Part shown: positions 1-64,000 of the stretch, one piece after another
Layout: every line of letters begins with the position of its first letter
Position numbering within the stretch: position 1 is the first letter of the stretch
NCBI GenBank assembly: GCA_030432025.1
Contig: JAUIIA010000002.1
Span: forward strand, 271,276 to 335,275
Direction of reading: 5' to 3'
Length of the DNA: 64,000 bases
Source of the DNA: Alphaproteobacteria bacterium
GTDB taxonomy: Bacteria > Pseudomonadota > Alphaproteobacteria > Micavibrionales > Micavibrionaceae
Notes under the pieces: generated by a model
Told to the model about the DNA's origin: nothing
The model's input: the letters and a program-made list of their open reading frames with translations, nothing else
Databases searched by the model: none
Made by a program: the position numbers and the translations under genes

Positions 1-2
1 CA

Positions 3-1403
3 TTTGTCGGCAGCGGTACGGACACCGTTTCAATCATTATCGCCGCCGTGCTTATGCCTTTGGCTTTCGGCTATCAAGCAGGCGGGCGCTTCAGACCCGG
101 CTTCGCTGCTAACGGCAAATACCAAAGCATCCGGCGCAAGCTGATCCGCAACATCTTTATCTCGATGGTTATATTGCTGCTCGGCTTATCCTATGCCCTC
201 ATAAACGTGTTCTTCTTTGCCCTGATCAAGGCGGGCATAACACACCGCCTCCTGTTGATCACGCTCTACTCGCTCGCGTTTCTGGTCATTCCCGTCTATC
301 TGTTGGGCCAAACCATTCCGCTGGTCAGCAACTATTTCTCAAAAGAAAAACTGTCGAAGGTTACGGGTAAGATCCTGTTCTTCTCGACGCTCGGTTCATT
401 TTTGGGCGCGGTCTTCTCGACATTGGTGCTCATGGCCAACCTCGGCGTGCACCACACAGTTTCGCTGAACTTCATCATTCTGGCAGGCCTGATCATGCTG
501 TTGAGCAAAAAGAAGATTGCCGAAACCACGATCTTCGCCATTTTCCTTGCCGGTGCGGGCCTGTACCTGAATTCCGATAATGTCATGCATACTTTCAACA
601 TCGTCGAAAACAATCAGTACAACACCATCATCGTCTATGAAGAGGACGGTGAACGTCATCTGGTCATGAATAATAACGGCTCCTCCATGTACAGTGAGGA
701 CGGGCGCAAACACGACTATGTCGAGTTCATCGAAAAAATCTCCATCACCCCGATTTTAAACGCTGAAGAGCCGAAGGACATCCTCGTCATCGGCGCAGGC
801 GCGTTTACAATGGGCTTTGAGGATACCGTCAACCACTATGACTTCATTGATATCGATAAGAGCCTGAAACGCATCTCTGAGGAATACATTCTGCAGACCG
901 AACTGACCGACAACAAGGTCTTTCACCCCATCCCTGCCCGTGCGTTCCTGACACAAACGCAAAAAACATATGACCTGATTATTCTCGATGCGTATCTGGG
1001 CGACCTGACACTGCCCGAACATCTCGTCACCGCAGAGTTCTTCGACCATGTGAAGACACATCTGAAACCGGGTGGATCAATGGTTGGTAACTTCATCGCC
1101 TCCCCCAACATGGCCAACCGTTTCAGCCGCAAACTGGACAACACACTGCGCAAAGCCTTCCCACACATCAATCGCTATATCGTTGAAGAGCATGATGTCT
1201 GGAACACCGACCCGAGCAAAACCGCAAACGTGATCTACAGCTACACGCACTTCCCGCAGGAAGAGACAGACGATATCTATACGGATAACAAAAACACCGT
1301 CTTCTACGACAAACCGCAAAATCGGGGTGACTTTGATGACGAAGAACCCGAAAGCCCTCCTGAAAACGCAGAAGAAGCTGAAAATCCCGAGCAAACAGAG
1401 TAA
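3..1403 (+). CDS. Membrane-bound spermidine synthase-like protein, 5' end outside window
   Basis: The frame is open to the left edge (residues FVGSGTDTVSIIIAAV precede the first internal start codon, a GTG at 48), so the real start lies upstream. Several hydrophobic segments fill the first ~170 visible residues. A Rossmann-type methyltransferase/spermidine-synthase fold follows, with a nucleotide-binding-like DILVIGAGAF motif near residue 245, an acidic DIDKS strand end and ILDAYLGDL. This is the layout of fused membrane/spermidine-synthase proteins. The substrate cannot be read from sequence; a polyamine aminopropyltransferase role is only a family-level guess. The tail is low-complexity and rich in Glu, Pro and Asn. 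A fatty-acid hydroxylase gene begins 23 bases downstream on the same strand. Confidence 0.75.
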   Translation, partial: FVGSGTDTVSIIIAAVLMPLAFGYQAGGRFRPGFAANGKYQSIRRKLIRNIFISMVILLLGLSYALINVFFFALIKAGITHRLLLITLYSLAFLVIPVYLLGQTIPLVSNYFSKEKLSKVTGKILFFSTLGSFLGAVFSTLVLMANLGVHHTVSLNFIILAGLIMLLSKKKIAETTIFAIFLAGAGLYLNSDNVMHTFNIVENNQYNTIIVYEEDGERHLVMNNNGSSMYSEDGRKHDYVEFIEKISITPILNAEEPKDILVIGAGAFTMGFEDTVNHYDFIDIDKSLKRISEEYILQTELTDNKVFHPIPARAFLTQTQKTYDLIILDAYLGDLTLPEHLVTAEFFDHVKTHLKPGGSMVGNFIASPNMANRFSRKLDNTLRKAFPHINRYIVEEHDVWNTDPSKTANVIYSYTHFPQEETDDIYTDNKNTVFYDKPQNRGDFDDEEPESPPENAEEAENPEQTE

Positions 1404-1426
1404 AATGCAAAGCAGGAGCCTGTTTT

Positions 1427-2263
1427 ATGGATTACGATTTACAAGCCATCATGTATGACATCTTGATCTTCATCTTGGAGATCATCGTCGTTGGCGGTTT
1501 CTTTTTCCTGATCGAACAAATGCGGCCCGCCGAAAAAGTGTCGTTTTTCAAACCCGGCTTTAAGGAAGAACTGGGCTTGGCATTCCTGAACGTCTCGCTC
1601 TTCTCCCCTATCTGTGTCGTCATAATGGCGTTTTTCGTCATGAACTTTATTCAATATTACATCCCGTATCAGATGTTCGCCCCGCAAATCGAAGCATTGC
1701 CCGTTACGATACAAATAATCTTCGGCCTCTTTATCTTGGATTTCAGCACCTATTGGCGCCACCGCTTCACGCATAACTACATGTGGCCGTTTCATTCGGT
1801 CCATCATGCGGCTGAAAACCTGACATGGCTAACCGCGCTTCGCCTGCACCCCATCGATATCTTAACGGCAACGGTCTTCGATGTGATGATGCTCCACCTC
1901 CTCGGCTTCAAAGGGGCCGGACTGCTGGGCGCGATCTTCATCCTCAAGGGTTATAACTACTTCACGCATGCGAATATCGACCTGAAATTCGATAAACCCT
2001 TTCGCTATGTCTTTGCCTCCCCACACTCCCACCGTTGGCACCACGCGGGGGAAAAGCACGCCTATAACAAGAACTTCTGCGCGATGTTCTCCCTGATCGA
2101 CGTCATGTTCGGCACATTCTATCACCCCGAACGCCTACCCAAAGGCTACGGCTTGGAGCCTGTAGAGCAGAAAGAATACCCCGCAGGGCTACTCGGCTGG
2201 CTGGCTTATCCGTTCAGGCAAGTCCTTAAAACTTTTAGAAAAAAGCCCGAAACAACCTCTTGA
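1427..2263 (+). CDS. Sterol desaturase / fatty acid hydroxylase family protein
   Basis: A 278-residue integral membrane di-iron oxygenase family protein. The histidine clusters that bind the two irons are visible in order: HRFTH (~117), HSVHH (~128), a single His in THANID, and HSHRWHH near 205. Hydrophobic stretches occupy ~10-28, ~50-75 and ~85-105, with others around 150-170. Members hydroxylate or desaturate sterols, fatty acids or carotenoids; the substrate is not deducible here. ATG 1427 is preceded by AGGAG at 1413-1417. The gene sits 23 bases after the spermidine-synthase-like gene and is probably cotranscribed with it. Confidence 0.85.
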   Translation: MDYDLQAIMYDILIFILEIIVVGGFFFLIEQMRPAEKVSFFKPGFKEELGLAFLNVSLFSPICVVIMAFFVMNFIQYYIPYQMFAPQIEALPVTIQIIFGLFILDFSTYWRHRFTHNYMWPFHSVHHAAENLTWLTALRLHPIDILTATVFDVMMLHLLGFKGAGLLGAIFILKGYNYFTHANIDLKFDKPFRYVFASPHSHRWHHAGEKHAYNKNFCAMFSLIDVMFGTFYHPERLPKGYGLEPVEQKEYPAGLLGWLAYPFRQVLKTFRKKPETTS

Positions 2264-2290
2264 TTTTCGTAATATATTAATATTTTCAGG

Positions 2291-2296
2291 TATAAT
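2291..2296 (+). promoter_or_regulatory. Candidate -10 element upstream of the 2326 gene
   Basis: A perfect TATAAT hexamer sits in an AT-rich 62-base gap, 30 bases before the ATG at 2326. No good -35 hexamer is found at 16-18 bases, so this is a -10 only prediction. Confidence 0.4.
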
Positions 2297-2325
2297 AGTA
2301 CTGACAAAAGAGAGGACCCCACCTT

Positions 2326-2586
2326 ATGGGCTATCAGATTTCAGATGCTGAAATGGAAGAAATAAGCGTTTTCGTACCCGGATGGTTCGTTCAGGCCGTA
2401 CTGGCTGGCGAAAGCGAAGACAGCATAAAAGACAAATTAAAAGAAGAACTTGCCGCCGCTCACAAGATCGCGGGACGCAAAATCTCACCTTTTGAACTTA
2501 AAGAAAAAGTCGAAGACCTCCATGAAACGTACATGGATACGCTGAGTGAGTACCAGACCGAGGAAAAAGGCCATGGTACAGTCTAG
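2326..2586 (+). CDS. Hypothetical protein, 86 aa
   Basis: Small acidic soluble protein, not recognised. It looks alpha-helical and is Glu/Lys/Ala-rich (for example KDKLKEELAAAHKIAG). It has no signal peptide or membrane segment. The start is supported by AGAGAGGA about 12 bases upstream. Its last 14 bases overlap the next gene, which points to translational coupling, so the two products may work together. Confidence 0.6.
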   Translation: MGYQISDAEMEEISVFVPGWFVQAVLAGESEDSIKDKLKEELAAAHKIAGRKISPFELKEKVEDLHETYMDTLSEYQTEEKGHGTV

Positions 2587-3193
2587 AGATAGTGAGCACG
2601 GCACAGCTATAGGCACAGCCCCGACTGAACGTTTCAGTCAGGAAGCCCGTGTACAGCAACATATCACCGATACAATTAACCACATCCACGAATCCATGGG
2701 TGTCGACCCGAACGGCCCAATAGCCGCCACGGTACATGCCAACATGGAGATGCTTTTGGATATTGCCGATGCGCAACATCAGGCGCTGATACATGTCCAT
2801 GAACTCACCGGTGCACGCATTGCCAAGGTGAATATTGACGATGTAAAACATATCGATCCTGAAAAATACGAAGACCCCGCCGCTGTCGCGCAGGCGATCG
2901 ACGATGTCGCCAGACTGGAAGCCGAAAAGCTTCTGGCTACATCCGACTTTATCTCCGGCATAAAACCACATTTACATGAAATTGATCCGGACGCATTGGA
3001 AGAGGTCGGGTCGGAATTACGAGCGGCTCGCAAAGTCGCCGGTAAAGCGATCAAGGGCAGCATCAATGCATTCGATCAATACAAAGGCAAACTCTTCTCG
3101 ATCTCCCATGTTCCCGGCCCGTATATAAGGGGCGAAGTGGAGCCATTACGGGAGAAGATGCAGACATATATGGAACCCTCGGCGGACCAATAA
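2573..3193 (+). CDS. Hypothetical helical protein, 206 aa
   Basis: Not recognised. Predicted soluble and mostly helical, acidic, without signal peptide or membrane segment. A GTG at 2546 also opens the frame, but the ATG at 2573 has a Shine-Dalgarno-like GAGGAAAAAGG just upstream and gives the cleaner start (MVQSRDSEHG). The gene overlaps its upstream neighbour by 14 bases and ends 10 bases from the convergent priA stop. The pair 2326/2573 looks like a two-gene accessory operon. Confidence 0.6.
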   Translation: MVQSRDSEHGTAIGTAPTERFSQEARVQQHITDTINHIHESMGVDPNGPIAATVHANMEMLLDIADAQHQALIHVHELTGARIAKVNIDDVKHIDPEKYEDPAAVAQAIDDVARLEAEKLLATSDFISGIKPHLHEIDPDALEEVGSELRAARKVAGKAIKGSINAFDQYKGKLFSISHVPGPYIRGEVEPLREKMQTYMEPSADQ

Positions 3194-3203
3194 CCCTCAT
3201 TAC

Positions 3204-5423
3204 TTACATAAAGCTCTGCGGATCGATATCGATATAGATACGTACCGTAGACGGGCATTTGATATTCCCGACCCAGCTTTGAATCGTTTTCTGGATATGA
3301 ATGTTCTTATCCGCCTGCACCAATAGACGGTAACGGTACTTCCCACGCAGCCTTGCAAATGGTGCGGGTGCAGGACCAAGCGTTAAAACTTCCTGACTTT
3401 GCGGTGCTGTCCGCCCCAACTCCTTGGCCACCTCTAACGTTAATTGCTCATCACGCCCCGAAACAATAATACCAACAAGGCGGCTATAGGGCGGCATATG
3501 CGCGTTTTCGCGCTCGAACGCCTCAGTTTCCAGAAACGGATCGCGTAGCCCCTCGGCCATCGCCTTCATAATACGGTGATCGGGCATAAAGGTCTGAAGC
3601 AGCACCTTCCCTTGTTTCTCTTCCCGCCCTGCGCGACCTGCAACCTGATGAAGAAGCTGGTATGTCCGCTCCGCTGCTCGCAATTCTCCGCCCTGCAAAC
3701 CGAGATCGGCATCGATAACACCGACCAGCGTTAGGTTTGGGAAATGGTGGCCCTTGGCAATGATTTGCGTACCGATAATAATATCAACCTCCCCGTTGCG
3801 TATCGTATCTAACATCGCTTTCAACTGGTCGTTATTCTCCGCCGTATCACTGGCGAGGATCATGATATTCGCATCGGGGAAATAGGCTTTAGCCTCATCA
3901 AATATGCGTTCGACCCCGGGGCCGCAAGCGGCAAAACTATCCTCTTCCGAACATTCAGGACAATGTTTAGGGATCGGCATACCCGTCCCGCAATGGTGAC
4001 ATTGCAAGCGACCGTTTTTCTTATGTTCGACCAACCACGCCGTGCAGCGTGGGCATTCCATACGGTGTCCACATGAACGGCACAGCGTTAACGGCGCATA
4101 GCCACGACGGTTAAGGAACAGCAACACCTGCTCCCCGCGCTGAACGGTCTCTATGACCTCTTTTTTGAGGCTTGGTGAGATAAAGTGCTGCGCATCCGTT
4201 TTCTCATGTGGACTACGCATATCAATCGCCTCGATCTCGGGCATAGTCGCCCCACCGAAACGTGCGGGCAGATGCAAATGCTCATACCGCCCACTCCATG
4301 CATTGTGAATAGTCTCGAGTGACGGTGTCGCGGACACCAGCAAAATCGGAAAATTACCCATCTTCGCCCTGACCACCGCCATATCGCGGGCATGGTAAAT
4401 CACGCCGTCCTCTTGCTTATACGCGGGATCATGTTCTTCATCGACAATGATCAACCCCAGCTTTTGGTACGGCAGAAACAATGCAGATCGCGCACCGACA
4501 ACAACTTTGGTGTCGCCTTGCGCCACACCGCGCCACGTGGTTTTACGCGCACCTGCCGACAGATGTGAATGCCAAAGAGCAGGCGCGCAGCCGAAACGTT
4601 GCTTAAACCGATCCAGAAATGCATTCGACAACGCAATCTCGGGCAATAGGATCAGAACCTGCTCCCCTTTCTTCAAGGCCTCGGCTACCGCCTCGAAATA
4701 AACCTCCGTCTTACCCGCACCCGTAACACCATCAAGCAACGCGGCGACAAACTCACCGCCCTTCACATGATCACGCAACGTATCCGCGACGGCATCCTGC
4801 GCCTCCGACAGCTCGGGCCCCTCGCGCATCGGGTCGGGACGACGGCATGGCGCGGGGTTAAAGATGTCGACTTCCTCGACAATGCCTTTCTCCGCCAACG
4901 CCCGTACTACGCCCGAACTTACATTCGCCTCACGGGCAATATCAGCCGCAATGCGCGGCGTATTATCGGCCAGCACATCCATCACCTGCTGCTGCTTTTC
5001 AGTCAGCTTAACGGATGCAATATCATTGGCGGGACGAAAGCCTTTTGCGGGTTTAGGCGGGATCAATGCGCCCTGCACCGACAGCGCCATTTTCAAAACA
5101 AAGCCACGCGGCGTCATGGTATAATCGGCCACCCAATCAATGAAATCCCGCATGACTTTCGGCATCGGTTTCATCGCATGGCGCAAGACAACATGTTTGA
5201 GCTTAGACGGGTTTACATCACCGGCAGGATCGCCCCACACAACGGCAGGTATTTCCCGCCCACCCAGCGGGACAGTCACATAGTCACCCGCCTGTAATTC
5301 CAGATCATCGGGAACGATATAATCATAGGCTTTATCAACGGGAAAAGGCACAAGGATCGAGCGCGTATTTTGAAGCGCTGCGCCCTGCTCTTCCCCCAAA
5401 TCCAGTGATGATTGCTGACCCAT
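3204..5423 (-). CDS. priA: Primosomal protein N' (replication restart helicase PriA)
   Basis: Superfamily 2 DNA helicase that recognises stalled forks and reloads the replisome. Visible parts: an N-terminal 3'-DNA-binding domain (FPVDKAYDYIVPDDL), Walker A DGVTGAGKTEVY, DEEH box in IIVDEEHDPAYKQ, the SATPSLE motif, and a cysteine-rich zinc-binding region (CRSCGHRMECPRC, CHHCGTG, CPEC) placed inside the helicase core as in PriA. Helicase motif GRAGR is in the C-terminal half. The frame extends to a TTG at 5450, but the ATG at 5423 (MGQQSSLDL) is preferred, giving 739 residues, a normal PriA length. Neither start has a strong ribosome-binding site. A divergent hypothetical gene begins 127 bases away. 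Confidence 0.93.
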   Translation of the reverse strand: MGQQSSLDLGEEQGAALQNTRSILVPFPVDKAYDYIVPDDLELQAGDYVTVPLGGREIPAVVWGDPAGDVNPSKLKHVVLRHAMKPMPKVMRDFIDWVADYTMTPRGFVLKMALSVQGALIPPKPAKGFRPANDIASVKLTEKQQQVMDVLADNTPRIAADIAREANVSSGVVRALAEKGIVEEVDIFNPAPCRRPDPMREGPELSEAQDAVADTLRDHVKGGEFVAALLDGVTGAGKTEVYFEAVAEALKKGEQVLILLPEIALSNAFLDRFKQRFGCAPALWHSHLSAGARKTTWRGVAQGDTKVVVGARSALFLPYQKLGLIIVDEEHDPAYKQEDGVIYHARDMAVVRAKMGNFPILLVSATPSLETIHNAWSGRYEHLHLPARFGGATMPEIEAIDMRSPHEKTDAQHFISPSLKKEVIETVQRGEQVLLFLNRRGYAPLTLCRSCGHRMECPRCTAWLVEHKKNGRLQCHHCGTGMPIPKHCPECSEEDSFAACGPGVERIFDEAKAYFPDANIMILASDTAENNDQLKAMLDTIRNGEVDIIIGTQIIAKGHHFPNLTLVGVIDADLGLQGGELRAAERTYQLLHQVAGRAGREEKQGKVLLQTFMPDHRIMKAMAEGLRDPFLETEAFERENAHMPPYSRLVGIIVSGRDEQLTLEVAKELGRTAPQSQEVLTLGPAPAPFARLRGKYRYRLLVQADKNIHIQKTIQSWVGNIKCPSTVRIYIDIDPQSFM

Positions 5424-5459
5424 AATTTTTGCTATCACAAAGCGTACCAAAACAAAATA

Positions 5460-5533
5460 GTTAATAAATTAACCAATTTTTGACATCGAGAGACTGAGTG
5501 TGCTAAAAACACGCCAAACGTTAAGAAATTAAC
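5460..5533. promoter_or_regulatory. Two near-identical 14-bp palindromic elements flanking a promoter
   Basis: GTTAATAAATTAAC at 5460-5473 (a perfect palindrome) and GTTAAGAAATTAAC at 5520-5533 (one mismatch) are exactly 60 bases apart. Between them is a promoter-like pair for the plus-strand gene at 5551: TTGACA at 5480-5485, 18 bases, TAAAAA at 5504-5509. TTAA half-sites recall CtrA targets, but the spacing between halves is 4 rather than 7, so a CtrA assignment is not supported. Confidence 0.45.
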
Positions 5534-5550
5534 ATTTACGGAGAACGATT

Positions 5551-5931
5551 ATGGATTTGAAATTAAAGCTGGCAGCCGCCGCCACAGCCCTAGGCGCAAT
5601 CACCTTTGGCGGCCCGATTGCGTACCACTCACGCGATATACACTTTCATCCTGATGACATTTCTTTTGTCACGCAGGAAGGCGACGGCCCTCACTTACAC
5701 GTGCAAAACGATCGCGCAGGCGAACACGCCGATATCCGCCTCACTCCTAATGAAGACGGCGTCTTGGAAGGGCAAGGTACAGTCATGCGCGATGAGTTCA
5801 CAATTGTGGTCGGTGAGGATGAGAGCGTCTTTACCCGCAGACATGGCATAGAAAAGATGTGGCTAGGACGCGATGTCGTTCATGTTAAACGCGTAGAACC
5901 GCCCGCGGAAGAGCTCAACGCTGACCTGTAA
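5551..5931 (+). CDS. Hypothetical small exported or anchored protein, 126 aa
   Basis: Not recognised. The first ~25 residues combine lysines (MDLKLK) with an alanine-rich hydrophobic stretch, like an uncleaved signal anchor or signal peptide. The rest is acidic with scattered histidines (HSRDIHFHPDD), predicted beta-rich. The start has GGAGA 8 bases upstream. It is divergent from priA and monocistronic as far as can be seen, with the promoter described at 5480-5509. Confidence 0.55.
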   Translation: MDLKLKLAAAATALGAITFGGPIAYHSRDIHFHPDDISFVTQEGDGPHLHVQNDRAGEHADIRLTPNEDGVLEGQGTVMRDEFTIVVGEDESVFTRRHGIEKMWLGRDVVHVKRVEPPAEELNADL

Positions 5932-5945
5932 GACAGCAAGAATAT

Positions 5946-5974
5946 TTGACATAACCTAAAAATCGCTGTAAAAC
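5946..5974 (+). promoter_or_regulatory. Candidate sigma-70-like promoter for the 6001 gene
   Basis: A perfect -35 TTGACA at 5946-5951, a 17-base spacer and TAAAAC at 5969-5974 (4 of 6 matches to TATAAT). Initiation would fall about 20 bases before the ATG at 6001. Confidence 0.5.
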
Positions 5975-6000
5975 TCCCACCCCATGCCACGGGAGCACGA

Positions 6001-6558
6001 ATGGTGCGCAAAGCAGGACCGGACAACAAAGATTACACGACACCGATCAGAAGAGAAGCCCTGTCCTTTGTGGTGCGTGGTGAAACTGACCGCACAAACG
6101 CAAAGGTTAACCTGGCCCCCAATTGGCACAGAATAGAAGATCTGGTCCACCAGGCTCTTGCAGGACAACCCGAAGAAGCCGACCCTCGCGAAATTGAAGG
6201 ACTGACTGCACTTCACGGTGCTATCAAAAACATTGCCGACACTGCCGAGACGACCAGCCCTTTTCAAGAACATGTCAACGTAAGCCAAAACGATATCGAC
6301 ACACTCGTCAGCAAAATGCCTTTTATGCGCGTCGCGGTACGTCATTTTAGTGATGTCATTAAAAACGGTACCGTTTTTCTGGGCGCCACATTCGATGAGG
6401 CCTCAGACAGGATAGATTTTGAAGAACTGGAAAACGGTCCGGCCTATTTTGCGCGCCTGCATCTTGAAGAAATTCAGATGTTCGCGATGCGCGCACGCTT
6501 GAAAATGCCTGACTACACCACGCCCGGCCTTAAGGTTGACGCGGCACCAAGCTACTAA
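6001..6558 (+). CDS. Hypothetical protein, 185 aa
   Basis: Not recognised. Soluble, mixed charge, no signal peptide or membrane segment. ATG 6001 is preceded by GGGAG (spacing 6) and by a good promoter. Its last 29 bases overlap the end of the convergent D-amino-acid oxidase gene, which marks a tight gene end but gives no functional hint. Confidence 0.55.
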   Translation: MVRKAGPDNKDYTTPIRREALSFVVRGETDRTNAKVNLAPNWHRIEDLVHQALAGQPEEADPREIEGLTALHGAIKNIADTAETTSPFQEHVNVSQNDIDTLVSKMPFMRVAVRHFSDVIKNGTVFLGATFDEASDRIDFEELENGPAYFARLHLEEIQMFAMRARLKMPDYTTPGLKVDAAPSY

Positions 6559-7471
6559 CCTGCTCCGCGCACCCCCAAGAGAGCGTATACCCCGCGCCGC
6601 CATGGCCATAGTTATGGATCAGCGGCGTACCATCACCCAGCGCATCGCGCTCCAACCTGACTTCAGCACGGATTGGCCGCAAACCGACACGCACATCGAG
6701 AATTTCAGGATCTTTCAAACGTTCGTCAAACTCGGCTGCCCTATTCAAAATCGCGTCCGTGATATCATCGTCAACTGACATAGACCACTTACCGACCTCG
6801 AACGACCCGCCGAGCACGCATTGCTCACCGCGCGGATACACATAAAACGGTTCATCAAAACTGGTGATACATTCGGTAATACCGGGGTTTTTGATAACCA
6901 CCACCTGCCCGCGTGCAGGCTTGATGATATGGTCATTCGCTATATCCTTGGCAAACACTCCGGTGCAGTTCACAACAAGGTCAAAATTATCTGCAATATC
7001 TGACAGCGCGCCCAGCTCCGCATAGGTTACGGAGCCACCCGCGGCCTCGAACTGCCCCACCATCCACGGAAAATATGTATCGACATGCATCGCATAAAGC
7101 GTTGCCTGTAACCCGCTCTTATATCCCTGCGGACATTCATCCCCTTGCAAAAGCTGCCAATCATCAACGCAATGCAGCCAGAACGGCGCATCAAAGGAGT
7201 CAAAACGCGTGCATTTCCGCCACTCAATCTGCCGCACGCCGCTTTCCTCCACCTCGAACAATCGCTGCATATGCGCCAAAGAGACCTTGAACCAGTCACG
7301 GCAACGTTGCGTTTCCTCGACATTAACGGGGTAGCACATCGCCGCTGCCGCCCAGCTTGTGGTTTTACGGATCGGGTCGCGGGAAATGATCGAGACTTTG
7401 TGCCCTGCCTCGGCCAGAACAAGTCCAGTATTTACGCCGACAATCCCACCACCGACAATTCCGATATTCAT
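6530..7471 (-). CDS. D-amino-acid oxidase family FAD-dependent oxidoreductase
   Basis: A 313-residue flavoprotein that should oxidise a D-amino acid or related amine. The N-terminus carries the dinucleotide-binding GIVGGGIVGVNTG and ends with the family signature NYGHGGAGYTLSWGCA, which contacts FAD near the C-terminus. The middle has a DLVVNCTGVFAKD flavin-binding strand and PARGQVVVI. The length fits DAO/D-aspartate oxidase proteins rather than the larger DadA type. It is divergent from the transaldolase gene with a 70-base shared upstream region. Substrate specificity is not readable from the sequence. Confidence 0.82.
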   Translation of the reverse strand: MNIGIVGGGIVGVNTGLVLAEAGHKVSIISRDPIRKTTSWAAAAMCYPVNVEETQRCRDWFKVSLAHMQRLFEVEESGVRQIEWRKCTRFDSFDAPFWLHCVDDWQLLQGDECPQGYKSGLQATLYAMHVDTYFPWMVGQFEAAGGSVTYAELGALSDIADNFDLVVNCTGVFAKDIANDHIIKPARGQVVVIKNPGITECITSFDEPFYVYPRGEQCVLGGSFEVGKWSMSVDDDITDAILNRAAEFDERLKDPEILDVRVGLRPIRAEVRLERDALGDGTPLIHNYGHGGAGYTLSWGCAEQVSSLVPRQP

Positions 7472-7474
7472 ATG

Positions 7475-7502
7475 TTGAGAAATCCGTGAAAGACGTTATA
7501 CA
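7475..7502 (+). promoter_or_regulatory. Candidate promoter for the transaldolase gene
   Basis: TTGAGA at 7475-7480, a 16-base spacer and TATACA at 7497-7502 lie in the divergent gap, about 40 bases before the ATG at 7542. Confidence 0.4.
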
Positions 7503-7541
7503 CAAAGTACAGGATAACAATTTACCACTAAAAGGACAGCC

Positions 7542-8198
7542 ATGAAATTCTTCGTCGACACCGCAGACATCAATGAAATTAACGACCTCGCCGCAACAGG
7601 TCTTCTGGATGGTGTAACAACCAACCCGTCACTCATTGCCAAGTCAGGCCGTGACTTCAAGGAAGTGATCAAGGATATCTGCAGCGTCGTGGACGGCCCC
7701 GTTTCCGCCGAAGTCGCATCAACCGAATATGATGCCATGCTCGCCGAAGCAAACGAAATCCGCACATGGGGCGACAACATCGCGGTGAAAGTACCGTTGA
7801 CCGAAGCGGGTTTGAAAGTCTGTAAGCAACTGTCCGATGAAGGCACAATGGTAAACGTCACACTGTGCTTCTCCGCCGCACAGGCCATTCTGGCCGCGAA
7901 AGCAGGCGCGTCATTCATCTCCCCATTCGTTGGCCGTCTGGACGACATCTCCAGCGACGGTATGCGTTTGATCGCCGAAATTTGCACGATCTACGATAAC
8001 TACCCGCAATTCGACACAGAGGTCCTCGTTGCCTCCATCCGCTCCCCTATGCACATCGTCGAATCAGCGAAAATGGGCGCACATGTAATGACCAGCCCGC
8101 CGGATGTCATCCGCGCACTCTACAAACACCCTTTAACCGACAAGGGCTTAGCAGCTTTTGTTGAAGACTGGAAAAAAACGGGGCAAAGTATCCTCTAA
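7542..8198 (+). CDS. Transaldolase / fructose-6-phosphate aldolase family protein
   Basis: A 218-residue small (TalC/FSA-type) transaldolase, a cytosolic TIM-barrel enzyme of the non-oxidative pentose phosphate pathway or an F6P aldolase. Family motifs: [10 protein letters not shown] at the start, [12 protein letters not shown] near 23-34, the Schiff-base lysine K83 in NIAVKVPLT, and the late strand LVASIRSP. The length matches the short subfamily. The ATG is preceded by AAAAGGACAGCC. It is followed 35 bases later by the SDR gene, likely in the same transcript. Confidence 0.9.
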
Positions 8199-8233
8199 AT
8201 AAAAACGATAGCTGCGTAACAGGGAGCTGAAAA

Positions 8234-9082
8234 ATTGAACACCAACCGCAAACCGTAATCCTCATAGGCGGCTCCGGCAGCCTAGGGCAAGCGCTTGCGC
8301 CTGCATTTATCCGCGATGGTTATCATGTAATCATCGCCGACATCAGCGAGCCTGAAACCATCCCTGCCGGTGCATCTTTGGCCTATCTGGATGCAAGTGA
8401 TCATGAATCCCTCGAGACTTTCAAAGCAATGCTCAAGGAAAAGGACGTCGATGTGCGCCACGTGGTCAACACTGTCGGCGGCCTCGCAGAAACTGGCCTG
8501 ACCAGCATCATGCAAACCTCCGCCGATGAAATCGGCAAAACAATACGCCTAAATTTGATGACACAAATTCTGCCCGTGAAGTATCTCGGACAATACATGG
8601 CCGAACGCCGCACCCGTGAAGACAATACGGGACTGGACGCCGTAGACCGCAGCTTCGTGCTCACATCCTCCATTAACGCCCAGCAAGGATATAGCATCGC
8701 CTTTTACAGCGCAGCCAAAGGCGGGATCGAGAGCTTCATCCGCCCCGCCGCTATGGATATCGGCCGACACGGAATCCGCATCAACGCTGTCTCACCGGGC
8801 AGTGTCGTAACGCCCGAAACAGCGTCACAACCAAAGGACTTCAATGCCCGCGCACGCGCAGCCGCGCTCGGACGGCTATGCACAGTAGAAGAAATCGCCG
8901 ACAGCATTCGAAGCCTCACAAACCTGACCGGCATAACGGGACAGACCATCACTGTAGATGCCGGCCAATCGATCAATCCGGCGCAATCCCTGTTCCAGCA
9001 AGAAGCAGAAGGCTTGATTACATTGCCCGGTAGCGCCGCCGAAAAAGAAGCCGAAGAGCTGGCATACACACGCCCCGGCTAA
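8234..9082 (+). CDS. Short-chain dehydrogenase/reductase with apparent AUU start
   Basis: NAD(P)-dependent SDR. The cofactor motif (GGSGSLGQALA) and the acidic residue after strand 2 lie upstream of the first conventional in-frame start, a TTG at 8378. Starting at 8378 would delete the Rossmann nucleotide-binding loop. Reading back, the frame is open to a TGA at 8228 and contains no ATG, GTG or TTG. The only good fit is ATT at 8234, with AGGGAG 7 bases upstream (8221-8226), giving 282 residues, a normal SDR length. Catalytic residues are present: Ser in LTSSINAQQG and the YSAAK (YxxxK) pair. The substrate is unknown. A base-call error near 8234 is the alternative to a rare AUU start. Confidence 0.75.
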   Translation: MEHQPQTVILIGGSGSLGQALAPAFIRDGYHVIIADISEPETIPAGASLAYLDASDHESLETFKAMLKEKDVDVRHVVNTVGGLAETGLTSIMQTSADEIGKTIRLNLMTQILPVKYLGQYMAERRTREDNTGLDAVDRSFVLTSSINAQQGYSIAFYSAAKGGIESFIRPAAMDIGRHGIRINAVSPGSVVTPETASQPKDFNARARAAALGRLCTVEEIADSIRSLTNLTGITGQTITVDAGQSINPAQSLFQQEAEGLITLPGSAAEKEAEELAYTRPG

Positions 9083-9149
9083 ATCTAAAATCGTGCAAAA
9101 ACACGCATATCCTGTTCGAAACTCCATATCTTTGTGTTAAAATGGGGGT

Positions 9150-9863
9150 ATGAGCGATGTTATTTCAGACGAAGAAATCAAACTGTCTTTAAGCAAGGAT
9201 GAGGTATTAGCCTTTCTGAAGGATAACCCTGACTTCTTTCAGAACAACCCCGAGGCCCTTGAGCTATTGATCCCGCCAAAGAAGCGTCCGAAGAAGGGCG
9301 AGGTGGCGGATTTTCAATCCTACATGATCCAGCGCCTAAAGGCTGACAAGGATGAAGTGCTTGAAAGCACACGTGAAATCGTCGAAAACTCCCGCGCCAA
9401 CATGAATAACCAGCAACGCGTCCACACAGCGGTTCTGCGCTTGCTTGAAGCCAATAACTTTCAGGATTTCATCCACGCTATCACCATGGATCTGGCCAGC
9501 ATCTTGGATGTTGATATCGCCGTTCTCGTAGTCGAAGCAGACGGTGAAACAATTCCACAAATCCAAATGAACGGCATCCGTATCATCCCCGAAGGGACAG
9601 TCGATAAATGGATGCAGGAAAAAGCAGTATTGCTGCAAGACAACATCAGCGGCATCGAACCGATTTACGGTGGCGGTGCAACATTGGTTAAATCACAAAT
9701 TTTGCTGCGGGTTGACATCTCTATGGATACGCCGCCCGCTATTCTGGCCTTTGGCTCCCGTGACCCCGACATGTTCGGCGAAGGACAAGCTACAGATCAG
9801 GTTATCTTCCTTGCTCGCGTTATCGAGCGTTGCTTCAGATCATGGCTCAAACTCCCGGTGTAA
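9150..9863 (+). CDS. DUF484 family protein
   Basis: A 237-residue protein with the DUF484 pattern: an N-terminal helical motif with FLKDNPDFFQNNPEALELL (residues ~22-40), a coiled segment, and a GAF-like C-terminal domain. DUF484 genes commonly precede xerC in proteobacteria, as here; its last 22 bases overlap the xerC start. The role in recombination or cell division is not established. The start has a purine-rich GGGGGT directly upstream. Confidence 0.85.
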   Translation: MSDVISDEEIKLSLSKDEVLAFLKDNPDFFQNNPEALELLIPPKKRPKKGEVADFQSYMIQRLKADKDEVLESTREIVENSRANMNNQQRVHTAVLRLLEANNFQDFIHAITMDLASILDVDIAVLVVEADGETIPQIQMNGIRIIPEGTVDKWMQEKAVLLQDNISGIEPIYGGGATLVKSQILLRVDISMDTPPAILAFGSRDPDMFGEGQATDQVIFLARVIERCFRSWLKLPV

Positions 9864-10819
9864 CCACCACAGGCTTCACAGCCGACACATTAGCAATTTG
9901 TGCACCCGACCTCGCCAAACGCCTTGCCGATTGGTGCGATTTTTTGCAGCATGAAAAGAAAGTCTCCCGCCACACTTTGCGCGCCTATAGCGCCGATCTG
10001 ACCCACTTCATCAAATTTCTGGTGGCGCATCTGGGCAAAGAACCCTGCCTTGATGACCTGTCCGAAATCGGCATTCGCGACTTCCGCTCTTGGATGTCAA
10101 AGAAAGCGATGGACGGCACGGGCAACGCCAGCCGCGCACGCAGCCTGTCGGGTGTAAAGAGTTTCCTCAACTGGCTCGATAAAAAAGGCATCCTGCATAA
10201 CGCAGCAATTAACACTGTGCGGTCGCCAAAACTGCCACATAAATTGCCAAGGCCATTACAGGAAAATCAGGCTTTGCGTGTTCTGGAGAATGCGGACCTG
10301 CTCGTAAAAGAAGACTGGATCGGACAACGCGACCGTGCCCTATTCACTTTGCTGTACGGATGCGGCTTACGTATCGACGAAGCCTTAAGCTTGAATGTTG
10401 CACAAATGCCGAAAGACGGATTTCTCCGCGTTATCGGTAAAGGGAATAAGGAACGGCAAGTCCCCGTCATTGATATTGTTGAAGAAACCTTGCAAGCCTA
10501 TCTGGAGCAATGCCCCTTCCCTGCCGATACCGAACGCCCGTTATTTACCGGCACACGCGGCGGACGCTTAAATCAAGGTGTCGCACAAAAAGCAATGCGA
10601 CAATTACGTGTGACACTCGGCCTGCCCGAAACGACAACACCGCACGCACTGCGACACAGCTTCGCAACGCACTTGCTGCAAAACGGCGCCAATTTAAGGG
10701 AAATTCAAGAGCTGCTGGGTCATAGCTCTCTCAGTACGACCCAGCGCTATACAGAAGTAAATGCGGAAGAATTGATGCGCATCTATAAAAGCGCGCACCC
10801 AAGATCTAAATCGAGCTAG
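9842..10819 (+). CDS. xerC: Tyrosine recombinase XerC
   Basis: Site-specific recombinase that resolves chromosome dimers at dif with XerD. The N-terminal SAM-like DNA-binding domain (HTLRAYSADLTHFIKFL) is followed by the catalytic domain: Arg in YGCGLRIDEAL, Lys in GKGNKERQVPV, HALRH with the second Arg, His in LLGHSSLSTTQ and the tyrosine nucleophile in TTQRYTEV. The frame also opens at TTG 9830, but the ATG at 9842 (MAQTPGVTT) is preferred, giving 325 residues. It overlaps the DUF484 gene by 22 bases and its stop overlaps the convergent 10816 gene by 4. XerC rather than XerD is inferred from the DUF484 linkage. Confidence 0.88.
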   Translation: MAQTPGVTTTGFTADTLAICAPDLAKRLADWCDFLQHEKKVSRHTLRAYSADLTHFIKFLVAHLGKEPCLDDLSEIGIRDFRSWMSKKAMDGTGNASRARSLSGVKSFLNWLDKKGILHNAAINTVRSPKLPHKLPRPLQENQALRVLENADLLVKEDWIGQRDRALFTLLYGCGLRIDEALSLNVAQMPKDGFLRVIGKGNKERQVPVIDIVEETLQAYLEQCPFPADTERPLFTGTRGGRLNQGVAQKAMRQLRVTLGLPETTTPHALRHSFATHLLQNGANLREIQELLGHSSLSTTQRYTEVNAEELMRIYKSAHPRSKSS

Positions 10820-11109
10820 CTCTGACCGCCGCTCAAATCGATGCCCATTGCTTCAGCAGCCGCATCAACGTCGTTATCGTAATATTCGAGAACTGTGCCT
10901 TCAACACCTGGTGCTTCGCCATAACCTACACCGGGCGTTTTGCCTCGGCTCATTTCATTCAAAGCTCTAAAAAGAATTCTCGCCTTGCGTGCATCTTCAC
11001 TCGCACGGTCTAGCCCCGGATTTGCTTCGGCTGCAATCGCCGGCAATATGGACTCTTCGACAGGGTCGACATCTGTGCCGCCGACAACCTTTAAACCTGA
11101 ATCAGTCAT
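10816..11109 (-). CDS. Hypothetical protein, 97 aa
   Basis: Not recognised. A small acidic protein rich in Ala, Gly and Asp, without signal peptide or membrane segment. ATG 11109 has a good AGGAG ribosome-binding site. The stop overlaps xerC by 4 bases on the opposite strand. It follows lpdA in the same direction across a 109-base gap. Confidence 0.5.
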   Translation of the reverse strand: MTDSGLKVVGGTDVDPVEESILPAIAAEANPGLDRASEDARKARILFRALNEMSRGKTPGVGYGEAPGVEGTVLEYYDNDVDAAAEAMGIDLSGGQS

Positions 11110-11175
11110 AAATTAGGTACTCCTATAACTCAAAATTTGCCTGAGAATAGGAAATTGCATAGCACCCATGCAAGA

Positions 11176-11204
11176 AAGACATGTGCTGCACTGCCGTATG
11201 TCTT
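11176..11204 (-). terminator. Weak hairpin downstream of lpdA
   Basis: A 7-bp stem (AAGACAT / ATGTCTT) lies 15 bases past the lpdA stop, followed on the minus strand by TCTTG rather than a real U-tract. It may be a weak terminator or processing site. Confidence 0.3.
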
Positions 11205-11218
11205 ACTGAGTAACGATC

Positions 11219-12622
11219 TTAGATATGGATCGGACGCTTATGCACAGCCAGCGCAGCTTCCTTCACGACCTCGGTCAGTGTCGGGTGGGCGTGACATGTG
11301 CGTGCAATATCTTCGGCTGTGCCTTCGAATTCCATCACATTGACGACTTCTTGAATGAGATCACCGGCATTCGGGCCAATGATATGCGCACCCAGAATTC
11401 TGTCTGTTTTCTTATCAGCGAGGATTTTAACGAAGCCATCTGACATACCCATCGCACGCGCACGACCATTCGCCATGAACGGGAACTTACCCGCATTATA
11501 GGCAACACCCTCACCCTTCAATTGCTCTTCGGTCTTACCGACATTCGCAACTTCCGGCCATGTGTAAACCACACCGGGGATCAGGTTATAGTCGATATGA
11601 CCACTTTGACCCGCCAGCATTTCCGCCAAAACAACACCTTCGTCTTCGGCTTTGTGCGCCAGCATCGGACCCTTGATCACATCACCAATCGCATAGATAC
11701 CTTCAACGGATGTTTCAAAGAACTCGTCCGTTTCGATAACACCACGATCGGTCATCTCAACACCGACCTTGTCCAGCCCCAAACCGTCTGTATAAGGCTT
11801 ACGGCCAACAGCCATAAGGACAATATCAACGCTCATCTTTTCTTCATCACCACCCGCGGCCGGTTCCATAGTCAGGTCTACACCTTTCTTGGAAGCCTTC
11901 GCGCTTGTAACTTTCATGCCTGTCTTGAAATCAATGCCCTGCTTCTTGAACAGCTTCTGGGATTCTTTGCGAACCTCACCATCCATACCCGGCAGGATCT
12001 GATCCAGATATTCAACAACTGTGACTTCCGTACCCAGACGACGCCACACTGTACCCATCTCCAGACCGATAACACCGCCGCCGATCACGACCATGCTCTT
12101 TGGCACTTCCTTCAGCTCCAGCGCGCCTGTGGAGGATACAATCTTCTCTTCGTCAATCTCGATACCCGGCAATGTCGCAACGTCCGAACCTGTCGCAATC
12201 ACGATGCTGTCGGCTTCGTATTCATCCTTACCGACTTTGACCTTGCCCGCTTCTACAATCTCGGCTGCGCCTTCGATGCGTGTAACTTTGTTCTTCTTGA
12301 ACAGGAACTCAATACCCTTCGTGTTGGCATCAACAACGCCGTCCTTGAACTGCATCATCTTACCGAGATTGAGTTTAGGCTTGGCTTCGATACCGATATC
12401 TTCGAAATGATGCTCGGCTTCTTCGAACTTCTCTGATGAGGACAGCAAAGCCTTAGAAGGAATACAGCCGACATTCAGACATGTCCCGCCCAGCGTCGCG
12501 CGTTTCTCAACACAAGCCGTCTTGAGACCCAATTGAGCACATCGTATCGCACACACATATCCGCCCGGACCTGCACCAATTACAATTACATCGAATTTTT
12601 CAGCCATTTGCTTAATCACCAT
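11219..12622 (-). CDS. lpdA: Dihydrolipoamide dehydrogenase (E3)
   Basis: FAD-dependent E3 that reoxidises the dihydrolipoyl group of 2-oxoacid dehydrogenase complexes with NAD+. Redox-active disulfide [16 protein letters not shown] near residue 45-60, N-terminal FAD motif [17 protein letters not shown] motif [13 protein letters not shown], the second FAD motif [20 protein letters not shown] and the C-terminal His-Glu dyad in [13 protein letters not shown] are all present. Two ATGs are possible (12622 and 12607); the family start [11 protein letters not shown] corresponds to 12607, while 12622 has a weak CGAGA upstream. Here it lies near sucB and sucA, so OGDH is its likely main partner. Confidence 0.95.
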
Positions 12623-12775
12623 TATCTCGGGTTTAAAATTGGTACAGAGAATATACTCTTATATCGGGAGTTCAAGCCTTTAAGCGCCTGAAAACGCCAA
12701 ATTTATTAACATAATACTTTTATTTAGCATTTATTCATGTTAGATACCCTATAGTTATAAAAAACAGGGGTTCTT

Positions 12776-13729
12776 ATGGCTTTATCGCCGTTCAAATTGA
12801 TGCAGCAAGCCGTTGATATCGTTCAACTTAGCCAGCATCCGACGCATCCGATCGCCGCAACACTTGCCGGTCGTGATGAAAACGATGAGCCCTACATCAT
12901 TTCCAAGACGAATACATGGCCGCGCGCCATCGACGACGCACTGGGCCGGGAGATCAAAATCGGCGGTTCCAGCCCGACTATCCACGCAGAAGTCGCAGCC
13001 ATCCTCGCCGCCCCCGGAAAAACCGAAGGCGCGGAGATTTTCGTCACCGACCCACCCTGCCCGAACTGTGCAAAAAACATCATCGAAGCCGGTATTTCGG
13101 CCGTTTACATCGATCACAAAGGGTTCGGCAAACGTTTCGCGACCGAGCGTGAAAAAGACCTTAAACTTACCTACGCCCTGTTCAAAGATGCGGGCATCCC
13201 CGTATTCGAGGTATTTCGGGAAAAAGAAGAACTGAAACAGCTCGTAAAAATTAAAAAAGACTTCGCTCAACCTACATATGACCGTGCACCACTGATCCGT
13301 CCCGTCAATGGCGAGCCTCGTATATCCGAATTCCTGCGCGATGCCGTTACATTCCGTCAAGAATACAACGCCGAAAGCTGCGCTGCGATTATTGCGCACT
13401 CCCCGTCGGGCGAGGCCCAATTCATTGGCTGTGAAGGCGGCAACGTCATCGGACAAACACGCGACAGCCGTAAAAAATCGGACAGCACCAAATATTCCCT
13501 GAACATGGAGCCGCTGAACCGCGCTTTCATGATCGCCGCCCGCTACGGCCTTAAACTTGACCCCGACTATGTATTTACCTGCCGCGTACCGACCCCGCGC
13601 GAAATGGTCAATTCCGTCGGCGCAGGCGTACGTGACATCCTTATCGACGATTGCGAACAAGGTCGTGACGAACGCTCCTTCGAAGCTCTGGAAGTCCTAC
13701 AAGAAGCGGATATCCTCACCGTCCGTTAG
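12776..13729 (+). CDS. Tandem cytidine/deoxycytidylate-type deaminase with a degenerate second domain
   Basis: 317 residues. The N-terminal half is a zinc deaminase: IHAEVAAIL supplies the zinc histidine and catalytic glutamate, and PPCPNCAKNIIEAG supplies the two zinc cysteines (PCxxC). The C-terminal half (from ~160) repeats the same layout: LNMEPLNRAF aligns with the HAE helix and VPTPREMVNSVGAGVRDILID aligns with the PCxxC helix. There the His has become Asn and both Cys are lost, so it looks like a non-catalytic pseudo-deaminase. The substrate could be dCMP, cytidine or a riboflavin-pathway intermediate; it is not clearly RibD. ATG 12776 has CAGGGG upstream. Confidence 0.7.
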   Translation: MALSPFKLMQQAVDIVQLSQHPTHPIAATLAGRDENDEPYIISKTNTWPRAIDDALGREIKIGGSSPTIHAEVAAILAAPGKTEGAEIFVTDPPCPNCAKNIIEAGISAVYIDHKGFGKRFATEREKDLKLTYALFKDAGIPVFEVFREKEELKQLVKIKKDFAQPTYDRAPLIRPVNGEPRISEFLRDAVTFRQEYNAESCAAIIAHSPSGEAQFIGCEGGNVIGQTRDSRKKSDSTKYSLNMEPLNRAFMIAARYGLKLDPDYVFTCRVPTPREMVNSVGAGVRDILIDDCEQGRDERSFEALEVLQEADILTVR

Positions 13730-13777
13730 ATGCTACCCTACTCCCTGCGCACTTACTTCAAGCAAGGGGAAAGCTTA

Positions 13778-14230
13778 ATGAAAAACATACTCATCATCGC
13801 ACTATTCAGCTTTTTGGGCGGAATTACAGGTTCTATGCTACTCAACGCAGGCACCAGCTGGGCCGCGAAGGAACAAACCCTCTACACAACCAATTTCTAC
13901 AACAATCAAGGTAAGCGTATTGGCGTAATCGGCGCGCATAACTCGGGCGAAGGGACACTATTCCTCTTCAACGGGAACTCCGGCCACACGGAAGTCCAGA
14001 TGGGCGCCTACGGCCAAGGAAGTGAGCGCGGCCAGACCTTACTCGGCCTGCATGACCGTAACGGACACCTGCGCCACCTCACACGCATGCATGGGGCAAC
14101 GGACGCGCCCACCGTTGTGTTTAAGGACAGCTCAGGAAGTGACCGTATTGTCTACGGCATCGACCCGCAGACACAAGCACCATACTTCCGCTACCTCGAC
14201 GGTAACGGAAGATGGCAAAATCTGTTTTAA
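13778..14230 (+). CDS. Hypothetical secreted protein, 150 aa
   Basis: Not recognised. It has an N-terminal signal sequence (MKNILIIALFSFLGGITGSM, with a small-residue region WAA that could be a cleavage site) and a Gly/Asn-rich, beta-looking body. The frame opens at 13730 right after the deaminase stop, but AAGGGGAAAGC in front of ATG 13778 and the signal peptide support the later start. It is probably cotranscribed with the deaminase gene (48-base gap). It ends 3 bases before the convergent sucB stop. Confidence 0.6.
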   Translation: MKNILIIALFSFLGGITGSMLLNAGTSWAAKEQTLYTTNFYNNQGKRIGVIGAHNSGEGTLFLFNGNSGHTEVQMGAYGQGSERGQTLLGLHDRNGHLRHLTRMHGATDAPTVVFKDSSGSDRIVYGIDPQTQAPYFRYLDGNGRWQNLF

Positions 14231-14233
14231 GGA

Positions 14234-15472
14234 TTAAACGTCCAGAACGAGGCGTGCAGGATCTTCGATCGCATCCTTGATGCGGACGAGGAAGCTCACG
14301 GCTTCACGACCATCAACAATACGGTGATCGTAAGAGTGCGCCAGATACATGATCGGGCGCGCTTCGATATCGCCGCTCTTCGTCACAACCGGACGCTGAA
14401 CAATGTTATGCATACCCAGAATACCAGATTGCGGTGTGTTCAGGATCGGTGTGGACAGCATTGAGCCGAAGATACCACCGTTTGTGATTGTGAATGTACC
14501 GCCTGTCATCTCATCGATGGACAGCTTACCGTCACGGGCACGCGTACCCAGATCAACGATCTTGGCTTCAATCTCGGCCATGGACATTTGGTCAGCATCA
14601 CGGATCACAGGAACAACCAGACCTTGCGGTGTGGAAACGGCTACGCCGATATCATAGTAGTTCTTGTAAACAACGTCCGTACCGTCGATTTCGGCATTCA
14701 CAGCCGGGAATTCTTTCAGCGCGTTGATGGCAGCTTTCACGAAGAAAGACATGAAACCGAGCTTAATGCCGTGCTTCTTCACGAACTGGTCTTGATACTG
14801 CTTACGCATATCCATCACAGGACCCATATCAACTTCGTTGAATGTAGTCAGCATAGCGGCAGTATTCTGTGCTTCCTTCAAGCGGGATGCGATTACCTGA
14901 CGCAACTTCGTCATACGCACGCGCTCTTCGCGTGGACCATCTTCGCGCGGCTTACTTTCCGCTTGCGTCACTTCGGAGGTTTTCGGTGTAGGCGCAGCAT
15001 CAGGCGTACCGTGCTTCTCAAGGAAGTTCTGTACATCTTCTTTCGTGATACGGCCGTCTTTACCTGAGCCCCTAACATCGTCAGCACTCAAGTTGTTATC
15101 AGCCAGCATCTTACGCACAGCAGGAGAAGTCTTGGCTTCGCCGGAAGCGGCTTCTGATTTCTCTTCTTTCTTCGGCGCTTCGGCAGCAGCCTCTTTCTTT
15201 GGCTCTTCCTTAGCAGGCGCACTGTCATTCGCAGCGCTGCCTTCGCCCATTTCGCCCAAAACTGCACCAACTTCGACAGTTTCGCCTTCACCTACAGTGA
15301 TTTTAGCGATCACACCGTCTTCAGGGGCATTCACTTCCAAAGTCACTTTGTCTGTTTCCAGCTCAACGATAGGCTCATCAGCTTTCACAGCCTCGCCTTC
15401 TTTTTTCAGCCATTGCGCGACAGTAGCTTCGCTGACAGATTCACCTAGTGTTGGAACTACGATATTGGTCAT
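14234..15472 (-). CDS. sucB: Dihydrolipoyllysine succinyltransferase, E2 of 2-oxoglutarate dehydrogenase
   Basis: Core of the OGDH complex, transferring succinyl from lipoyl to CoA. Domains in order: lipoyl domain with the lipoylated lysine in [11 protein letters not shown] (~residue 43), an Ala/Glu/Lys-rich linker, a peripheral-subunit-binding domain ([11 protein letters not shown], ~117-150), a second linker, and the catalytic CAT domain ending with [13 protein letters not shown] (active-site His and Asp). 412 residues is typical for SucB/OdhB. It lies 101 bases downstream of thiL on the same strand, within the sucA-thiEDL-sucB cluster. Confidence 0.95.
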
Positions 15473-15573
15473 GGGTTTTTCATCCGTTTTGTCTATATTC
15501 GTTTAGCAAGTTATTTACGCCGAGACGCAGAGGAAAGCAAGCCCCCTAGCATATTTCTAATACATTCTATTTC

Positions 15574-16536
15574 CTAGAAATGTGTCCAGCCGGAGCTTTC
15601 AAATTCAAGTTCTTCGCCGTCATCCCCTAAAACACGCAGCCCTTCACCCGTTTTAAAGCGCCCTGCAACGCTTAAAGTAATGCCGCAAGCCTTGGCCTCC
15701 GCCGTAATCGCATCCAGATCGTTCGGCGCCACCGCCATCGCAACCTCATAATCATCCCCACCCGTCAGAAGCTTTTCCAGACGCACAACACCGTTTTCGA
15801 TCAAAGCAGCCGTCTCTTCCGTGAAAGGGATATCTTTTAATTCGATATCCACCGCGCAGCCTGAAGCCTCACAAAGATGAGAAACATCGGCAATGAAGCC
15901 ATCGGATATATCAACCGCCGCTTTGGCGTGTTTTGCAATGGCGGGACTAAGCGCCACACGCGGCTCGGGTTTGTGACAAACAGCCAAAAACGGTGAAGGG
16001 TCATCCAGTTCGATAATCCCCAACAATGATTTCACACCGACAGCTGCACGCCCGATTGGCCCCGTCAAAACCAGCAAATCGCCATCTTCGGCGCCATTAC
16101 GCTTAACCGCGTGTCCTTTTGGGACATAGCCGAAAATGGTAATGGAAATCAGCAAGCTCCCCTCGGACACAGTCGTATCCCCACCGGAGCAAAACACATT
16201 ATAGCGCTCATTATCTTCCATCAGCGCTTCTGAAAATGCCTTAACCCATGCTTCGTCCGGCTGCTTGGCAAAGGCCAGATTCATCTGATACGCAACCGGT
16301 GTTGCACCCATGGCCGCCATATCCGACAAATTCACACGCAACGCCTTATGCGCAACGTTTTGCGGCAATTCACCGTCCAAAAAATGGGTTCCGCTATTCA
16401 GCGTATCCGAGCTAACCACCAAATCCATATCTTCAGGAACGCTAAAAACTGCGGCGTCATCCAACAGTCCCCCAGCTTCCTCGCGCCCCATAGTCAGCGG
16501 ACGAAAATACTCCTTAACCAGTTCAAATTCGTTCAT
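15574..16536 (-). CDS. thiL: Thiamine-monophosphate kinase
   Basis: ATP-dependent conversion of thiamine monophosphate to thiamine diphosphate. It is of the PurM/AIR-synthase-related fold. Visible family features: VVSSDTLNSGTHF near the N-terminus, LSDMAAMGATP, the glycine-rich CSGGDTTVSEGSLLISI, VDISDGFIADVSHL and LTGGDDYEVAM. The frame continues to a start at 16551, but ATG 16536 (MNEFELVKEYF) overlaps the thiD stop by ATGA and matches the family start, giving 320 residues. It is the third gene of a translationally coupled thiE-thiD-thiL set directly downstream of sucA. Confidence 0.93.
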   Translation of the reverse strand: MNEFELVKEYFRPLTMGREEAGGLLDDAAVFSVPEDMDLVVSSDTLNSGTHFLDGELPQNVAHKALRVNLSDMAAMGATPVAYQMNLAFAKQPDEAWVKAFSEALMEDNERYNVFCSGGDTTVSEGSLLISITIFGYVPKGHAVKRNGAEDGDLLVLTGPIGRAAVGVKSLLGIIELDDPSPFLAVCHKPEPRVALSPAIAKHAKAAVDISDGFIADVSHLCEASGCAVDIELKDIPFTEETAALIENGVVRLEKLLTGGDDYEVAMAVAPNDLDAITAEAKACGITLSVAGRFKTGEGLRVLGDDGEELEFESSGWTHF

Positions 16537-17300
16537 GACCAGTGCTCCCAAAAATGATGAACGGGACCTGCACCCTGACCGACATCCAGACTGTCAGCAT
16601 GCTGCAATGCCTTGGTGACATAGTCTTTGGCGTTCCTCACTGCCTGTGGCAAATCTTCGCCTTTGGCCACACCACACGCAATCGCGGAAGACAGCGTGCA
16701 GCCGGTACCATGAGTATTCTTCGTATCGACACGGGGTGCGGCGAACGTCTCAACACCCGCTTCGGTCGCCAGCGTATCAACACATTCATCACCGTCACCA
16801 TGCCCGCCTTTCACCAGCACGGCCTTGGCCCCTAGTTCCAAAAGCGCCTCCGCGTCGGTACTCCCCAGCAGTTCCGCTTCCTTCATATTCGGCGTGATCA
16901 CATCTGCTATAGGAATAAGAAACGTCTTCAGCGCTTCAACGGCATCATCGTCAATCAGTTGATCGCCGCTGGATGCCACCATTACCGGATCGAGAATAAT
17001 ATTATGCTCGTTAAAACGGTTCAAAACCGCTGCCAGCGTGGAGATGCTGTGGACATTGCCAACCATACCTATTTTGATAGCCGCGGGCGGTACATCTTCA
17101 AAAATGCTAATCAGTTGATCTTCCAGAAAATGTGCAGGAACAGGATATATACGGCGAACGCCTGTTGTATTTTGCGCAGTCAAAGCGGTCATCGCCGCCA
17201 TACCATAGCAACCAAGAGCAGAGAACGTCTTCAGATCGGCTTGAACGCCCGCGCCACCTGACGGGTCCGAGCCTGCAATGCTGAGAACTTTCGGGATCAT
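16533..17300 (-). CDS. thiD: Hydroxymethylpyrimidine/phosphomethylpyrimidine kinase
   Basis: Ribokinase-family kinase that phosphorylates HMP and HMP-P to HMP-PP for thiamine synthesis or salvage. Motifs: AGSDPSGGAGVQADLKTF at the N-terminus, the MTALTAQNTTGV segment, DPVMVASSGDQLI, ITPNMKEAELLLG-like PNMKEAELLG, and the catalytic anion-hole NTHGTGCTLSSAIA. 255 residues, normal length. It overlaps thiE upstream and thiL downstream by ATGA at each junction, implying coupled translation. Confidence 0.95.
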   Translation of the reverse strand: MIPKVLSIAGSDPSGGAGVQADLKTFSALGCYGMAAMTALTAQNTTGVRRIYPVPAHFLEDQLISIFEDVPPAAIKIGMVGNVHSISTLAAVLNRFNEHNIILDPVMVASSGDQLIDDDAVEALKTFLIPIADVITPNMKEAELLGSTDAEALLELGAKAVLVKGGHGDGDECVDTLATEAGVETFAAPRVDTKNTHGTGCTLSSAIACGVAKGEDLPQAVRNAKDYVTKALQHADSLDVGQGAGPVHHFWEHWS

Positions 17301-17920
17301 GCCAATGCCTTCACAAACGCTTGCGCAGCCGCCTCGGGGCTTTCGGCCTCACTGATCGCACGCATCATTGCTACACCTTGCGCGCCGGCATCAATAACGA
17401 CGGTTGCATTCTCGGCTGTTATACCACCAATGCCCACCACGGGCACAGGAGAAATTTTGACCAACTCCGCGAATGCTTCTGCGCCCAATACAGACTTACC
17501 TTTATCCGTTTGTGTCGGGTAAAACGGCCCCGTCCCGACATAATCAACAATGCTCGGGTCTATCGCCGCGAGATGTTCAACCGTAAACGCCGTCTGCCCG
17601 ATAATCGCTTTATCACCCAGCTTTTCGCGCGCTACTTCGGGGGATGCATCGCCCTGCCCCAAATGCACACCATCGGCTTCAACGGCAAAAGCCACATCGA
17701 TATGATCATTGATAAGAAACGGAACCCCAGAACCTCTCAAAAGCTCTGCAATCATCGCCGCCTGGGCATGAATTTCAGCCATATTCCCGCTTTTGTTGCG
17801 GTACTGGACCATCGTCGCTCCACCACGCACAGCATCCATCACTACGCCCGCAACATCACGTCCGGCGCAGCATGATGGGTCTGCTACAAAATATACGGAA
17901 AGATCAAAGTCCCGTGTCAT
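17297..17920 (-). CDS. thiE: Thiamine-phosphate synthase
   Basis: TIM-barrel enzyme joining HMP-PP with the thiazole phosphate to make thiamine monophosphate. Visible motifs: GGATMVQYRNKSG, a pyrimidine-site FLINDHIDVAFAVEADGVHLGQGD, and phosphate-binding GTGPFYPTQTD and VVGIGGITAEN. 207 residues fits the family. Its ATG overlaps the sucA stop by 4 bases (ATGA), so translation of the thiamine genes is coupled to the E1 gene whose cofactor they help make. Confidence 0.94.
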   Translation of the reverse strand: MTRDFDLSVYFVADPSCCAGRDVAGVVMDAVRGGATMVQYRNKSGNMAEIHAQAAMIAELLRGSGVPFLINDHIDVAFAVEADGVHLGQGDASPEVAREKLGDKAIIGQTAFTVEHLAAIDPSIVDYVGTGPFYPTQTDKGKSVLGAEAFAELVKISPVPVVGIGGITAENATVVIDAGAQGVAMMRAISEAESPEAAAQAFVKALA

Positions 17921-20811
17921 TCCACGGTCAGCGCTTCGTCAACCAGTCTTGCCTGCTCTGCGGCATGGCGGGAAGCCAGACCTGTCGCAGGAGCTGCTGC
18001 ATCTACACGACCAGCAAAATGAGGACGCTGTCCACGAATATCGATCTCGCTCAACACTTCCTCGATACGACGGTCAACAAAATGCCAGTACCCTTGGTTA
18101 CGTGGCTCTTCCTGACACCAGACGACCTCGGCATTCTTGAACGGCTTCAGCTCTTCGGCCAACGCATCATCCGGGAATGGATAAAGCTGCTCAACACGCA
18201 TCAACAGCACATCGTCGATCCCGCGCTCGCGGCGTTCAGCCAACAGGTCATAGTACACCTTACCCGTACACAACACGACGCGCTTGATCTTGTCGGCTGC
18301 AACAAGCTTGTCCTGATCATCATCCCAAAGTACACGGTGGAACGTGCTGCCTTCGGTGAACATATCCGCTGTAGAAACAGCCAACTTGTGACGCAGCAAA
18401 GATTTAGGCGCCATAACAACCAACGGCTTACGGAATTCACGAACCATCTGACGGCGCAGCGCGTGGAAATAGTTCGCAGGCGTCGTGATGTTACAAATCT
18501 GCCAGTTATCTTCGGCACAGGATTGTAAGAAGCGCTCCGGACGTGCGGAGGAGTGCTCCGGCCCCTGCCCTTCGTAACCATGCGGCAACAACAATGTCAG
18601 ACCGGACATACGCAACCACTTGCTTTCACCAGATGAAATGAACTGATCGATAATGACCTGTGCGCCATTGGCAAAGTCACCGAACTGCGCTTCCCACAAT
18701 GTCAGCGTTTTCGGATCGGCAAGGGAATACCCGTATTCAAAACCAAGCACAGCCATCTCGGAAAGCGGGCTATCATGCGCCTCGAACTTAGGCTGGTCTT
18801 CTGCTACATTTTTCAGCGGCAGATACTTCTCTTCATTTTCCTGATCATACCAAATCGCATGACGGTGAGAGAACGTACCACGACCGACATCCTGGCCGGA
18901 CAAGCGGACCGCATAGCCACCCTTCAGCAGTGATGCAAACGCAATGGCCTCACCGGTCGCCCAGTCAAACCCTTCGCCGCTTTCAAACATCTTGGTCTTA
19001 GCATCCAGCACACGCTGCAGTTTCTTGTTGATGGTAAAGCCTTCGGGAACAGTCGTAAGGACCTTACCGATTTCGGCCATCTTATCGCTACCGATTGCCG
19101 TATCACCGCGGCGTGCACCTTCCGGTGCCGTTGTCAAACCTTCCCAGGCACCGCCAAGGAAGTCCGCATCATTCGGCTTATACGTCTTCGTCGCTTCAAA
19201 GGCTTCTTCGAGATAGTCATTAAACTCATCAACCATCTCCTTGCCTTCTTCGGCTGTAATCACCTGCTCCGCCACCAATTGCTTGGTGTAAATTTCACGG
19301 GTCGTCGCATGATCCTTGATCGTTTTGTACATCAAAGGCTGCGTAAAGGCAGGCTCATCGCCTTCATTGTGGCCGTAACGACGGTAGCAATACATGTCGA
19401 TCACCACGTCACGTTTGAATTTCTGACGGTATTCTGTCGCGATACGCGCCACGTGAACAACAGCTTCGGGGTCATCGCCATTTACGTGGAAAATCGGCGC
19501 AGACAGCATCTTTGCCACATCCGTACAATATGGACCGGAGCGACCGAATTTCGGCATAGTCGTAAAGCCGATCTGGTTGTTGATCACGATATGGATCGTA
19601 CCGCCAACTCGGTAACCGGGCAGTTCGGAGATCATCAATGTTTCCGCAGTAACACCTTGCCCTGCAAACGCCGCATCACCATGCAGCAACAACGGCAGTA
19701 CAGTTGCATCTTCGCTGTTACCGCGCTGCATTTGCTTTGCACGAACTTTACCGATGACAACAGGATTAACGAATTCGAGGTGAGACGGGTTAGCCGTCAA
19801 AGACAAGTGAACACTGTTACCGTCAAAATCACGGTCACTGGATGTACCGAGGTGGTATTTCACATCACCGGAACCAAGCACATCATCAGGCGTAGAAGAC
19901 TGCCCCTGAAACTCGGCAAAAATCGCAGTGAACGGCTTGCCCATCACATTAGCCAAAACGTTCAGACGACCACGGTGCGCCATACCGACGACAATCTCTT
20001 CCAGACCCATCTGGCCACCGCGCTTCATGATCTGCTCGATCATCGGGATCAACGCTTCACCGCCATCAACACCGAAACGTTTCGTTCCCGGATATTTTTT
20101 GTGCAGGAATTGTTCGAAACTTTCCGCAGCAATAAGACGCTGCAAGATCGCGCGCTTACCATTAACCGTAAAGTCAGTTTTGTTGCGTGGCGCTTCAATG
20201 CGGGACTGAATCCACGCTTTCTCTTCAGGATCGGATAGGTGCAGGAACTCGACACCGATCGTGTCACAATATGTTTGGCGCAGCGCTGTAATAATCTCAT
20301 TCAGCGTCGCGTAATCCATACCCATTACACCGCCGACATAGATACGACGATTCATATCGGCCGGACCGAAACCATAATGCGCAGGATCCAGTTCAGGGTG
20401 CACACCTTTGTCTCTCATGCCCAACGGGTCAAGGTCGGACAGCAAGTGCCCGCGAATACGGTACGCACGGATCAACATCAATGCACGAATAGAGTCATGC
20501 GCCGCACGTTTAATATCTTCGGGATTGGCTTTGTCGGTCGCGCGGCGTCTCGGCAATTCGACCATGTCATTGGCCGGATCGGAGAATGCAACACCAAAGC
20601 GGCGGGAAGCTTTTGAATTCTCAGCAGGGGTCCAGCTCGCACCGGCCAGTTCCTGCAACAACGAAGCCTCGTCATCATTCAGACTTTCGAAAAATTCACG
20701 CCAGCTTGCATCCACCTTATTGGGCGCCGTCAGAAACTCGCCATAAAGGTGAGCAACATACTCAGCATTCGCGCCGGATAGAAATGTCAGGTTTTCGGAT
20801 GCATCTGCCAT
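17917..20811 (-). CDS. sucA: 2-oxoglutarate dehydrogenase E1 component
   Basis: Thiamine-diphosphate-dependent E1 of the OGDH complex (964 residues, normal length). Features: an N-terminal E2-binding helix region (NAEYVAHLYGEFLTAPNKVD), the Pro/Arg-rich RIRGHLLSDLDPLG segment, the active-site region GMAHRGRLNVLANV, the ThDP/Mg site HGDAAFAGQGV and NNQIGFTT, plus C-terminal LLPHGYEGQGPEHSSAR. ATG 20811 has a perfect AGGAGG 10 bases upstream. It is followed by overlapping thiE and is separated from lepB by 138 bases holding a terminator-like hairpin. Confidence 0.97.
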   Translation of the reverse strand: MADASENLTFLSGANAEYVAHLYGEFLTAPNKVDASWREFFESLNDDEASLLQELAGASWTPAENSKASRRFGVAFSDPANDMVELPRRRATDKANPEDIKRAAHDSIRALMLIRAYRIRGHLLSDLDPLGMRDKGVHPELDPAHYGFGPADMNRRIYVGGVMGMDYATLNEIITALRQTYCDTIGVEFLHLSDPEEKAWIQSRIEAPRNKTDFTVNGKRAILQRLIAAESFEQFLHKKYPGTKRFGVDGGEALIPMIEQIMKRGGQMGLEEIVVGMAHRGRLNVLANVMGKPFTAIFAEFQGQSSTPDDVLGSGDVKYHLGTSSDRDFDGNSVHLSLTANPSHLEFVNPVVIGKVRAKQMQRGNSEDATVLPLLLHGDAAFAGQGVTAETLMISELPGYRVGGTIHIVINNQIGFTTMPKFGRSGPYCTDVAKMLSAPIFHVNGDDPEAVVHVARIATEYRQKFKRDVVIDMYCYRRYGHNEGDEPAFTQPLMYKTIKDHATTREIYTKQLVAEQVITAEEGKEMVDEFNDYLEEAFEATKTYKPNDADFLGGAWEGLTTAPEGARRGDTAIGSDKMAEIGKVLTTVPEGFTINKKLQRVLDAKTKMFESGEGFDWATGEAIAFASLLKGGYAVRLSGQDVGRGTFSHRHAIWYDQENEEKYLPLKNVAEDQPKFEAHDSPLSEMAVLGFEYGYSLADPKTLTLWEAQFGDFANGAQVIIDQFISSGESKWLRMSGLTLLLPHGYEGQGPEHSSARPERFLQSCAEDNWQICNITTPANYFHALRRQMVREFRKPLVVMAPKSLLRHKLAVSTADMFTEGSTFHRVLWDDDQDKLVAADKIKRVVLCTGKVYYDLLAERRERGIDDVLLMRVEQLYPFPDDALAEELKPFKNAEVVWCQEEPRNQGYWHFVDRRIEEVLSEIDIRGQRPHFAGRVDAAAPATGLASRHAAEQARLVDEALTVE

Positions 20812-20897
20812 GATAAAAGGGCCTCCTGAGCCAAAATTCGTGCATTTTTCTTCGCTATACGAAGTAAATCTTTACGAAGCCATGGTCAAGAGGTAAA

Positions 20898-20925
20898 GCG
20901 CCCTATTCAGTTTCGAATAAGACGC
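20898..20925 (-). terminator. Hairpin between lepB and sucA
   Basis: An 11-bp stem (GCGTCTTATTC / GAATAGGGCGC read on the minus strand, with two G-U pairs and a 6-base loop), followed by only three T residues. It would separate the lepB transcript from sucA; weak U-tract, so moderate confidence. Confidence 0.45.
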
Positions 20926-20949
20926 TATGCAAGAGAAACAACAAAGATT

Positions 20950-21924
20950 TTATTGAAGTTTATCAAAGGAAAATGTTCTGTCCTTTTCACTCCATATTCT
21001 TACAGATAATCTAGCCACAATATTAACATCTGGAACAAAGCCGATAATATGCCCAACCCTGCTATCCATTGAGTTATCTCGATTATCACCAAGCACAAAA
21101 TAATGACCTTGAGGTACAGTCAAAGTCTCGGTGTTATCCAGACTGGATTCAGGCTTGGAATCAAGAACTGTATACTGCTTTCCGTTGGGTAGCACCTCAA
21201 TAAAAACAGGAACAACCTGCTCTCCATCAACAGATAAATCAGAAAGAACAAAACTCTCTGTTTGGCGAATTTTTGGAATATCCACACCATTTAAAATTAG
21301 GCGCCCATCTCGAATTTGAACAGTGTCGCCGGGCAAGCCCACTAAACGTTTTAAAAAATGCACATCTGTCTTTTGAGGATGCATAAAAACGATCAAATCA
21401 CCGCGCTCAGGTGAACGAGATGTAAGTTTTTTGCTTAGAATTAGATCGCCAAATGGAAAAGAATAAGGCCCAAACCCATATGCATACTTCGAGGCAAAAA
21501 CATAGTCACCATTATTAAGCGTAGGACTCATCGATGACGAAGGCACTGTGAAAGGTTCATAAGCAAATGACCTAAACAACAGAGCTACAATGTAAGGCAA
21601 TACAGTGAAGACAAGAACCACACTCTGCCAGTGAGCATACCACTTAAGAGAAACGTCAGAATTATAACCTTTGCTTAAAAAGAAGCCATGAACTATGCCT
21701 AACAAGCTAACAGGAAGATAAGCTAGGGCAATGCAGTTCTCAGGGGTAAGTGCAACTATCTTATAATAAGAACTCACAAACAGAATTGCCGATACTATAA
21801 AATGAAGCCCTAAATAGATCACCCCTAAACGCCCTTTATTAAGGTAAAACATACCTACGGTGGCCCCAAAAAACAGAAATATTACTACTGTTGCCCAGGG
21901 CTTTCTTTGTATGAAGGCATTCAT
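20950..21924 (-). CDS. lepB: Signal peptidase I with four-segment membrane N-terminus
   Basis: Serine-lysine protease that removes signal peptides at the membrane. The catalytic Ser131 in PSSSMSPTL, Lys192 in FLKRLVGLPGD and the late GHYFVLGDNRDNSMDSR box are all present, so it should be active. Unusually, about 120 residues of N-terminal membrane region precede the catalytic domain, with four hydrophobic segments (~11-27, 34-51, 66-83, 101-117) instead of one or two. The gene is visibly richer in A and T than sucA next door, and codon choice differs (many AAA, ATA, TTA), suggesting transfer. No clear ribosome-binding site precedes ATG 21924. It follows the two unknown paralogues with a 17-base gap. 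Confidence 0.88.
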   Translation of the reverse strand: MNAFIQRKPWATVVIFLFFGATVGMFYLNKGRLGVIYLGLHFIVSAILFVSSYYKIVALTPENCIALAYLPVSLLGIVHGFFLSKGYNSDVSLKWYAHWQSVVLVFTVLPYIVALLFRSFAYEPFTVPSSSMSPTLNNGDYVFASKYAYGFGPYSFPFGDLILSKKLTSRSPERGDLIVFMHPQKTDVHFLKRLVGLPGDTVQIRDGRLILNGVDIPKIRQTESFVLSDLSVDGEQVVPVFIEVLPNGKQYTVLDSKPESSLDNTETLTVPQGHYFVLGDNRDNSMDSRVGHIIGFVPDVNIVARLSVRIWSEKDRTFSFDKLQ

Positions 21925-21941
21925 AGGAAAGTCTAAGTAAT

Positions 21942-22490
21942 CTAGCCTTTGAGCGCATTTCGCAGGGTATTAATCGCCGTATCCTCGGCCGCACTCACAT
22001 TCATCGGGTGGTTGGCGTCATCCGCCGACACACCGGACAGGGTGCTGGTGATCTTTCCGACGATAGAACCAAACAGACCGCCGCCCTCGTCATCATCATC
22101 AAACTCGCCGAATTCGCCGTAAGCTTGCGCAACCGTCGTCGCGATCTCCATCAACGCGGCACAGTAATTCTTGCACTCCTGCTCATTGGCACGCCCTGCC
22201 AGCAAGGCTTTCGCCTGCGCGGCTTCCTCCGGTACTTTAAAGTTCTGCGCGGCCCAGCGCGGCCACTCGGAACGCATCGCCAATGTCTGGCGCATCGCTT
22301 CTGCCGCGAACGGCTTGTCATCATTTAGGGAGGCAATGGCCTTGATACAGGATTCCAGAGCATCCATCTCACGCTCGTCATCTTCTTCTCCGCCTTCGTC
22401 ATCCGCATGACTGACATACACGCCAACCTTGTAAGGAAGCGAGCTCAGCAATTCGAGTTCGGAGGAAGAAAAATCATCAAGCGTTGTCAT
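21942..22490 (-). CDS. Hypothetical protein, paralogue of the next upstream gene
   Basis: 182 residues, family not recognised, predicted mostly helical, acidic, soluble. Shared with the 22512 product: LPYKVGVYVSHADDEGG near the N-terminus (against LPYRAGLWVSMSDDTGG), a central EWPRWAA / EWHEWQN segment, and a closing NTLRNALKG / NALALALD helix. The spacing agrees throughout, so this is a tandem duplication that has diverged. ATG 22490 has AAGGAG upstream. It sits between its paralogue and lepB, probably one operon. Confidence 0.6.
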   Translation of the reverse strand: MTTLDDFSSSELELLSSLPYKVGVYVSHADDEGGEEDDEREMDALESCIKAIASLNDDKPFAAEAMRQTLAMRSEWPRWAAQNFKVPEEAAQAKALLAGRANEQECKNYCAALMEIATTVAQAYGEFGEFDDDDEGGGLFGSIVGKITSTLSGVSADDANHPMNVSAAEDTAINTLRNALKG

Positions 22491-22511
22491 GTATGCTCCT
22501 TTTTATACAGG

Positions 22512-23078
22512 TTAAATGCTGTAGCGCGTATCCAGAGCCAGTGCGAGCGCATTCAGCGCCTTGCGTTCACTCAAAGATATATTCAAAAACTGTTCGAAAG
22601 ATTTAGAAGGCTGCTTCTTCAGGTTCGCCTTGATCTTGTTGATAACATAGGAGCTATAGACATTCAGCTTGTCTTTAAAAGACTGCTCTTCATACTCACG
22701 AAACGCCAGCGCGACAGCCTCACCGATCTCAATCAAGCGCTGCGCATAGGCATTTACTTCCTTATCATCGACATGATCACGCAGGATATTTAACGCATCC
22801 GCACATTCTTTCGGCACCTGATCAACACCGTTTTGCCATTCGTGCCATTCATCCTTGCGCTTAACCGTCTCATCCATGATGTATTGAAGTAATTCTGAGC
22901 CAAAAACCATTTCGGAAAAGCCGACAATAATGTTGTTCAGCGCCTGTACCTCTTTTTCATGGGATTCATCCCCGCCTGTATCGTCGCTCATACTCACCCA
23001 CAGACCGGCACGATAAGGCAAGCTCGTAATCAACGAGCGCTCATCGGCTGTCATTTTTTCGAGTACGGTCTTGTCCAT
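22512..23078 (-). CDS. Hypothetical protein, paralogue of the 21942 product
   Basis: 188 residues from ATG 23078 (MDKTVLEKMTADERSL). The open frame runs further upstream to 23237, but that part lies in a structured RNA leader and has no similarity to the paralogue, while 23078 matches the paralogue's start. The AGAGGG ribosome-binding site is buried in the 3' arm of an 11-bp stem ending in T7. Predicted helical, soluble, acidic; the DD(T/E)GG motif near residue 32 is conserved between the two copies. Function unknown; lepB context suggests only neighbourhood, not role. Confidence 0.6.
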   Translation of the reverse strand: MDKTVLEKMTADERSLITSLPYRAGLWVSMSDDTGGDESHEKEVQALNNIIVGFSEMVFGSELLQYIMDETVKRKDEWHEWQNGVDQVPKECADALNILRDHVDDKEVNAYAQRLIEIGEAVALAFREYEEQSFKDKLNVYSSYVINKIKANLKKQPSKSFEQFLNISLSERKALNALALALDTRYSI

Positions 23079-23164
23079 TAAAAAAAGCCCTCTGGTTCGA
23101 CTTGGCGATTGGGGTAACTCGATATTTAAGTTTACACCGAAACCACGCCTGAAAACCAGAGGGC
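23079..23164 (-). promoter_or_regulatory. Stem sequestering the ribosome-binding site, terminator-like
   Basis: On the minus strand GCCCTCTGGTT... wraps into a perfect 11-bp stem (23087-23097 with 23154-23164); inner GGCG/CGCC pairing extends it. The stem's 3' arm contains AGAGGG, the only ribosome-binding site for the 23078 start, and is followed directly by seven T residues and then the ATG. It could terminate transcription or block translation. It matches no riboswitch class I can name. Confidence 0.5.
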
Positions 23165-23199
23165 AAATATGAAGAATGACGGCTGCTACGCGAAACGTC

Positions 23200-23257
23200 G
23201 CTATCGGGTGTGAGGGCTTTGGTGGGTTGGATACCAAGGGAGGGTGTGCCCGACAGC
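23200..23257 (-). ncRNA. Second structured element upstream, possible leader RNA or small RNA
   Basis: Pairing blocks GCTATCGGG / CCCGACAGC at the base and CTTTGGT / ACCAAGG near the loop enclose a symmetric internal loop that is C-rich on the minus strand (CACACCCTCC opposite CCCTCACAC). With the stem at 23087-23164 this forms a ~175-base structured RNA on the minus strand ending in T7. It may be the 5' leader of the 23078 gene or an independent small RNA. 6S, SRP, tmRNA and RNase P hallmarks were looked for and not seen. Confidence 0.35.
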
Positions 23258-23320
23258 TACTATTTCATTCCATTCATTCTCCTGTGCGTTGAAACTGACT
23301 TCAAAACTCTTAACCACCGT

Positions 23321-23440
23321 TTAGAACGGCATCATCAAATCTACGTAATAACCAAGGCCGTTCGGTACGTGCGTGTCGATCATATCGACCATTGTCACAA
23401 CCAAAAGCGCCATTACTGCACCATACATATAATTTACCAT
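23321..23440 (-). CDS. 39-residue predicted membrane peptide
   Basis: Starts MVNYMYGAVMALLVVTMVD and ends YYVDLMMPF. The first ~20 residues form one hydrophobic helix; the rest is short and polar/aromatic. ATG 23440 has AGAAGGAAA 6 to 8 bases upstream, a good ribosome-binding site, which supports real translation. Not recognised as a known small-protein family. It precedes the structured leader and the two paralogues on the same strand. Confidence 0.5.
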   Translation of the reverse strand: MVNYMYGAVMALLVVTMVDMIDTHVPNGLGYYVDLMMPF

Positions 23441-23760
23441 TTCGCGTTTCCTTCTATTCCGCCCCTAACCGAGGGTGTTTGTTTTCCTAATACAGAAGGA
23501 TTTGCAACGGCCGTGCCATTTATTTACATAAAACAAGATAGAATGGAAAGCGGCAAAAAACAGTATTTACGTTTAATTTCAGCACCTTAAGCACAAAAAA
23601 CATCTAAAAATTGAACTTAAATCAAAGGAAACCATCGGCCTAAACACGGCAAAAACAGCCTGAGCAATCTTACCTACACGGCAATATTTTCCATAAATTA
23701 GAGTCACTCAGGTTATATAGTGTGCTATATCTGTGCTACTCACGCCCCTAACGCACATAT
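23441..23760. other. AT-rich intergenic stretch downstream of sucD
   Basis: About 320 bases without a gene. It holds a perfect 6-bp inverted repeat, ATATAG-TGTG-CTATAT (23715-23730), and a repeated TGTGCTA (23721-23727 and 23733-23739). A promoter for the 23440 peptide must lie here but no convincing -35/-10 pair was found. Confidence 0.4.
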
Positions 23761-23793
23761 AAAAAACCCGCCGGCATAACACAGGCGGGTTTA
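23761..23793 (-). terminator. Rho-independent terminator of the sucC-sodC-sucD operon
   Basis: On the minus strand, AAACCCGCC and GGCGGGTTT form a perfect 9-bp stem with an 11-base loop, followed by a T-run. It lies 25 bases past the sucD stop. Confidence 0.85.
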
Positions 23794-23817
23794 TTTAATA
23801 AAAATTAGAAGTGCGGC

Positions 23818-24693
23818 TTAAGCAGCCATCGCATCCACAACAGCCTGACCAAGACCGGCAGGGCTTTCGGATACAGCGAAACCGGCTGCACGCATAGCTT
23901 CCATTTTAGCAGGCGCAGTGTCATCACCACCGGAGATAATCGCACCGGCATGGCCCATACGCTTACCCGGAGGGGCTGTCGCACCCGCAATGAAACCGGC
24001 AATCGGCTTTTTGGTCTTCAATGATTTGTAGAAATCACAGGCTTCCAGTTCAGCAGAACCACCGATCTCACCGATCATCAGGATCGCTTCTGTTTCATCA
24101 TCATCCATGAACATCTCGATACAATCGATAAAGTTCGTACCGTTTACAGGGTCACCGCCGATACCGATACATGTGGACTGACCGAGGCCAACCGCACCTG
24201 TTTGCGCAACGGCTTCGTAAGTCAGCGTACCGGAACGGGAAACAATACCGACCTTACCGCGTGTGTGAATGTGACCCGGCATAATACCGATCTTGCATTC
24301 ACCCGGAGTGATAACACCCGGACAGTTAGGACCGATAAGACGTGTCTTGGAACCATCCAAAGCGCGCTTCACCTTCACCATGTCCAGAACGGGAATACCT
24401 TCAGTAATACAGATCGCCAGTTCGATTTCCGCATCGATCGCTTCCAGAATGGCGTCCGCCGCGAATGGAGGGGGAACGTAAATCACGGATGCATTCGCAC
24501 CTGTTTTCTCTCTCGCTTCACCGACAGTGTCGAAAACAGGCAACCCGAGGTGGTCTTGACCACCTTTGTTCGGCGTTACGCCACCAACCATGTTCGTGCC
24601 GTAAGCAATCGCCTGCTCACTGTGGAATGTGCCTTGCGAGCCTGTGAAGCCCTGACAAATCACTTTTGTGTCTTTATTTACAAGTACTGACAT
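23818..24693 (-). CDS. sucD: Succinyl-CoA synthetase alpha subunit
   Basis: TCA-cycle enzyme subunit (291 residues) that binds CoA and carries the phosphohistidine. CoA-binding N-terminus [25 protein letters not shown], the [15 protein letters not shown] segment and the active-site histidine in [13 protein letters not shown] are all visible. It is separated from upstream sodC by 31 bases and is followed by a strong terminator. Its beta partner is sucC, one gene further upstream. Confidence 0.97.
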
Positions 24694-24724
24694 TTTTTAA
24701 GTTCTTCCTTTGTATAAACCGTAA

Positions 24725-25276
24725 TTAGTTGGCCTTGATGACACCGCAAGCAATACGGGCACCCGCACCACCGATAGGCTGTGTCATATGATCGTCAGGA
24801 TCGGCGTGGATCATGAACGCAGAACCGTCCGCATCCAGCAAAACTTCTTCATCATCCGCATCATCGGCTTCGCTAGCCGTGATTTCCAGATCATGCGCAT
24901 AAAGTTCAATCGCGACTTCACCGTTTTCAGGAACGATCAGGTTCGGCAAATCTCCGGCTTCAGGACCTTCAGGGTTCAGCAAACCGTGCTTGTCGTCTTC
25001 GTCACTGATGTGGCCTTTCGCCATTTTGAAGTGATCATGATCGCTACAGTCACCAACACTGTGAATGTGGAAACCATGGGCACCTGCCGGCAAGCCTTTG
25101 ATATCGACATTCATCAAAACCCCTTCGGGGCCCTGCTTGATGTTGATCGTGCCGATCTCTTCACCGGCATTATTGATAATTGAACTCATTGCGCCATCGG
25201 CTGCCATCGCTACGCTAGTAGACATGGACAATACCGCCGCAACGGACAAAGCTGTTTTTGAAAGTGTCTTAATCAT
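24725..25276 (-). CDS. sodC: Periplasmic Cu/Zn superoxide dismutase
   Basis: 183-residue SodC that dismutates superoxide in the periplasm. Signal peptide [19 protein letters not shown] ending near AMAA, then the copper ligands in [25 protein letters not shown]-type order: HGFHIH, bridging His and zinc ligands through [21 protein letters not shown] with a further copper His, and [12 protein letters not shown] at the end. The disulfide cysteines (GDC and ACG) are present. An acidic insert ([10 protein letters not shown]) sits before the last copper ligand. It lies between sucC (2-base gap) and sucD (31-base gap), with GGAGG in the end of sucC serving as ribosome-binding site. Confidence 0.93.
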
Positions 25277-25278
25277 GG

Positions 25279-26487
<1,209 letters not shown>

Positions 26488-26751
26488 GGATGAAAAATCT
26501 CCGATCTAATTAGTGAATCTCATGACAAGACTTAATGCGCTGCAGTACGATTTGCAACCCCGTTTCCGTGAAGAAATTCGGCATTTTTAGGCCCCTACCC
26601 CCGAAATACTGCGAAAAACCCGCAATTATTAATGCCGCGTTAAGATTTAATTAAATTTTAGACAGTATTATGCGAGGTGAACAAGGATGCATGAATATAT
26701 AAGCATTCACTAACAAAAGAGATAAAAACGGTTATATAAAGGGTGTAATTG

Positions 26752-28725
26752 ATGTCAGATAATGACAGCACATCAAACGAAAGATTCCTCATCATCATCG
26801 CAAAGAACGATGATGCCGACGGCTTTAATATCTCCGAAACAGATTTGACGACAGCAAGAGGCGCTAACGAGGCCCTCATGCTGATTTCCGGTGGCGCTGG
26901 CGGAAACTTTGCCGGGATCGCCACAGGCGGACAAGCAGAAATAGAAGCGCGTATCAGAGAAGAACAGGAAAAAGATGAGAATCTTCGTATCTATACGTAT
27001 ATGGCTTCCAACGATGCCTTTTCTTTCTTCACATCAACGTCTGTAGGGCGCGAACTAGCTCAAACCTTAGTCAACGTAGCGGTCACTGTGGCTAAAGTCG
27101 ATGCTGATACCTTAACAGGATTACAAGCCGCCCAATTGGCACTTGATGATGGTTTTATAGATGCGGTAACCCATGAAAATTACGAAGACACGTTAAAAGC
27201 TCTTCAAGCCCGTGTTCACGCTAGAGAACAAGAGATTAGAACGAATGCTGCAGAAATCGAAGAGCAGTTCGACGCTGCCTTAGAAGGCATTAAATCCATG
27301 TTGCGCTTCTCTGGAGCAGATAACCCCGAAGCTGCCGCAGAAACAATCACTAAATTCATAGAGCTGGACAAACAGTTAGTTACGATCAACATCGAAAACG
27401 CGGACGGCCTGCCCTTCAAGGTCGCCGTTTTCAAAGGCGACGAAGAAGGCCAATATTATTACATTTCTCCTGAAACGAATGAACGTGTTGAAATTACCGA
27501 CCCTAGCCACTTGGAAATCATAGATTTACAGGAAAAAGTAGGGATGCTTTACGGCAACGATGCCGGAGCAGGCAATTTGGCTGAGGAGCTCACAAATATT
27601 CAAACCGCATTCTTGAGCAAAATCTCGAAATCAGGCTTAGGCTCAGCCTACGAAACAACCTTCAACAGCATGGCAGCAACAAGCTTGGACTTGCTCAACA
27701 TACAAGTTGCAACCCAAGAAATCGAAGGGTTGAGCGGACTCTTAAGCAGGCAAATCGAAGACTTTCAAAGCGGTTTAGACGCCGGCGCTACACCTGAAGA
27801 ACTTAGAGCTAATATTACCAGATTCAGAGATGCCTACCTGACCTCGAACCGAGTGTATGACAATCATTATCGAACCATTAGCGATAACCTGAGAATGTTT
27901 AAGCAAGGTTTTGGATCAATGATGGATCAGCTCAAAGAGCTGAGAGATGAATCAGCTAAAATGACTGAAACATTGCGAATTGCACAAAGGAACAACATCG
28001 CAGACCGTGATGATCAGATCCGCGCCAGGTTCCCCGATGAATGGACCCCTCCTGAATGGATGATTAACATGGGTAGCGATGGTCAGGTTGCCTGGACGGC
28101 AAGGCAATTTGCCAGTGCCGAACTTAAGCAAGCATGGCAAAATGTTGTTCAACATGAAGGCAAAGATGTCTATCGCGAGAACGAAACCCTGAATTTATAT
28201 ACGTTGAGTGAAGATGGCGAAACACGCCACTACATTACCGATCCGGCCACCTTGGCCCGCCTGAACAGAGAAGCTTATGGTGAGCCTAACGCAGACGGCT
28301 CTCCTTCTAATGACTTCAAATTCTTCGCCAACGAAACGCCTTACGGGGTCTCAAAATTCGATACATTTAAAGAGTCATTCATTGAGAACACAAGCCACGA
28401 CCGCGTTGAAGAGGCGATGAGATCAAACCTGGAGCGCGGAGAGCAAAGATACGGCCACGGCGATGAAATGCCCGTGCGCACAAGAGAAACAGGCGAAGAC
28501 CTGCTCTCATCCGGCTTGGGGCCCCGTTTCTCGACCTCAGCCAGAATGGGCCGTCAACTAACCGCAGGCGTCGTCGCAGAGCGAAGCGGACTGGATGTTG
28601 ACCCTGTAAGAGGCAGTTTTGCTAATCAGGCAGGCCTAAATGGCGAAACCGTTGTCGCTTCCTTTGATCCTCCTTCTGACGATAACGTACTGGACCCTGA
28701 CGCCACCCCTAATTCCCTTGGCTAA
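26752..28725 (+). CDS. Large acidic coiled-coil protein of unknown family, 657 aa
   Basis: Not recognised. No signal peptide and no membrane segment. Helical and heptad-like stretches occur around residues 140-180, 330-370 and 395-415 (e.g. MMDQLKELRDESAKM). The C-terminal ~130 residues are polar, Gly/Ser-rich and probably disordered. ATG 26752 directly follows an in-frame TTG at 26749; AAAGGGTGT lies 5 bases upstream. First of three same-strand genes with matching leaders, inserted between sucC and mdh, and with lower G+C by eye than the flanking TCA genes. Confidence 0.65.
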   Translation: MSDNDSTSNERFLIIIAKNDDADGFNISETDLTTARGANEALMLISGGAGGNFAGIATGGQAEIEARIREEQEKDENLRIYTYMASNDAFSFFTSTSVGRELAQTLVNVAVTVAKVDADTLTGLQAAQLALDDGFIDAVTHENYEDTLKALQARVHAREQEIRTNAAEIEEQFDAALEGIKSMLRFSGADNPEAAAETITKFIELDKQLVTINIENADGLPFKVAVFKGDEEGQYYYISPETNERVEITDPSHLEIIDLQEKVGMLYGNDAGAGNLAEELTNIQTAFLSKISKSGLGSAYETTFNSMAATSLDLLNIQVATQEIEGLSGLLSRQIEDFQSGLDAGATPEELRANITRFRDAYLTSNRVYDNHYRTISDNLRMFKQGFGSMMDQLKELRDESAKMTETLRIAQRNNIADRDDQIRARFPDEWTPPEWMINMGSDGQVAWTARQFASAELKQAWQNVVQHEGKDVYRENETLNLYTLSEDGETRHYITDPATLARLNREAYGEPNADGSPSNDFKFFANETPYGVSKFDTFKESFIENTSHDRVEEAMRSNLERGEQRYGHGDEMPVRTRETGEDLLSSGLGPRFSTSARMGRQLTAGVVAERSGLDVDPVRGSFANQAGLNGETVVASFDPPSDDNVLDPDATPNSLG

Positions 28726-28882
28726 ACCTCAAGTTTGTTCAACAAAAACAAACAATTCACTCGATTTCGACTATCTCTTAATTCTTTGTAAATCTTTACA
28801 TATTAATATAAGTGTACGCGTAAGGAGTGCTTACCTTTAAAAAACAAGAAAAAGCACAATAAAAACAAGGGTGTGTAACAAT

Positions 28883-31800
28883 ATGGCAGGTGAGACCTTA
28901 AATCCACCAAAAGAAGTTGAAGAAACGCTGGTCACAGACGGTGACGAGCGTTTTGATGCGTCTGTAACACCCGTATTGCCAGTTGAACTAGACACAGCCC
29001 TGGACACATTCCTGTCCACTCTCGACCTTGAAGATACCACCAGCATGGACTTCGCAATCAGTTCATCTTTGTCTGAAGCCCTTGAAAACGGCCACGACGC
29101 TGAAGCGCTGATCTCCGTAGTCGAGCAATTAGAACCACAACAAGTGGTCGAACTACTTGCCAGTATCGATAACCCGAGTGACGTTCCCGATACAGTCACA
29201 ATGAATAGCCTTCTCAGCGGTGACCCAAACAGTCAGGCGGCTCAGTTCATCCTTGAAAACCTCGCGAAACAGTGTGCCAGCGGTGCCTTCATCACCATGC
29301 AGTCCACTCAGCGTCAGGATGGAAGAGAAGCTGAAGCTGAAAGAAAAAGAGGCGGCTTAAGCACAAGTGCTTACCTTCAGTCATTGTCAGGAATAGACCT
29401 GTATTTGCATTTCGATGCAGAACTGGACGCTTACCGTGAACAATTCAAACCTGCTTTCCTCGCTGCTGCCGACAAGTTTTTGGATGCAGAAACGGTTGAG
29501 GAAAAAGATGAAATCTTCATTAGAGAGCGTGACAGAGTCTTAGCTGAACTCAACAGCGATCCTAAATTCGCTGAGCTTACACAAGATCAGCGTGATCAAC
29601 TCGCAGAAATGTTTGTTACAGAACAATTGCAAGAAGCCATTATGGAAAGATTAATGGAACGCGACCCGTCTCTGAGCCAAGATGCCGCCCGAGAAATGGC
29701 TCAAGCAGAAATGCTGAGCTACTTAAATGCAATTAGCGACAACCCGGAATCAGCACCCGCTATCATTAGCGAATTACAAAGCCTGACCGCGGAGCGTACG
29801 ACTTTGGAATCTCTGCTCGCTACAAAACAAGCAGAAAGAGATGAGGCAAGAGAAGAACTCACAGATATCCAAGAGCGCAACCTAGCAGACGCAAACGCAC
29901 TAACAGACCCTGTTGAGAAAGCCGTTGCCCTTTCTGCTCTAGACTCAATGGCATGCCCTACACCTAGTGCATTGGAAGAGCAAATACGCGCAACAATGGC
30001 TGAACACGGCGAAACAAGCCCTGATGAAGCCCGCGTGCAAGAATTAGTTCAACATTATCACAATTGGGCCACCAGAGATGCGCAAGAGATCTATAAAGAA
30101 ATAGATATCAGTCAGCTTGAAAAACAAATCCGAGAAATAGAAGGACAGATTAGCGCATTAGACCAACGTATCGCAGACCTTGAAGCCGCTGGCCTTACAG
30201 ACTCCGTTTTGGCTGATTCTCTCCGTGATGAGAGACAGGTTTATTCTGAAGCACAACAGCAGCTATCTGATGACTTGAGCGAGCTGTCTACACAAGCCGC
30301 GCAAGCTGCGCAAGATGCTGAAGAAATTGCAGCAGACCTTGAAACAGCTGAAATGAAAGTGGCCGCAGCAGAAAAAGATGTCGCGGCCGATGAAAACAAT
30401 ACAATGGTAGCTGCCGCTGCAGCCGAAGGCGCAGCCGCAAGCGTTCAAGAAATGGGTTTTGCTGTAATTGGCATCAAAGACCTTTTGGACAGCACCCCAG
30501 TTGAACATCTGCCACCAACATTGGCCATGTTTACAAACGTAGACAGAGAAGAAATCAGAGAAGCCCTCGGCGAAGCAAGTTTCTTGGTAGACCGCAGTGA
30601 AGACGGTCAAATATTCGCATATCTGGGCAATGGCGAGCGTTTCCCTCTTTCAGAAGAAGCCCAACAGCTTATCCAAACAGCAGGATCTATCACTCATGGA
30701 ATAGTCGAGCGCGGTTTCAGAACAGACTTTGAATCAGGCGGCGTAGCTGTGCAACAAATGTTTACAAACACAGCAACCCTTACCGAAAACGTAGCATCAC
30801 TTACAGCTTCTGAAGACAGATTGGCATCAGCAAAATCTGAGGTAGAAAGCGCGGTGAACGCCGCAAATGAAGTAAGAGAAAACCTAGATGGCTACCGAGA
30901 TCGTGCAACCAATCTGGAACAGCGAATTTCCGACATGAAAGCAGCCGGCCTAGACACATCCGCTTTCGAAAAGCAGCTGCAAGATACTTATGACAGCATT
31001 TATCAAGGTAACGTCGCTCTTGGGACATTCCAAGTTGACTTAGCTCAGCAGCTCGGTCTACCGGAACCAAATTTTTCATTCCTTGACTACGACTTTGGCA
31101 ACACTCTTGACACGTCGCTCTCTGGAGGCAATGCCACTCTGACGCTTGATACGACATCTTCGTCATTCCTTTCTGAAAACTACGATCTTGGCTTAAACAC
31201 CACGCCAAACCTTGGCGCTGCTGACTTCAACAGCTTTGACCTAAACACTTTAAGCTTTGGAAACATTGACTTCACAACTCTTACAGGGGACTTAACAACA
31301 AGCTCAACTCTGGCAATCGATAGTCCCTACTCTGTTGGATATCAAGCTTTAGACTTAAGCTATGATTTCTATGATGACAGCTTTTTCGACTTTGACTTTG
31401 GGTCACTGGATTACTCGTCGTTAACGTTAGATGATACTTACTTCCAATCAACTCAAGAGCTTTTTTCTTCAATCGACACAACGTCAATTGAACAGAATCT
31501 CTCAGACATTGAAGCTGGCCTAAACTCACAGCTTCAAGAATTAAGGGCACAAATTCTTGTAGATGCGGGCGTCCCTCCGGAGCTGCACGAAGCCTTCCTG
31601 AAAGATCTGGATGTTTCCATGGCAGCTGGAGTTTGCGTAGACCTTACGCACGTAAAAGATCAACTAGGTATAGCGCCATTCTCCGCCAAAGACCTTTCAA
31701 ATGTCGACCTCTTTAACGCAGCCTCTACTATGACTGAAGAAGAAGCTCTGGCACAACGCCTACAAATGACCGTGGACCAGTTAGCCTTTACCGAAGAAGG

Positions 31801-32239
31801 TGAACGTTTTAGAGAAATCATCGCACAGCTGGAAGAAACAACGGGCGAAAAATATGAATACGAATTTGCAGGCACAGAAAAGTCAGGTGCCGACGAAGGT
31901 GCTGAAGCCCTAACTCTCGAAGGCGCAACATCAGAAGCCGAAATGACCGAAAGCTTCCGCATGCATCAAGATGCATTAGCGTACATAGAGCAATTCGGCA
32001 GCAACGGCTACGACGATATCCATGCATATCTGGAAGACAAATTCGACCGCGAAATCCCGCAAGCCGAAATGGACACGCTGGTCGCAAAAATTGAAAACGA
32101 TGACGGCATCGAAATCGCACCAAGCACACTTCTGGAAAGCACAGCTGAAGAGAAACCTGAAGAGCAGGAACTCGAAGTTGCCAGCGTTTCACCTGCTGTC
32201 AGAAATGACTTTGATCACAGCGCTTACACCCCCGCATAA
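28883..32239 (+). CDS. Giant acidic coiled-coil protein with DF/DY-rich region, 1118 aa
   Basis: Not recognised. No signal peptide or membrane segment. An acidic N-terminal third; long coiled-coil at roughly 300-520 and again 650-710 (rich in Ala, Glu, Gln, e.g. AAQAAQDAEEIAADLETAE); then at about 728-855 an unusual low-complexity Asp/Ser/Thr/Phe/Tyr segment with recurrent DF, DY and LDxxTL units (FNSFDLNTLSFG, DDSFFDFDFGSLDYS). The C-terminus is acidic again. The frame starts at GTG 28871, but ATG 28883 with AAGGGTGT 8 bases upstream is the better start. Very large structural protein; role unknown. Confidence 0.65.
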   Translation: MAGETLNPPKEVEETLVTDGDERFDASVTPVLPVELDTALDTFLSTLDLEDTTSMDFAISSSLSEALENGHDAEALISVVEQLEPQQVVELLASIDNPSDVPDTVTMNSLLSGDPNSQAAQFILENLAKQCASGAFITMQSTQRQDGREAEAERKRGGLSTSAYLQSLSGIDLYLHFDAELDAYREQFKPAFLAAADKFLDAETVEEKDEIFIRERDRVLAELNSDPKFAELTQDQRDQLAEMFVTEQLQEAIMERLMERDPSLSQDAAREMAQAEMLSYLNAISDNPESAPAIISELQSLTAERTTLESLLATKQAERDEAREELTDIQERNLADANALTDPVEKAVALSALDSMACPTPSALEEQIRATMAEHGETSPDEARVQELVQHYHNWATRDAQEIYKEIDISQLEKQIREIEGQISALDQRIADLEAAGLTDSVLADSLRDERQVYSEAQQQLSDDLSELSTQAAQAAQDAEEIAADLETAEMKVAAAEKDVAADENNTMVAAAAAEGAAASVQEMGFAVIGIKDLLDSTPVEHLPPTLAMFTNVDREEIREALGEASFLVDRSEDGQIFAYLGNGERFPLSEEAQQLIQTAGSITHGIVERGFRTDFESGGVAVQQMFTNTATLTENVASLTASEDRLASAKSEVESAVNAANEVRENLDGYRDRATNLEQRISDMKAAGLDTSAFEKQLQDTYDSIYQGNVALGTFQVDLAQQLGLPEPNFSFLDYDFGNTLDTSLSGGNATLTLDTTSSSFLSENYDLGLNTTPNLGAADFNSFDLNTLSFGNIDFTTLTGDLTTSSTLAIDSPYSVGYQALDLSYDFYDDSFFDFDFGSLDYSSLTLDDTYFQSTQELFSSIDTTSIEQNLSDIEAGLNSQLQELRAQILVDAGVPPELHEAFLKDLDVSMAAGVCVDLTHVKDQLGIAPFSAKDLSNVDLFNAASTMTEEEALAQRLQMTVDQLAFTEEGERFREIIAQLEETTGEKYEYEFAGTEKSGADEGAEALTLEGATSEAEMTESFRMHQDALAYIEQFGSNGYDDIHAYLEDKFDREIPQAEMDTLVAKIENDDGIEIAPSTLLESTAEEKPEEQELEVASVSPAVRNDFDHSAYTPA

Positions 32240-32331
32240 ATTTGCATTTACCCCCTATTTTCCTGTATAATTAGAGCAAATATATAAATTATAAAAAAAT
32301 ATAAAAAAACGAATTAAATGAGGGTGTTAAT

Positions 32332-33513
32332 ATGGCTGACCATGAAGAGGGTCTGACCTCCGAAGCAGATGAAGACAGAGAATTAACTGGCCAATATGGC
32401 GAGGCACTTCGTGCTGAAGATCCTTTAGAAACACCTGCAGATGAAACAACCGAGGGCCCTCAAAGGTCCGCGACTGTAGCCGCTTTTGACGAAACAGCAC
32501 AAACAACTACGGTCGCACTGGGCGCGGAAACACCCGACGGTATAAATATCCAGACCGCTGACGGTCGCATCATTCAGAAAAGAAGAGACCAGATTAACAA
32601 TCAAGGCTTTTATGTCTATGACGACCATGTCGTCCATTATGCTCTGCAACAAGAAAGCATGGGCGATATCTGGGGCGACATGCTTACAGTTCTGTCCCAC
32701 ATGCTCGGCGGCCGCTGGGACCAATTCCATTCTTCAATCGATACATTATTCCCGTCTGAAGTCTATGTTGACCCGAATGACAGAGAACAAAGAATAGAAA
32801 CACTCACAGATGTTGCCGAAGACCCGGAACATCCGCTACGTGAGGCACCTCCCCGTCAATTCATTCAGGAAATCTTTGGTGGTGATGATCAATTACGCGC
32901 ATTACGCACCCACTTTGGCCCTCTGAACTCTCACTTTGATCGACTTTTAACATCGATAGCCAGTGTGGAGTCACGCGGAGGTGACCCAAACATCATATGG
33001 GACTATCGCAACAGAACAGATCCCGGTGGCAATTATCCCGGACTTCAGCCCGGTGACATTACGCCCGGCGGACTAACCGTGCCGGACATTTCTACTATGA
33101 CCGTTAATCAGGTTTTAGCATGGCAACGCCAATATCTTGATGAGCAAATTGCCGCAGGCATACCTGAGAACAGAAGATCAACGGCAGCTGGCTCTAAACA
33201 GTTCACATACACAACTTTAAAATACATGAGGGACGAAGGTTTAATCGCGGGTGACCGTAGATTCGACTCCCTCGCGCAAAACGAGCTGGCCATTAAACGC
33301 CTAATCCATAACCGCGATCTAAGAGAATTCTTGTCCGGAGACATCACGGTTAACGAGATGATACGTAACGTCAGACAGGAGTGGGAAGGCGCTGCCTCAA
33401 TCCCGACCGAAACACTGTCAAACATGCTTACCGACATGCAAAGAACAGCTCAAGCAGAGGGTATCGAAGGCCTTTCAGCCAACACCTTCTCGTTTACCAA
33501 CAACAATCCGTAA
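32332..33513 (+). CDS. Acidic protein with lysozyme/transglycosylase-like domain, 393 aa
   Basis: An acidic unstructured N-terminus (~1-60), a middle domain of unknown type, and a lysozyme-like domain from about 205 to 345. The domain has IASVESRGGDP with a candidate catalytic glutamate at residue 213, then STMTVNQVLAWQ, and STAAGSKQFTYTTLKYM near 284-298, the arrangement E-S ... aaG-Q-TL seen in SLT/GH23-like and phage tail lysozymes. Fold assignment is inference from motif order, not a database hit. There is no signal peptide, so export would need another route. ATG 32332 has GAGGGTGT 4 bases upstream. Confidence 0.6.
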   Translation: MADHEEGLTSEADEDRELTGQYGEALRAEDPLETPADETTEGPQRSATVAAFDETAQTTTVALGAETPDGINIQTADGRIIQKRRDQINNQGFYVYDDHVVHYALQQESMGDIWGDMLTVLSHMLGGRWDQFHSSIDTLFPSEVYVDPNDREQRIETLTDVAEDPEHPLREAPPRQFIQEIFGGDDQLRALRTHFGPLNSHFDRLLTSIASVESRGGDPNIIWDYRNRTDPGGNYPGLQPGDITPGGLTVPDISTMTVNQVLAWQRQYLDEQIAAGIPENRRSTAAGSKQFTYTTLKYMRDEGLIAGDRRFDSLAQNELAIKRLIHNRDLREFLSGDITVNEMIRNVRQEWEGAASIPTETLSNMLTDMQRTAQAEGIEGLSANTFSFTNNNP

Positions 33514-33611
33514 AACGCTAGGTAATCAATCATCAGAAACGGCAATTTTTTGTCGCAACTCTTGATGCAAAACATAAATCAAATCCAAGCTAAAATTAGC
33601 GAAAGCTTTAC

Positions 33612-33640
33612 CGCTTATGGGCGATACTGAACCATAAGCG
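33612..33640. repeat. 9-bp inverted repeat between island gene 3 and the SLT gene
   Basis: CGCTTATGG (33612-33620) and CCATAAGCG (33632-33640) form a perfect stem with an 11-base loop, about 100 bases past the 33513 stop. There is no following T-run on either strand, so it may be a transcript-end or operator structure rather than a classical terminator. Confidence 0.4.
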
Positions 33641-33748
33641 CTGTTCTCACACAGAATTCAGCCATTTTTCACTTAAATAAAAATTAAGAACCAATGAGCG
33701 AAACCGAATTTCGCACTGAAAAAAAGCAAAAACCAAAACCAGAAGCGC

Positions 33749-34711
33749 ATGATTAGACACCTCCTCATTTTAGGGATGCTATGGCTTACGCCGACCGTAT
33801 CTTTCGCCGAAACATGTAACAAACCAAACGGAAACGTCCTGATGCAAAGCATGGATGACGAACGTTTGCAGCTTGCCCGTTCCTTAAAAACCTACCTCAA
33901 GGATAATGGGTTCGATGAACGCCTCGCCGCGTCGCTATACAAAGCCTCGCTCAAAACAGGTGTTGATTTTGAACTTATGGTCCTGAAAGCAAAAATGGAG
34001 AGCGATCTGGGCCGCGCAACCATCGCGCAACACACATCCGCCCGTGGCGTATTCCAATACATAGAGCCGACATGGCTGACCCTGATGCGTCGCTACGGCG
34101 ATGACATCGGCTACGGCCACTACGCCAAAGCGATCAAACGCGCCAAATATCCGGGCCTGCCTTACATCGAAGGCAACAACCCTTACCTGAAAGCCGAAAT
34201 CCTCGCACTGCGCCATGATCTGGATGCTTCGGCCATGCTACAAGCCTATCAGGTTCGTGAAGAAACAGATGTGATTAAAAGCATGAAGCGCGGCCGCGTC
34301 ACCGCCACGGACCATTACATCGTCCACATGCTGGGCGTGCCGTTGGCCAAGCAGTTTTATAAAATGCAGGCCAGCATGTCGCTAAGCCCTGTCGCCAAAA
34401 GCCGTAACCCCGCCATGCGTGAAGCCGCCGCCATGAACCGTTCGTTTTTCTACAGCCGTAGCGGCCCTCTCGCCGCACGGGAGGTTTACGCCAAATTCGA
34501 AGCCAAAGTGGGCAGAGAAATAAGAAACCTGCGCAAAGCAGTCTTCACGCAGGCTTCATCAAATTGTGTAGAAGAGAAGGAAAAACCCCTCCTCACACTT
34601 GCGTCAATTACGCCGCTTTGCTCTGGCTACCGAGCAGATCTTCAACAGCCGCCCTCTCTTCACGCAACTCTGCATCAGTTGCATCCATGCGCGCGCGTGA
34701 GAAGTCATTAA
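33749..34711 (+). CDS. Secreted lytic transglycosylase (SLT-like)
   Basis: 320 residues with a signal peptide ([20 protein letters not shown], cleavage near 20). The SLT/GH23 core is visible: helix with catalytic Glu84 in [25 protein letters not shown] near 98-110, and a later YQVREET helix that is a candidate equivalent of the AYNAG segment. It should cleave murein glycan strands in the periplasm. No clear ribosome-binding site; AGAAG precedes the ATG. The last 104 bases overlap the 3' end of convergent mdh, and the residues encoded there ([19 protein letters not shown]) look non-native, so the functional protein probably ends earlier or the stop was lost. It lies downstream of the three-gene island. 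Confidence 0.72.
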
Positions 34712-35606
34712 TCTCCAGACCCTGTACAATCTGGTATTTGCCGCCGGAACATGTCACGGGGTAGCCGTAGATAATACCTTCCTCAATGCCGTAGGAACCG
34801 TCTGACGGCACAGCCATAGAAACCCAATCACCTTCCGGTGTACCCAGCGCCCAGTCGCGCATGTGATCGATAGCGGCCGAAGCAGCAGACGCCGCAGAAG
34901 ACGCACCACGCGCTTTGATAATCGCCGCACCACGTTGCTGTACTGTCGGGACAAAGTCACTCTCATACCAACCCTGATCAACCTGATCGATCGCTGAGTC
35001 ACCCTTAACGGTCGCTTGGTGAATGTCAGGATACTGCGTAGCGGAGTGATTACCCCAGATGATCATCTGTGTAATATCTGTCGAATGCGCATCGGTCTTT
35101 TCCGCCAATTGGGAAATCGCCCGATTGTGATCCAGACGCACCATCGCCGTAAAGCATTCAGGCGCAAGATCTGGCGCATTTTCTTTCGCAATTAATGCAT
35201 TCGTATTCGCAGGGTTACCGACAACCAGAACCTTCACATCACGGGATGCGTGGTCATTCAATGCCTTACCTTGAGGACCGAAGATACCGCCATTCGCGGA
35301 CAACAGGTCTTTACGCTCCATACCGTCTTTACGGGGCATAGAACCGACCAGAAGCGCGTAATCAACATCTTTGAACGCCACATCCAGATCGGATGTAGGA
35401 ACAATACCGTGAAGCAGCGGAAACGCGCAGTCATTCAACTCCATCACCACGCCGTTCAGCGCATCCATAGCCGGTGGGATTTCCAGCAAGTGCAAAATAA
35501 TAGGCTGGTCCTTGCCAAGCATATCGCCGCTGGCAATGCGAAACAGCAATGCATATCCGATTTGGCCTGCGGCCCCTGTGACGACAACGCGAACTGGTGA
35601 TTTCAT
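34608..35606 (-). CDS. mdh: Malate dehydrogenase (cytosolic/type 2 class)
   Basis: NAD-dependent malate/oxaloacetate interconversion in the TCA cycle. 332 residues. Motifs of the cytosolic-type MDH class rather than the LDH-like alphaproteobacterial [30 protein letters not shown] active-site loop, [12 protein letters not shown], the catalytic Asp/Arg in [11 protein letters not shown] and the proton-relay His in [16 protein letters not shown] 35606 is preceded by AAGGAACCTACCC. The gene sits in the TCA neighbourhood but is split from sucC by the 26.7-34.7 kb island; its 3' end overlaps the SLT gene by 104 bases. Confidence 0.93.
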
Positions 35607-35693
35607 GGGTAGGTTCCTTTCTAAATTCTAAGTCTTAATAGGAATAACGCTTAAGAGAGGGGGGAGCAAGTGGCGAATACACTGATCAGACCG

Positions 35694-36176
35694 CTATAAA
35701 TACTCAAGCAGCCCGCCGCCGCCAATGCCCACCATCAAACCGAAGATAATCAAAAGCATACCGAAATAATACTCGCGGGATTGCTTACCGCCCGGACGTT
35801 CAACCAACAACACTGAATCTTGAGGGTCCTCTGGGTTATAAGGCACCTTAACATCCTTACCTTCCGTGAACTGGTGACAGAACTCATCGACTTCGGCTTT
35901 CACCTCGATCTCTGACCCAAATACAGGACGGTCATTCGTATAAGTTTCCCCCTGAACCTCATACTCATATGATACGCGAAGCATATACTGGCGATAATCA
36001 TCCGTACCGACGACTTTGGGCCCCTGCCCTATACGCTTCAGCTTTGTGAGCTTACCATTCGCTTTAGGCCACAAGCGCGCAGCTTCAATTTTCTTCTTTA
36101 TCTTTGTGCCGAGAAACATTAGATAGCCTCCACCTCCGACCATAGCCAACCCGACCAGAATATTGGGAAGTATCAT
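35694..36176 (-). CDS. DUF3592-like membrane protein
   Basis: 160 residues with a hydrophobic helix at each end (LPNILVGLAMVGGGGYLMF and YYFGMLLIIFGLMVGIGGG) and a beta-rich domain between, including YEVQGETYTNDRPVFG and VPYNPEDPQDSVL. This double-TM sandwich is the DUF3592 layout. Function unknown. Its ATG overlaps the upstream 36173 gene stop by 4 bases, so the two are coupled. Confidence 0.7.
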   Translation of the reverse strand: MILPNILVGLAMVGGGGYLMFLGTKIKKKIEAARLWPKANGKLTKLKRIGQGPKVVGTDDYRQYMLRVSYEYEVQGETYTNDRPVFGSEIEVKAEVDEFCHQFTEGKDVKVPYNPEDPQDSVLLVERPGGKQSREYYFGMLLIIFGLMVGIGGGGLLEYL

Positions 36177-37444
36177 GCTTTCCTCGCAGCCTTCAGCCCC
36201 AAAAATTCAAGCTGCCAGATCAAGGCATCTTCCGACATCGGGTAATCCGTACCACCCTTAGGATAGATAATCTCCCTCGGCGGTACGTGCGCGGCATCCT
36301 TTTGCAATTGCAACGCCAAGCGCATGGACAAGCCCGCTTTCCATGCCAACGCAACGATTGGCTTGGCCGCCTGCATATCAAAAATTTTCAGAACCTGCTC
36401 GGGCGTTACCTGCGCCAACTGTGCTAACGCCAGCGCCGCAAATTCCCTATCCCGCATCGCCAAAGCATCCGAAATAATCTCTTCATTCAAATTTTTATCC
36501 TTAACCAAACGCTTCAATCTTTGCTGGGGCGTTTCTTCATCCGCATCTTCGGCAAAATCCACACGGCGACGGAAGACGGCGGCAATCTCCTCGGTTTCCA
36601 TTTCATCAAAATCACCGCGCGCCAATAACAATTCACGCACCGATGCATCAACGAACTCCGCAAGCTCCTTGGCCACCTCCTTGGGCAAAGCTTTACGAAC
36701 AGCCATCGGCTTTTGCCATTCAGGCATGCTGCGGGCAATCTCCACGATCTCAAGCAACAGATCGTCTTCAAGCTCCGCGCCCTCATTACTGATCAGGGCC
36801 TTACCGCCATATTTATCGCGGGAATCTATAACCGCTTTTGAAACCTTGGAGCTCACTTCCGGACGCTCCGCGATCGCTTCAATCACCCAGCTTGCCGGAT
36901 GACTTTTCAAAATATCCATTAGATCCGTGTCCGACAACGCCGCGCAGAACCGCAATATCGGCTCGGACACCTGTTGTTCGACATCACGGGCCAGCTGCCC
37001 GGCTATTTTCGGCGGGGTATGTGCATGATCCTTCAACGTGCTTGAGAGCGCGACACGCACCTTCAACACCTCATCCAGCGCCAACGTACCCAGCGCCTGC
37101 ACCACAAAAGCATACATCTGACTTTGCTCGTCCCGCGATGCTTCGGGCAACAGATCAACCAACCGCCCCGCCAGCGTCAAACGCACGTCCTGATCAACAT
37201 CTTTAGCCAAAACAGTCGATGCCTGCACGGGCAGTGATTTATTGTTTAAAACCGCTTTACGAACACTGGGTTCGGGGTCCTTTTCGGCGAGGTAGTACAA
37301 TATTTCCTTGTTCGTCCAGGTACTTTTTGCCATCTCCAAGCGTTTCTGCACATTGGCAGACCTGAGCGCATCCTTTTGTTCTTCATAGGTTTTCCGCCCC
37401 TTACCAAGGGCTGAACCGAAGAATTTCGTGAAAATATTGACCAT
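36173..37444 (-). CDS. DUF2336-like alphaproteobacterial protein
   Basis: 423 residues, helical, with HEAT-like repeated helices rich in Asp/Val/Arg (e.g. PSVRKAVLNNKSLPV, DQDVRLTLAGRLVD) across the N-terminal half, and conserved aromatic/hydrophobic helices later. This resembles the DUF2336 proteins common in alphaproteobacteria. No signal peptide. Function unknown. It is translationally coupled to the DUF3592-like gene downstream. Assignment is by pattern and moderately secure. Confidence 0.6.
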   Translation of the reverse strand: MVNIFTKFFGSALGKGRKTYEEQKDALRSANVQKRLEMAKSTWTNKEILYYLAEKDPEPSVRKAVLNNKSLPVQASTVLAKDVDQDVRLTLAGRLVDLLPEASRDEQSQMYAFVVQALGTLALDEVLKVRVALSSTLKDHAHTPPKIAGQLARDVEQQVSEPILRFCAALSDTDLMDILKSHPASWVIEAIAERPEVSSKVSKAVIDSRDKYGGKALISNEGAELEDDLLLEIVEIARSMPEWQKPMAVRKALPKEVAKELAEFVDASVRELLLARGDFDEMETEEIAAVFRRRVDFAEDADEETPQQRLKRLVKDKNLNEEIISDALAMRDREFAALALAQLAQVTPEQVLKIFDMQAAKPIVALAWKAGLSMRLALQLQKDAAHVPPREIIYPKGGTDYPMSEDALIWQLEFLGLKAARKA

Positions 37445-37526
37445 AAAACCAAATTAGCGCATAGAGTTGAGATGTCACGCATGAATTTATGCAATTTTCA
37501 CGCCGAATTAAGGGCTTTTCTCAGAT

Positions 37527-37787
37527 ATGCCGGATACCGAAAAAATCAGACAAACCATTCTTGAACTGGTCGAAGCCGGAGGCCCTAAAAAAACCATCTG
37601 CCCCAGCGAAGTTGCAAAAGCACTGGAACCCGAAGAGGACAAGTGGCGGAGAAACCTCAAAACCATCCGCCGCGAAGCCTTCAATTTAGCCCGCGAGGGC
37701 CAGATCATCGTCAGGCGCAAAGGAAAAATCCAAAACCCGTTTGATGAGATTAAAGGCGTGATCCGTCTGGGCCAGCCCGAGAACTAA
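37527..37787 (+). CDS. DUF3253 family protein
   Basis: 86 residues, winged-helix-like: IRQTILELVEAGGPKKTICPSEVAKAL, then a WRRNLKTIRREAFNLA helix and GQIIVRRKGK wing. This is the DUF3253 pattern, seen as a stand-alone small protein. Possible nucleic-acid binding is inference. Its stop overlaps the convergent zapE stop by 4 bases. It is divergent from the DUF2336-like gene with an 82-base gap. Confidence 0.7.
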   Translation: MPDTEKIRQTILELVEAGGPKKTICPSEVAKALEPEEDKWRRNLKTIRREAFNLAREGQIIVRRKGKIQNPFDEIKGVIRLGQPEN

Positions 37788-38875
37788 TCCGCGCGGTCCA
37801 GATATTCCGCCGACTGCATTTCCTGAAGCCGTGAGACCGTACGCTCGAACTCAAAGGCATGATCCTCACCCTTGTACAATTCGTCGGGCAAAGCATTCGC
37901 GCTCATAATCACCCGCGTCCGCGCCTCATACAGCGCATCGATCAAATTCATAAACCGCTTGGCTTCGTTACGCCGGTCATAATTCATCCGCCGTACATTC
38001 TCGATAAACACGGTGTGATACCGCTCCGCAATCGCGATGTAATCCTCCGCTCCGTACGGGCGCTCACACATTTGCTGGAACGTCACACGCGCTACACCTT
38101 TGACCGCTGCAGCAACATCCACATCATGTCCTTTCACCGTCAATGTCTCCGCTTGCGCAGGCGCACCGTCGGTAAGTTTCTTGAACAAATTATCCAGCTT
38201 GCCTTGCGTATCCCCGCCCAGCGGATAGAAATACGTCCCCTCCTGCGTCAGGAACTTTGTCCGGTAATCGGTCGGGCTGTCCAGGTGCAACACCTCCATA
38301 CGCTCCGTCAGCAACGCGATAAAGGGCAGGAAGCGGTCACGCTTTAACCCACCCTCATACAATCGGTTCGGCTCCCAGTTACTGGTAGCAATCACCACAA
38401 CACCATGCCCGAACACGGCCTTGAACAATCGTCCCAAAATCATCGCATCCGTGACATCCGTGACGTGGAATTCATCAAAGCACAAAACCTGCACATCTTC
38501 GGCTATCTGCTTGGCCAGCTTGGTAATCGACTGATCACGCTGTGTTTTCTGCGCATGCAGATACTCATGTACTTCGATCATAAACTCATGGAAATGCACA
38601 CGACGGCTGGCAATATCTTCGGGCAAACATTCGAAAAACAAATCCATCAGCATGGATTTCCCACGCCCCACTCCACCATGCATATACAGCCCCCGCGGCG
38701 GCGCTTCCTTCTTCGAAAACAACCCCTTCTTCGGCTTGTAACTCAGCACATCCGTATACACACGCTCCAGCGCATGCGCAGCTTGTTCTTGAACAGGGTC
38801 AGGCTTTAGCTCACCGTCACTCAGACGTTTCTGGTAAGTCTTCAGCGGGCCCATCTGTTTTTGGCTTTGAGACAT
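37784..38875 (-). CDS. zapE: AFG1/ZapE-type AAA ATPase
   Basis: 363-residue P-loop ATPase of the AFG1/ZapE family, linked in other bacteria to cell division and, in mitochondria, to protein turnover. Walker A HGGVGRGKSMLMD near residue 67, Walker B VLCFDEFHVTDVTDAMIL, sensor VVIATSNWEPNRLYEGG and the family-specific YFYPLGG and RPYGAEDYIAIAERY segments. The start may be ATG 38875 or the second Met at 38854; with the first, it overlaps the tatC end by 59 bases. In many alphaproteobacteria it neighbours mdh, and here too mdh is within 4 kb. Confidence 0.88.
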   Translation of the reverse strand: MSQSQKQMGPLKTYQKRLSDGELKPDPVQEQAAHALERVYTDVLSYKPKKGLFSKKEAPPRGLYMHGGVGRGKSMLMDLFFECLPEDIASRRVHFHEFMIEVHEYLHAQKTQRDQSITKLAKQIAEDVQVLCFDEFHVTDVTDAMILGRLFKAVFGHGVVVIATSNWEPNRLYEGGLKRDRFLPFIALLTERMEVLHLDSPTDYRTKFLTQEGTYFYPLGGDTQGKLDNLFKKLTDGAPAQAETLTVKGHDVDVAAAVKGVARVTFQQMCERPYGAEDYIAIAERYHTVFIENVRRMNYDRRNEAKRFMNLIDALYEARTRVIMSANALPDELYKGEDHAFEFERTVSRLQEMQSAEYLDRAD

Positions 38876-39602
38876 AGCGGATCAGGATAATCGAAAGTTC
38901 ATACAGGCCCATAATCGGGACAGCGAGCATAATCTGGCTTATCACATCGGGCGGAGTCAGGAAAGCTGCGACAATAAACGTCACGATCAGCGCGTATTTA
39001 CGCTGTTTCGCCAACCATTCGGCGGAGACCAGCCCAGCTTTCCCCATCAGCGTTAGCAGAACAGGCAGCTGAAAACACAACCCGAACGCAAAGATCAGCG
39101 TCATAATCAGGTCGAGATATTCACTCACACGCGCTTCCAACTGGATCGGCAACGCGGTCTCCGACGCATTGGTCTGAAACGACAGAAAGAACGGCCACGC
39201 CATCGGCAACACGAGGTAATACACAACCGCCCCGCCCATAAAGAACAGGATCGGCGTCGCAATCATAAACGGCAAAAACGCCTTCTTCTCCCGCTCGTAC
39301 AAACCGGGCGCGAGGAACATCCAAACCTGCAGCAGCAATATCGGGAAGGTAATAAAGATACCGGCAAAAAACGCGACTTTAACGTAAGTAAAGAACGCTT
39401 CCGTCAAACCCGTATAGATCAAACGCTGGCTGTCGCCTTCATGCATCGCATCCGCCAGTGGCGTCACCAAAAATCCGTAAATCGGTTCGACAAACGCAAA
39501 ACACAACGCCGTGCCGACAAACATCGCACCAAACACCCACATCAAGCGCGTACGCAGCTCGACAAAATGGGAGGTTAATGGTTGAGCGGTTTCTTCTGTC
39601 AT
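38817..39602 (-). CDS. tatC: Sec-independent translocase subunit TatC
   Basis: Polytopic inner-membrane core of the Tat system that recognises twin-arginine signals. The N-terminal SHFVELRTRLMWVF motif, six hydrophobic segments, the FAFGLCFQLPVLLTLMGKAG helix and the VAAFLTPPDVISQI loop are typical. The ATG at 39602 forms a TGATG junction with the tatB stop; a GTG at 39605 is one codon further. 261 residues. It is the last of tatA-tatB-tatC, and the C-terminal tail overlaps the zapE start. Confidence 0.95.
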   Translation of the reverse strand: MTEETAQPLTSHFVELRTRLMWVFGAMFVGTALCFAFVEPIYGFLVTPLADAMHEGDSQRLIYTGLTEAFFTYVKVAFFAGIFITFPILLLQVWMFLAPGLYEREKKAFLPFMIATPILFFMGGAVVYYLVLPMAWPFFLSFQTNASETALPIQLEARVSEYLDLIMTLIFAFGLCFQLPVLLTLMGKAGLVSAEWLAKQRKYALIVTFIVAAFLTPPDVISQIMLAVPIMGLYELSIILIRYVSKPKTDGPAEDLPETSE

Positions 39603-39907
39603 CACTCCGCCTCTTTCTTCTCGAAATCCTCGGGCAGCATGATGTCTTCGTCCTCGTCGGCTTCGTTAAATTCGGCGTCTTCGGGCGCACGCATGATGGA
39701 CTCATTATGCGCTTCGAAATTCACATCCGTGACATCCACGTCATGCATAATCTCGTCAAACTGCTGTGAAACAGCGTGTTTCATGTACTGAAAACGGCGC
39801 ATCAGCTTACCGAGCGAACGCATCACAGCAGGAATCTCGTTCGGGCCAATGACAAACACGGCCACGGCGGCAATCACGAACAACTCTGCCCAGCCGAAAT
39901 CAAGCAT
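39602..39907 (-). CDS. tatB: Sec-independent translocase protein TatB
   Basis: 101 residues. N-terminal membrane helix and hinge MLDFGWAELFVIAAVAVFVI ending in GPNEIPAVMRSLGK, followed by an amphipathic helix with FQYMKHAVSQQFDEIM and an acidic tail. The GP(N/K)ELP hinge and the longer amphipathic helix distinguish it from TatA. It forms the substrate-binding complex with TatC. Confidence 0.93.
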   Translation of the reverse strand: MLDFGWAELFVIAAVAVFVIGPNEIPAVMRSLGKLMRRFQYMKHAVSQQFDEIMHDVDVTDVNFEAHNESIMRAPEDAEFNEADEDEDIMLPEDFEKKEAE

Positions 39908-39921
39908 CGGGCCTCGCTATT

Positions 39922-40107
39922 CTATTCGGATTTTTCGGATTTGGATTGGTCGGCAACCGACTTGGGCTCATCGTCATCTTTCAGCCCTTTCTTGAAGCTT
40001 TGAATGCCTTTGGCCAGATTTTCCGCGATAGACGGCACACGTGACGCGCCGAACACCAACACAATCAGCAACAGAACGATTAAAATTTGCCACGGTCCTA
40101 GGGCCAT
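39922..40107 (-). CDS. tatA: Sec-independent translocase protein TatA
   Basis: 61 residues: one membrane helix (PWQILIVLLLIVLVFG), hinge, amphipathic helix SRVPSIAENLAKGIQSFKKG and a charged tail. It forms the translocation pore or thinned membrane patch. The start lies 2 bases after the scpB stop; 14 bases separate it from tatB. Confidence 0.93.
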   Translation of the reverse strand: MALGPWQILIVLLLIVLVFGASRVPSIAENLAKGIQSFKKGLKDDDEPKSVADQSKSEKSE

Positions 40108-40109
40108 GC

Positions 40110-40817
40110 TCAGAGCTCCTCTAATTCTTTTTCATGCATGTCGGCGTCGACTTCATCTTGTTCGCGATCGGCTTCTGCCTTATCAATCGCGTTCTGTTCA
40201 ATCTCGCCGATTTCATTCTCTTCTTCTACGCTGCCATCTTCATCTTGTCCAGCGAACAGATCACGGGCACCGGGAATAGCCTCGATAGCCGGACGGCGGT
40301 CGAGCAAGCCCGAAGCCTTCAAATCATCCAAGCCCGGCAGGTCCATAATGGATTCAAGGCTAAATTGATCAAGAAAATCACTCGTCGTCACCCATGTCAG
40401 CGGACGCCCCGGCGTTTCGCGACGTCGGCCCGGTCGAACCCACCCCGCCTCAATCAACGCATCCAGCGTGCCTCTATGCGTGGCTACACCGCGAATATTC
40501 TCGATCTCCGCCCGTGTGACAGGCTGGTGATAAGCGATGATAGACATCGTCTCCAACGCGGCGCGGGATAATTTACGGTGAACTTCTTTTTCCAGCGCGA
40601 GTACATCGGCAAGGTCGGTCGCTGTACGAAATGCCCAGCGCCCTTCCATTTCGATCAGATTAACACCGCGCTCGGCATATTCATCCTTAAGCGCCATCAG
40701 CGCCGCACCAACATCAGCATCATCAGCAACGCGCTCATGCAGATCCTTCGTACTCAGCGGTTCGGCTGACGCAAACAACAGCGCCTCTACGATACGTTTT
40801 GTTTCGATATTACTCAT
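40110..40817 (-). CDS. scpB: Segregation and condensation protein B
   Basis: Two winged-helix domains (RIVEALLFASAEPLSTKDL at the start; RAALETMSIIAYHQPVTRAEIENIRG in the second) characteristic of ScpB, the kite protein of the SMC condensin. An acidic C-terminal tail (from ~200) is longer than in the core family. ATG 40817 overlaps the scpA stop by 4 bases. Confidence 0.93.
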   Translation of the reverse strand: MSNIETKRIVEALLFASAEPLSTKDLHERVADDADVGAALMALKDEYAERGVNLIEMEGRWAFRTATDLADVLALEKEVHRKLSRAALETMSIIAYHQPVTRAEIENIRGVATHRGTLDALIEAGWVRPGRRRETPGRPLTWVTTSDFLDQFSLESIMDLPGLDDLKASGLLDRRPAIEAIPGARDLFAGQDEDGSVEEENEIGEIEQNAIDKAEADREQDEVDADMHEKELEEL

Positions 40818-41662
40818 TCAGCAGCCTCCAACTCGTCTTCCGGCCCATCCGCCGGAACGGCACGCATATAAATCGGGCGGAACAACCCGTCTTGTTTAAT
40901 CTCTAATTTGCCTTGCTTCGCCATCTCCAGCGACGCCGTAAATGTCGAAGCCATTGCCGAACGACCGAACAGACGGTCAGTCACCCCTTCGGGCATAAAG
41001 CTTTCCAGTGTCGTCCAGACGGAATGCAGTCCCTTGCGTGGTAATTGCCCCAACATGCGCGTCAAGCGCGACATCGCATTTTCCGTCGACATCAGATTAT
41101 ACGAAGGCAGATCGTAATTCTGCCCTTCCTTGCGGCGCTTGATATCGCCATAGGCTTTCAGCAGGTCATACAGTTTCACGTCCCATTTCGTCGAAACGCG
41201 CACCTCCACGCCCTCGGGCTTACCACGGGCAAACACCTCCTGCCCCAGCTGAGGACGCTCCATCAGGTCACTGGCGGCTTGTTGCATGGCCTCCAGACGG
41301 CGCAGCTGGAATTGCAGAGCCTCAGCCATCTCCTCGGCGCTCGGGTCAACTTCGTTGTTTTCACGCGGTAACAACAAACGGGATTTCAAATAGGCAAGCC
41401 ATGCCGCCATCACAAGATATTCTGCGGCAAGATCCAGATTCATTGCCTTCGCACGCTCGATAAAGTCCAGATATTGGCGCACAAGCTGCAGGATAGACAC
41501 CTGCATCAGGTCCACTTTCTGGTTCCTTGCAAGCTCTAGCAGCACATCGATCGGGCCTTCAAACCCTTCGATATTCAACAGCAAAGCATCCGCCTCACGC
41601 TTTGGCGCAACACGTGGCGGGTCTTCCTGAAATTCAGGCTTGGTCTGGCTGGCTGTACTCAT
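40814..41662 (-). CDS. scpA: Segregation and condensation protein A
   Basis: Kleisin subunit that bridges SMC heads and recruits ScpB. Motifs: FEGPIDVLLELARNQKVDLMQVSI near residue 33 and LDLAAEYLVMAAWLAYLKSRLLLP; the C-terminal winged helix is less obvious but present around 215-255. 282 residues. It overlaps nagZ upstream and scpB downstream by 4 bases each. Confidence 0.93.
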   Translation of the reverse strand: MSTASQTKPEFQEDPPRVAPKREADALLLNIEGFEGPIDVLLELARNQKVDLMQVSILQLVRQYLDFIERAKAMNLDLAAEYLVMAAWLAYLKSRLLLPRENNEVDPSAEEMAEALQFQLRRLEAMQQAASDLMERPQLGQEVFARGKPEGVEVRVSTKWDVKLYDLLKAYGDIKRRKEGQNYDLPSYNLMSTENAMSRLTRMLGQLPRKGLHSVWTTLESFMPEGVTDRLFGRSAMASTFTASLEMAKQGKLEIKQDGLFRPIYMRAVPADGPEDELEAAE

Positions 41663-42645
41663 GCCGCTATATTGCGACTAAAAGGCCCGTTTTGCAACCG
41701 TTCCTGCGCCTTTGCGGTCAAGTTAGGCACAGTTTTTGCGATTTCTTCCATTATTTTCATATCACCGGCACAGTAAAGCGCGGCATCGCACCCTGCCTCG
41801 ATTGTCGCCAGAACACGTTCGGGAATGTTTCCATACCCCGCCAAAGCATCCATATCGAGGTCATCGGAAACCAGAAATCCGTTAAAGCCGATCCCTTCAC
41901 GAATAACATCCTTGATAATTTTGGGCGAAACAGACGCCGGATGATCAGGATCGATCGCCTCATAAACTATATGCGCGACCATCCCCCAAACCGGGATATC
42001 CGCAGTTAATTTCAAAGCGTTACGAAACGTATCGAAATCTTTAATGCTGAGGTCGTTTCGGCTTTCAGAAACACGAGGTAAGTCCTTGTGACTATCCACT
42101 TTTCCACGCCCATGCCCCGGCAAATGTTTGATTACAGGAACGATACCCGAGGCGGATAAATGACGTATAACACTGGCACCAAGCCGAGCCACAATTGTCG
42201 GGTCTTCGCTAAAGGCACGGTCCCCGATCGCATCATGAGTATCAGGAAAAAGCACATCCAGCACAGGGGCACAATTCACATTAATACCGCACTCAGATAA
42301 TTCATCAGCAAGCTGCAAAATCGTAAAACGAAGCTGCTCCAGCGCGTTATCCATTCCCTCCTCGGCCATCAAACCAAAATGGCGCATTGGCGGATATTTA
42401 CGCCACACCGGCGGTTTCAGCCGCTGCACGCGTCCGCCTTCCTGATCAATCAGGACAGGACAGTCACGCCCAAGAGTGTCTTTCAAGGCATTTACTAGAA
42501 ATTTCAGTTGCTTAGGGTCCTGACAATTCCGTGCAAACAGAATAAAGCCAAGCGGATTACTCTCGCGAAAAAGCGCAGCCTCGTCCTTGGACAAAACCGC
42601 GCCTTCAACTGAAAATATTGCTGCTTTTACGTTTTGAGAGGTCAA
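41659..42645 (-). CDS. nagZ: Beta-N-acetylhexosaminidase (GH3), NagZ type
   Basis: Cytosolic GH3 enzyme that removes GlcNAc from anhydro-muropeptides in cell-wall recycling. Motifs: PLGFILFARNCQDP, VLIDQEGGRVQRLKPP, the substrate-binding VIKHLPGHGRGKVDSHKDLP with the catalytic His-loop, and the nucleophile Asp in GFNGFLVSDDLDMDAL. 328 residues, single domain as in NagZ. It lies 6 bases after the SPOR gene stop-start junction and overlaps scpA, the standard alphaproteobacterial order. Confidence 0.93.
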   Translation of the reverse strand: MTSQNVKAAIFSVEGAVLSKDEAALFRESNPLGFILFARNCQDPKQLKFLVNALKDTLGRDCPVLIDQEGGRVQRLKPPVWRKYPPMRHFGLMAEEGMDNALEQLRFTILQLADELSECGINVNCAPVLDVLFPDTHDAIGDRAFSEDPTIVARLGASVIRHLSASGIVPVIKHLPGHGRGKVDSHKDLPRVSESRNDLSIKDFDTFRNALKLTADIPVWGMVAHIVYEAIDPDHPASVSPKIIKDVIREGIGFNGFLVSDDLDMDALAGYGNIPERVLATIEAGCDAALYCAGDMKIMEEIAKTVPNLTAKAQERLQNGPFSRNIAA

Positions 42646-42651
42646 AGCACC

Positions 42652-43689
42652 CTACTGCGTGACGAGGCAGCCTCCGGGTTTTTGCGCCTTAATAGATTCA
42701 CAAATCTCTGTTGCGCTTTGCTTGCTCACAGGGCCCGCCTGAATACGGTAGAACGTACCACGATCACCAAGATCCGCGGCCTGCACACGGTGCGGCAGGC
42801 TGCCTAATTCGGCTGTAAACTTATCCTGTATCTTACCCCACTCGGTTTCTGCACCGACCATGGACTTCACACTGCCCAGCTGCACATAGTAATCACCAGG
42901 TGTAACCTTGATATCGGTCGCAGGAGTGCCTGCGGCAGGCTTAACACTAGCAACGTCTGTCGCTGTCTGTGTTGCCACGTCATTCGCACTAACGGCTGCA
43001 CGGCCATCCTTTTTCTCAAGAACAGAACGCACAAACTCCAACGTTTCCGGATTTTCACCGGCCTTATGCGTAATCACAGGCTTTTCGACAATCGTCTCGA
43101 CCTTGACAGGTTCGGCGATGGGCTTAGCTTCAATTTTCTGGATTTTAACAGGCTCAGCCTCGCTCGCAGAGGCAGAGGCCAGCGTTGTCGTATCAATCGC
43201 TTCTTCCTCGATCTCCGCGGCGGCTTCGTCTTTCTCGATCACACTTTCAACTTCACGTGCAAAGGCAGCCAGCTCATCCGTATCGGAATCATCTTCCAGC
43301 AGGTTTTCCAAAGGCGCGCTTTCCGGCATCTCATCGCCCTGCATAGTGGAGAATACTGTGCTATCCACGCCTGAAATCAACACATCCGCGTTATCATTGG
43401 GAATGTCTTTATACATCGTAGCTTCCGCAGTCACGATCGGGATCTCACCCTGCTCTTCGGAACCGGAAAATGTGTAAAGAAGCCCTGCAAACAAAACACC
43501 GCAAACAACGAGTGCCGTTGTCGCCGCAAAAGGATTTGAGAGCTTCTCAAAGACTGTCGGGCCTAACGCCTGCTGGATCTTGCTTTCACGGCCGCGCGGA
43601 ATATCAAAATTCTGCAAACCGTATTGTTGCGGCTCTTGTTGCCCGAAACGGGGGAAATTTGGGTTAGGAGAATTAGGATCGTGGTTCAT
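42652..43689 (-). CDS. SPOR-domain membrane protein
   Basis: 345 residues from ATG 43689 (MNHDPNSPNPNFP). Cytoplasmic Pro/Gln-rich N-terminus, one membrane helix (FAATTALVVCGVLFAGLLYT, ~58-77), a long acidic and Lys/Val-rich periplasmic linker, and a C-terminal SPOR domain that binds denuded peptidoglycan at the septum: YYVQLGSVKSMVGAETEW, FYRIQAGPVSK and AQKPGGCLV. Sits in the usual position between dgt and nagZ. Confidence 0.85.
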   Translation of the reverse strand: MNHDPNSPNPNFPRFGQQEPQQYGLQNFDIPRGRESKIQQALGPTVFEKLSNPFAATTALVVCGVLFAGLLYTFSGSEEQGEIPIVTAEATMYKDIPNDNADVLISGVDSTVFSTMQGDEMPESAPLENLLEDDSDTDELAAFAREVESVIEKDEAAAEIEEEAIDTTTLASASASEAEPVKIQKIEAKPIAEPVKVETIVEKPVITHKAGENPETLEFVRSVLEKKDGRAAVSANDVATQTATDVASVKPAAGTPATDIKVTPGDYYVQLGSVKSMVGAETEWGKIQDKFTAELGSLPHRVQAADLGDRGTFYRIQAGPVSKQSATEICESIKAQKPGGCLVTQ

Positions 43690-43742
43690 AGCTTTTACCT
43701 CACACATCTACGCAGTGATTCGAATTCAAATGAGTTGAAAGT

Positions 43743-44963
43743 CTATTTCAGGTCCCAATACAAATCAAACAACCGCTCATGCTCGCGAATAGCGTATCGG
43801 TCGGTCATTCCCGCAATATAGTCACATACGACACGGGCTCGAATCTGCTCATCATCCACGCCACCCGCCTCTTTCACGCGATCCTGCCAGTTATCGGGCA
43901 GCACGTCGTAATGCTTGGTGAAAGCTGTGAATAAGTCGGTGACAATCCGTTCAACCTTCAAATGCAGGCGGTTGATCGTGTAATGGCGGTACATGCGGTC
44001 GAACAAAAACTCACGCAGCTCATCAACCTGCTGGCGCATATCCTCGGAGAATGCGACCATCTGCCGTCCCGCCCCGCGAATATCATCCGCGCTCTGCGGC
44101 CCCAGCTCTTTCAAACGGCCTTCTGTCTCGCGCAAAACATCATTCACCATAGAGCCGATCATATTACGGATCGTTTCATTAACCAGATACCGCTCCTCAA
44201 GGTCGCCATGCTCCTTGCGCACTTTCTTCATGACCGCGCCGAGCAAACGCACATCCTCAAGGTCCTTAAGCGTAAACAGCTTAGCTCGCAACCCGTCCTC
44301 AACATCATGGTTGTTGTAAGCAACATCATCGGACAAAGCCGCAACCTGTGCCTCGACGGATGCATGCCCGTCCAGCTCCAGATCCATCTGCGCCTGTAAC
44401 TCACGCACAGCCACTTCCGGCCCGTCTTCGGAAATCTCGTGCGGACCGTTGTGCTTAACCACGCCTTCCAGTGTTTCCCATGTCAGGTTCAAACCGTTCC
44501 ACTGTGGGTACTTGCGCTCCAGCGTCGTCAGCACGCGCAAAGACTGGTCGTTATGCTCGAAACCGCCATACGGCTCCATACATTTGGACAGATATTCCTC
44601 GCCGATATGTGCAAATGGCGTATGGCCCAGATCATGCGCCAACGCGATTCCCTCAGCCAAATCTTCATTCACCATCAATTCACGGGCGATTGAACGCGTA
44701 ATCTGCGCCACCTCCAGCGTGTGGGTCAGGCGGGTACGGTAATGATCGCCTTCATCATAGACAAAAACTTGCGTTTTATACTTCAAACGACGGAAAGCGG
44801 ATGCGTGAATAACGCGGTCGCGGTCACGCTGAAACGCGTTTCTATGCTCGCTTACGGGTTCATCATGCACCCGTCCGCGGGAATTTTCCGGCACACAGGC
44901 ATACGCCGCCAAAGGCAATGCACAATAATTATAGGAGGGTTTTGTCTCTGCAAGATTGCTCAT
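43743..44963 (-). CDS. dgt: Deoxyguanosinetriphosphate triphosphohydrolase-like HD protein
   Basis: 406-residue HD-domain dNTPase. Metal ligands visible: TRLTHTLEVAQ, ALAHDLGHTPFAHIGEEYL (the HD pair), and the later ALSDDVAYNNHDVEDGL with a metal-site Asp. N-terminal SEHRNAFQRDRDRVIHASAFRRL is the family entry motif. It belongs to the shorter, Type 2 dGTPase-like subgroup. It is divergent from the IscA/ErpA gene, and its start overlaps that gene's promoter. Confidence 0.92.
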   Translation of the reverse strand: MSNLAETKPSYNYCALPLAAYACVPENSRGRVHDEPVSEHRNAFQRDRDRVIHASAFRRLKYKTQVFVYDEGDHYRTRLTHTLEVAQITRSIARELMVNEDLAEGIALAHDLGHTPFAHIGEEYLSKCMEPYGGFEHNDQSLRVLTTLERKYPQWNGLNLTWETLEGVVKHNGPHEISEDGPEVAVRELQAQMDLELDGHASVEAQVAALSDDVAYNNHDVEDGLRAKLFTLKDLEDVRLLGAVMKKVRKEHGDLEERYLVNETIRNMIGSMVNDVLRETEGRLKELGPQSADDIRGAGRQMVAFSEDMRQQVDELREFLFDRMYRHYTINRLHLKVERIVTDLFTAFTKHYDVLPDNWQDRVKEAGGVDDEQIRARVVCDYIAGMTDRYAIREHERLFDLYWDLK

Positions 44964-44985
44964 TTATATTTCCGCGCTATATAAT
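44956..44985 (+). promoter_or_regulatory. Promoter giving a probably leaderless erpA-type mRNA
   Basis: TTGCTC at 44956-44961, an 18-base spacer and a perfect TATAAT at 44980-44985. Transcription would start at or within a base or two of the ATG at 44992, and no ribosome-binding site precedes it. The element overlaps the dgt start codon region. Confidence 0.5.
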
Positions 44986-44991
44986 AGTAAT

Positions 44992-45309
44992 ATGACGATA
45001 ACGGTTGATGATAGCGCGGTAAAGCGCATAAATGAATTACGCGAACAGCGCGGGGCGCAAGCCCTGAAACTCCGCATCACAGTGGAGGGCGGCGGCTGTT
45101 CTGGTTTTCAATACATTTTGGAACTGACCGAGGACGTAAAGGACAAGGACCTAACGTTCGAGGACAGCATCATCACCGATGACATCTCCATGCCGTTTTT
45201 GGACGGCTCTACAGTCAAATTCAAAGATGATTTAATCGGCTCCGAATTCGTCATCGACAACCCCAACGCACAAAGCGGCTGCGGCTGCGGCGTGTCCTTC
45301 GCGGTTTGA
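44992..45309 (+). CDS. erpA: A-type iron-sulfur carrier (ErpA/IscA family)
   Basis: 105-residue HesB/IscA-fold protein that passes Fe-S clusters to apo-proteins. The three cluster cysteines are present: C36 in VEGGGCSGFQY and C97, C99 in SGCGCGVSF. A TTG at 44956 would extend the frame but adds no homology, so ATG 44992 is used. ErpA versus IscA is not settled; the sequence between the cysteines (ITDDISMPFLDGSTV) fits both. Promoter evidence points to a leaderless transcript. Confidence 0.85.
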   Translation: MTITVDDSAVKRINELREQRGAQALKLRITVEGGGCSGFQYILELTEDVKDKDLTFEDSIITDDISMPFLDGSTVKFKDDLIGSEFVIDNPNAQSGCGCGVSFAV

Positions 45310-45318
45310 GCCCCTGCT

Positions 45319-46068
45319 CTAAGCACCACCGGGCGCAGCTGCGGGCTGCGGAAACCATTTCCCGATATTCGGAGTTTTGACAGTATCCCCCGAGGTAGGG
45401 GGCCCTCTGCGTGGCGGCTTCATATCATCACGATCATCAAAATGGCGCGCATAATTCGGCAGGTCATTAATCCGCTCCAAAAATCCGGCAATATCGCGCC
45501 CTGCAAAGCCACCTAACATTGAACGCATCTTCAAATTCTGCAGATGTTCATCATCCAAGCCGGATATCGCACGCAAGGTACCCAAATTCATCGCCAGCAT
45601 ATTCATCGGCTCGTCATGAATTTGCATGGTTTCGGCTTTTTCCGTGATCACCCGCTGCACGGTCTCCAATGCCTCCATCGTATCTACCTCGATCGGGAAG
45701 CTGAGCGGCAACTCCCCTGCTCTCATCATATCAAGCGCCTGACGCTCTAACGGCTTGAACGCCTCATCCGTCTCCAAAGACGCCGCATCGGCAAATCGGC
45801 GCGGCAACTTGCCGACCCCTGTCTGACTGAATGTGCTTAAAATCTCCAGCTGCATCCGTAAAACAGGGTACAGGGCCTCGAAACGCCGCTGCACCAAATC
45901 GGGGCTGGCGGCCGCGAAGTCATGAATGGCAGCACCTGCAAAGTCATTGAACAAAACGACTTTGTGATCCTTGGCTATGTGGTTTTGACGATCAATTCTC
46001 CGCCCGCTCTGACGACAGGCGTTAATATACTGACGCAATGACGGCGTCTCTGTTCTCCCGGATGACAT
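45319..46068 (-). CDS. Hypothetical protein, 249 aa
   Basis: Not recognised. Soluble, helical, no signal peptide or membrane segment; the C-terminal ~40 residues are Pro/Gly/Arg-rich and probably disordered (PPRRGPPTSGDTV). ATG 46068 has GGGAGA upstream, located in the loop of an inverted repeat. It is convergent with erpA (9-base gap) and divergent from exonuclease III. Confidence 0.55.
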   Translation of the reverse strand: MSSGRTETPSLRQYINACRQSGRRIDRQNHIAKDHKVVLFNDFAGAAIHDFAAASPDLVQRRFEALYPVLRMQLEILSTFSQTGVGKLPRRFADAASLETDEAFKPLERQALDMMRAGELPLSFPIEVDTMEALETVQRVITEKAETMQIHDEPMNMLAMNLGTLRAISGLDDEHLQNLKMRSMLGGFAGRDIAGFLERINDLPNYARHFDDRDDMKPPRRGPPTSGDTVKTPNIGKWFPQPAAAPGGA

Positions 46069-46093
46069 ACATCGCTCTCCCTGTTATGTATGT
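46065..46093. repeat. 8-bp palindrome across the start of the 46068 gene
   Basis: ACATACAT (46065-46072) and ATGTATGT (46086-46093) form a perfect stem with a 13-base loop, followed on the plus strand by T6. On the minus strand, the start codon is in one arm and the ribosome-binding site is in the loop. It also lies in the upstream region of the exonuclease III gene, so it may be an operator shared by both. Confidence 0.4.
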
Positions 46094-46129
46094 TTTTTGA
46101 TACGCAAACATATCTGTAAAGGGGTTTCA

Positions 46130-46894
46130 ATGAAAATTGCGTCATGGAATGTGAACTCGCTCAAAGCTCGCCGCGAGCATGTTGAAAAAGTCTTGTCTGA
46201 CAGCGGCCTGGACGTGCTGATGGTTCAGGAATTAAAAGGCGAGGAATTCCCGTCAGATGATTTTGAAAAGCTCGGCTGGCACACCGCTTTCGTTGGTCAA
46301 AAAGCCTATAACGGCGTGGCCGTGTTCTCCAAAACTCCGCTCGAAGTAATTCTCGACAAATTGCCCGGTGATGATTCGGATGAGCAGGCCCGCTACATCG
46401 AATTCGAAACAAACGGACTGCGGCTGATCAATATCTACCTGCCCAACGGAAACCCGATCGATACAGAGAAATTCACCTATAAACTCTCATGGATGGAGCG
46501 TCTCTATACGCGCCTAAAGGAATTACGGGACAATGACATCCCCTTCGCCATAGGCGGCGACTTTAACGTCATCCCACACGATAAGGACTGTTACGACCCG
46601 AAAGCATGGGTAAACGATGCGCTGGCGCAACCCGAATCCCGCGCGGCCTTCCGCAAACTTATAAATCTGGGCCTGTACGAAGCATTCCGTGCCCTCAACA
46701 CCAAAAGCGGCCAATATACATTCTGGGATTATCAGGCCGGACGTTGGCAAAAAGGCGAAGGCATCCGCATCGACCACTTCCTTCTTTCGCCGGAAATCGC
46801 CGACAAGCTGCAGTCCTGCACCATTGATAAAGCCCCACGCGGATGGACAAAACCATCTGACCACACTCCGATCATCATCGAGATCGCCGCATGA
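46130..46894 (+). CDS. xthA: Exodeoxyribonuclease III
   Basis: AP endonuclease / 3'-5' exonuclease of base-excision repair. Motifs: MKIASWNVNSLKARREH, VQELKGEEFP (catalytic Glu), IGGDFNVIPHDKDCYDP, and SDHTPIIIEI (catalytic Asp-His). From ATG 46130 (AAGGGG at -10) the protein is 254 residues, normal length. An upstream ATG at 46097 has no family support. Its stop overlaps the next gene by 4 bases. Confidence 0.93.
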   Translation: MKIASWNVNSLKARREHVEKVLSDSGLDVLMVQELKGEEFPSDDFEKLGWHTAFVGQKAYNGVAVFSKTPLEVILDKLPGDDSDEQARYIEFETNGLRLINIYLPNGNPIDTEKFTYKLSWMERLYTRLKELRDNDIPFAIGGDFNVIPHDKDCYDPKAWVNDALAQPESRAAFRKLINLGLYEAFRALNTKSGQYTFWDYQAGRWQKGEGIRIDHFLLSPEIADKLQSCTIDKAPRGWTKPSDHTPIIIEIAA

Positions 46895-47511
46895 TCCGTC
46901 TGATAGCCGTAACGACAGCGCTCATCCTCGGTGGCTGCAACGCCGGCTACCCCGTCGCTCCTCCTTACAGCGGCTATCTCAACACCAAAGGGCTGAAAGC
47001 AGATCAGGATCCGATGCAGTTCGAGCACTGCTATGGCTACGGCTGTGACAGGATTGCTGACGTGACTTTCACCGAAGCCGATTGGCGGGACATAGAAAAA
47101 ACATTCCTCCCCGCCCCTGCATCACACAGACAAGAACGGGAATCCATCGCCAAAGCCGTCGCGATTTTTGAACAAAAAGTCGGCGCACAAACAGGCACGG
47201 ATGCCGATAAACGCGGCACTTTCCGCAATATGGGCGACGGCCAGCTCGATTGCGTTGATGAATCGACAAACACCACCATCTACCTAATGCTCCTACAAAA
47301 ACGCGGCTTGATCAAAATGCATAACATCGAAAGCCCGACCACGCGATTTCCTATTATCCATTCCGGCAGATGGCCGCATCAGGCCGCAGTGATCAGCGAA
47401 AATCGCTCCCGCGCGCCCTATGTCGTAGATTCATGGTTTCATGACAATGGCGAACCCCCTGAAATTGTTCCTATAAAACAGTGGAAGAAGGGTTGGAAAC
47501 CGAAGAGATAG
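46891..47511 (+). CDS. Hypothetical lipoprotein, 206 aa
   Basis: Not recognised. A lipoprotein signal (MIRLIAVTTALILGGCNAGY) with lipobox LGGC, lipidated Cys at 16. The mature part has a conserved-looking CYGYGCD segment near 47-53, an Asp at GQLDCVDEST and a W-H rich C-terminus (SWFHDNGEPP), suggestive of a small globular domain. It starts by an ATGA overlap with xthA, so it is translationally coupled to a repair gene without obvious functional link. Confidence 0.6.
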   Translation: MIRLIAVTTALILGGCNAGYPVAPPYSGYLNTKGLKADQDPMQFEHCYGYGCDRIADVTFTEADWRDIEKTFLPAPASHRQERESIAKAVAIFEQKVGAQTGTDADKRGTFRNMGDGQLDCVDESTNTTIYLMLLQKRGLIKMHNIESPTTRFPIIHSGRWPHQAAVISENRSRAPYVVDSWFHDNGEPPEIVPIKQWKKGWKPKR

Positions 47512-47567
47512 GATGCATCGCCTCACGGGCTATGATAATGTTTTTGAAAATAACGGAATCACTTCTT

Positions 47568-48452
47568 ATGAAACAATTCAAAACCTTACTGGGATTAACA
47601 GCAATTTGCGCAGGCCTCTTCGGCGTCTCATCATGCGCCGTCAATGACGAATGGAATTATGAAGTCGCACATCGGCTCGCTGCTCCGGCACAGATGATCG
47701 AACGCCCGATTGAGGTCGGTCCATTTGTCCTAACCTCTTTCGAGCGCATGTATGAACGCGGTGAACCCGCCACACTATACATTGCGGCTGAGGATAATAA
47801 CGAAGCGATTCATAGCGGCGCACTTTATAACCCGACACCGAAAAATCCGGTTGGGCTGCACCTTGCCTCAAAAGACAAAGCCGACAACCTCGCCTACCTT
47901 GCTCGCCCATGCCAATACTCAGGTCTGAGCATCAAGGACGGTGACTGCAATAACTACTGGGGCGTCAACAAGTACAACCCCGAAGTACTGGCTGCCCTGA
48001 ACGAAGCCATGGACGGCATGAAAAAGCGTTACAGCATCACATCCTTCCACCTGGTCGGATATGATGATGCCGCGACGATTGTCTCTCTCTTGGCCGTGGA
48101 CCGCAGCGATGTCTTGTCGATCCGCACAGTTGCCGGAGAATTCGACGAAGAAGTCCTCTCACCGATTATGCCGCAGCTTTGCAATGTGCCGCAGCACCAC
48201 TTCACAGGCGGTCAGGACCAAGTCACACCGTCAGCACATCTTCAGGAACACCTCCAGAAGCTAGGCCAATGTGACTGTGTTGATCACACCTTCATTCAGG
48301 AAGCTTCTCACGATGCGGGCTGGGTCGACAAATGGCCTGAATTGCTGAAAAGCGGTACGCCTAAATGTTACGTCGCGCCGGAACCTGACTTCCAGCTCAT
48401 CGATACGCCGGAACCCATTTACTCTCCGCGCATTGGTATCGAGAAGAAATAA
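47568..48452 (+). CDS. Alpha/beta-hydrolase-like lipoprotein with Asp at the nucleophile position
   Basis: 294 residues from ATG 47568; the frame opens earlier, but the lipoprotein signal MKQFKTLLGLTAICAGLFG with lipobox VSSC supports this start. The body resembles an alpha/beta hydrolase: a nucleophile-elbow position HLVGYDDAATIVSLL where the usual GxSxG is GYDDA, GGQDQVTP as the acid-bearing loop, and QEASHDAGW carrying the histidine. Asp in place of Ser is like haloalkane dehalogenases or a dead enzyme; activity cannot be decided by eye. Confidence 0.55.
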   Translation: MKQFKTLLGLTAICAGLFGVSSCAVNDEWNYEVAHRLAAPAQMIERPIEVGPFVLTSFERMYERGEPATLYIAAEDNNEAIHSGALYNPTPKNPVGLHLASKDKADNLAYLARPCQYSGLSIKDGDCNNYWGVNKYNPEVLAALNEAMDGMKKRYSITSFHLVGYDDAATIVSLLAVDRSDVLSIRTVAGEFDEEVLSPIMPQLCNVPQHHFTGGQDQVTPSAHLQEHLQKLGQCDCVDHTFIQEASHDAGWVDKWPELLKSGTPKCYVAPEPDFQLIDTPEPIYSPRIGIEKK

Positions 48453-48470
48453 CACAGAAAGACTTTGGGC

Positions 48471-49445
48471 ATGCCCCATGAATGCGTAATCAATTCTTAC
48501 CGTTTCGACCGTAAGGGCGGTGCCGTAGATCTTCCCCCTGAAGAAATTAAAAGCGGCCTGGCCGATGATGATCTTGTCTGGATTCATCTGGACGCGGCAA
48601 ATCCGGAAACAGCCACGTGGCTTGAAACCTATATGCCCCAGCTGGATTCCCTGACCAAAACCGCCATGCTGGAAGCCGAAACCCGCCCTCGCATCAGCAT
48701 CGAAGACAATTCCGCCCTTGTTATCCTCCGTGGTGTAAATCTGAATGAAAACGCCGAAGCAGAGGACATGATCTCGATCCGTATCTGGACAACAGAACGC
48801 ACGATCATCTCTACACGCATTCGAAAATTACGCGCCATACAAGATATGCGCGACAATCTTGAAAACGGAACCGGACCAAAAACCAGCGGCGACTTCATCA
48901 CCATGCTGGCAACACGCCTCTTCCAACGTATGGACCCCGTCATCACTGAACTGGACGAGGAAACAGACGCTTTGGAAGAAGCCATAATGGAAGACCCTGA
49001 TGTTTCTAAACGTCGTGCCATCATTGATATGCGTCGAAAAACCATTGAGCTGCGCCGCTACATCGCCCCGCAAAAGGATGTACTATCCGCCCTGCGTTTG
49101 TCCGAACTAACCTTCATCAGCGACCAGAACCGCAGACAGCTGCAGGAAAACCACGACCGCGTTCTGCGCTATGTCGAAGAATTGGACGCCGTTCGTGAAC
49201 GCGCACAAATCATCAAGGATGAGCTCGCCAATGCGCTCAGCGATGTAATGAACAAAAACATGTATGTCCTGTCCGTCATTGCCGCAATCTTCCTCCCTCT
49301 CGGTTTCTTGACAGGTTTGCTAGGCATCAATGTCGGCGGCATACCGGGGGCGGAAAACGATTCCGCCTTCTTGATCTTTGTCGGCATGCTGACCGCACTT
49401 GTAATCATGCAGATTCTGCTCTTCAAAAAACTAAAATGGTTTTAG
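48471..49445 (+). CDS. zntB: CorA/ZntB family divalent cation transporter
   Basis: 324 residues. An N-terminal cytosolic domain ([15 protein letters not shown]), a long helical stalk ([16 protein letters not shown], then REAAR-type helix [14 protein letters not shown]), and two C-terminal membrane helices with the loop GINVGGIPG between them. GIN(V)GGIPG is closer to the ZntB signature than to CorA GMNFEHMPE, so zinc is the likelier substrate. Pentameric inner-membrane channel. The ATG at 48471 is one frame codon pair after TTG 48465. The stop is 4 bases into the convergent histidine-kinase gene. Confidence 0.85.
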
Positions 49446-51463
49446 GCCGCCCGGCGTGACTGTAAAACGGACATCACCTTCTCGTATTCCTGAAGGATAG
49501 ATTGATGCAGTTCCGGCATAAGCGAGACCTCATCTTCACTGATCGACTGTGCTTTATCGCAAGCCTCGGCCATAGACATTGCCCCGATATGCGCACATGC
49601 ACCGTATAGTTTATGAGCAGAACAATCCCAGCCTTCATAGTTCTTATTCTCAAAATTGTCGGACAGCGCCTTTAGGTCAGCTTTAAGATTTTCAATGAAT
49701 ATATTCAACAACTGGGCTTCCATCTCTTTGTCCCCCTCCGAAAACTCCTGAATATGTGACCAATCCATAACGTCATCATTACTGTCCGGTGTCTTCTCGG
49801 TCTCCACCAGCTTTTCGACAACCGCCTCTACCGGTTCCTCGCCCGGTATCCATTTCATCAACAAACTTGCCAGCTTTTCCTTATCCACCGGTTTACTGAT
49901 GTAATCATCCATACCGGCCAGCTTACATTTCTCCGCCGCCCCTTTCATTGCATCGGCCGTAACCGCCAGAATAATTGCCGACTTATCCTCACCCTCAAGA
50001 CGTCGCACGGCGCTAGCCGCTTCAAACCCGTTCATCTCCGGCATCTGCACATCCATTAAAATCAACGGGTACTGGATCAACTTGAACATCTCAACAGCCT
50101 GCCGTCCGCTGGCTGCCTCATCCAAATGCTTAAAACCCATTTTTTGCAAAGCCTGACGCATAAAAAGCAGGTTAATCGGGTGGTCATCAACAATAAGCAC
50201 GCGTTTACTGACATCGATATACCCCGCTTTTTCCTCCGAGGGCTGTCCGTCCTTCTCCACTGACTTTTCTTCAACAGCCATGGGAATTCTGACCGTAAAA
50301 CTCGTCCCCAGCCCCTCCTCGCTCTCGATTTCAATTTGCCCGTCCATAAGCCGTGTTAAATCCCGTGTGATCGACAACCCCAGTCCCGTTCCGCCATATT
50401 TTCTGGCTGTGGACGTATCCGCCTGCTGAAATTTTTCAAATATCTGTGCCTGTTTATCTTTCGGAATACCAATACCCGTATCGGTTACAGAAATACTGGC
50501 GACAAATCTTTTCTGGTCATCCACATGTCCGGTTACGGATAATTTCACAGACCCCTTTTCGGTAAACTTCAAAGCATTGCTAATAAGGTTATTCAGAATT
50601 TGCTGCAGCCGGGTCGGATCGCTGATCAGGGTCGGGGGCACAACATCATCGACGTGACTGATCAGCTCCAGTCCCTTTTGAAAGGCGACAGGCCGCTGCA
50701 ATGCCTCAATTTGCTCGATCACCTTCCTCAAATTAAAGGCGATGTTTTCAATGGTGAGCTCCCCGGCCTCGATTTTCGAGAAATCCAGAATATCGTTAAG
50801 CAAAATCAGCAGGTTTTTAGCAGAGCTATTGACCGCCTCAACCAACGTGCCCTGCTCCTCTTCCATATCCATTTCCTTAAGCAAATCAGATAGCCCGATA
50901 ATGCCGTTCATCGGTGTTCGCAGCTCATGGCTCATGTTGGCCAGAAACTCGCCTCTGGCCTCCTTTGCCTGCTCTGCTGCCAAGCGCGCCATTTCCGCAA
51001 CTTTCCTCGCTTGCTTGATCTCTTCTTCCGCGAGCTTTCGGGTCGTAATGTCATAATGATAAACAATCACTGTTTCACGACCGTTCACACTGCCCGCGAT
51101 AATCGTTTGGTCATACACTTTCCCGCCATGTGAAAATTCACGAACAATTTCGGTACCCGCAGCGAACGGATTATCAAGCCCTTTTAATGACAGATGGCTG
51201 ACCCCTTGAGCTTCCAGATCAGGAAACGTTTCAATCGCCGCCGCATTCGCAAAAATCAAATCCCCTTGCACGGACATCTGAAACATCGGGTAAGGATTAC
51301 TTAACGGCAACCGCGACATTTCAAGTGTTTCGCGTTTCGCAGCATGAAGCTGGTACTGCATTGATTTGGATTTACGCAGGTAACGGGTTTGCAGAAACAA
51401 GCCGAACAATAGACATCCTGCAAATGAAAGTGCGCAAAATATCCACGGCGAGCTAATCATCAT
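49442..51463 (-). CDS. Hybrid histidine kinase with PAS, HisKA, HATPase, REC and HPt
   Basis: 673 residues. One N-terminal membrane helix (~5-25), PAS-like domain (~55-140), HisKA with autophosphorylated His179 in [14 protein letters not shown], HATPase with N box [11 protein letters not shown] and G boxes [10 protein letters not shown] and GGTGLGLSI, a REC domain with acceptor Asp in [13 protein letters not shown], and a C-terminal HPt ([14 protein letters not shown]). This is a complete internal phosphorelay, so it could pass phosphate to the separate REC and HPt proteins upstream in the same operon. It overlaps the upstream REC gene by ATGA. Last gene of the eight-gene operon. Confidence 0.93.
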
Positions 51464-52365
51464 ACGAGAGCGGCTTGTTTATCATCTCTAAGGCGAAGCT
51501 TTTCCTTTATAGTCGGACATTGCTGCGCATAATATTGCATTTTTTCACGGGTAAACGGCTTACCGATAAAGCCGGAAGCACCGAGTTTTAAAGCCCTCAG
51601 CATGTTCTCCTTATCCTTGCGACCACTGAACATTATGACGTAGGCACTGGGATCAATCTGATAAATATTCTCTAGAATTTCGTGACCGTTTATATCCGGC
51701 AGCCCGATATCGAGAAAAACAATGTCCGGTGCAACGTCAACAAACTGCAACATAGCGCTCTCTCCGTTTTCCGCTTGATATACTGTATTATCCGGCTCCA
51801 GAACATTAGCCGCCAGCGTGCGGGCAAGCTGATCATCATCCACCACCAAAACCACAGGCTCCTTGCCGGACTTGCGCCGCTGATGAATATCCTTGATTTT
51901 TTCCGCATCCATTTTCTCATATGCCTGCAAAATCCTTTGCTCTGCATCCAGCGCCCGAGGCTTGCCGTTTACATTCTTCTTATCGACATCCATGGCGGCC
52001 AGCTTGGCTTCGAACATATCGTTCAGCTGCGCCCAATGTGTTTTGACATCCAAGACATCAATCACATTCATGACCCCTTCGGCGCCGACCTCATCCGCGA
52101 GCTTTTTCACAAACCCCAAAAACTGGAACTTGTTGAAATCCTGCATCATGATGATGATATCGCCGTCATCGCATAAATACACTTGCGCCATATAGGATTT
52201 GGGCACCTCTTCCAACACGCTTAAAAAGGTTTCGAACAGACATTGTTTCGGTATGTGCAATTTAGAGAAACCCAGATAAAAAAATCGTCGTTCCGGGTTA
52301 TTTTCGCGGCATGCTTTCAAATCTTGCATGAACTGTAATTCAGTATTGTTGGCAACAATAAGCAT
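51460..52365 (-). CDS. REC-domain response regulator with N-terminal unknown domain
   Basis: 301 residues. An N-terminal domain of ~165 residues (not recognised, mixed alpha/beta) then a REC domain (~171-290): acidic pocket [11 protein letters not shown], phosphoacceptor Asp219 in [18 protein letters not shown], Thr/Ser switch MFSGRK and Lys in IGKPFTREK. No output domain after REC. It is 4 bases downstream of the HPt gene and overlaps the hybrid kinase. Confidence 0.88.
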
Positions 52366-52369
52366 ACCT

Positions 52370-52924
52370 CTACCCCTCTTTATCTGTTTCTACACTCTCC
52401 AGAGATACAAGCTGTGTAAACGTGCCCTCTGTCTCACGAAGAACAATTTCGATTTGGTCAATCATGCCCCTAACCTGAACCAAAGCAATCTCTGCAGGCA
52501 TTTGTCGGGCGATGCCTTTGAGAAACGTTTCCAGCTCCTTAGCCATAAAAAACAACTGGCTGGCGCCCATTTGTACGCTTGTAACTTTCAAGGTATGAGC
52601 TGGCCTGATCATGGAAACCATATCCTCATCATCCATCGCCTCTTCAAGTTCATTAAGCCGCTCATGACTGTTTTCAATATACAAACAAACCATGTCGTTA
52701 TACCGCTGCTTGAACATTTTCTGGCAGGCTTTAATCACCTCGATATTAAGAACGGAATGTTTTTTAAGGGCTTCAATACGCGCATCCAGGTCAGACTTAT
52801 CAGGTCCCGTAACATGAACCTCATGCACAATAATGTCTCCTTGCAAATTGTGCGCCCGGCCCTTGTCATCTCCAAAAACAACTTCCAACTCGTCGTCTTT
52901 TAATTTTCTACTCTGCTCTGTCAT
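52370..52924 (-). CDS. HPt-domain phosphotransfer protein
   Basis: 184 residues. The C-terminal half is a four-helix HPt bundle with phosphoacceptor His110 in IRPAHTLKVTSVQMGA, followed by LFFMAKELETF. The N-terminal ~60 residues are polar with unknown fold. It can relay phosphate between the hybrid kinase and the REC proteins. Located 9 bases downstream of the REC-HATPase gene, same operon. Confidence 0.82.
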   Translation of the reverse strand: MTEQSRKLKDDELEVVFGDDKGRAHNLQGDIIVHEVHVTGPDKSDLDARIEALKKHSVLNIEVIKACQKMFKQRYNDMVCLYIENSHERLNELEEAMDDEDMVSMIRPAHTLKVTSVQMGASQLFFMAKELETFLKGIARQMPAEIALVQVRGMIDQIEIVLRETEGTFTQLVSLESVETDKEG

Positions 52925-52933
52925 GTTTTACCT

Positions 52934-53887
52934 TTACCAATCTATGTGTTTTTCCCAGCCGACAAATGCGACTGCCTGATTGCCTTTTTCATTAAAACTC
53001 AGTTTGTCAAAACTCATTGTGCGCGCTTGTGCAATGCCTCGCCCATGGTTGTCACCCGCCCGTGAAGGGTCAATCTGCATAAACTGCTTCCAGTCAAATC
53101 CGCTGCCCTGATCTTCTATAATCACATACGTGCCCTCATCTTTGTGCGCGATGGTCGCCACGGCAAACTTCTGTTCATGCTGCGGTAAAGTTTGCAAACG
53201 CTCGACCTCTGAACGCCACGTTCCGGCGTCAATCAGTTCGGTTTTTTGCGTATAGCCTACCCCTAGATTTCCATGCTCGATCGCGTTGATGAGCAGCTCC
53301 CCCAACCCCGGCAGAACACGCTCGGGATCAGGGAAACAATTCGCCATGAACGCCGCAAGGCTCTCCGCTTCGTTTAAAGTACGAAACTTGAACTTGCAGG
53401 TATCAATCAAATCAAAACTGGCTTTATGCTTACCCAATTCCTGTGACAAGGTTTTTCTTTGTTGCGCCTCGCGCACCGCAGCGGCCAAAACAGACCGCAA
53501 CATATCCTCGTCAACAGGCTTGGTCAGATAGTAAAAAACACCTGCATCCAGCCCCTCTTTCATCTCATACGTAGAATCCGCACCCGTCACCATGATAACC
53601 GGCACATTGCGGATTTCAGGATTATCCTTGATGCGCTTTACCGCGCTCAAACCGTCCATAACGGGCATTTCCCTATCCATCAGCACCACATCAATCTCAC
53701 GGGCATGCTCTACGAGTTTATCAATCGCAATTTGTCCGTTCTGGGCTTTGATAATGTCATGACCAAGCTCGTCGATCTGCGCCTCCAGAAACGTCATGGA
53801 CAGATCATCGTCCTCCACCGCGAGAATACGCATACGATCCCCTTGCTTAAGTAACGAGTAATCGATGTTGTTTTGCTGGCCTTGCAT
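52934..53887 (-). CDS. REC-HATPase protein (response regulator fused to RsbW-like ATPase)
   Basis: 317 residues. REC domain at ~19-140 with acidic pocket AVEDDDLS, phosphoacceptor Asp71 in DVVLMDREMPVMDGL and Lys in LTKPVDEDM. The C-terminal half has an HATPase_c/RsbW-like domain: GELLINAIEHGNLGVGY and VIIEDQGSGFDWKQF; no HisKA domain, so it may be a phosphorylation-controlled anti-sigma-like or effector ATPase. The start at 53887 is the longest; M19 (53833) has a better AAGGGGA. It begins 8 bases after the HlyD gene stop, linking secretion to signalling. Confidence 0.82.
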   Translation of the reverse strand: MQGQQNNIDYSLLKQGDRMRILAVEDDDLSMTFLEAQIDELGHDIIKAQNGQIAIDKLVEHAREIDVVLMDREMPVMDGLSAVKRIKDNPEIRNVPVIMVTGADSTYEMKEGLDAGVFYYLTKPVDEDMLRSVLAAAVREAQQRKTLSQELGKHKASFDLIDTCKFKFRTLNEAESLAAFMANCFPDPERVLPGLGELLINAIEHGNLGVGYTQKTELIDAGTWRSEVERLQTLPQHEQKFAVATIAHKDEGTYVIIEDQGSGFDWKQFMQIDPSRAGDNHGRGIAQARTMSFDKLSFNEKGNQAVAFVGWEKHIDW

Positions 53888-53895
53888 AATATGTT

Positions 53896-55239
53896 CTACC
53901 TTTCTGAAAATGCTGTCTTAAGCGAGACGTGAATGGGCTTAAGCATGTATTGCAAAATTGTTTTACGCCCTGTGACCACGTCTGCCATTACAGTCATACC
54001 CGGCATAATTTTATTGGCGGGGTTGTTGCCGACATAATCCCGGTCAAGAACAATACGGCCCTGATAATAACGCTCCCCACGCTCCCCATCGAAAGTTGTC
54101 GCGGAAATATGCGCCAGCGTCCCTGTTACAAATCCGTAGCGTGAAAAATCAAAGGTGCTGAACTTAACCTGTACCGGCTGCCCCAACTTCAAATGTCCGA
54201 TATCCTGCGGAGAAATTTTAACCGAGACCTCCAGATCCTTATCCAGCGGAACAATCTCCATCAATACTTGCCCCGGCTGAACAACGGCACCGATCGTGTT
54301 CACGCTCAACCCTTTAACCAGACCCGATGTCGGTGCGCGAAGCTGAAGGCGACCGATCCGTTCCTCGATCTTCTCGATCATCTCTGCATTTTCCGCCTGC
54401 TCCGCCGCATTCGCGGACAGCAGTTCCAAAGCCTGATCCTTATGCGTCGCCGTCAGCGATGACAAACGCTCCTCGTATTCACGAATTTCGCTTTGTGCCA
54501 CCAATATCTGACTTTCCAGTCTTTGCACTTCACCATCATTCCTGTTGACCTCGCGCTTATCCTGTAAAAGCTGCATATCCGTGGCATAGCCTTGGTCATT
54601 CAGCCTTTTACGTCGAGCATATATATCTTTGGAAATCGACAGATTCTTTTTTGCTGTAGCAATTTCGGAGTGCAGGGATTCTATCGATTGCAGCCTCTCG
54701 TTAATTTGCTCGACAATGATGTCCTGCTCTTTCATGCGCGCATTCTTCATGCCCGAGAAAAAAGCCCCCTGGTCGGCCGCGGTATCATCATCAACATTGG
54801 TAAACTTAGAAAAATCAGGCACACGTCCGTCAAGAAACGCACGCAAACGTTCTTCATGCAGCTGCAAGTTCAAACTTTTCGCCTGCAAACGCTGCAGGTC
54901 CTCTTGCAAACTACTCTGGTTCAGCGATATCAAGCTCTGTCCCTGTTCAACAATCTCTCCCTCACTCACATTGATTGATGCGACTATGCCGCCTTCCAAA
55001 TGCTGGACAATTTGCTGATGACCGAACGGCACAACCTCTCCGGGCGTGCGTGCAACTTCATTAATATTGGTAACACCGGCCCAGCCAAAAAAGGCAAGCA
55101 ACACCAAGGACACAATCGTCATGGTCGAACGGATAATATGAGGATTAACCGCTTCCTCAAGCTGTATTGCCTGTGACAAATAGCGTGTTTGCTTTTCACG
55201 TTTAGGTGAAGATAGTGAATTCAAAAATCCGAAAATCAT
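53896..55239 (-). CDS. HlyD-family membrane fusion protein
   Basis: 447 residues. Single membrane helix (~42-60, IVSLVLLAFFGWAGV), a lipoyl-like half motif (VVPFGHQQIVQHLEGGIVASINVSEGE), a long coiled-coil (~140-300), then the second lipoyl half and a barrel domain with LRAPTSGLVKGL and GQVLMEIVPLD. This is the periplasmic adaptor of type I secretion that bridges the ABC pair to TolC. Its start overlaps the upstream ABC gene by ATGA. Confidence 0.92.
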   Translation of the reverse strand: MIFGFLNSLSSPKREKQTRYLSQAIQLEEAVNPHIIRSTMTIVSLVLLAFFGWAGVTNINEVARTPGEVVPFGHQQIVQHLEGGIVASINVSEGEIVEQGQSLISLNQSSLQEDLQRLQAKSLNLQLHEERLRAFLDGRVPDFSKFTNVDDDTAADQGAFFSGMKNARMKEQDIIVEQINERLQSIESLHSEIATAKKNLSISKDIYARRKRLNDQGYATDMQLLQDKREVNRNDGEVQRLESQILVAQSEIREYEERLSSLTATHKDQALELLSANAAEQAENAEMIEKIEERIGRLQLRAPTSGLVKGLSVNTIGAVVQPGQVLMEIVPLDKDLEVSVKISPQDIGHLKLGQPVQVKFSTFDFSRYGFVTGTLAHISATTFDGERGERYYQGRIVLDRDYVGNNPANKIMPGMTVMADVVTGRKTILQYMLKPIHVSLKTAFSER

Positions 55240-57470
55240 GCTGCTGCCTCCCTACCCGTAGAATGAACATTCATTGCTTCTAATAGTGTATCGCGTGGGC
55301 CGGCAATTGGCATATTTACGCCGCGCAGCCATACAATTGTATCTGAAATCTTCATAAAATCTTCTCTGTAGGTACACAAAATCACCGTGCGCTTACCCTT
55401 TGCCCTGACGAGATAGTCTTTGAGATTCCGTCCCGTTTTTGCGGAGAGCAAAGCATTCGGTAATTCATCAATCAAAAGAATGTGCGCGGGGTGTAAATAA
55501 GCCCGTGTTAAGGACAAACGCGCCGCAAGGTTCGAAGTGATCGCCACATCTCCCCCTGCACCGATAATCGTGTTAAGTCCGGACGGCATTTTCTGCACAT
55601 CATCCCATGCATCGGCCAGCTCCAACGCCTGAATAACCGCTTCTTCGGTCGCAAGCGGATTAGCCATGCGCATATTTTCAATGATACTGCCGCTAAAGAA
55701 ATGCGGTGTTTTGGGGACATAGGCAATTTGACGGCGCAGATCCGGTGCGTCCAGCTGACGAATATCAAACCCGTCAATTCTGACCGATCCCGTATCAGGC
55801 GAGTGCAGAGACTTGATAAGCTTCAAAATCGTCGCTTTGCCCGTTCCGTTACTGCCCGTGACAACAACGAAATCTCCCGGCTTAGCTTCGAAGGTCAGAT
55901 TTGAAAATGTCTGGTCTCCGTCTTCGTTGTACCTGAAAGCAACATTGTAAAACGACACACCACCGCGGATCGAAGGCAAGCGTGAAAAGCTCTTCGCCAA
56001 TTCCGCTTCCGTCTCGATATCCATCAGATCATTGACCTGCGCAATACTGTTTCGTAACTGCTCCAGACGGGGCACCATGGTGCAAATCGAATAAAATGGG
56101 GTCAGCACACGCCACACCAAAATCATAGTGGCCACCAACGCACCTGTTGAAAGGGCTCCCGCCCAAATCATATGGGCACCGAAACCGACAGTCGCAATCG
56201 CCGCAATAATCGTCAGCGTGTGCGCAACGGTTTCCGCAACCATCCCGAGGAAACCCAGACCGAAATGCGTCATCATTTCACGCCCCGATAAATGTCTGAA
56301 TTTCTCCTGCCATTTACCGTTCAGGCCGTGACCGCGAATGCCATCTAGCTTTTCAAATGTTTCAATTGTAAATTGCTGACGTGCCGAACTTGCCTTGGCC
56401 GCCAAACGGATCGAGATACGGATTTTGTGGCGGATGTAGAAAAACAACGCAACATAACCAAACACCATCAGCAACGGGATCAAGACAAGCTTGCCTGCAA
56501 TAAACGCTACCGCAGCAATGGAGAGAACAACAAAAGGTGCCTCCAACAATGACAAAAACACGGAGCCGCTAAAAAAGTCGCGCACAGATTCAAATGTCTT
56601 GATACGCGCAATCTGCGCAGCAACAGACGCCTTCTCGATCAAGTCCGGTGACAACCCCGTCAAATGCGCAAAAATCTTGTTACCGACAACATTGTCCAAA
56701 CGTCCGGCCAACCATGACAAACCTGTTGAACGTATAAGACGAAGACGCCATTCGAAAACAATCGCGATACACGCCCCGACCGCCAACATCGGCAACGTGC
56801 CGATAGAACCGGCTGCAATGACACGGTCATAAACCAACATGATAAAAAGCGGTGTAGCCAGTGCGATAAAGTTCAGCACCAAACCCGCTGTCATCACTTG
56901 CGCAAACGTCCCGCGAAAACGCAGCAGCAACGCACGAAACCAGCTTAAGCCGCTTCCTTTACGCATAAATTTCGAAGTCGATGCGCGGTTCTTATCGTAT
57001 TTTTGAAAAAACCAAACCTTGCCGTTTTCATCAAAACTCGGCGGCACAATACTCACCATTCCCGAAACAGGATCGTAATATTGCAAAACCCCGTCAGTAT
57101 CACGCCCCAGCACAATTGACGGCGTGCCGCATGACGGAATAAACACGCCGGGCAACAAACGCTCGTCTATATCTTCCAGCGCGGAGTCCGCCTTGCGGCA
57201 GAAATAGCCCAGATGCGCCATTGTGTTGAGGAAATCCACCTCATCCATTTCTTCATGATCATCATAGGGAAGTGCTTCCAGAATACGCTGCGTCTTACAC
57301 GCAGGCTCCAGCTTCAGGATGAGCGCACATAAACAGACCTCCCACGCGCAACCGGTATTAAAGTTTTCGCGCCCCGTATCATGTAAAAGATTCAACATGT
57401 TCAGGATAGGCTGACTGTCGACAAATCGGTCAAAAGCCTTATCAGCCATTTCGGTGTTCTTTGCTATCAT
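55236..57470 (-). CDS. Type I secretion ABC transporter subunit with CLD, degenerate NBD
   Basis: 744 residues: an N-terminal C39-like domain (~1-140), six-helix membrane domain (~180-460) and an ATPase domain. The C39-like part has several cysteines but no clear catalytic His, so it resembles the HlyB-type CLD used for substrate binding. In the ATPase, Walker A is TGSNGTGKAT and Walker B Glu is kept (LLIDELP, ~670). However, the LSGGQ signature is replaced by ITSNL, the D-loop is ALL, and the switch histidine is Tyr (~700, CTYRED). Probably the partner of the 57467 subunit. Confidence 0.88.
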   Translation of the reverse strand: MIAKNTEMADKAFDRFVDSQPILNMLNLLHDTGRENFNTGCAWEVCLCALILKLEPACKTQRILEALPYDDHEEMDEVDFLNTMAHLGYFCRKADSALEDIDERLLPGVFIPSCGTPSIVLGRDTDGVLQYYDPVSGMVSIVPPSFDENGKVWFFQKYDKNRASTSKFMRKGSGLSWFRALLLRFRGTFAQVMTAGLVLNFIALATPLFIMLVYDRVIAAGSIGTLPMLAVGACIAIVFEWRLRLIRSTGLSWLAGRLDNVVGNKIFAHLTGLSPDLIEKASVAAQIARIKTFESVRDFFSGSVFLSLLEAPFVVLSIAAVAFIAGKLVLIPLLMVFGYVALFFYIRHKIRISIRLAAKASSARQQFTIETFEKLDGIRGHGLNGKWQEKFRHLSGREMMTHFGLGFLGMVAETVAHTLTIIAAIATVGFGAHMIWAGALSTGALVATMILVWRVLTPFYSICTMVPRLEQLRNSIAQVNDLMDIETEAELAKSFSRLPSIRGGVSFYNVAFRYNEDGDQTFSNLTFEAKPGDFVVVTGSNGTGKATILKLIKSLHSPDTGSVRIDGFDIRQLDAPDLRRQIAYVPKTPHFFSGSIIENMRMANPLATEEAVIQALELADAWDDVQKMPSGLNTIIGAGGDVAITSNLAARLSLTRAYLHPAHILLIDELPNALLSAKTGRNLKDYLVRAKGKRTVILCTYREDFMKISDTIVWLRGVNMPIAGPRDTLLEAMNVHSTGREAAA

Positions 57471-59233
57471 AGTCTCAGCTCCTTATACGCCCTTACATTC
57501 CCTTTTTTGACCTCCTGAACGTCCTCAACCAAAAACCCGTCCTGCAGTATGTACTGGCTATCAGCGAGGCTACGGATATTGAGGTCATCAGAAATCAGGA
57601 TCATTGAAGCCTTGCCTTTCAACCGTGCCAGCAGGCTGTAGATCATCGAATACCCTTCCTTGTCCAAGGAACGGTCGGCATTATCAAACAGAATGATGCG
57701 CGGCTTCGTTGCCAGAACCCGAACCAGCGCAATACGTTGCTTCAGCCCCGGCGTGATGACATCTGTGCTATTGCCGTTTAAAAATGTGTCGAAACCGCTC
57801 GGCAACTTGGCAACATCCTTATCAACCCCCAGAAGTGCCGCCACCTCACGAGCTTGTTTTTCAGCCGTTTGACCGAAACAGGTAATGTTGTCACGAATAG
57901 TCCCGCGGAAAATTAAAGGCGTGGAGCGAATGTAGCCAACATGGCGCACAAGCTCTTCGGCACGGAATGTATTGACGTTCTCTCCGTCGACAAAAATCTC
58001 TCCCGTGCTTGGCGGATATATGCCGACGATCAACTTCAAAAGCGTTGTCTTGCCGGAACCGTGACCACCCGATATCAAAGTCACATCTCCGCGCTTCATA
58101 TCCAGATTTATATTGCGCAAAATCGGCTCTTCTTCACTTTGATACGTGAAATCGAGATTTTCGATTTTCAAGCGACCATCGGGCAAAATGTCGGTTGTCG
58201 TTACGCGCTCTTGGATCACTTTTTGCGGCGTCGCCATCAACTCTTCCAAATGCTTGCGCGCTAATTTGTAATCCTGATAACGCGCCCACAACACAAGCAA
58301 TTTCTGGATCGGCTGCATGATACGACCGGACAGCAATAAACATGCAATCAAGCCACCCGTGGTTAAGCCACCCTGTAAAACCAGCACGGCACCAAAGCTC
58401 ACCACAGCAGCCACCATGATATGAGAGAATATCGCACCCGTATTAAAGATACTGGAATTGGTTTGTGTGACATCGTAATTGGCCACAGTGGATGCCTCCT
58501 CCAGGACTTCATAGCGACGCTCGAAAAATTTCTCCAAAGCAAAAGCCTTGAGCGTATGCACACCTTCCAAAGATTCAATCAGGAAGTTAAAGCGCTTATC
58601 ATCCGCAAGTTCTCTGTTCTTCAGTGCGGAACGTAAAGCAAAGCCCTTCTGCAAAGAAACAGCGGCAAACACCGCCAGAATTACGCTTGGCACAACAACA
58701 AGCACGCCACCGATATAAACGATCAGTCCAAACAGAACGGGCAGCAATGCCAACTCGATATAAACCGTTACCGCAAAACCGTTATAGAAATCTTTCAGCT
58801 TCGCAACCGCGCTCATGCGGTGTAAATGTTCACCAATCCCATAGGAACCCATTTTTGAAAAATCGGCATTCAGAACGCGCTGCATGGCTGCACACGCCAT
58901 ACGATGTTCATATGCCGCGCTCGACCTTCCGATCACATAACCACGGCAGATGCGCAAAACGGCTTCGAGAACCACCGCTAGGCACACTCCCGTGATCAAC
59001 ACTGGGAGCGTGCCTGTTCCCGGGTTGGGAAGAATACGGTCATAGACCTGCAGGGTCATAACCGGTAACGCGAGTGATAAAAGACTAATAGCAACCGTAG
59101 AAAGAGTCAGAGAATACAGGCTTTGGGAGTAGCCATCGGGTCGCAAGGGGTCGGATTGACGGCCTGCCTGTATTCTCTGCTTGAGTGCTTTGAAAGTATT
59201 TTGAATGTGTCCTAACCCGAGAAAATTTTTCAT
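57467..59233 (-). CDS. Type I secretion ABC transporter subunit without CLD, catalytic residues lost
   Basis: 588 residues: membrane domain (~45-330) and ATPase domain, no C39 domain. Walker A GGHGSGKTT is intact (~390). The Walker B Asp is followed by Asn instead of catalytic Glu (ILFDNADRSLD, residue 518; codon AAT at 57680-57682), the switch histidine is Asp (LISDD), and the signature motif is ITPGL in place of LSGGQ. It starts at a TGATG junction with the substrate gene, with AGGAGGG upstream, and overlaps the next ABC gene by ATGA. Suggests a heterodimeric exporter. Confidence 0.87.
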   Translation of the reverse strand: MKNFLGLGHIQNTFKALKQRIQAGRQSDPLRPDGYSQSLYSLTLSTVAISLLSLALPVMTLQVYDRILPNPGTGTLPVLITGVCLAVVLEAVLRICRGYVIGRSSAAYEHRMACAAMQRVLNADFSKMGSYGIGEHLHRMSAVAKLKDFYNGFAVTVYIELALLPVLFGLIVYIGGVLVVVPSVILAVFAAVSLQKGFALRSALKNRELADDKRFNFLIESLEGVHTLKAFALEKFFERRYEVLEEASTVANYDVTQTNSSIFNTGAIFSHIMVAAVVSFGAVLVLQGGLTTGGLIACLLLSGRIMQPIQKLLVLWARYQDYKLARKHLEELMATPQKVIQERVTTTDILPDGRLKIENLDFTYQSEEEPILRNINLDMKRGDVTLISGGHGSGKTTLLKLIVGIYPPSTGEIFVDGENVNTFRAEELVRHVGYIRSTPLIFRGTIRDNITCFGQTAEKQAREVAALLGVDKDVAKLPSGFDTFLNGNSTDVITPGLKQRIALVRVLATKPRIILFDNADRSLDKEGYSMIYSLLARLKGKASMILISDDLNIRSLADSQYILQDGFLVEDVQEVKKGNVRAYKELRL

Positions 59234-61920
59234 CAGAATAACCCTCCTAACGAGCCGACATCTATTTCCGGATCTACATCCAGAACGCCCAGCCCTTCTG
59301 CAACTGTTCCTACAGGATCGGGTAAAACGTCACCGTCACCGCCTATTCCGTTAATAACGTCATCAAACAAGCCTCCGCCATCCTCGATGGTGCTCTCGGT
59401 CCAACTAATATCGTCCTCTATCCCTGTATTTTCGCCGGTCTCTTCAACAGCATTATCCAAAAGGTCTAACGAAGAGCCTAAATCCAGATCTATGTCATCC
59501 AGCAACGCGTCCACATCCTCGGCTTCCGGCGCAAGATCGATCAGAACATCAGCCTCTAAATCTGGTTCACCAATAACTTCCGTGATCGGCTCTACAACGG
59601 CCTCTTCCACTATGTCTGAAGCAAGATCGCCGACCTCAGAAATCAGGGTATCTTCACCCGTCACTCCTTCCGCGTCATCAATCACGGGGTCGGCAATCTC
59701 GCCCAGAGCATCGGTGGACAAATCAATATCAACATCAAGGTCACCTACGACCTCTTCGACAGGGTCTAATACGGCCTCAACGCCGGCTTCAACAATATCG
59801 GTATCAACAAGGTCAACATCGGTTTCGAGCGAAACATCATTCTCATCATCGGCATCTGCCTCACCGCCAAGCAACTCCGCGCCAAGCCCGAGATCAAGAT
59901 CAACATCTCCGGCAAGGTCTTCTACAGTATCCGTAAGTGGTTCGACAGGATTATCAATCAGCGTATCGACAACGTCCTGATCAACAACGCCTAAATCAAT
60001 ATCAGCCACAACATCGGTATCTTCGCTTTCTCCGTCACCCGTGAGCAAAGAACCGGTCGCAGCATCATCGAGCAAGTCTTCGACTAGGCCGTCTGTATCA
60101 CCAAGGATATCACCGACGACATCCTCAACATCTCCATCATCACCCAGCGCTTCATCAACTAAAGCCTCTGCAGCTTCGGCGGCAGGAGACAAATCGGCTA
60201 AAATATCAGCTTCTAAATCTGGCTCTCCCAGCAAGTCTGTAACAGGATCAACCACCACTTCGTCTACAATTTCAGAAACAGCGTCCCCAATATCCGAAAG
60301 CAATGAGTCTTCACCTGAACCACCCACACCGTCATCAACCAGAGGATCAGCGGCATCACCCAAAATGTCGGCGGCCAGATCAATATCAAGATCAATGTCA
60401 CCTACAATTTCTTCGATAGGGTCAAGAACAGCTTCAACGGCCGCTTCAACAATATCCGTATCGATCAGATCAATATCGGTATCAAGCGACACATCGTTTT
60501 CATCATCCGCATCAGGGTCCCCGCCAAGCAGTTCGAGACCCGCATCAACACCAAGATCAATGTCGCCGACAATATCTTCGACAATATTCGTCAATGGCTC
60601 CAGAGGATCACTAATCAAGTCATCAACGACATCCTGATCAATAACGCCTAAATCAATCGCCGCTTCCAAATCGCTATCTTCACCATCACCCGGAGGGAAG
60701 AAAGAACCGTCACCGAGACCAACGAGTTGGACTACTTCATCGAGGCTACCCGTAAGGACCTCGGCGACGGCATCAAAGGTTGCGAGCGAGTCATTGACAT
60801 CAGAGAGACTGATACCCAGATCACCCAGAAGCACTTCTGCGTCCGAGGTTATTTCCTGGATTATATTAAATTGATTCAGAACAACATTCAGCGTGCCTTC
60901 GATTGTTTGGGAAACCACAGTGTCTACAATCACGGAAGGGGCAGCTATATCAAGGCTTTGAACTGCATCAAAAACGTTATCGAGCGTTATGTCGCTCAAA
61001 GCGGGCAGTTCGATATCCTTAAAAAGGTCAATCGTAATATCAATATCACCGACTATACTTTCGAGGGCATCCAGCGATATATCGGGAAGATCCAGCCCGA
61101 CAATAGTAACATCGCTACCATCATCCGGGTCGGCATTATTAAACAGGTCAAAAAGAATTTCGATGGTGGGGGAGGCAAAAATTGGAATAGAAATGCCCGT
61201 CAGGTCATTAACAATGGTGGTCAGATTTTCCGTGACGACATTTAAGTTTAAGGCACCCTCTATACTATTATTAATGTTTACATTCAGCACGCCGAATACA
61301 GTATCCAGAACATCTGTATCCAGATCCAAACCGACCTCTCCGTCGGTGCCGTTTATGATATGGGTTTCATCGTGATTATTAACAACGCTGTTGTCGATAT
61401 TCATCACAGACTCAGAGACATCCCCTTCGTTCGTGACAGCGCTACTTTCCGAAGAGCTACTATTTCCGCCTGCAAAAGATATATTCCCGAGGCTCAAATT
61501 CGAGGCATCTGAAAACGCACCCACGTCCGAAGACAATGTTGAGGCACTCAAAGAACCTACTGTTGTTCCCGTAAAAGCGGCCTGTCCTTCAACCTCGCTG
61601 GTCGTATATATATCACCATCATTAAATGAACGGTCGGAATCCAAAGGCTCTTGGCGCGCCTGAGAACCCAGCCCGTTTTGCTCAAAAGGCAGATCGATGC
61701 CAACTTTAGAAGCTACACCGCCTTCTGAAAGTATGGCATCGGTCTGCGCGGCTTGGAGACTAGCATATGAAACATTACCGGAGCCAAAAACGCTCTCGGT
61801 CACGCCATCCAGATCTTCAGCCATGTACTGGTCAGCATCCAGCTTCCCTGCCGGCATTACATCAATAATGTCAGGCAGCTCGTCTTTAACCGTACGCGCA
61901 TTGTCTTTCTCGATGGACAT
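59233..61920 (-). CDS. Super-acidic repeat protein, candidate type I secretion substrate
   Basis: 895 residues, extremely rich in Asp and Glu with almost no lysine after residue ~75. No signal peptide. N-terminal ~200 residues are Ser/Gly/Asn-rich; residues ~200-400 are hydrophobic-acidic; two long repeats follow (~420-640 and ~640-850). The C-terminus ends VGSLGGLF, an acidic stretch plus short hydrophobic tail typical of C-terminal type I secretion signals. It lacks the RTX nonapeptide GGxGxDxxx. First gene of the operon whose next genes are two ABC subunits and HlyD, so export by that machine is the natural inference. Family not recognised. Confidence 0.7.
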   Translation of the reverse strand: MSIEKDNARTVKDELPDIIDVMPAGKLDADQYMAEDLDGVTESVFGSGNVSYASLQAAQTDAILSEGGVASKVGIDLPFEQNGLGSQARQEPLDSDRSFNDGDIYTTSEVEGQAAFTGTTVGSLSASTLSSDVGAFSDASNLSLGNISFAGGNSSSSESSAVTNEGDVSESVMNIDNSVVNNHDETHIINGTDGEVGLDLDTDVLDTVFGVLNVNINNSIEGALNLNVVTENLTTIVNDLTGISIPIFASPTIEILFDLFNNADPDDGSDVTIVGLDLPDISLDALESIVGDIDITIDLFKDIELPALSDITLDNVFDAVQSLDIAAPSVIVDTVVSQTIEGTLNVVLNQFNIIQEITSDAEVLLGDLGISLSDVNDSLATFDAVAEVLTGSLDEVVQLVGLGDGSFFPPGDGEDSDLEAAIDLGVIDQDVVDDLISDPLEPLTNIVEDIVGDIDLGVDAGLELLGGDPDADDENDVSLDTDIDLIDTDIVEAAVEAVLDPIEEIVGDIDLDIDLAADILGDAADPLVDDGVGGSGEDSLLSDIGDAVSEIVDEVVVDPVTDLLGEPDLEADILADLSPAAEAAEALVDEALGDDGDVEDVVGDILGDTDGLVEDLLDDAATGSLLTGDGESEDTDVVADIDLGVVDQDVVDTLIDNPVEPLTDTVEDLAGDVDLDLGLGAELLGGEADADDENDVSLETDVDLVDTDIVEAGVEAVLDPVEEVVGDLDVDIDLSTDALGEIADPVIDDAEGVTGEDTLISEVGDLASDIVEEAVVEPITEVIGEPDLEADVLIDLAPEAEDVDALLDDIDLDLGSSLDLLDNAVEETGENTGIEDDISWTESTIEDGGGLFDDVINGIGGDGDVLPDPVGTVAEGLGVLDVDPEIDVGSLGGLF
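59370..60672 (-). repeat. Two ~220-residue tandem repeats inside the acidic protein
   Basis: Unit 1 and unit 2 start with IDLGVIDQDVVDDL and IDLGVVDQDVVDTL about 660 bases apart (near 60660 and 60000). Matching later blocks include LLGGDPDADDENDVSL / LLGGEADADDENDVSL, DTDIVEAAVEAVLDP / DTDIVEAGVEAVLDP and LGEPDLEADILADL / IGEPDLEADVLIDL. The repeat also shows at DNA level, so duplication is fairly recent. Confidence 0.8.
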
Positions 61921-62045
61921 GAAATCACCCTAAAAAATTATTGGAAGGAACCCCGAAGCTCCGCAGAACAATCCACAAAACCCCAATACCCATGCATTCA
62001 GAATATCAACCTAAAATTGTTCAAAGCTAAATTTTGTGTTTCACT

Positions 62046-62080
62046 TTTCTGGAAATCATGTTTCGGAAATGTTTCAGAAA
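62046..62080. promoter_or_regulatory. Three TTTC-N-GAAA type palindromes before the response-regulator gene
   Basis: TTTCTGGAAA (62046-62055), TTTCGGAAA (62061-62069) and TTTCAGAAA (62072-62080) lie in a row, the last overlapping the ribosome-binding site of the GTG start at 62089. They sit in the divergent region between the secretion operon and the regulator, a likely operator. No obvious -35/-10 pair could be assigned. Confidence 0.45.
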
Positions 62081-62088
62081 GGCACGGC

Positions 62089-62805
62089 GTGGCAAACACA
62101 GCTTTACGCACAGTTTTACTCGTAGAAGACGACAAGATGATCCGTGAAATGACGCGGGAATACTTGCAAAAGAGTAATTATATTATTCTTGAAGCCATCA
62201 CCGTGGAACGGGGTCTGAATATCGTCAAACAGCATGCCGTTGATGCTGTCCTATTAGACCTGCATCTGGATGGCGAGATGTCTCTGCCCTCTATACCGCA
62301 GTTCAAAGCGCACCAGGACATTCCCGTTTTAGTTGTAAGCGGTGAAAAAGATGACAAGAAAAAGATTCTTAGCTTTGAGTTAGGCGCCGACGATTTCGTC
62401 GAGAAGCCTTTCAACCCCGAACTTTTAAAAGCGCGGCTGCAATCACACATTAAAAAGACCAGCGCCGCAAAACCACTCCCTGCACAACCACGCGCTTTCG
62501 GCGATTGGCGATTGGACACATCCCAGATGCAATTGCTCCATAAAAACGAAAAATCCGCAGGACTGACCGTCAGCGAATTTCACGTTCTAAAAAACTTGAT
62601 CGAGAATGCGGGCAAAGTCATCAAGCGTGAAGATTTATGCGAGAGCCTGCGAAAGGACAATTATGTCCCCACCCCGCGCGCCATAGACATCAAAATCACC
62701 CGTATCCGTAAAAAAATCGAGCAGCCTGCAGAGCAGGATACACCGATAAAAACCTTACGCGGTGTTGGATATATTTTCGACCAGACAGCTCTAAAGGAGA
62801 AATAA
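62089..62805 (+). CDS. OmpR-family response regulator
   Basis: 238 residues from GTG 62089, chosen because AGAAAGG lies 6 bases upstream and the REC domain begins soon after (ALRTVLLVEDD). The frame opens at 62017, but the added part has no REC features. REC acceptor is Asp57 in VLLDLHLDG, Lys in VEKPFNPE; the C-terminal winged helix (VSEFHVLKNLIENAGKVIKRE, ITRIRKKIEQ, LRGVGYIF) binds DNA. It is divergent from the secretion operon and 2 bases from TolC, so it is a candidate regulator of both. Its kinase partner may be the hybrid kinase at the other end of the operon. Confidence 0.9.
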   Translation: MANTALRTVLLVEDDKMIREMTREYLQKSNYIILEAITVERGLNIVKQHAVDAVLLDLHLDGEMSLPSIPQFKAHQDIPVLVVSGEKDDKKKILSFELGADDFVEKPFNPELLKARLQSHIKKTSAAKPLPAQPRAFGDWRLDTSQMQLLHKNEKSAGLTVSEFHVLKNLIENAGKVIKREDLCESLRKDNYVPTPRAIDIKITRIRKKIEQPAEQDTPIKTLRGVGYIFDQTALKEK

Positions 62806-62807
62806 TC

Positions 62808-64000
62808 ATGCGCTGTTTATCCCTACTTCTGACCATCCTGATATTCCTGCAAGCCTCGACCGTTAGGGCCGAACAGCCCACGCTGGATCTGCACGCCGCG
62901 CTTAAGCTGGCGCTCGACACCCACCCCGGGCTAAGAGCGGCTGAATGGGAACTGGAAGAAACACAAGAGCTATACCCGCAAGCCCGTGCCGGATGGCTAC
63001 CGACCCTAACCGTCAGCGGCGGCATCACATCAACCAATATCAAAAGCAGCAACTTCAATCAGGGTACAGGCGCCACAACAAAAGACGTAACCGCATCCAT
63101 AGACCAACCCATCTGGCGCGGAGGACGGACCTTCGCAGAAGTCGACCGCGCAAATGATTTGATCAGCGCCGGTGAGGCCGTGTTGAACGCTGCACGTCAG
63201 GACATCCTGCAACGCACCGCCAGCGCCTATTTTGAAGTTTTACGCGATCAACAAATTGTTGCGCTACGATTTGAAAACGAAGACATCCTGCGCAAGGAAT
63301 TCAAAGCCGCAAAATCGCGCTACGACCTCGGCAGCGGCACGATCACAGACACGCATCAGGCCGAAGCCCGCCTCATGCGTGCCAGAACGGACAGCCTGAA
63401 TGCTGAGCGAAACCTGTTCCAAAGCGAGGCCCGTCTCGAGGAAATGATCAATATGCGCCCGCCATTCAAGCTCAGCGATGCCATGACTTTGATAGAATTC
63501 CCCGAAACGACTGTGGAGATGATCGAACTGGCCTATGCCTATAATCCGGAGATCGTCTTCGCAACATTTGAACAGCAAGCCGCCGAACATAACACCGCAG
63601 CAATTTTCAGAGAGTTACTACCGCAAGTGTCGGGCTTTGCATCATGGAACAAACAATATGATCCGCAACCCGGTATCGTCGATGAAAGCCAAACGGACAC
63701 TGTAGGCCTACGTATGACCATCAATCTGTTTCAGGGTGGCGCAACCCGTTCACGCATCCGCGAAGCCCGAAAGGCCGCTATGCGCCAGCAATTTGAAATA
63801 CAGGATTTGAAAAACACAATCCGCCGTGATGTTGTCCGTGACTTCAAATCTTTCGAAGCCGCTGAACTGGAAATAGCCGCCCGCAACCGTGAGATTGAAC
63901 TCGCCAAAGCCGCGCTCAAAGGCGTTCGTGAGGAAGCCAAGGCCGGGCAGCGGGCATTTATTGATGTTCTGGATGCTGATGAAGACCTGATCGATGCACG
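62808..64000 (+). CDS. TolC-family outer-membrane channel, 3' end outside window
   Basis: Open to the window end (397 codons visible). Signal peptide MRCLSLLLTILIFLQASTVRA, then the TolC/OEP repeat layout: LDLHAALKLALDTHPGLRAAE at the start of the first half, IDQPIWRGGRTFAEVDRA, SAYFEVLRDQQIV, and in the second half YAYNPEIVFATFEQQAAE, TINLFQGGATRSRIREA. ATG 62808 has AAGGAG about 9 bases upstream and follows the response regulator by 2 bases. It would complete the type I secretion system with the HlyD and ABC genes. Confidence 0.93.
   Translation, partial: MRCLSLLLTILIFLQASTVRAEQPTLDLHAALKLALDTHPGLRAAEWELEETQELYPQARAGWLPTLTVSGGITSTNIKSSNFNQGTGATTKDVTASIDQPIWRGGRTFAEVDRANDLISAGEAVLNAARQDILQRTASAYFEVLRDQQIVALRFENEDILRKEFKAAKSRYDLGSGTITDTHQAEARLMRARTDSLNAERNLFQSEARLEEMINMRPPFKLSDAMTLIEFPETTVEMIELAYAYNPEIVFATFEQQAAEHNTAAIFRELLPQVSGFASWNKQYDPQPGIVDESQTDTVGLRMTINLFQGGATRSRIREARKAAMRQQFEIQDLKNTIRRDVVRDFKSFEAAELEIAARNREIELAKAALKGVREEAKAGQRAFIDVLDADEDLIDA

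Follow-up and report, generated by a model that had tools for sequence, protein, structure and literature searches.

What is the role of the structured minus-strand stretch that ends directly before the start codon of a 188-codon gene? The window, by which we mean the whole 64,000 nucleotides of DNA analysed, contains at this place a perfect 11-bp stem, as the initial annotation had described it, and the presence of a structured element on the minus strand is confirmed. The arms of the stem, GCCCTCTGGTT (23164-23154) and AACCAGAGGGC (23097-23087), can be read directly in the sequence and delimit a GC-rich hairpin (23087-23164), which is followed at once by a run of seven T (23086-23080), a single A and the ATG of the gene at 23078. 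The motif AGAGGG occurs once on the minus strand of 23079-23257 and is located in the 3' arm of the stem (23088-23093). The second hairpin reported upstream is equally real: it closes the segment 23200-23257 by pairing exactly 23257-23249 with 23208-23200, over 9 bp of which one is G-U, and is seen in the fold and in the comparison of the window's own genome (G000) with its relative G004.

The element occupies the end of a 0.7-kb intergenic stretch. Read along the minus strand, the window has sucD, a terminator-like hairpin, this intergenic DNA, geneA, geneB, lepB and sucA in succession, where sucA and sucD, like sucC, carry names that we presume from their sequences, and lepB and sodC are named by Pfam. 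The gene that follows the element, geneA (22512-23078, 188 aa), belongs to no Pfam family, and 35 of its homologues yield scattered weak Pfam matches, none of them common to more than two; geneB (21942-22490) is its paralogue with 30% identity. The hairpin after sucD, found by eye at 23761-23790 on the minus strand and followed by a T-run, separates the locus from sucD. Elsewhere in the neighbourhood, the Cu/Zn superoxide dismutase gene is located between sucC and sucD (24725-25276, minus strand), and two long open reading frames occupy the plus strand at 26749-28725 (658 codons) and 28871-32239 (1122 codons), the former with no significant Pfam match and only SUKH_5 at E 0.13.

The stem followed by a T-run is unique in both strands of the 64-kb window under an exact inverted-repeat search (arms of at least 11 bp, loop of 3-80 nt, at least six T in the next eight positions), and 20 first-order Markov simulations produced no such repeat. 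A simple terminator scan lists neither the hairpin at 23164-23080 nor the one after sucD, because it allows only loops of 3-8. The 221 nt at 23060-23280 fold at -68 kcal/mol (z -3.61), a value as low being reached in none of 200 shuffles. The terminator hairpin alone has a stability of -35.5 kcal/mol and a z of -5.63. Homologous hairpins are found at the same position in three other genomes, with z of -5.29 (G004), -6.58 (G003) and -7.19 (G012). The 190 nt upstream of the terminator do not stand out in the window (z -0.55) or in G003 (-0.95), and do somewhat better in G012 (-2.03) and G004 (-2.65).

Covariation, which had been proposed as a check of the element, is present in the terminator helix of the four genomes (G000, G004, G003 and G012) and in the whole element of two. 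Across the four, 39 of the 40 cells of the 10-bp terminator helix are paired, and double-sided changes affect three of the ten pairs (6 cells). The helix scores 0.517 for covariation, a value matched by 4 of 500 shuffles, and slid versions reach at most 0.286; the count of doubly changed pairs does not exceed that of shuffles (294 of 500), since the helix comes in two versions that belong to two clades. The whole element, compared between the two sequences of G000 and G004, comprises 26 predicted pairs, none of them broken and four changed on both sides. DNA-level relatives of the stretch are confined to 2 of 57 genomes, the window's own and G004. A covariance model of the terminator, searched under stricter filters through the best 45 of about 150-470 candidates per genome in the genomes listed, recovers by construction the four genomes it was built on and, among 104 genomes, one marginal match (G116, E 0.04); there was no convincing further copy among these best candidates.

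In all four genomes the 3' arm of the terminator is at the same time the Shine-Dalgarno sequence of geneA, and the T-run, retained as T6-T7, abuts the geneA ATG. In the window AGAGGG is the only apparent Shine-Dalgarno sequence of geneA; its distance to the ATG is 9 nt here and 10 nt in G004, while GGGGAG takes its place at 7 nt in G003 and 8 nt in G012. Across 697,342 strand-bases from the window and the compared loci, a set of overlapping loci biased to this neighbourhood, there are nine distinct sites at which exactly matching 8-bp arms are followed by T6. Four of these sites adjoin the start of an open reading frame of at least 60 codons, and all four are the fused terminators before geneA. 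This joining of the terminator to a ribosome-binding site, seen in four genomes that all went into building the covariance model, appears to be a local compaction. The best reading of the hairpin with its T7 is that of an intrinsic terminator, which belongs to a separate transcription unit of about 410 nt.

Computed folding shows what the overlap would mean for translation. With both arms in the RNA, the Shine-Dalgarno sequence has an unpaired probability of 0.00 in each of the four genomes; if transcription starts inside the hairpin, at a point taken to be 7 nt after the -10 hexamer, the probability rises to 0.49-0.65. The burial of the ribosome-binding site claimed by the initial annotation thus holds for read-through RNA. 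The regulatory leader that was deduced from it, a riboswitch or RNA thermometer controlling geneA translation through the sequestered Shine-Dalgarno sequence, finds no such support, and we regard it as highly improbable. No match at gathering score to any of 4227 Rfam families occurs in the whole window, and seven matches in a 901-nt region at E up to 5 all fall far below their gathering scores. The unit that ends at the hairpin also exists in two genomes, G007 and G016, in which no geneA-type gene was found. Melting as a thermosensor is unlikely because a hairpin of this stability would presumably make a poor thermometer. Overlaps of terminators with ribosome-binding sites are easily misread as riboswitches. 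Phage records gave no match to the stretch.

The transcript that would end at the hairpin can be traced to a predicted promoter. Sigma-54 promoters follow the consensus TGGCAY-N5-TTGCW, with GG and GC 10 nt apart. The minus strand at 23518-23503 matches it as TGGCAC-N5-TTGCA (TGGCACGGCCGTTGCA), a -24/-12 site with an expected start near 23492, about 410 nt upstream of the T-run; an exact site appears in 1 of 2000 mononucleotide shuffles. Between this site and the T-run lies a small protein gene, which bears on another suggestion of the initial annotation, a small RNA of about 175 bases terminated at the T-run. A small RNA that ends at the T-run, its presumed 3' end, is supported, but it is probably not a primary transcript of 175 bases: with the promoter about 410 nt upstream and a gene in between, an RNA of 175 nt could arise only by processing, as a 3' fragment.

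The small gene (23321-23440, minus strand) starts 62 nt downstream of the promoter and encodes a 39-codon peptide, MVNYMYGAVMALLVVTMVDMIDTHVPNGLGYYVDLMMPF, followed by a stop. Its length and residues are conserved, as judged by two sequence profiles, and it has no Pfam match at E up to 1. Substitutions between copies concentrate in the third codon position, which varies most in all eight pairs compared and accounts for 46-68% of differences (12, 8 and 28 differences at the three positions between G000 and G004), so that the open reading frame is very likely coding. The first profile finds 18 copies in 16 of 104 genomes of the family; the larger second profile finds 19 of 142 genomes of the order, namely the same 16 and three from another family. 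An even sample across the class gives 4 matches in 385 genomes, three of them from the same family (the window's own genome included) and the fourth a weak match (E 0.009) that falls within a frame of 568 codons. All these counts should be read as minima, because in G031 and G013, which match neither profile, divergent small open reading frames stand behind a sigma-54 site.

Together with these two, the 18 profile matches make 20 family copies of the unit, and 16 of them are preceded by an exact TGGCAY-N5-TTGCW site. The remaining four either fit a looser pattern (L043, L046) or keep the GG-N10-GC spacing only (L039, L047). A sigma-54 site is absent from the 150 nt before each of the three copies that come from the order's other family (f5, L091-L093). 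The gene for sigma-54, rpoN, was found in the window's own genome and in all 16 family genomes with the peptide, a co-occurrence that says little because 95 of the 104 family genomes have rpoN anyway. The own genome contains six exact sites, against two for a reversed control pattern. One of the other five precedes flgK, which hints at a possible tie of the unit to the flagellar programme; three of the other four have neighbours with no Pfam match, one of these three having been searched in part.

From these elements we interpret the stretch as the 3' end of a small sigma-54-driven transcript, whose terminator merges with the beginning of geneA and insulates this gene; we place the probability of this reading at about two in three. 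It corrects the initial interpretation to a predicted unit of a sigma-54-driven peptide and a C-rich RNA, in which the terminator would also provide the gene behind it with a ribosome-binding site. Sequence comparison shows the sigma-54 site, the conserved peptide gene, the covarying terminator and its overlap with the Shine-Dalgarno sequence. RNA polymerase with sigma-54 would start near 23492, transcribe the peptide gene, continue into a structured 3' region presenting a C-rich loop, and stop at the hairpin and T7 (23164-23080), a termination that we infer, as we do the small RNA, its action in trans and a geneA promoter inside the hairpin. The 3' part would act as a small RNA or be processed into one, with its C-rich loop binding in trans to ribosome-binding sites that are rich in G. 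RNA that reads through would carry the Shine-Dalgarno sequence buried and yield no geneA translation, whereas RNA begun inside the hairpin would lack the 5' arm and be translatable; the element would in this way insulate geneA from the sigma-54 unit, and geneA would probably be silent unless transcribed from its own start point.

The unit and geneA differ in their distribution. A geneA-type gene or its paralogue is present in 95 of the 104 family genomes, some of which have three, and 81 of these (95 less 14 with both) have no match to the peptide profile. Conversely, in G007 and G016 the peptide unit stands before sucA and is followed by terminator-like hairpins of its own, as seen by eye. 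Since each occurs without the other, the unit and geneA are separable.

A promoter of geneA was sought with a two-block model trained on 62 loci without the hairpin (66 less one for N or length and three redundant), one of which (L064) was wrongly anchored, its locus being cut by a contig end. The consensus is TTTGAG, 11 nt and NNNTGTATNNT, and 18 of the 62 loci score at least 8 for such a TTTGAG/TGTAT promoter. At the hairpins, the score is 6.2 in G003, reached by 2 of 100 mononucleotide shuffles, and 5.0 in G012, reached by 14 of 100; the two candidate promoters have the same spacing, with the 5' arm of the terminator placed between -35 and -10. The full promoter is unsupported in the window (score 1.6; 71 of 100 shuffles) and in G004 (3.3; 33 of 100), and a sigma-70 scan found no site inside the window hairpin. 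These two genomes have about 12 nt more between the 5' arm and a -10-like block, CGGTGTAAACTT (23128-23139, minus strand in the window). Taken alone, the -10 block is unusual in both, being equalled by 9 of 500 shuffles for the window and 6 for G004; the corresponding numbers are 1 for G003 and 74 for G012. It belongs to the better-kept half of the hairpin, in which 39 of 41 positions up to the block are identical between the window and G004, against 24 of 31 after it. The internal geneA promoter would accordingly be a good match in G003, a weaker one in G012 and a -10 half only in the window and G004.

The poor promoter scores in the window and G004 suit a conditional attenuator of the UpsM type, in which geneA lacks its own promoter and is expressed by the fraction of sigma-54 transcripts that read through, the balance being shifted by a factor or by the C-rich loop. 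The loop can indeed pair with the 3' arm over 9 bp in the window and 7 bp in G004, and the mraZ leader of Rhodobacter works by read-through of the UpsM terminator, according to the part of PMC5089854 consulted. Read-through RNA, however, has the Shine-Dalgarno sequence fully paired in all four genomes; geneA-type genes persist in the 81 genomes without a peptide-profile match; the promoter consensus scores at least 8 in 18 of the 62 loci without the hairpin; and the -10 block is retained inside it. We consider conditional attenuation unlikely on this balance.

The C-rich loop itself, CACACCCTCCCTTGGTATCCAACCCACCAAAGCCCTCACA, comprises the 40 nt at 23209-23248 of the minus strand and is a candidate antisense region. 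Its excess of C over G is 18, a value reached by 0.4% of random pieces; in G003 the excess is 24 (0.08%). For comparison, 56 stretches downstream of long open reading frames in the window have a mean excess of 6.8 and a maximum of 15. An excess of at least 13 within 170 nt after the peptide gene is found in 12 of the 20 family copies, against 6.5% of 3975 random pieces; this recurrence is suggestive only, because the threshold was set after the values were seen and the copies are related, and the 170 nt partly overlap the next gene in some. Three copies have an excess of 10-11 (L043, L044 and L041, the last being the copy of G012, which has the fused terminator), five have a low excess of 4-7 (L034, L035, L036, L040 and L042), and the f5 copies give 5, 8 and 11.

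The five low copies, which have promoter and peptide without a C-rich region, together with the clear coding constraint on the peptide, favour a simpler account: a strong terminator that incidentally serves as a ribosome-binding site, with the peptide as sole product and no regulatory role for the C-rich region. The recurrence of C-rich or CA-rich loops in several genera speaks against it, as does the conservation of the loop between G000 and G004, where 35 of 40 positions are identical, compared with 5 of the 16 positions that immediately precede the 9-bp hairpin and 7 of the 16 that immediately follow it. We give this account little credence.

If the insulated unit releases a small RNA, geneA itself might be among its targets. 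The loop of the window includes AAAGCCCTC (23220-23212), which is perfectly complementary over 9 bp to the Shine-Dalgarno region of geneA, and the duplex reaches -21.7 kcal/mol, a value that none of 300 shuffled loops attains. Of nine translation starts compared within the window, geneA pairs best with the loop, followed by sucA (-18.1). In G004 the loop pairs with its own geneA leader over 7 bp at -15.7, as low in 21 of 300 shuffles. G003 and G012 have no such match between loop and Shine-Dalgarno sequence, and 293 and 294 of 300 shuffled loops, respectively, pair at least as well; pairing of the loop with geneA was therefore dropped as a general mechanism. Its specificity is doubtful as well, since both loops pair better with the leader of G003 than with their own (-26.5 against -21.7 for the window, -25.5 against -15.7 for G004). 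At most, geneA is a predicted clade-specific target of the loop. A bolder model has the unit silence geneA twice, in cis by the passage of polymerase and the buried Shine-Dalgarno sequence, and in trans by the loop AAAGCCCUC acting as antisense on the Shine-Dalgarno sequence of mRNA that starts at the internal promoter. The same 80 bp would then hold the terminator together with the promoter and the ribosome-binding site of geneA, and the unit would perhaps be co-expressed with flagella. We put this model forward tentatively, as a possibility with the odds well against it; it is weakened by the stronger pairing of the window loop with the G003 leader.

Among known systems, the nearest precedent for a terminator-made small RNA before a gene appears to be the UpsM leader of dcw/mraZ in Rhodobacteraceae (PMC5089854, as far as its cited portion goes). 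The likeness lies in a small RNA with its terminator ahead of a gene, and a start site of Sinorhizobium mraZ is also placed within a predicted terminator there. The gene behind UpsM is described in the same portion as lacking a promoter of its own and needing read-through, whereas the present locus has a peptide gene, a sigma-54 site and a Shine-Dalgarno sequence inside the terminator arm.

The closest analogue of the unit as a whole is the CcaF1-CcsR (CIN1) locus of Rhodobacter sphaeroides, to judge from the portions of PMC10253847 and PMC8625941 consulted: a gene for CcaF1 (DUF1127) under an RpoHI/RpoHII promoter, four small RNAs (CcsR1-4) derived from its 3' UTR, and a Rho-independent terminator. 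The present unit, predicted from its sequence, resembles it in having an alternative-sigma promoter, a small protein gene, a putative small RNA from the 3' UTR and a Rho-independent terminator. It differs in the sigma-54 site in place of RpoHI/HII; in its peptide of 39 aa, which is unrelated to the 71-aa DUF1127 protein CcaF1; in one hairpin against four RNAs; and in the overlap of its terminator with the ribosome-binding site of the next gene. The C-rich CCUCCUCCC loops described in the portion cited for the rhizobial RNAs SmelA075 and SmelA099 (PMC3927594) have no counterpart, the motif having zero occurrences on either strand of the window. Since neither the protein family nor the loop motif matches, the unit is not a member of CIN1. 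If the predicted unit is borne out, it would represent an independent counterpart of CIN1, combining a small protein with a C-rich small RNA under sigma-54 in an alphaproteobacterial order that has received little study; the peptide has no Pfam match and the RNA no Rfam match. It would also exemplify a covarying terminator that supplies the ribosome-binding site for the gene behind it. The GraL RNAs reportedly arise as short RNAs from a terminator in the greA leader, ahead of the gene; they share with the present locus the leader terminator, and their gene is unrelated, which sets them apart by description. Among the matches listed for titles and beginnings of abstracts in the open-access literature, there was no description of this locus.

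Copies of the unit vary in their arrangement. The peptide relatives in the f5 family are 40 aa long. In G013, a sigma-54 site upstream of geneA is followed by two different small open reading frames of 37 and 39 codons (L028), neither of which matches the peptide profile. Genus g51 (L046-L050, L048/L094) displays further variants: in G112 a second sigma-54 site precedes a divergent small open reading frame, and G113 and G114 carry two tandem copies of the unit, each of which has a separate promoter, a CA-rich loop and a CCGGCGCAATGCCGG-type terminator; a further sigma-54-like site, recognised by eye, follows.
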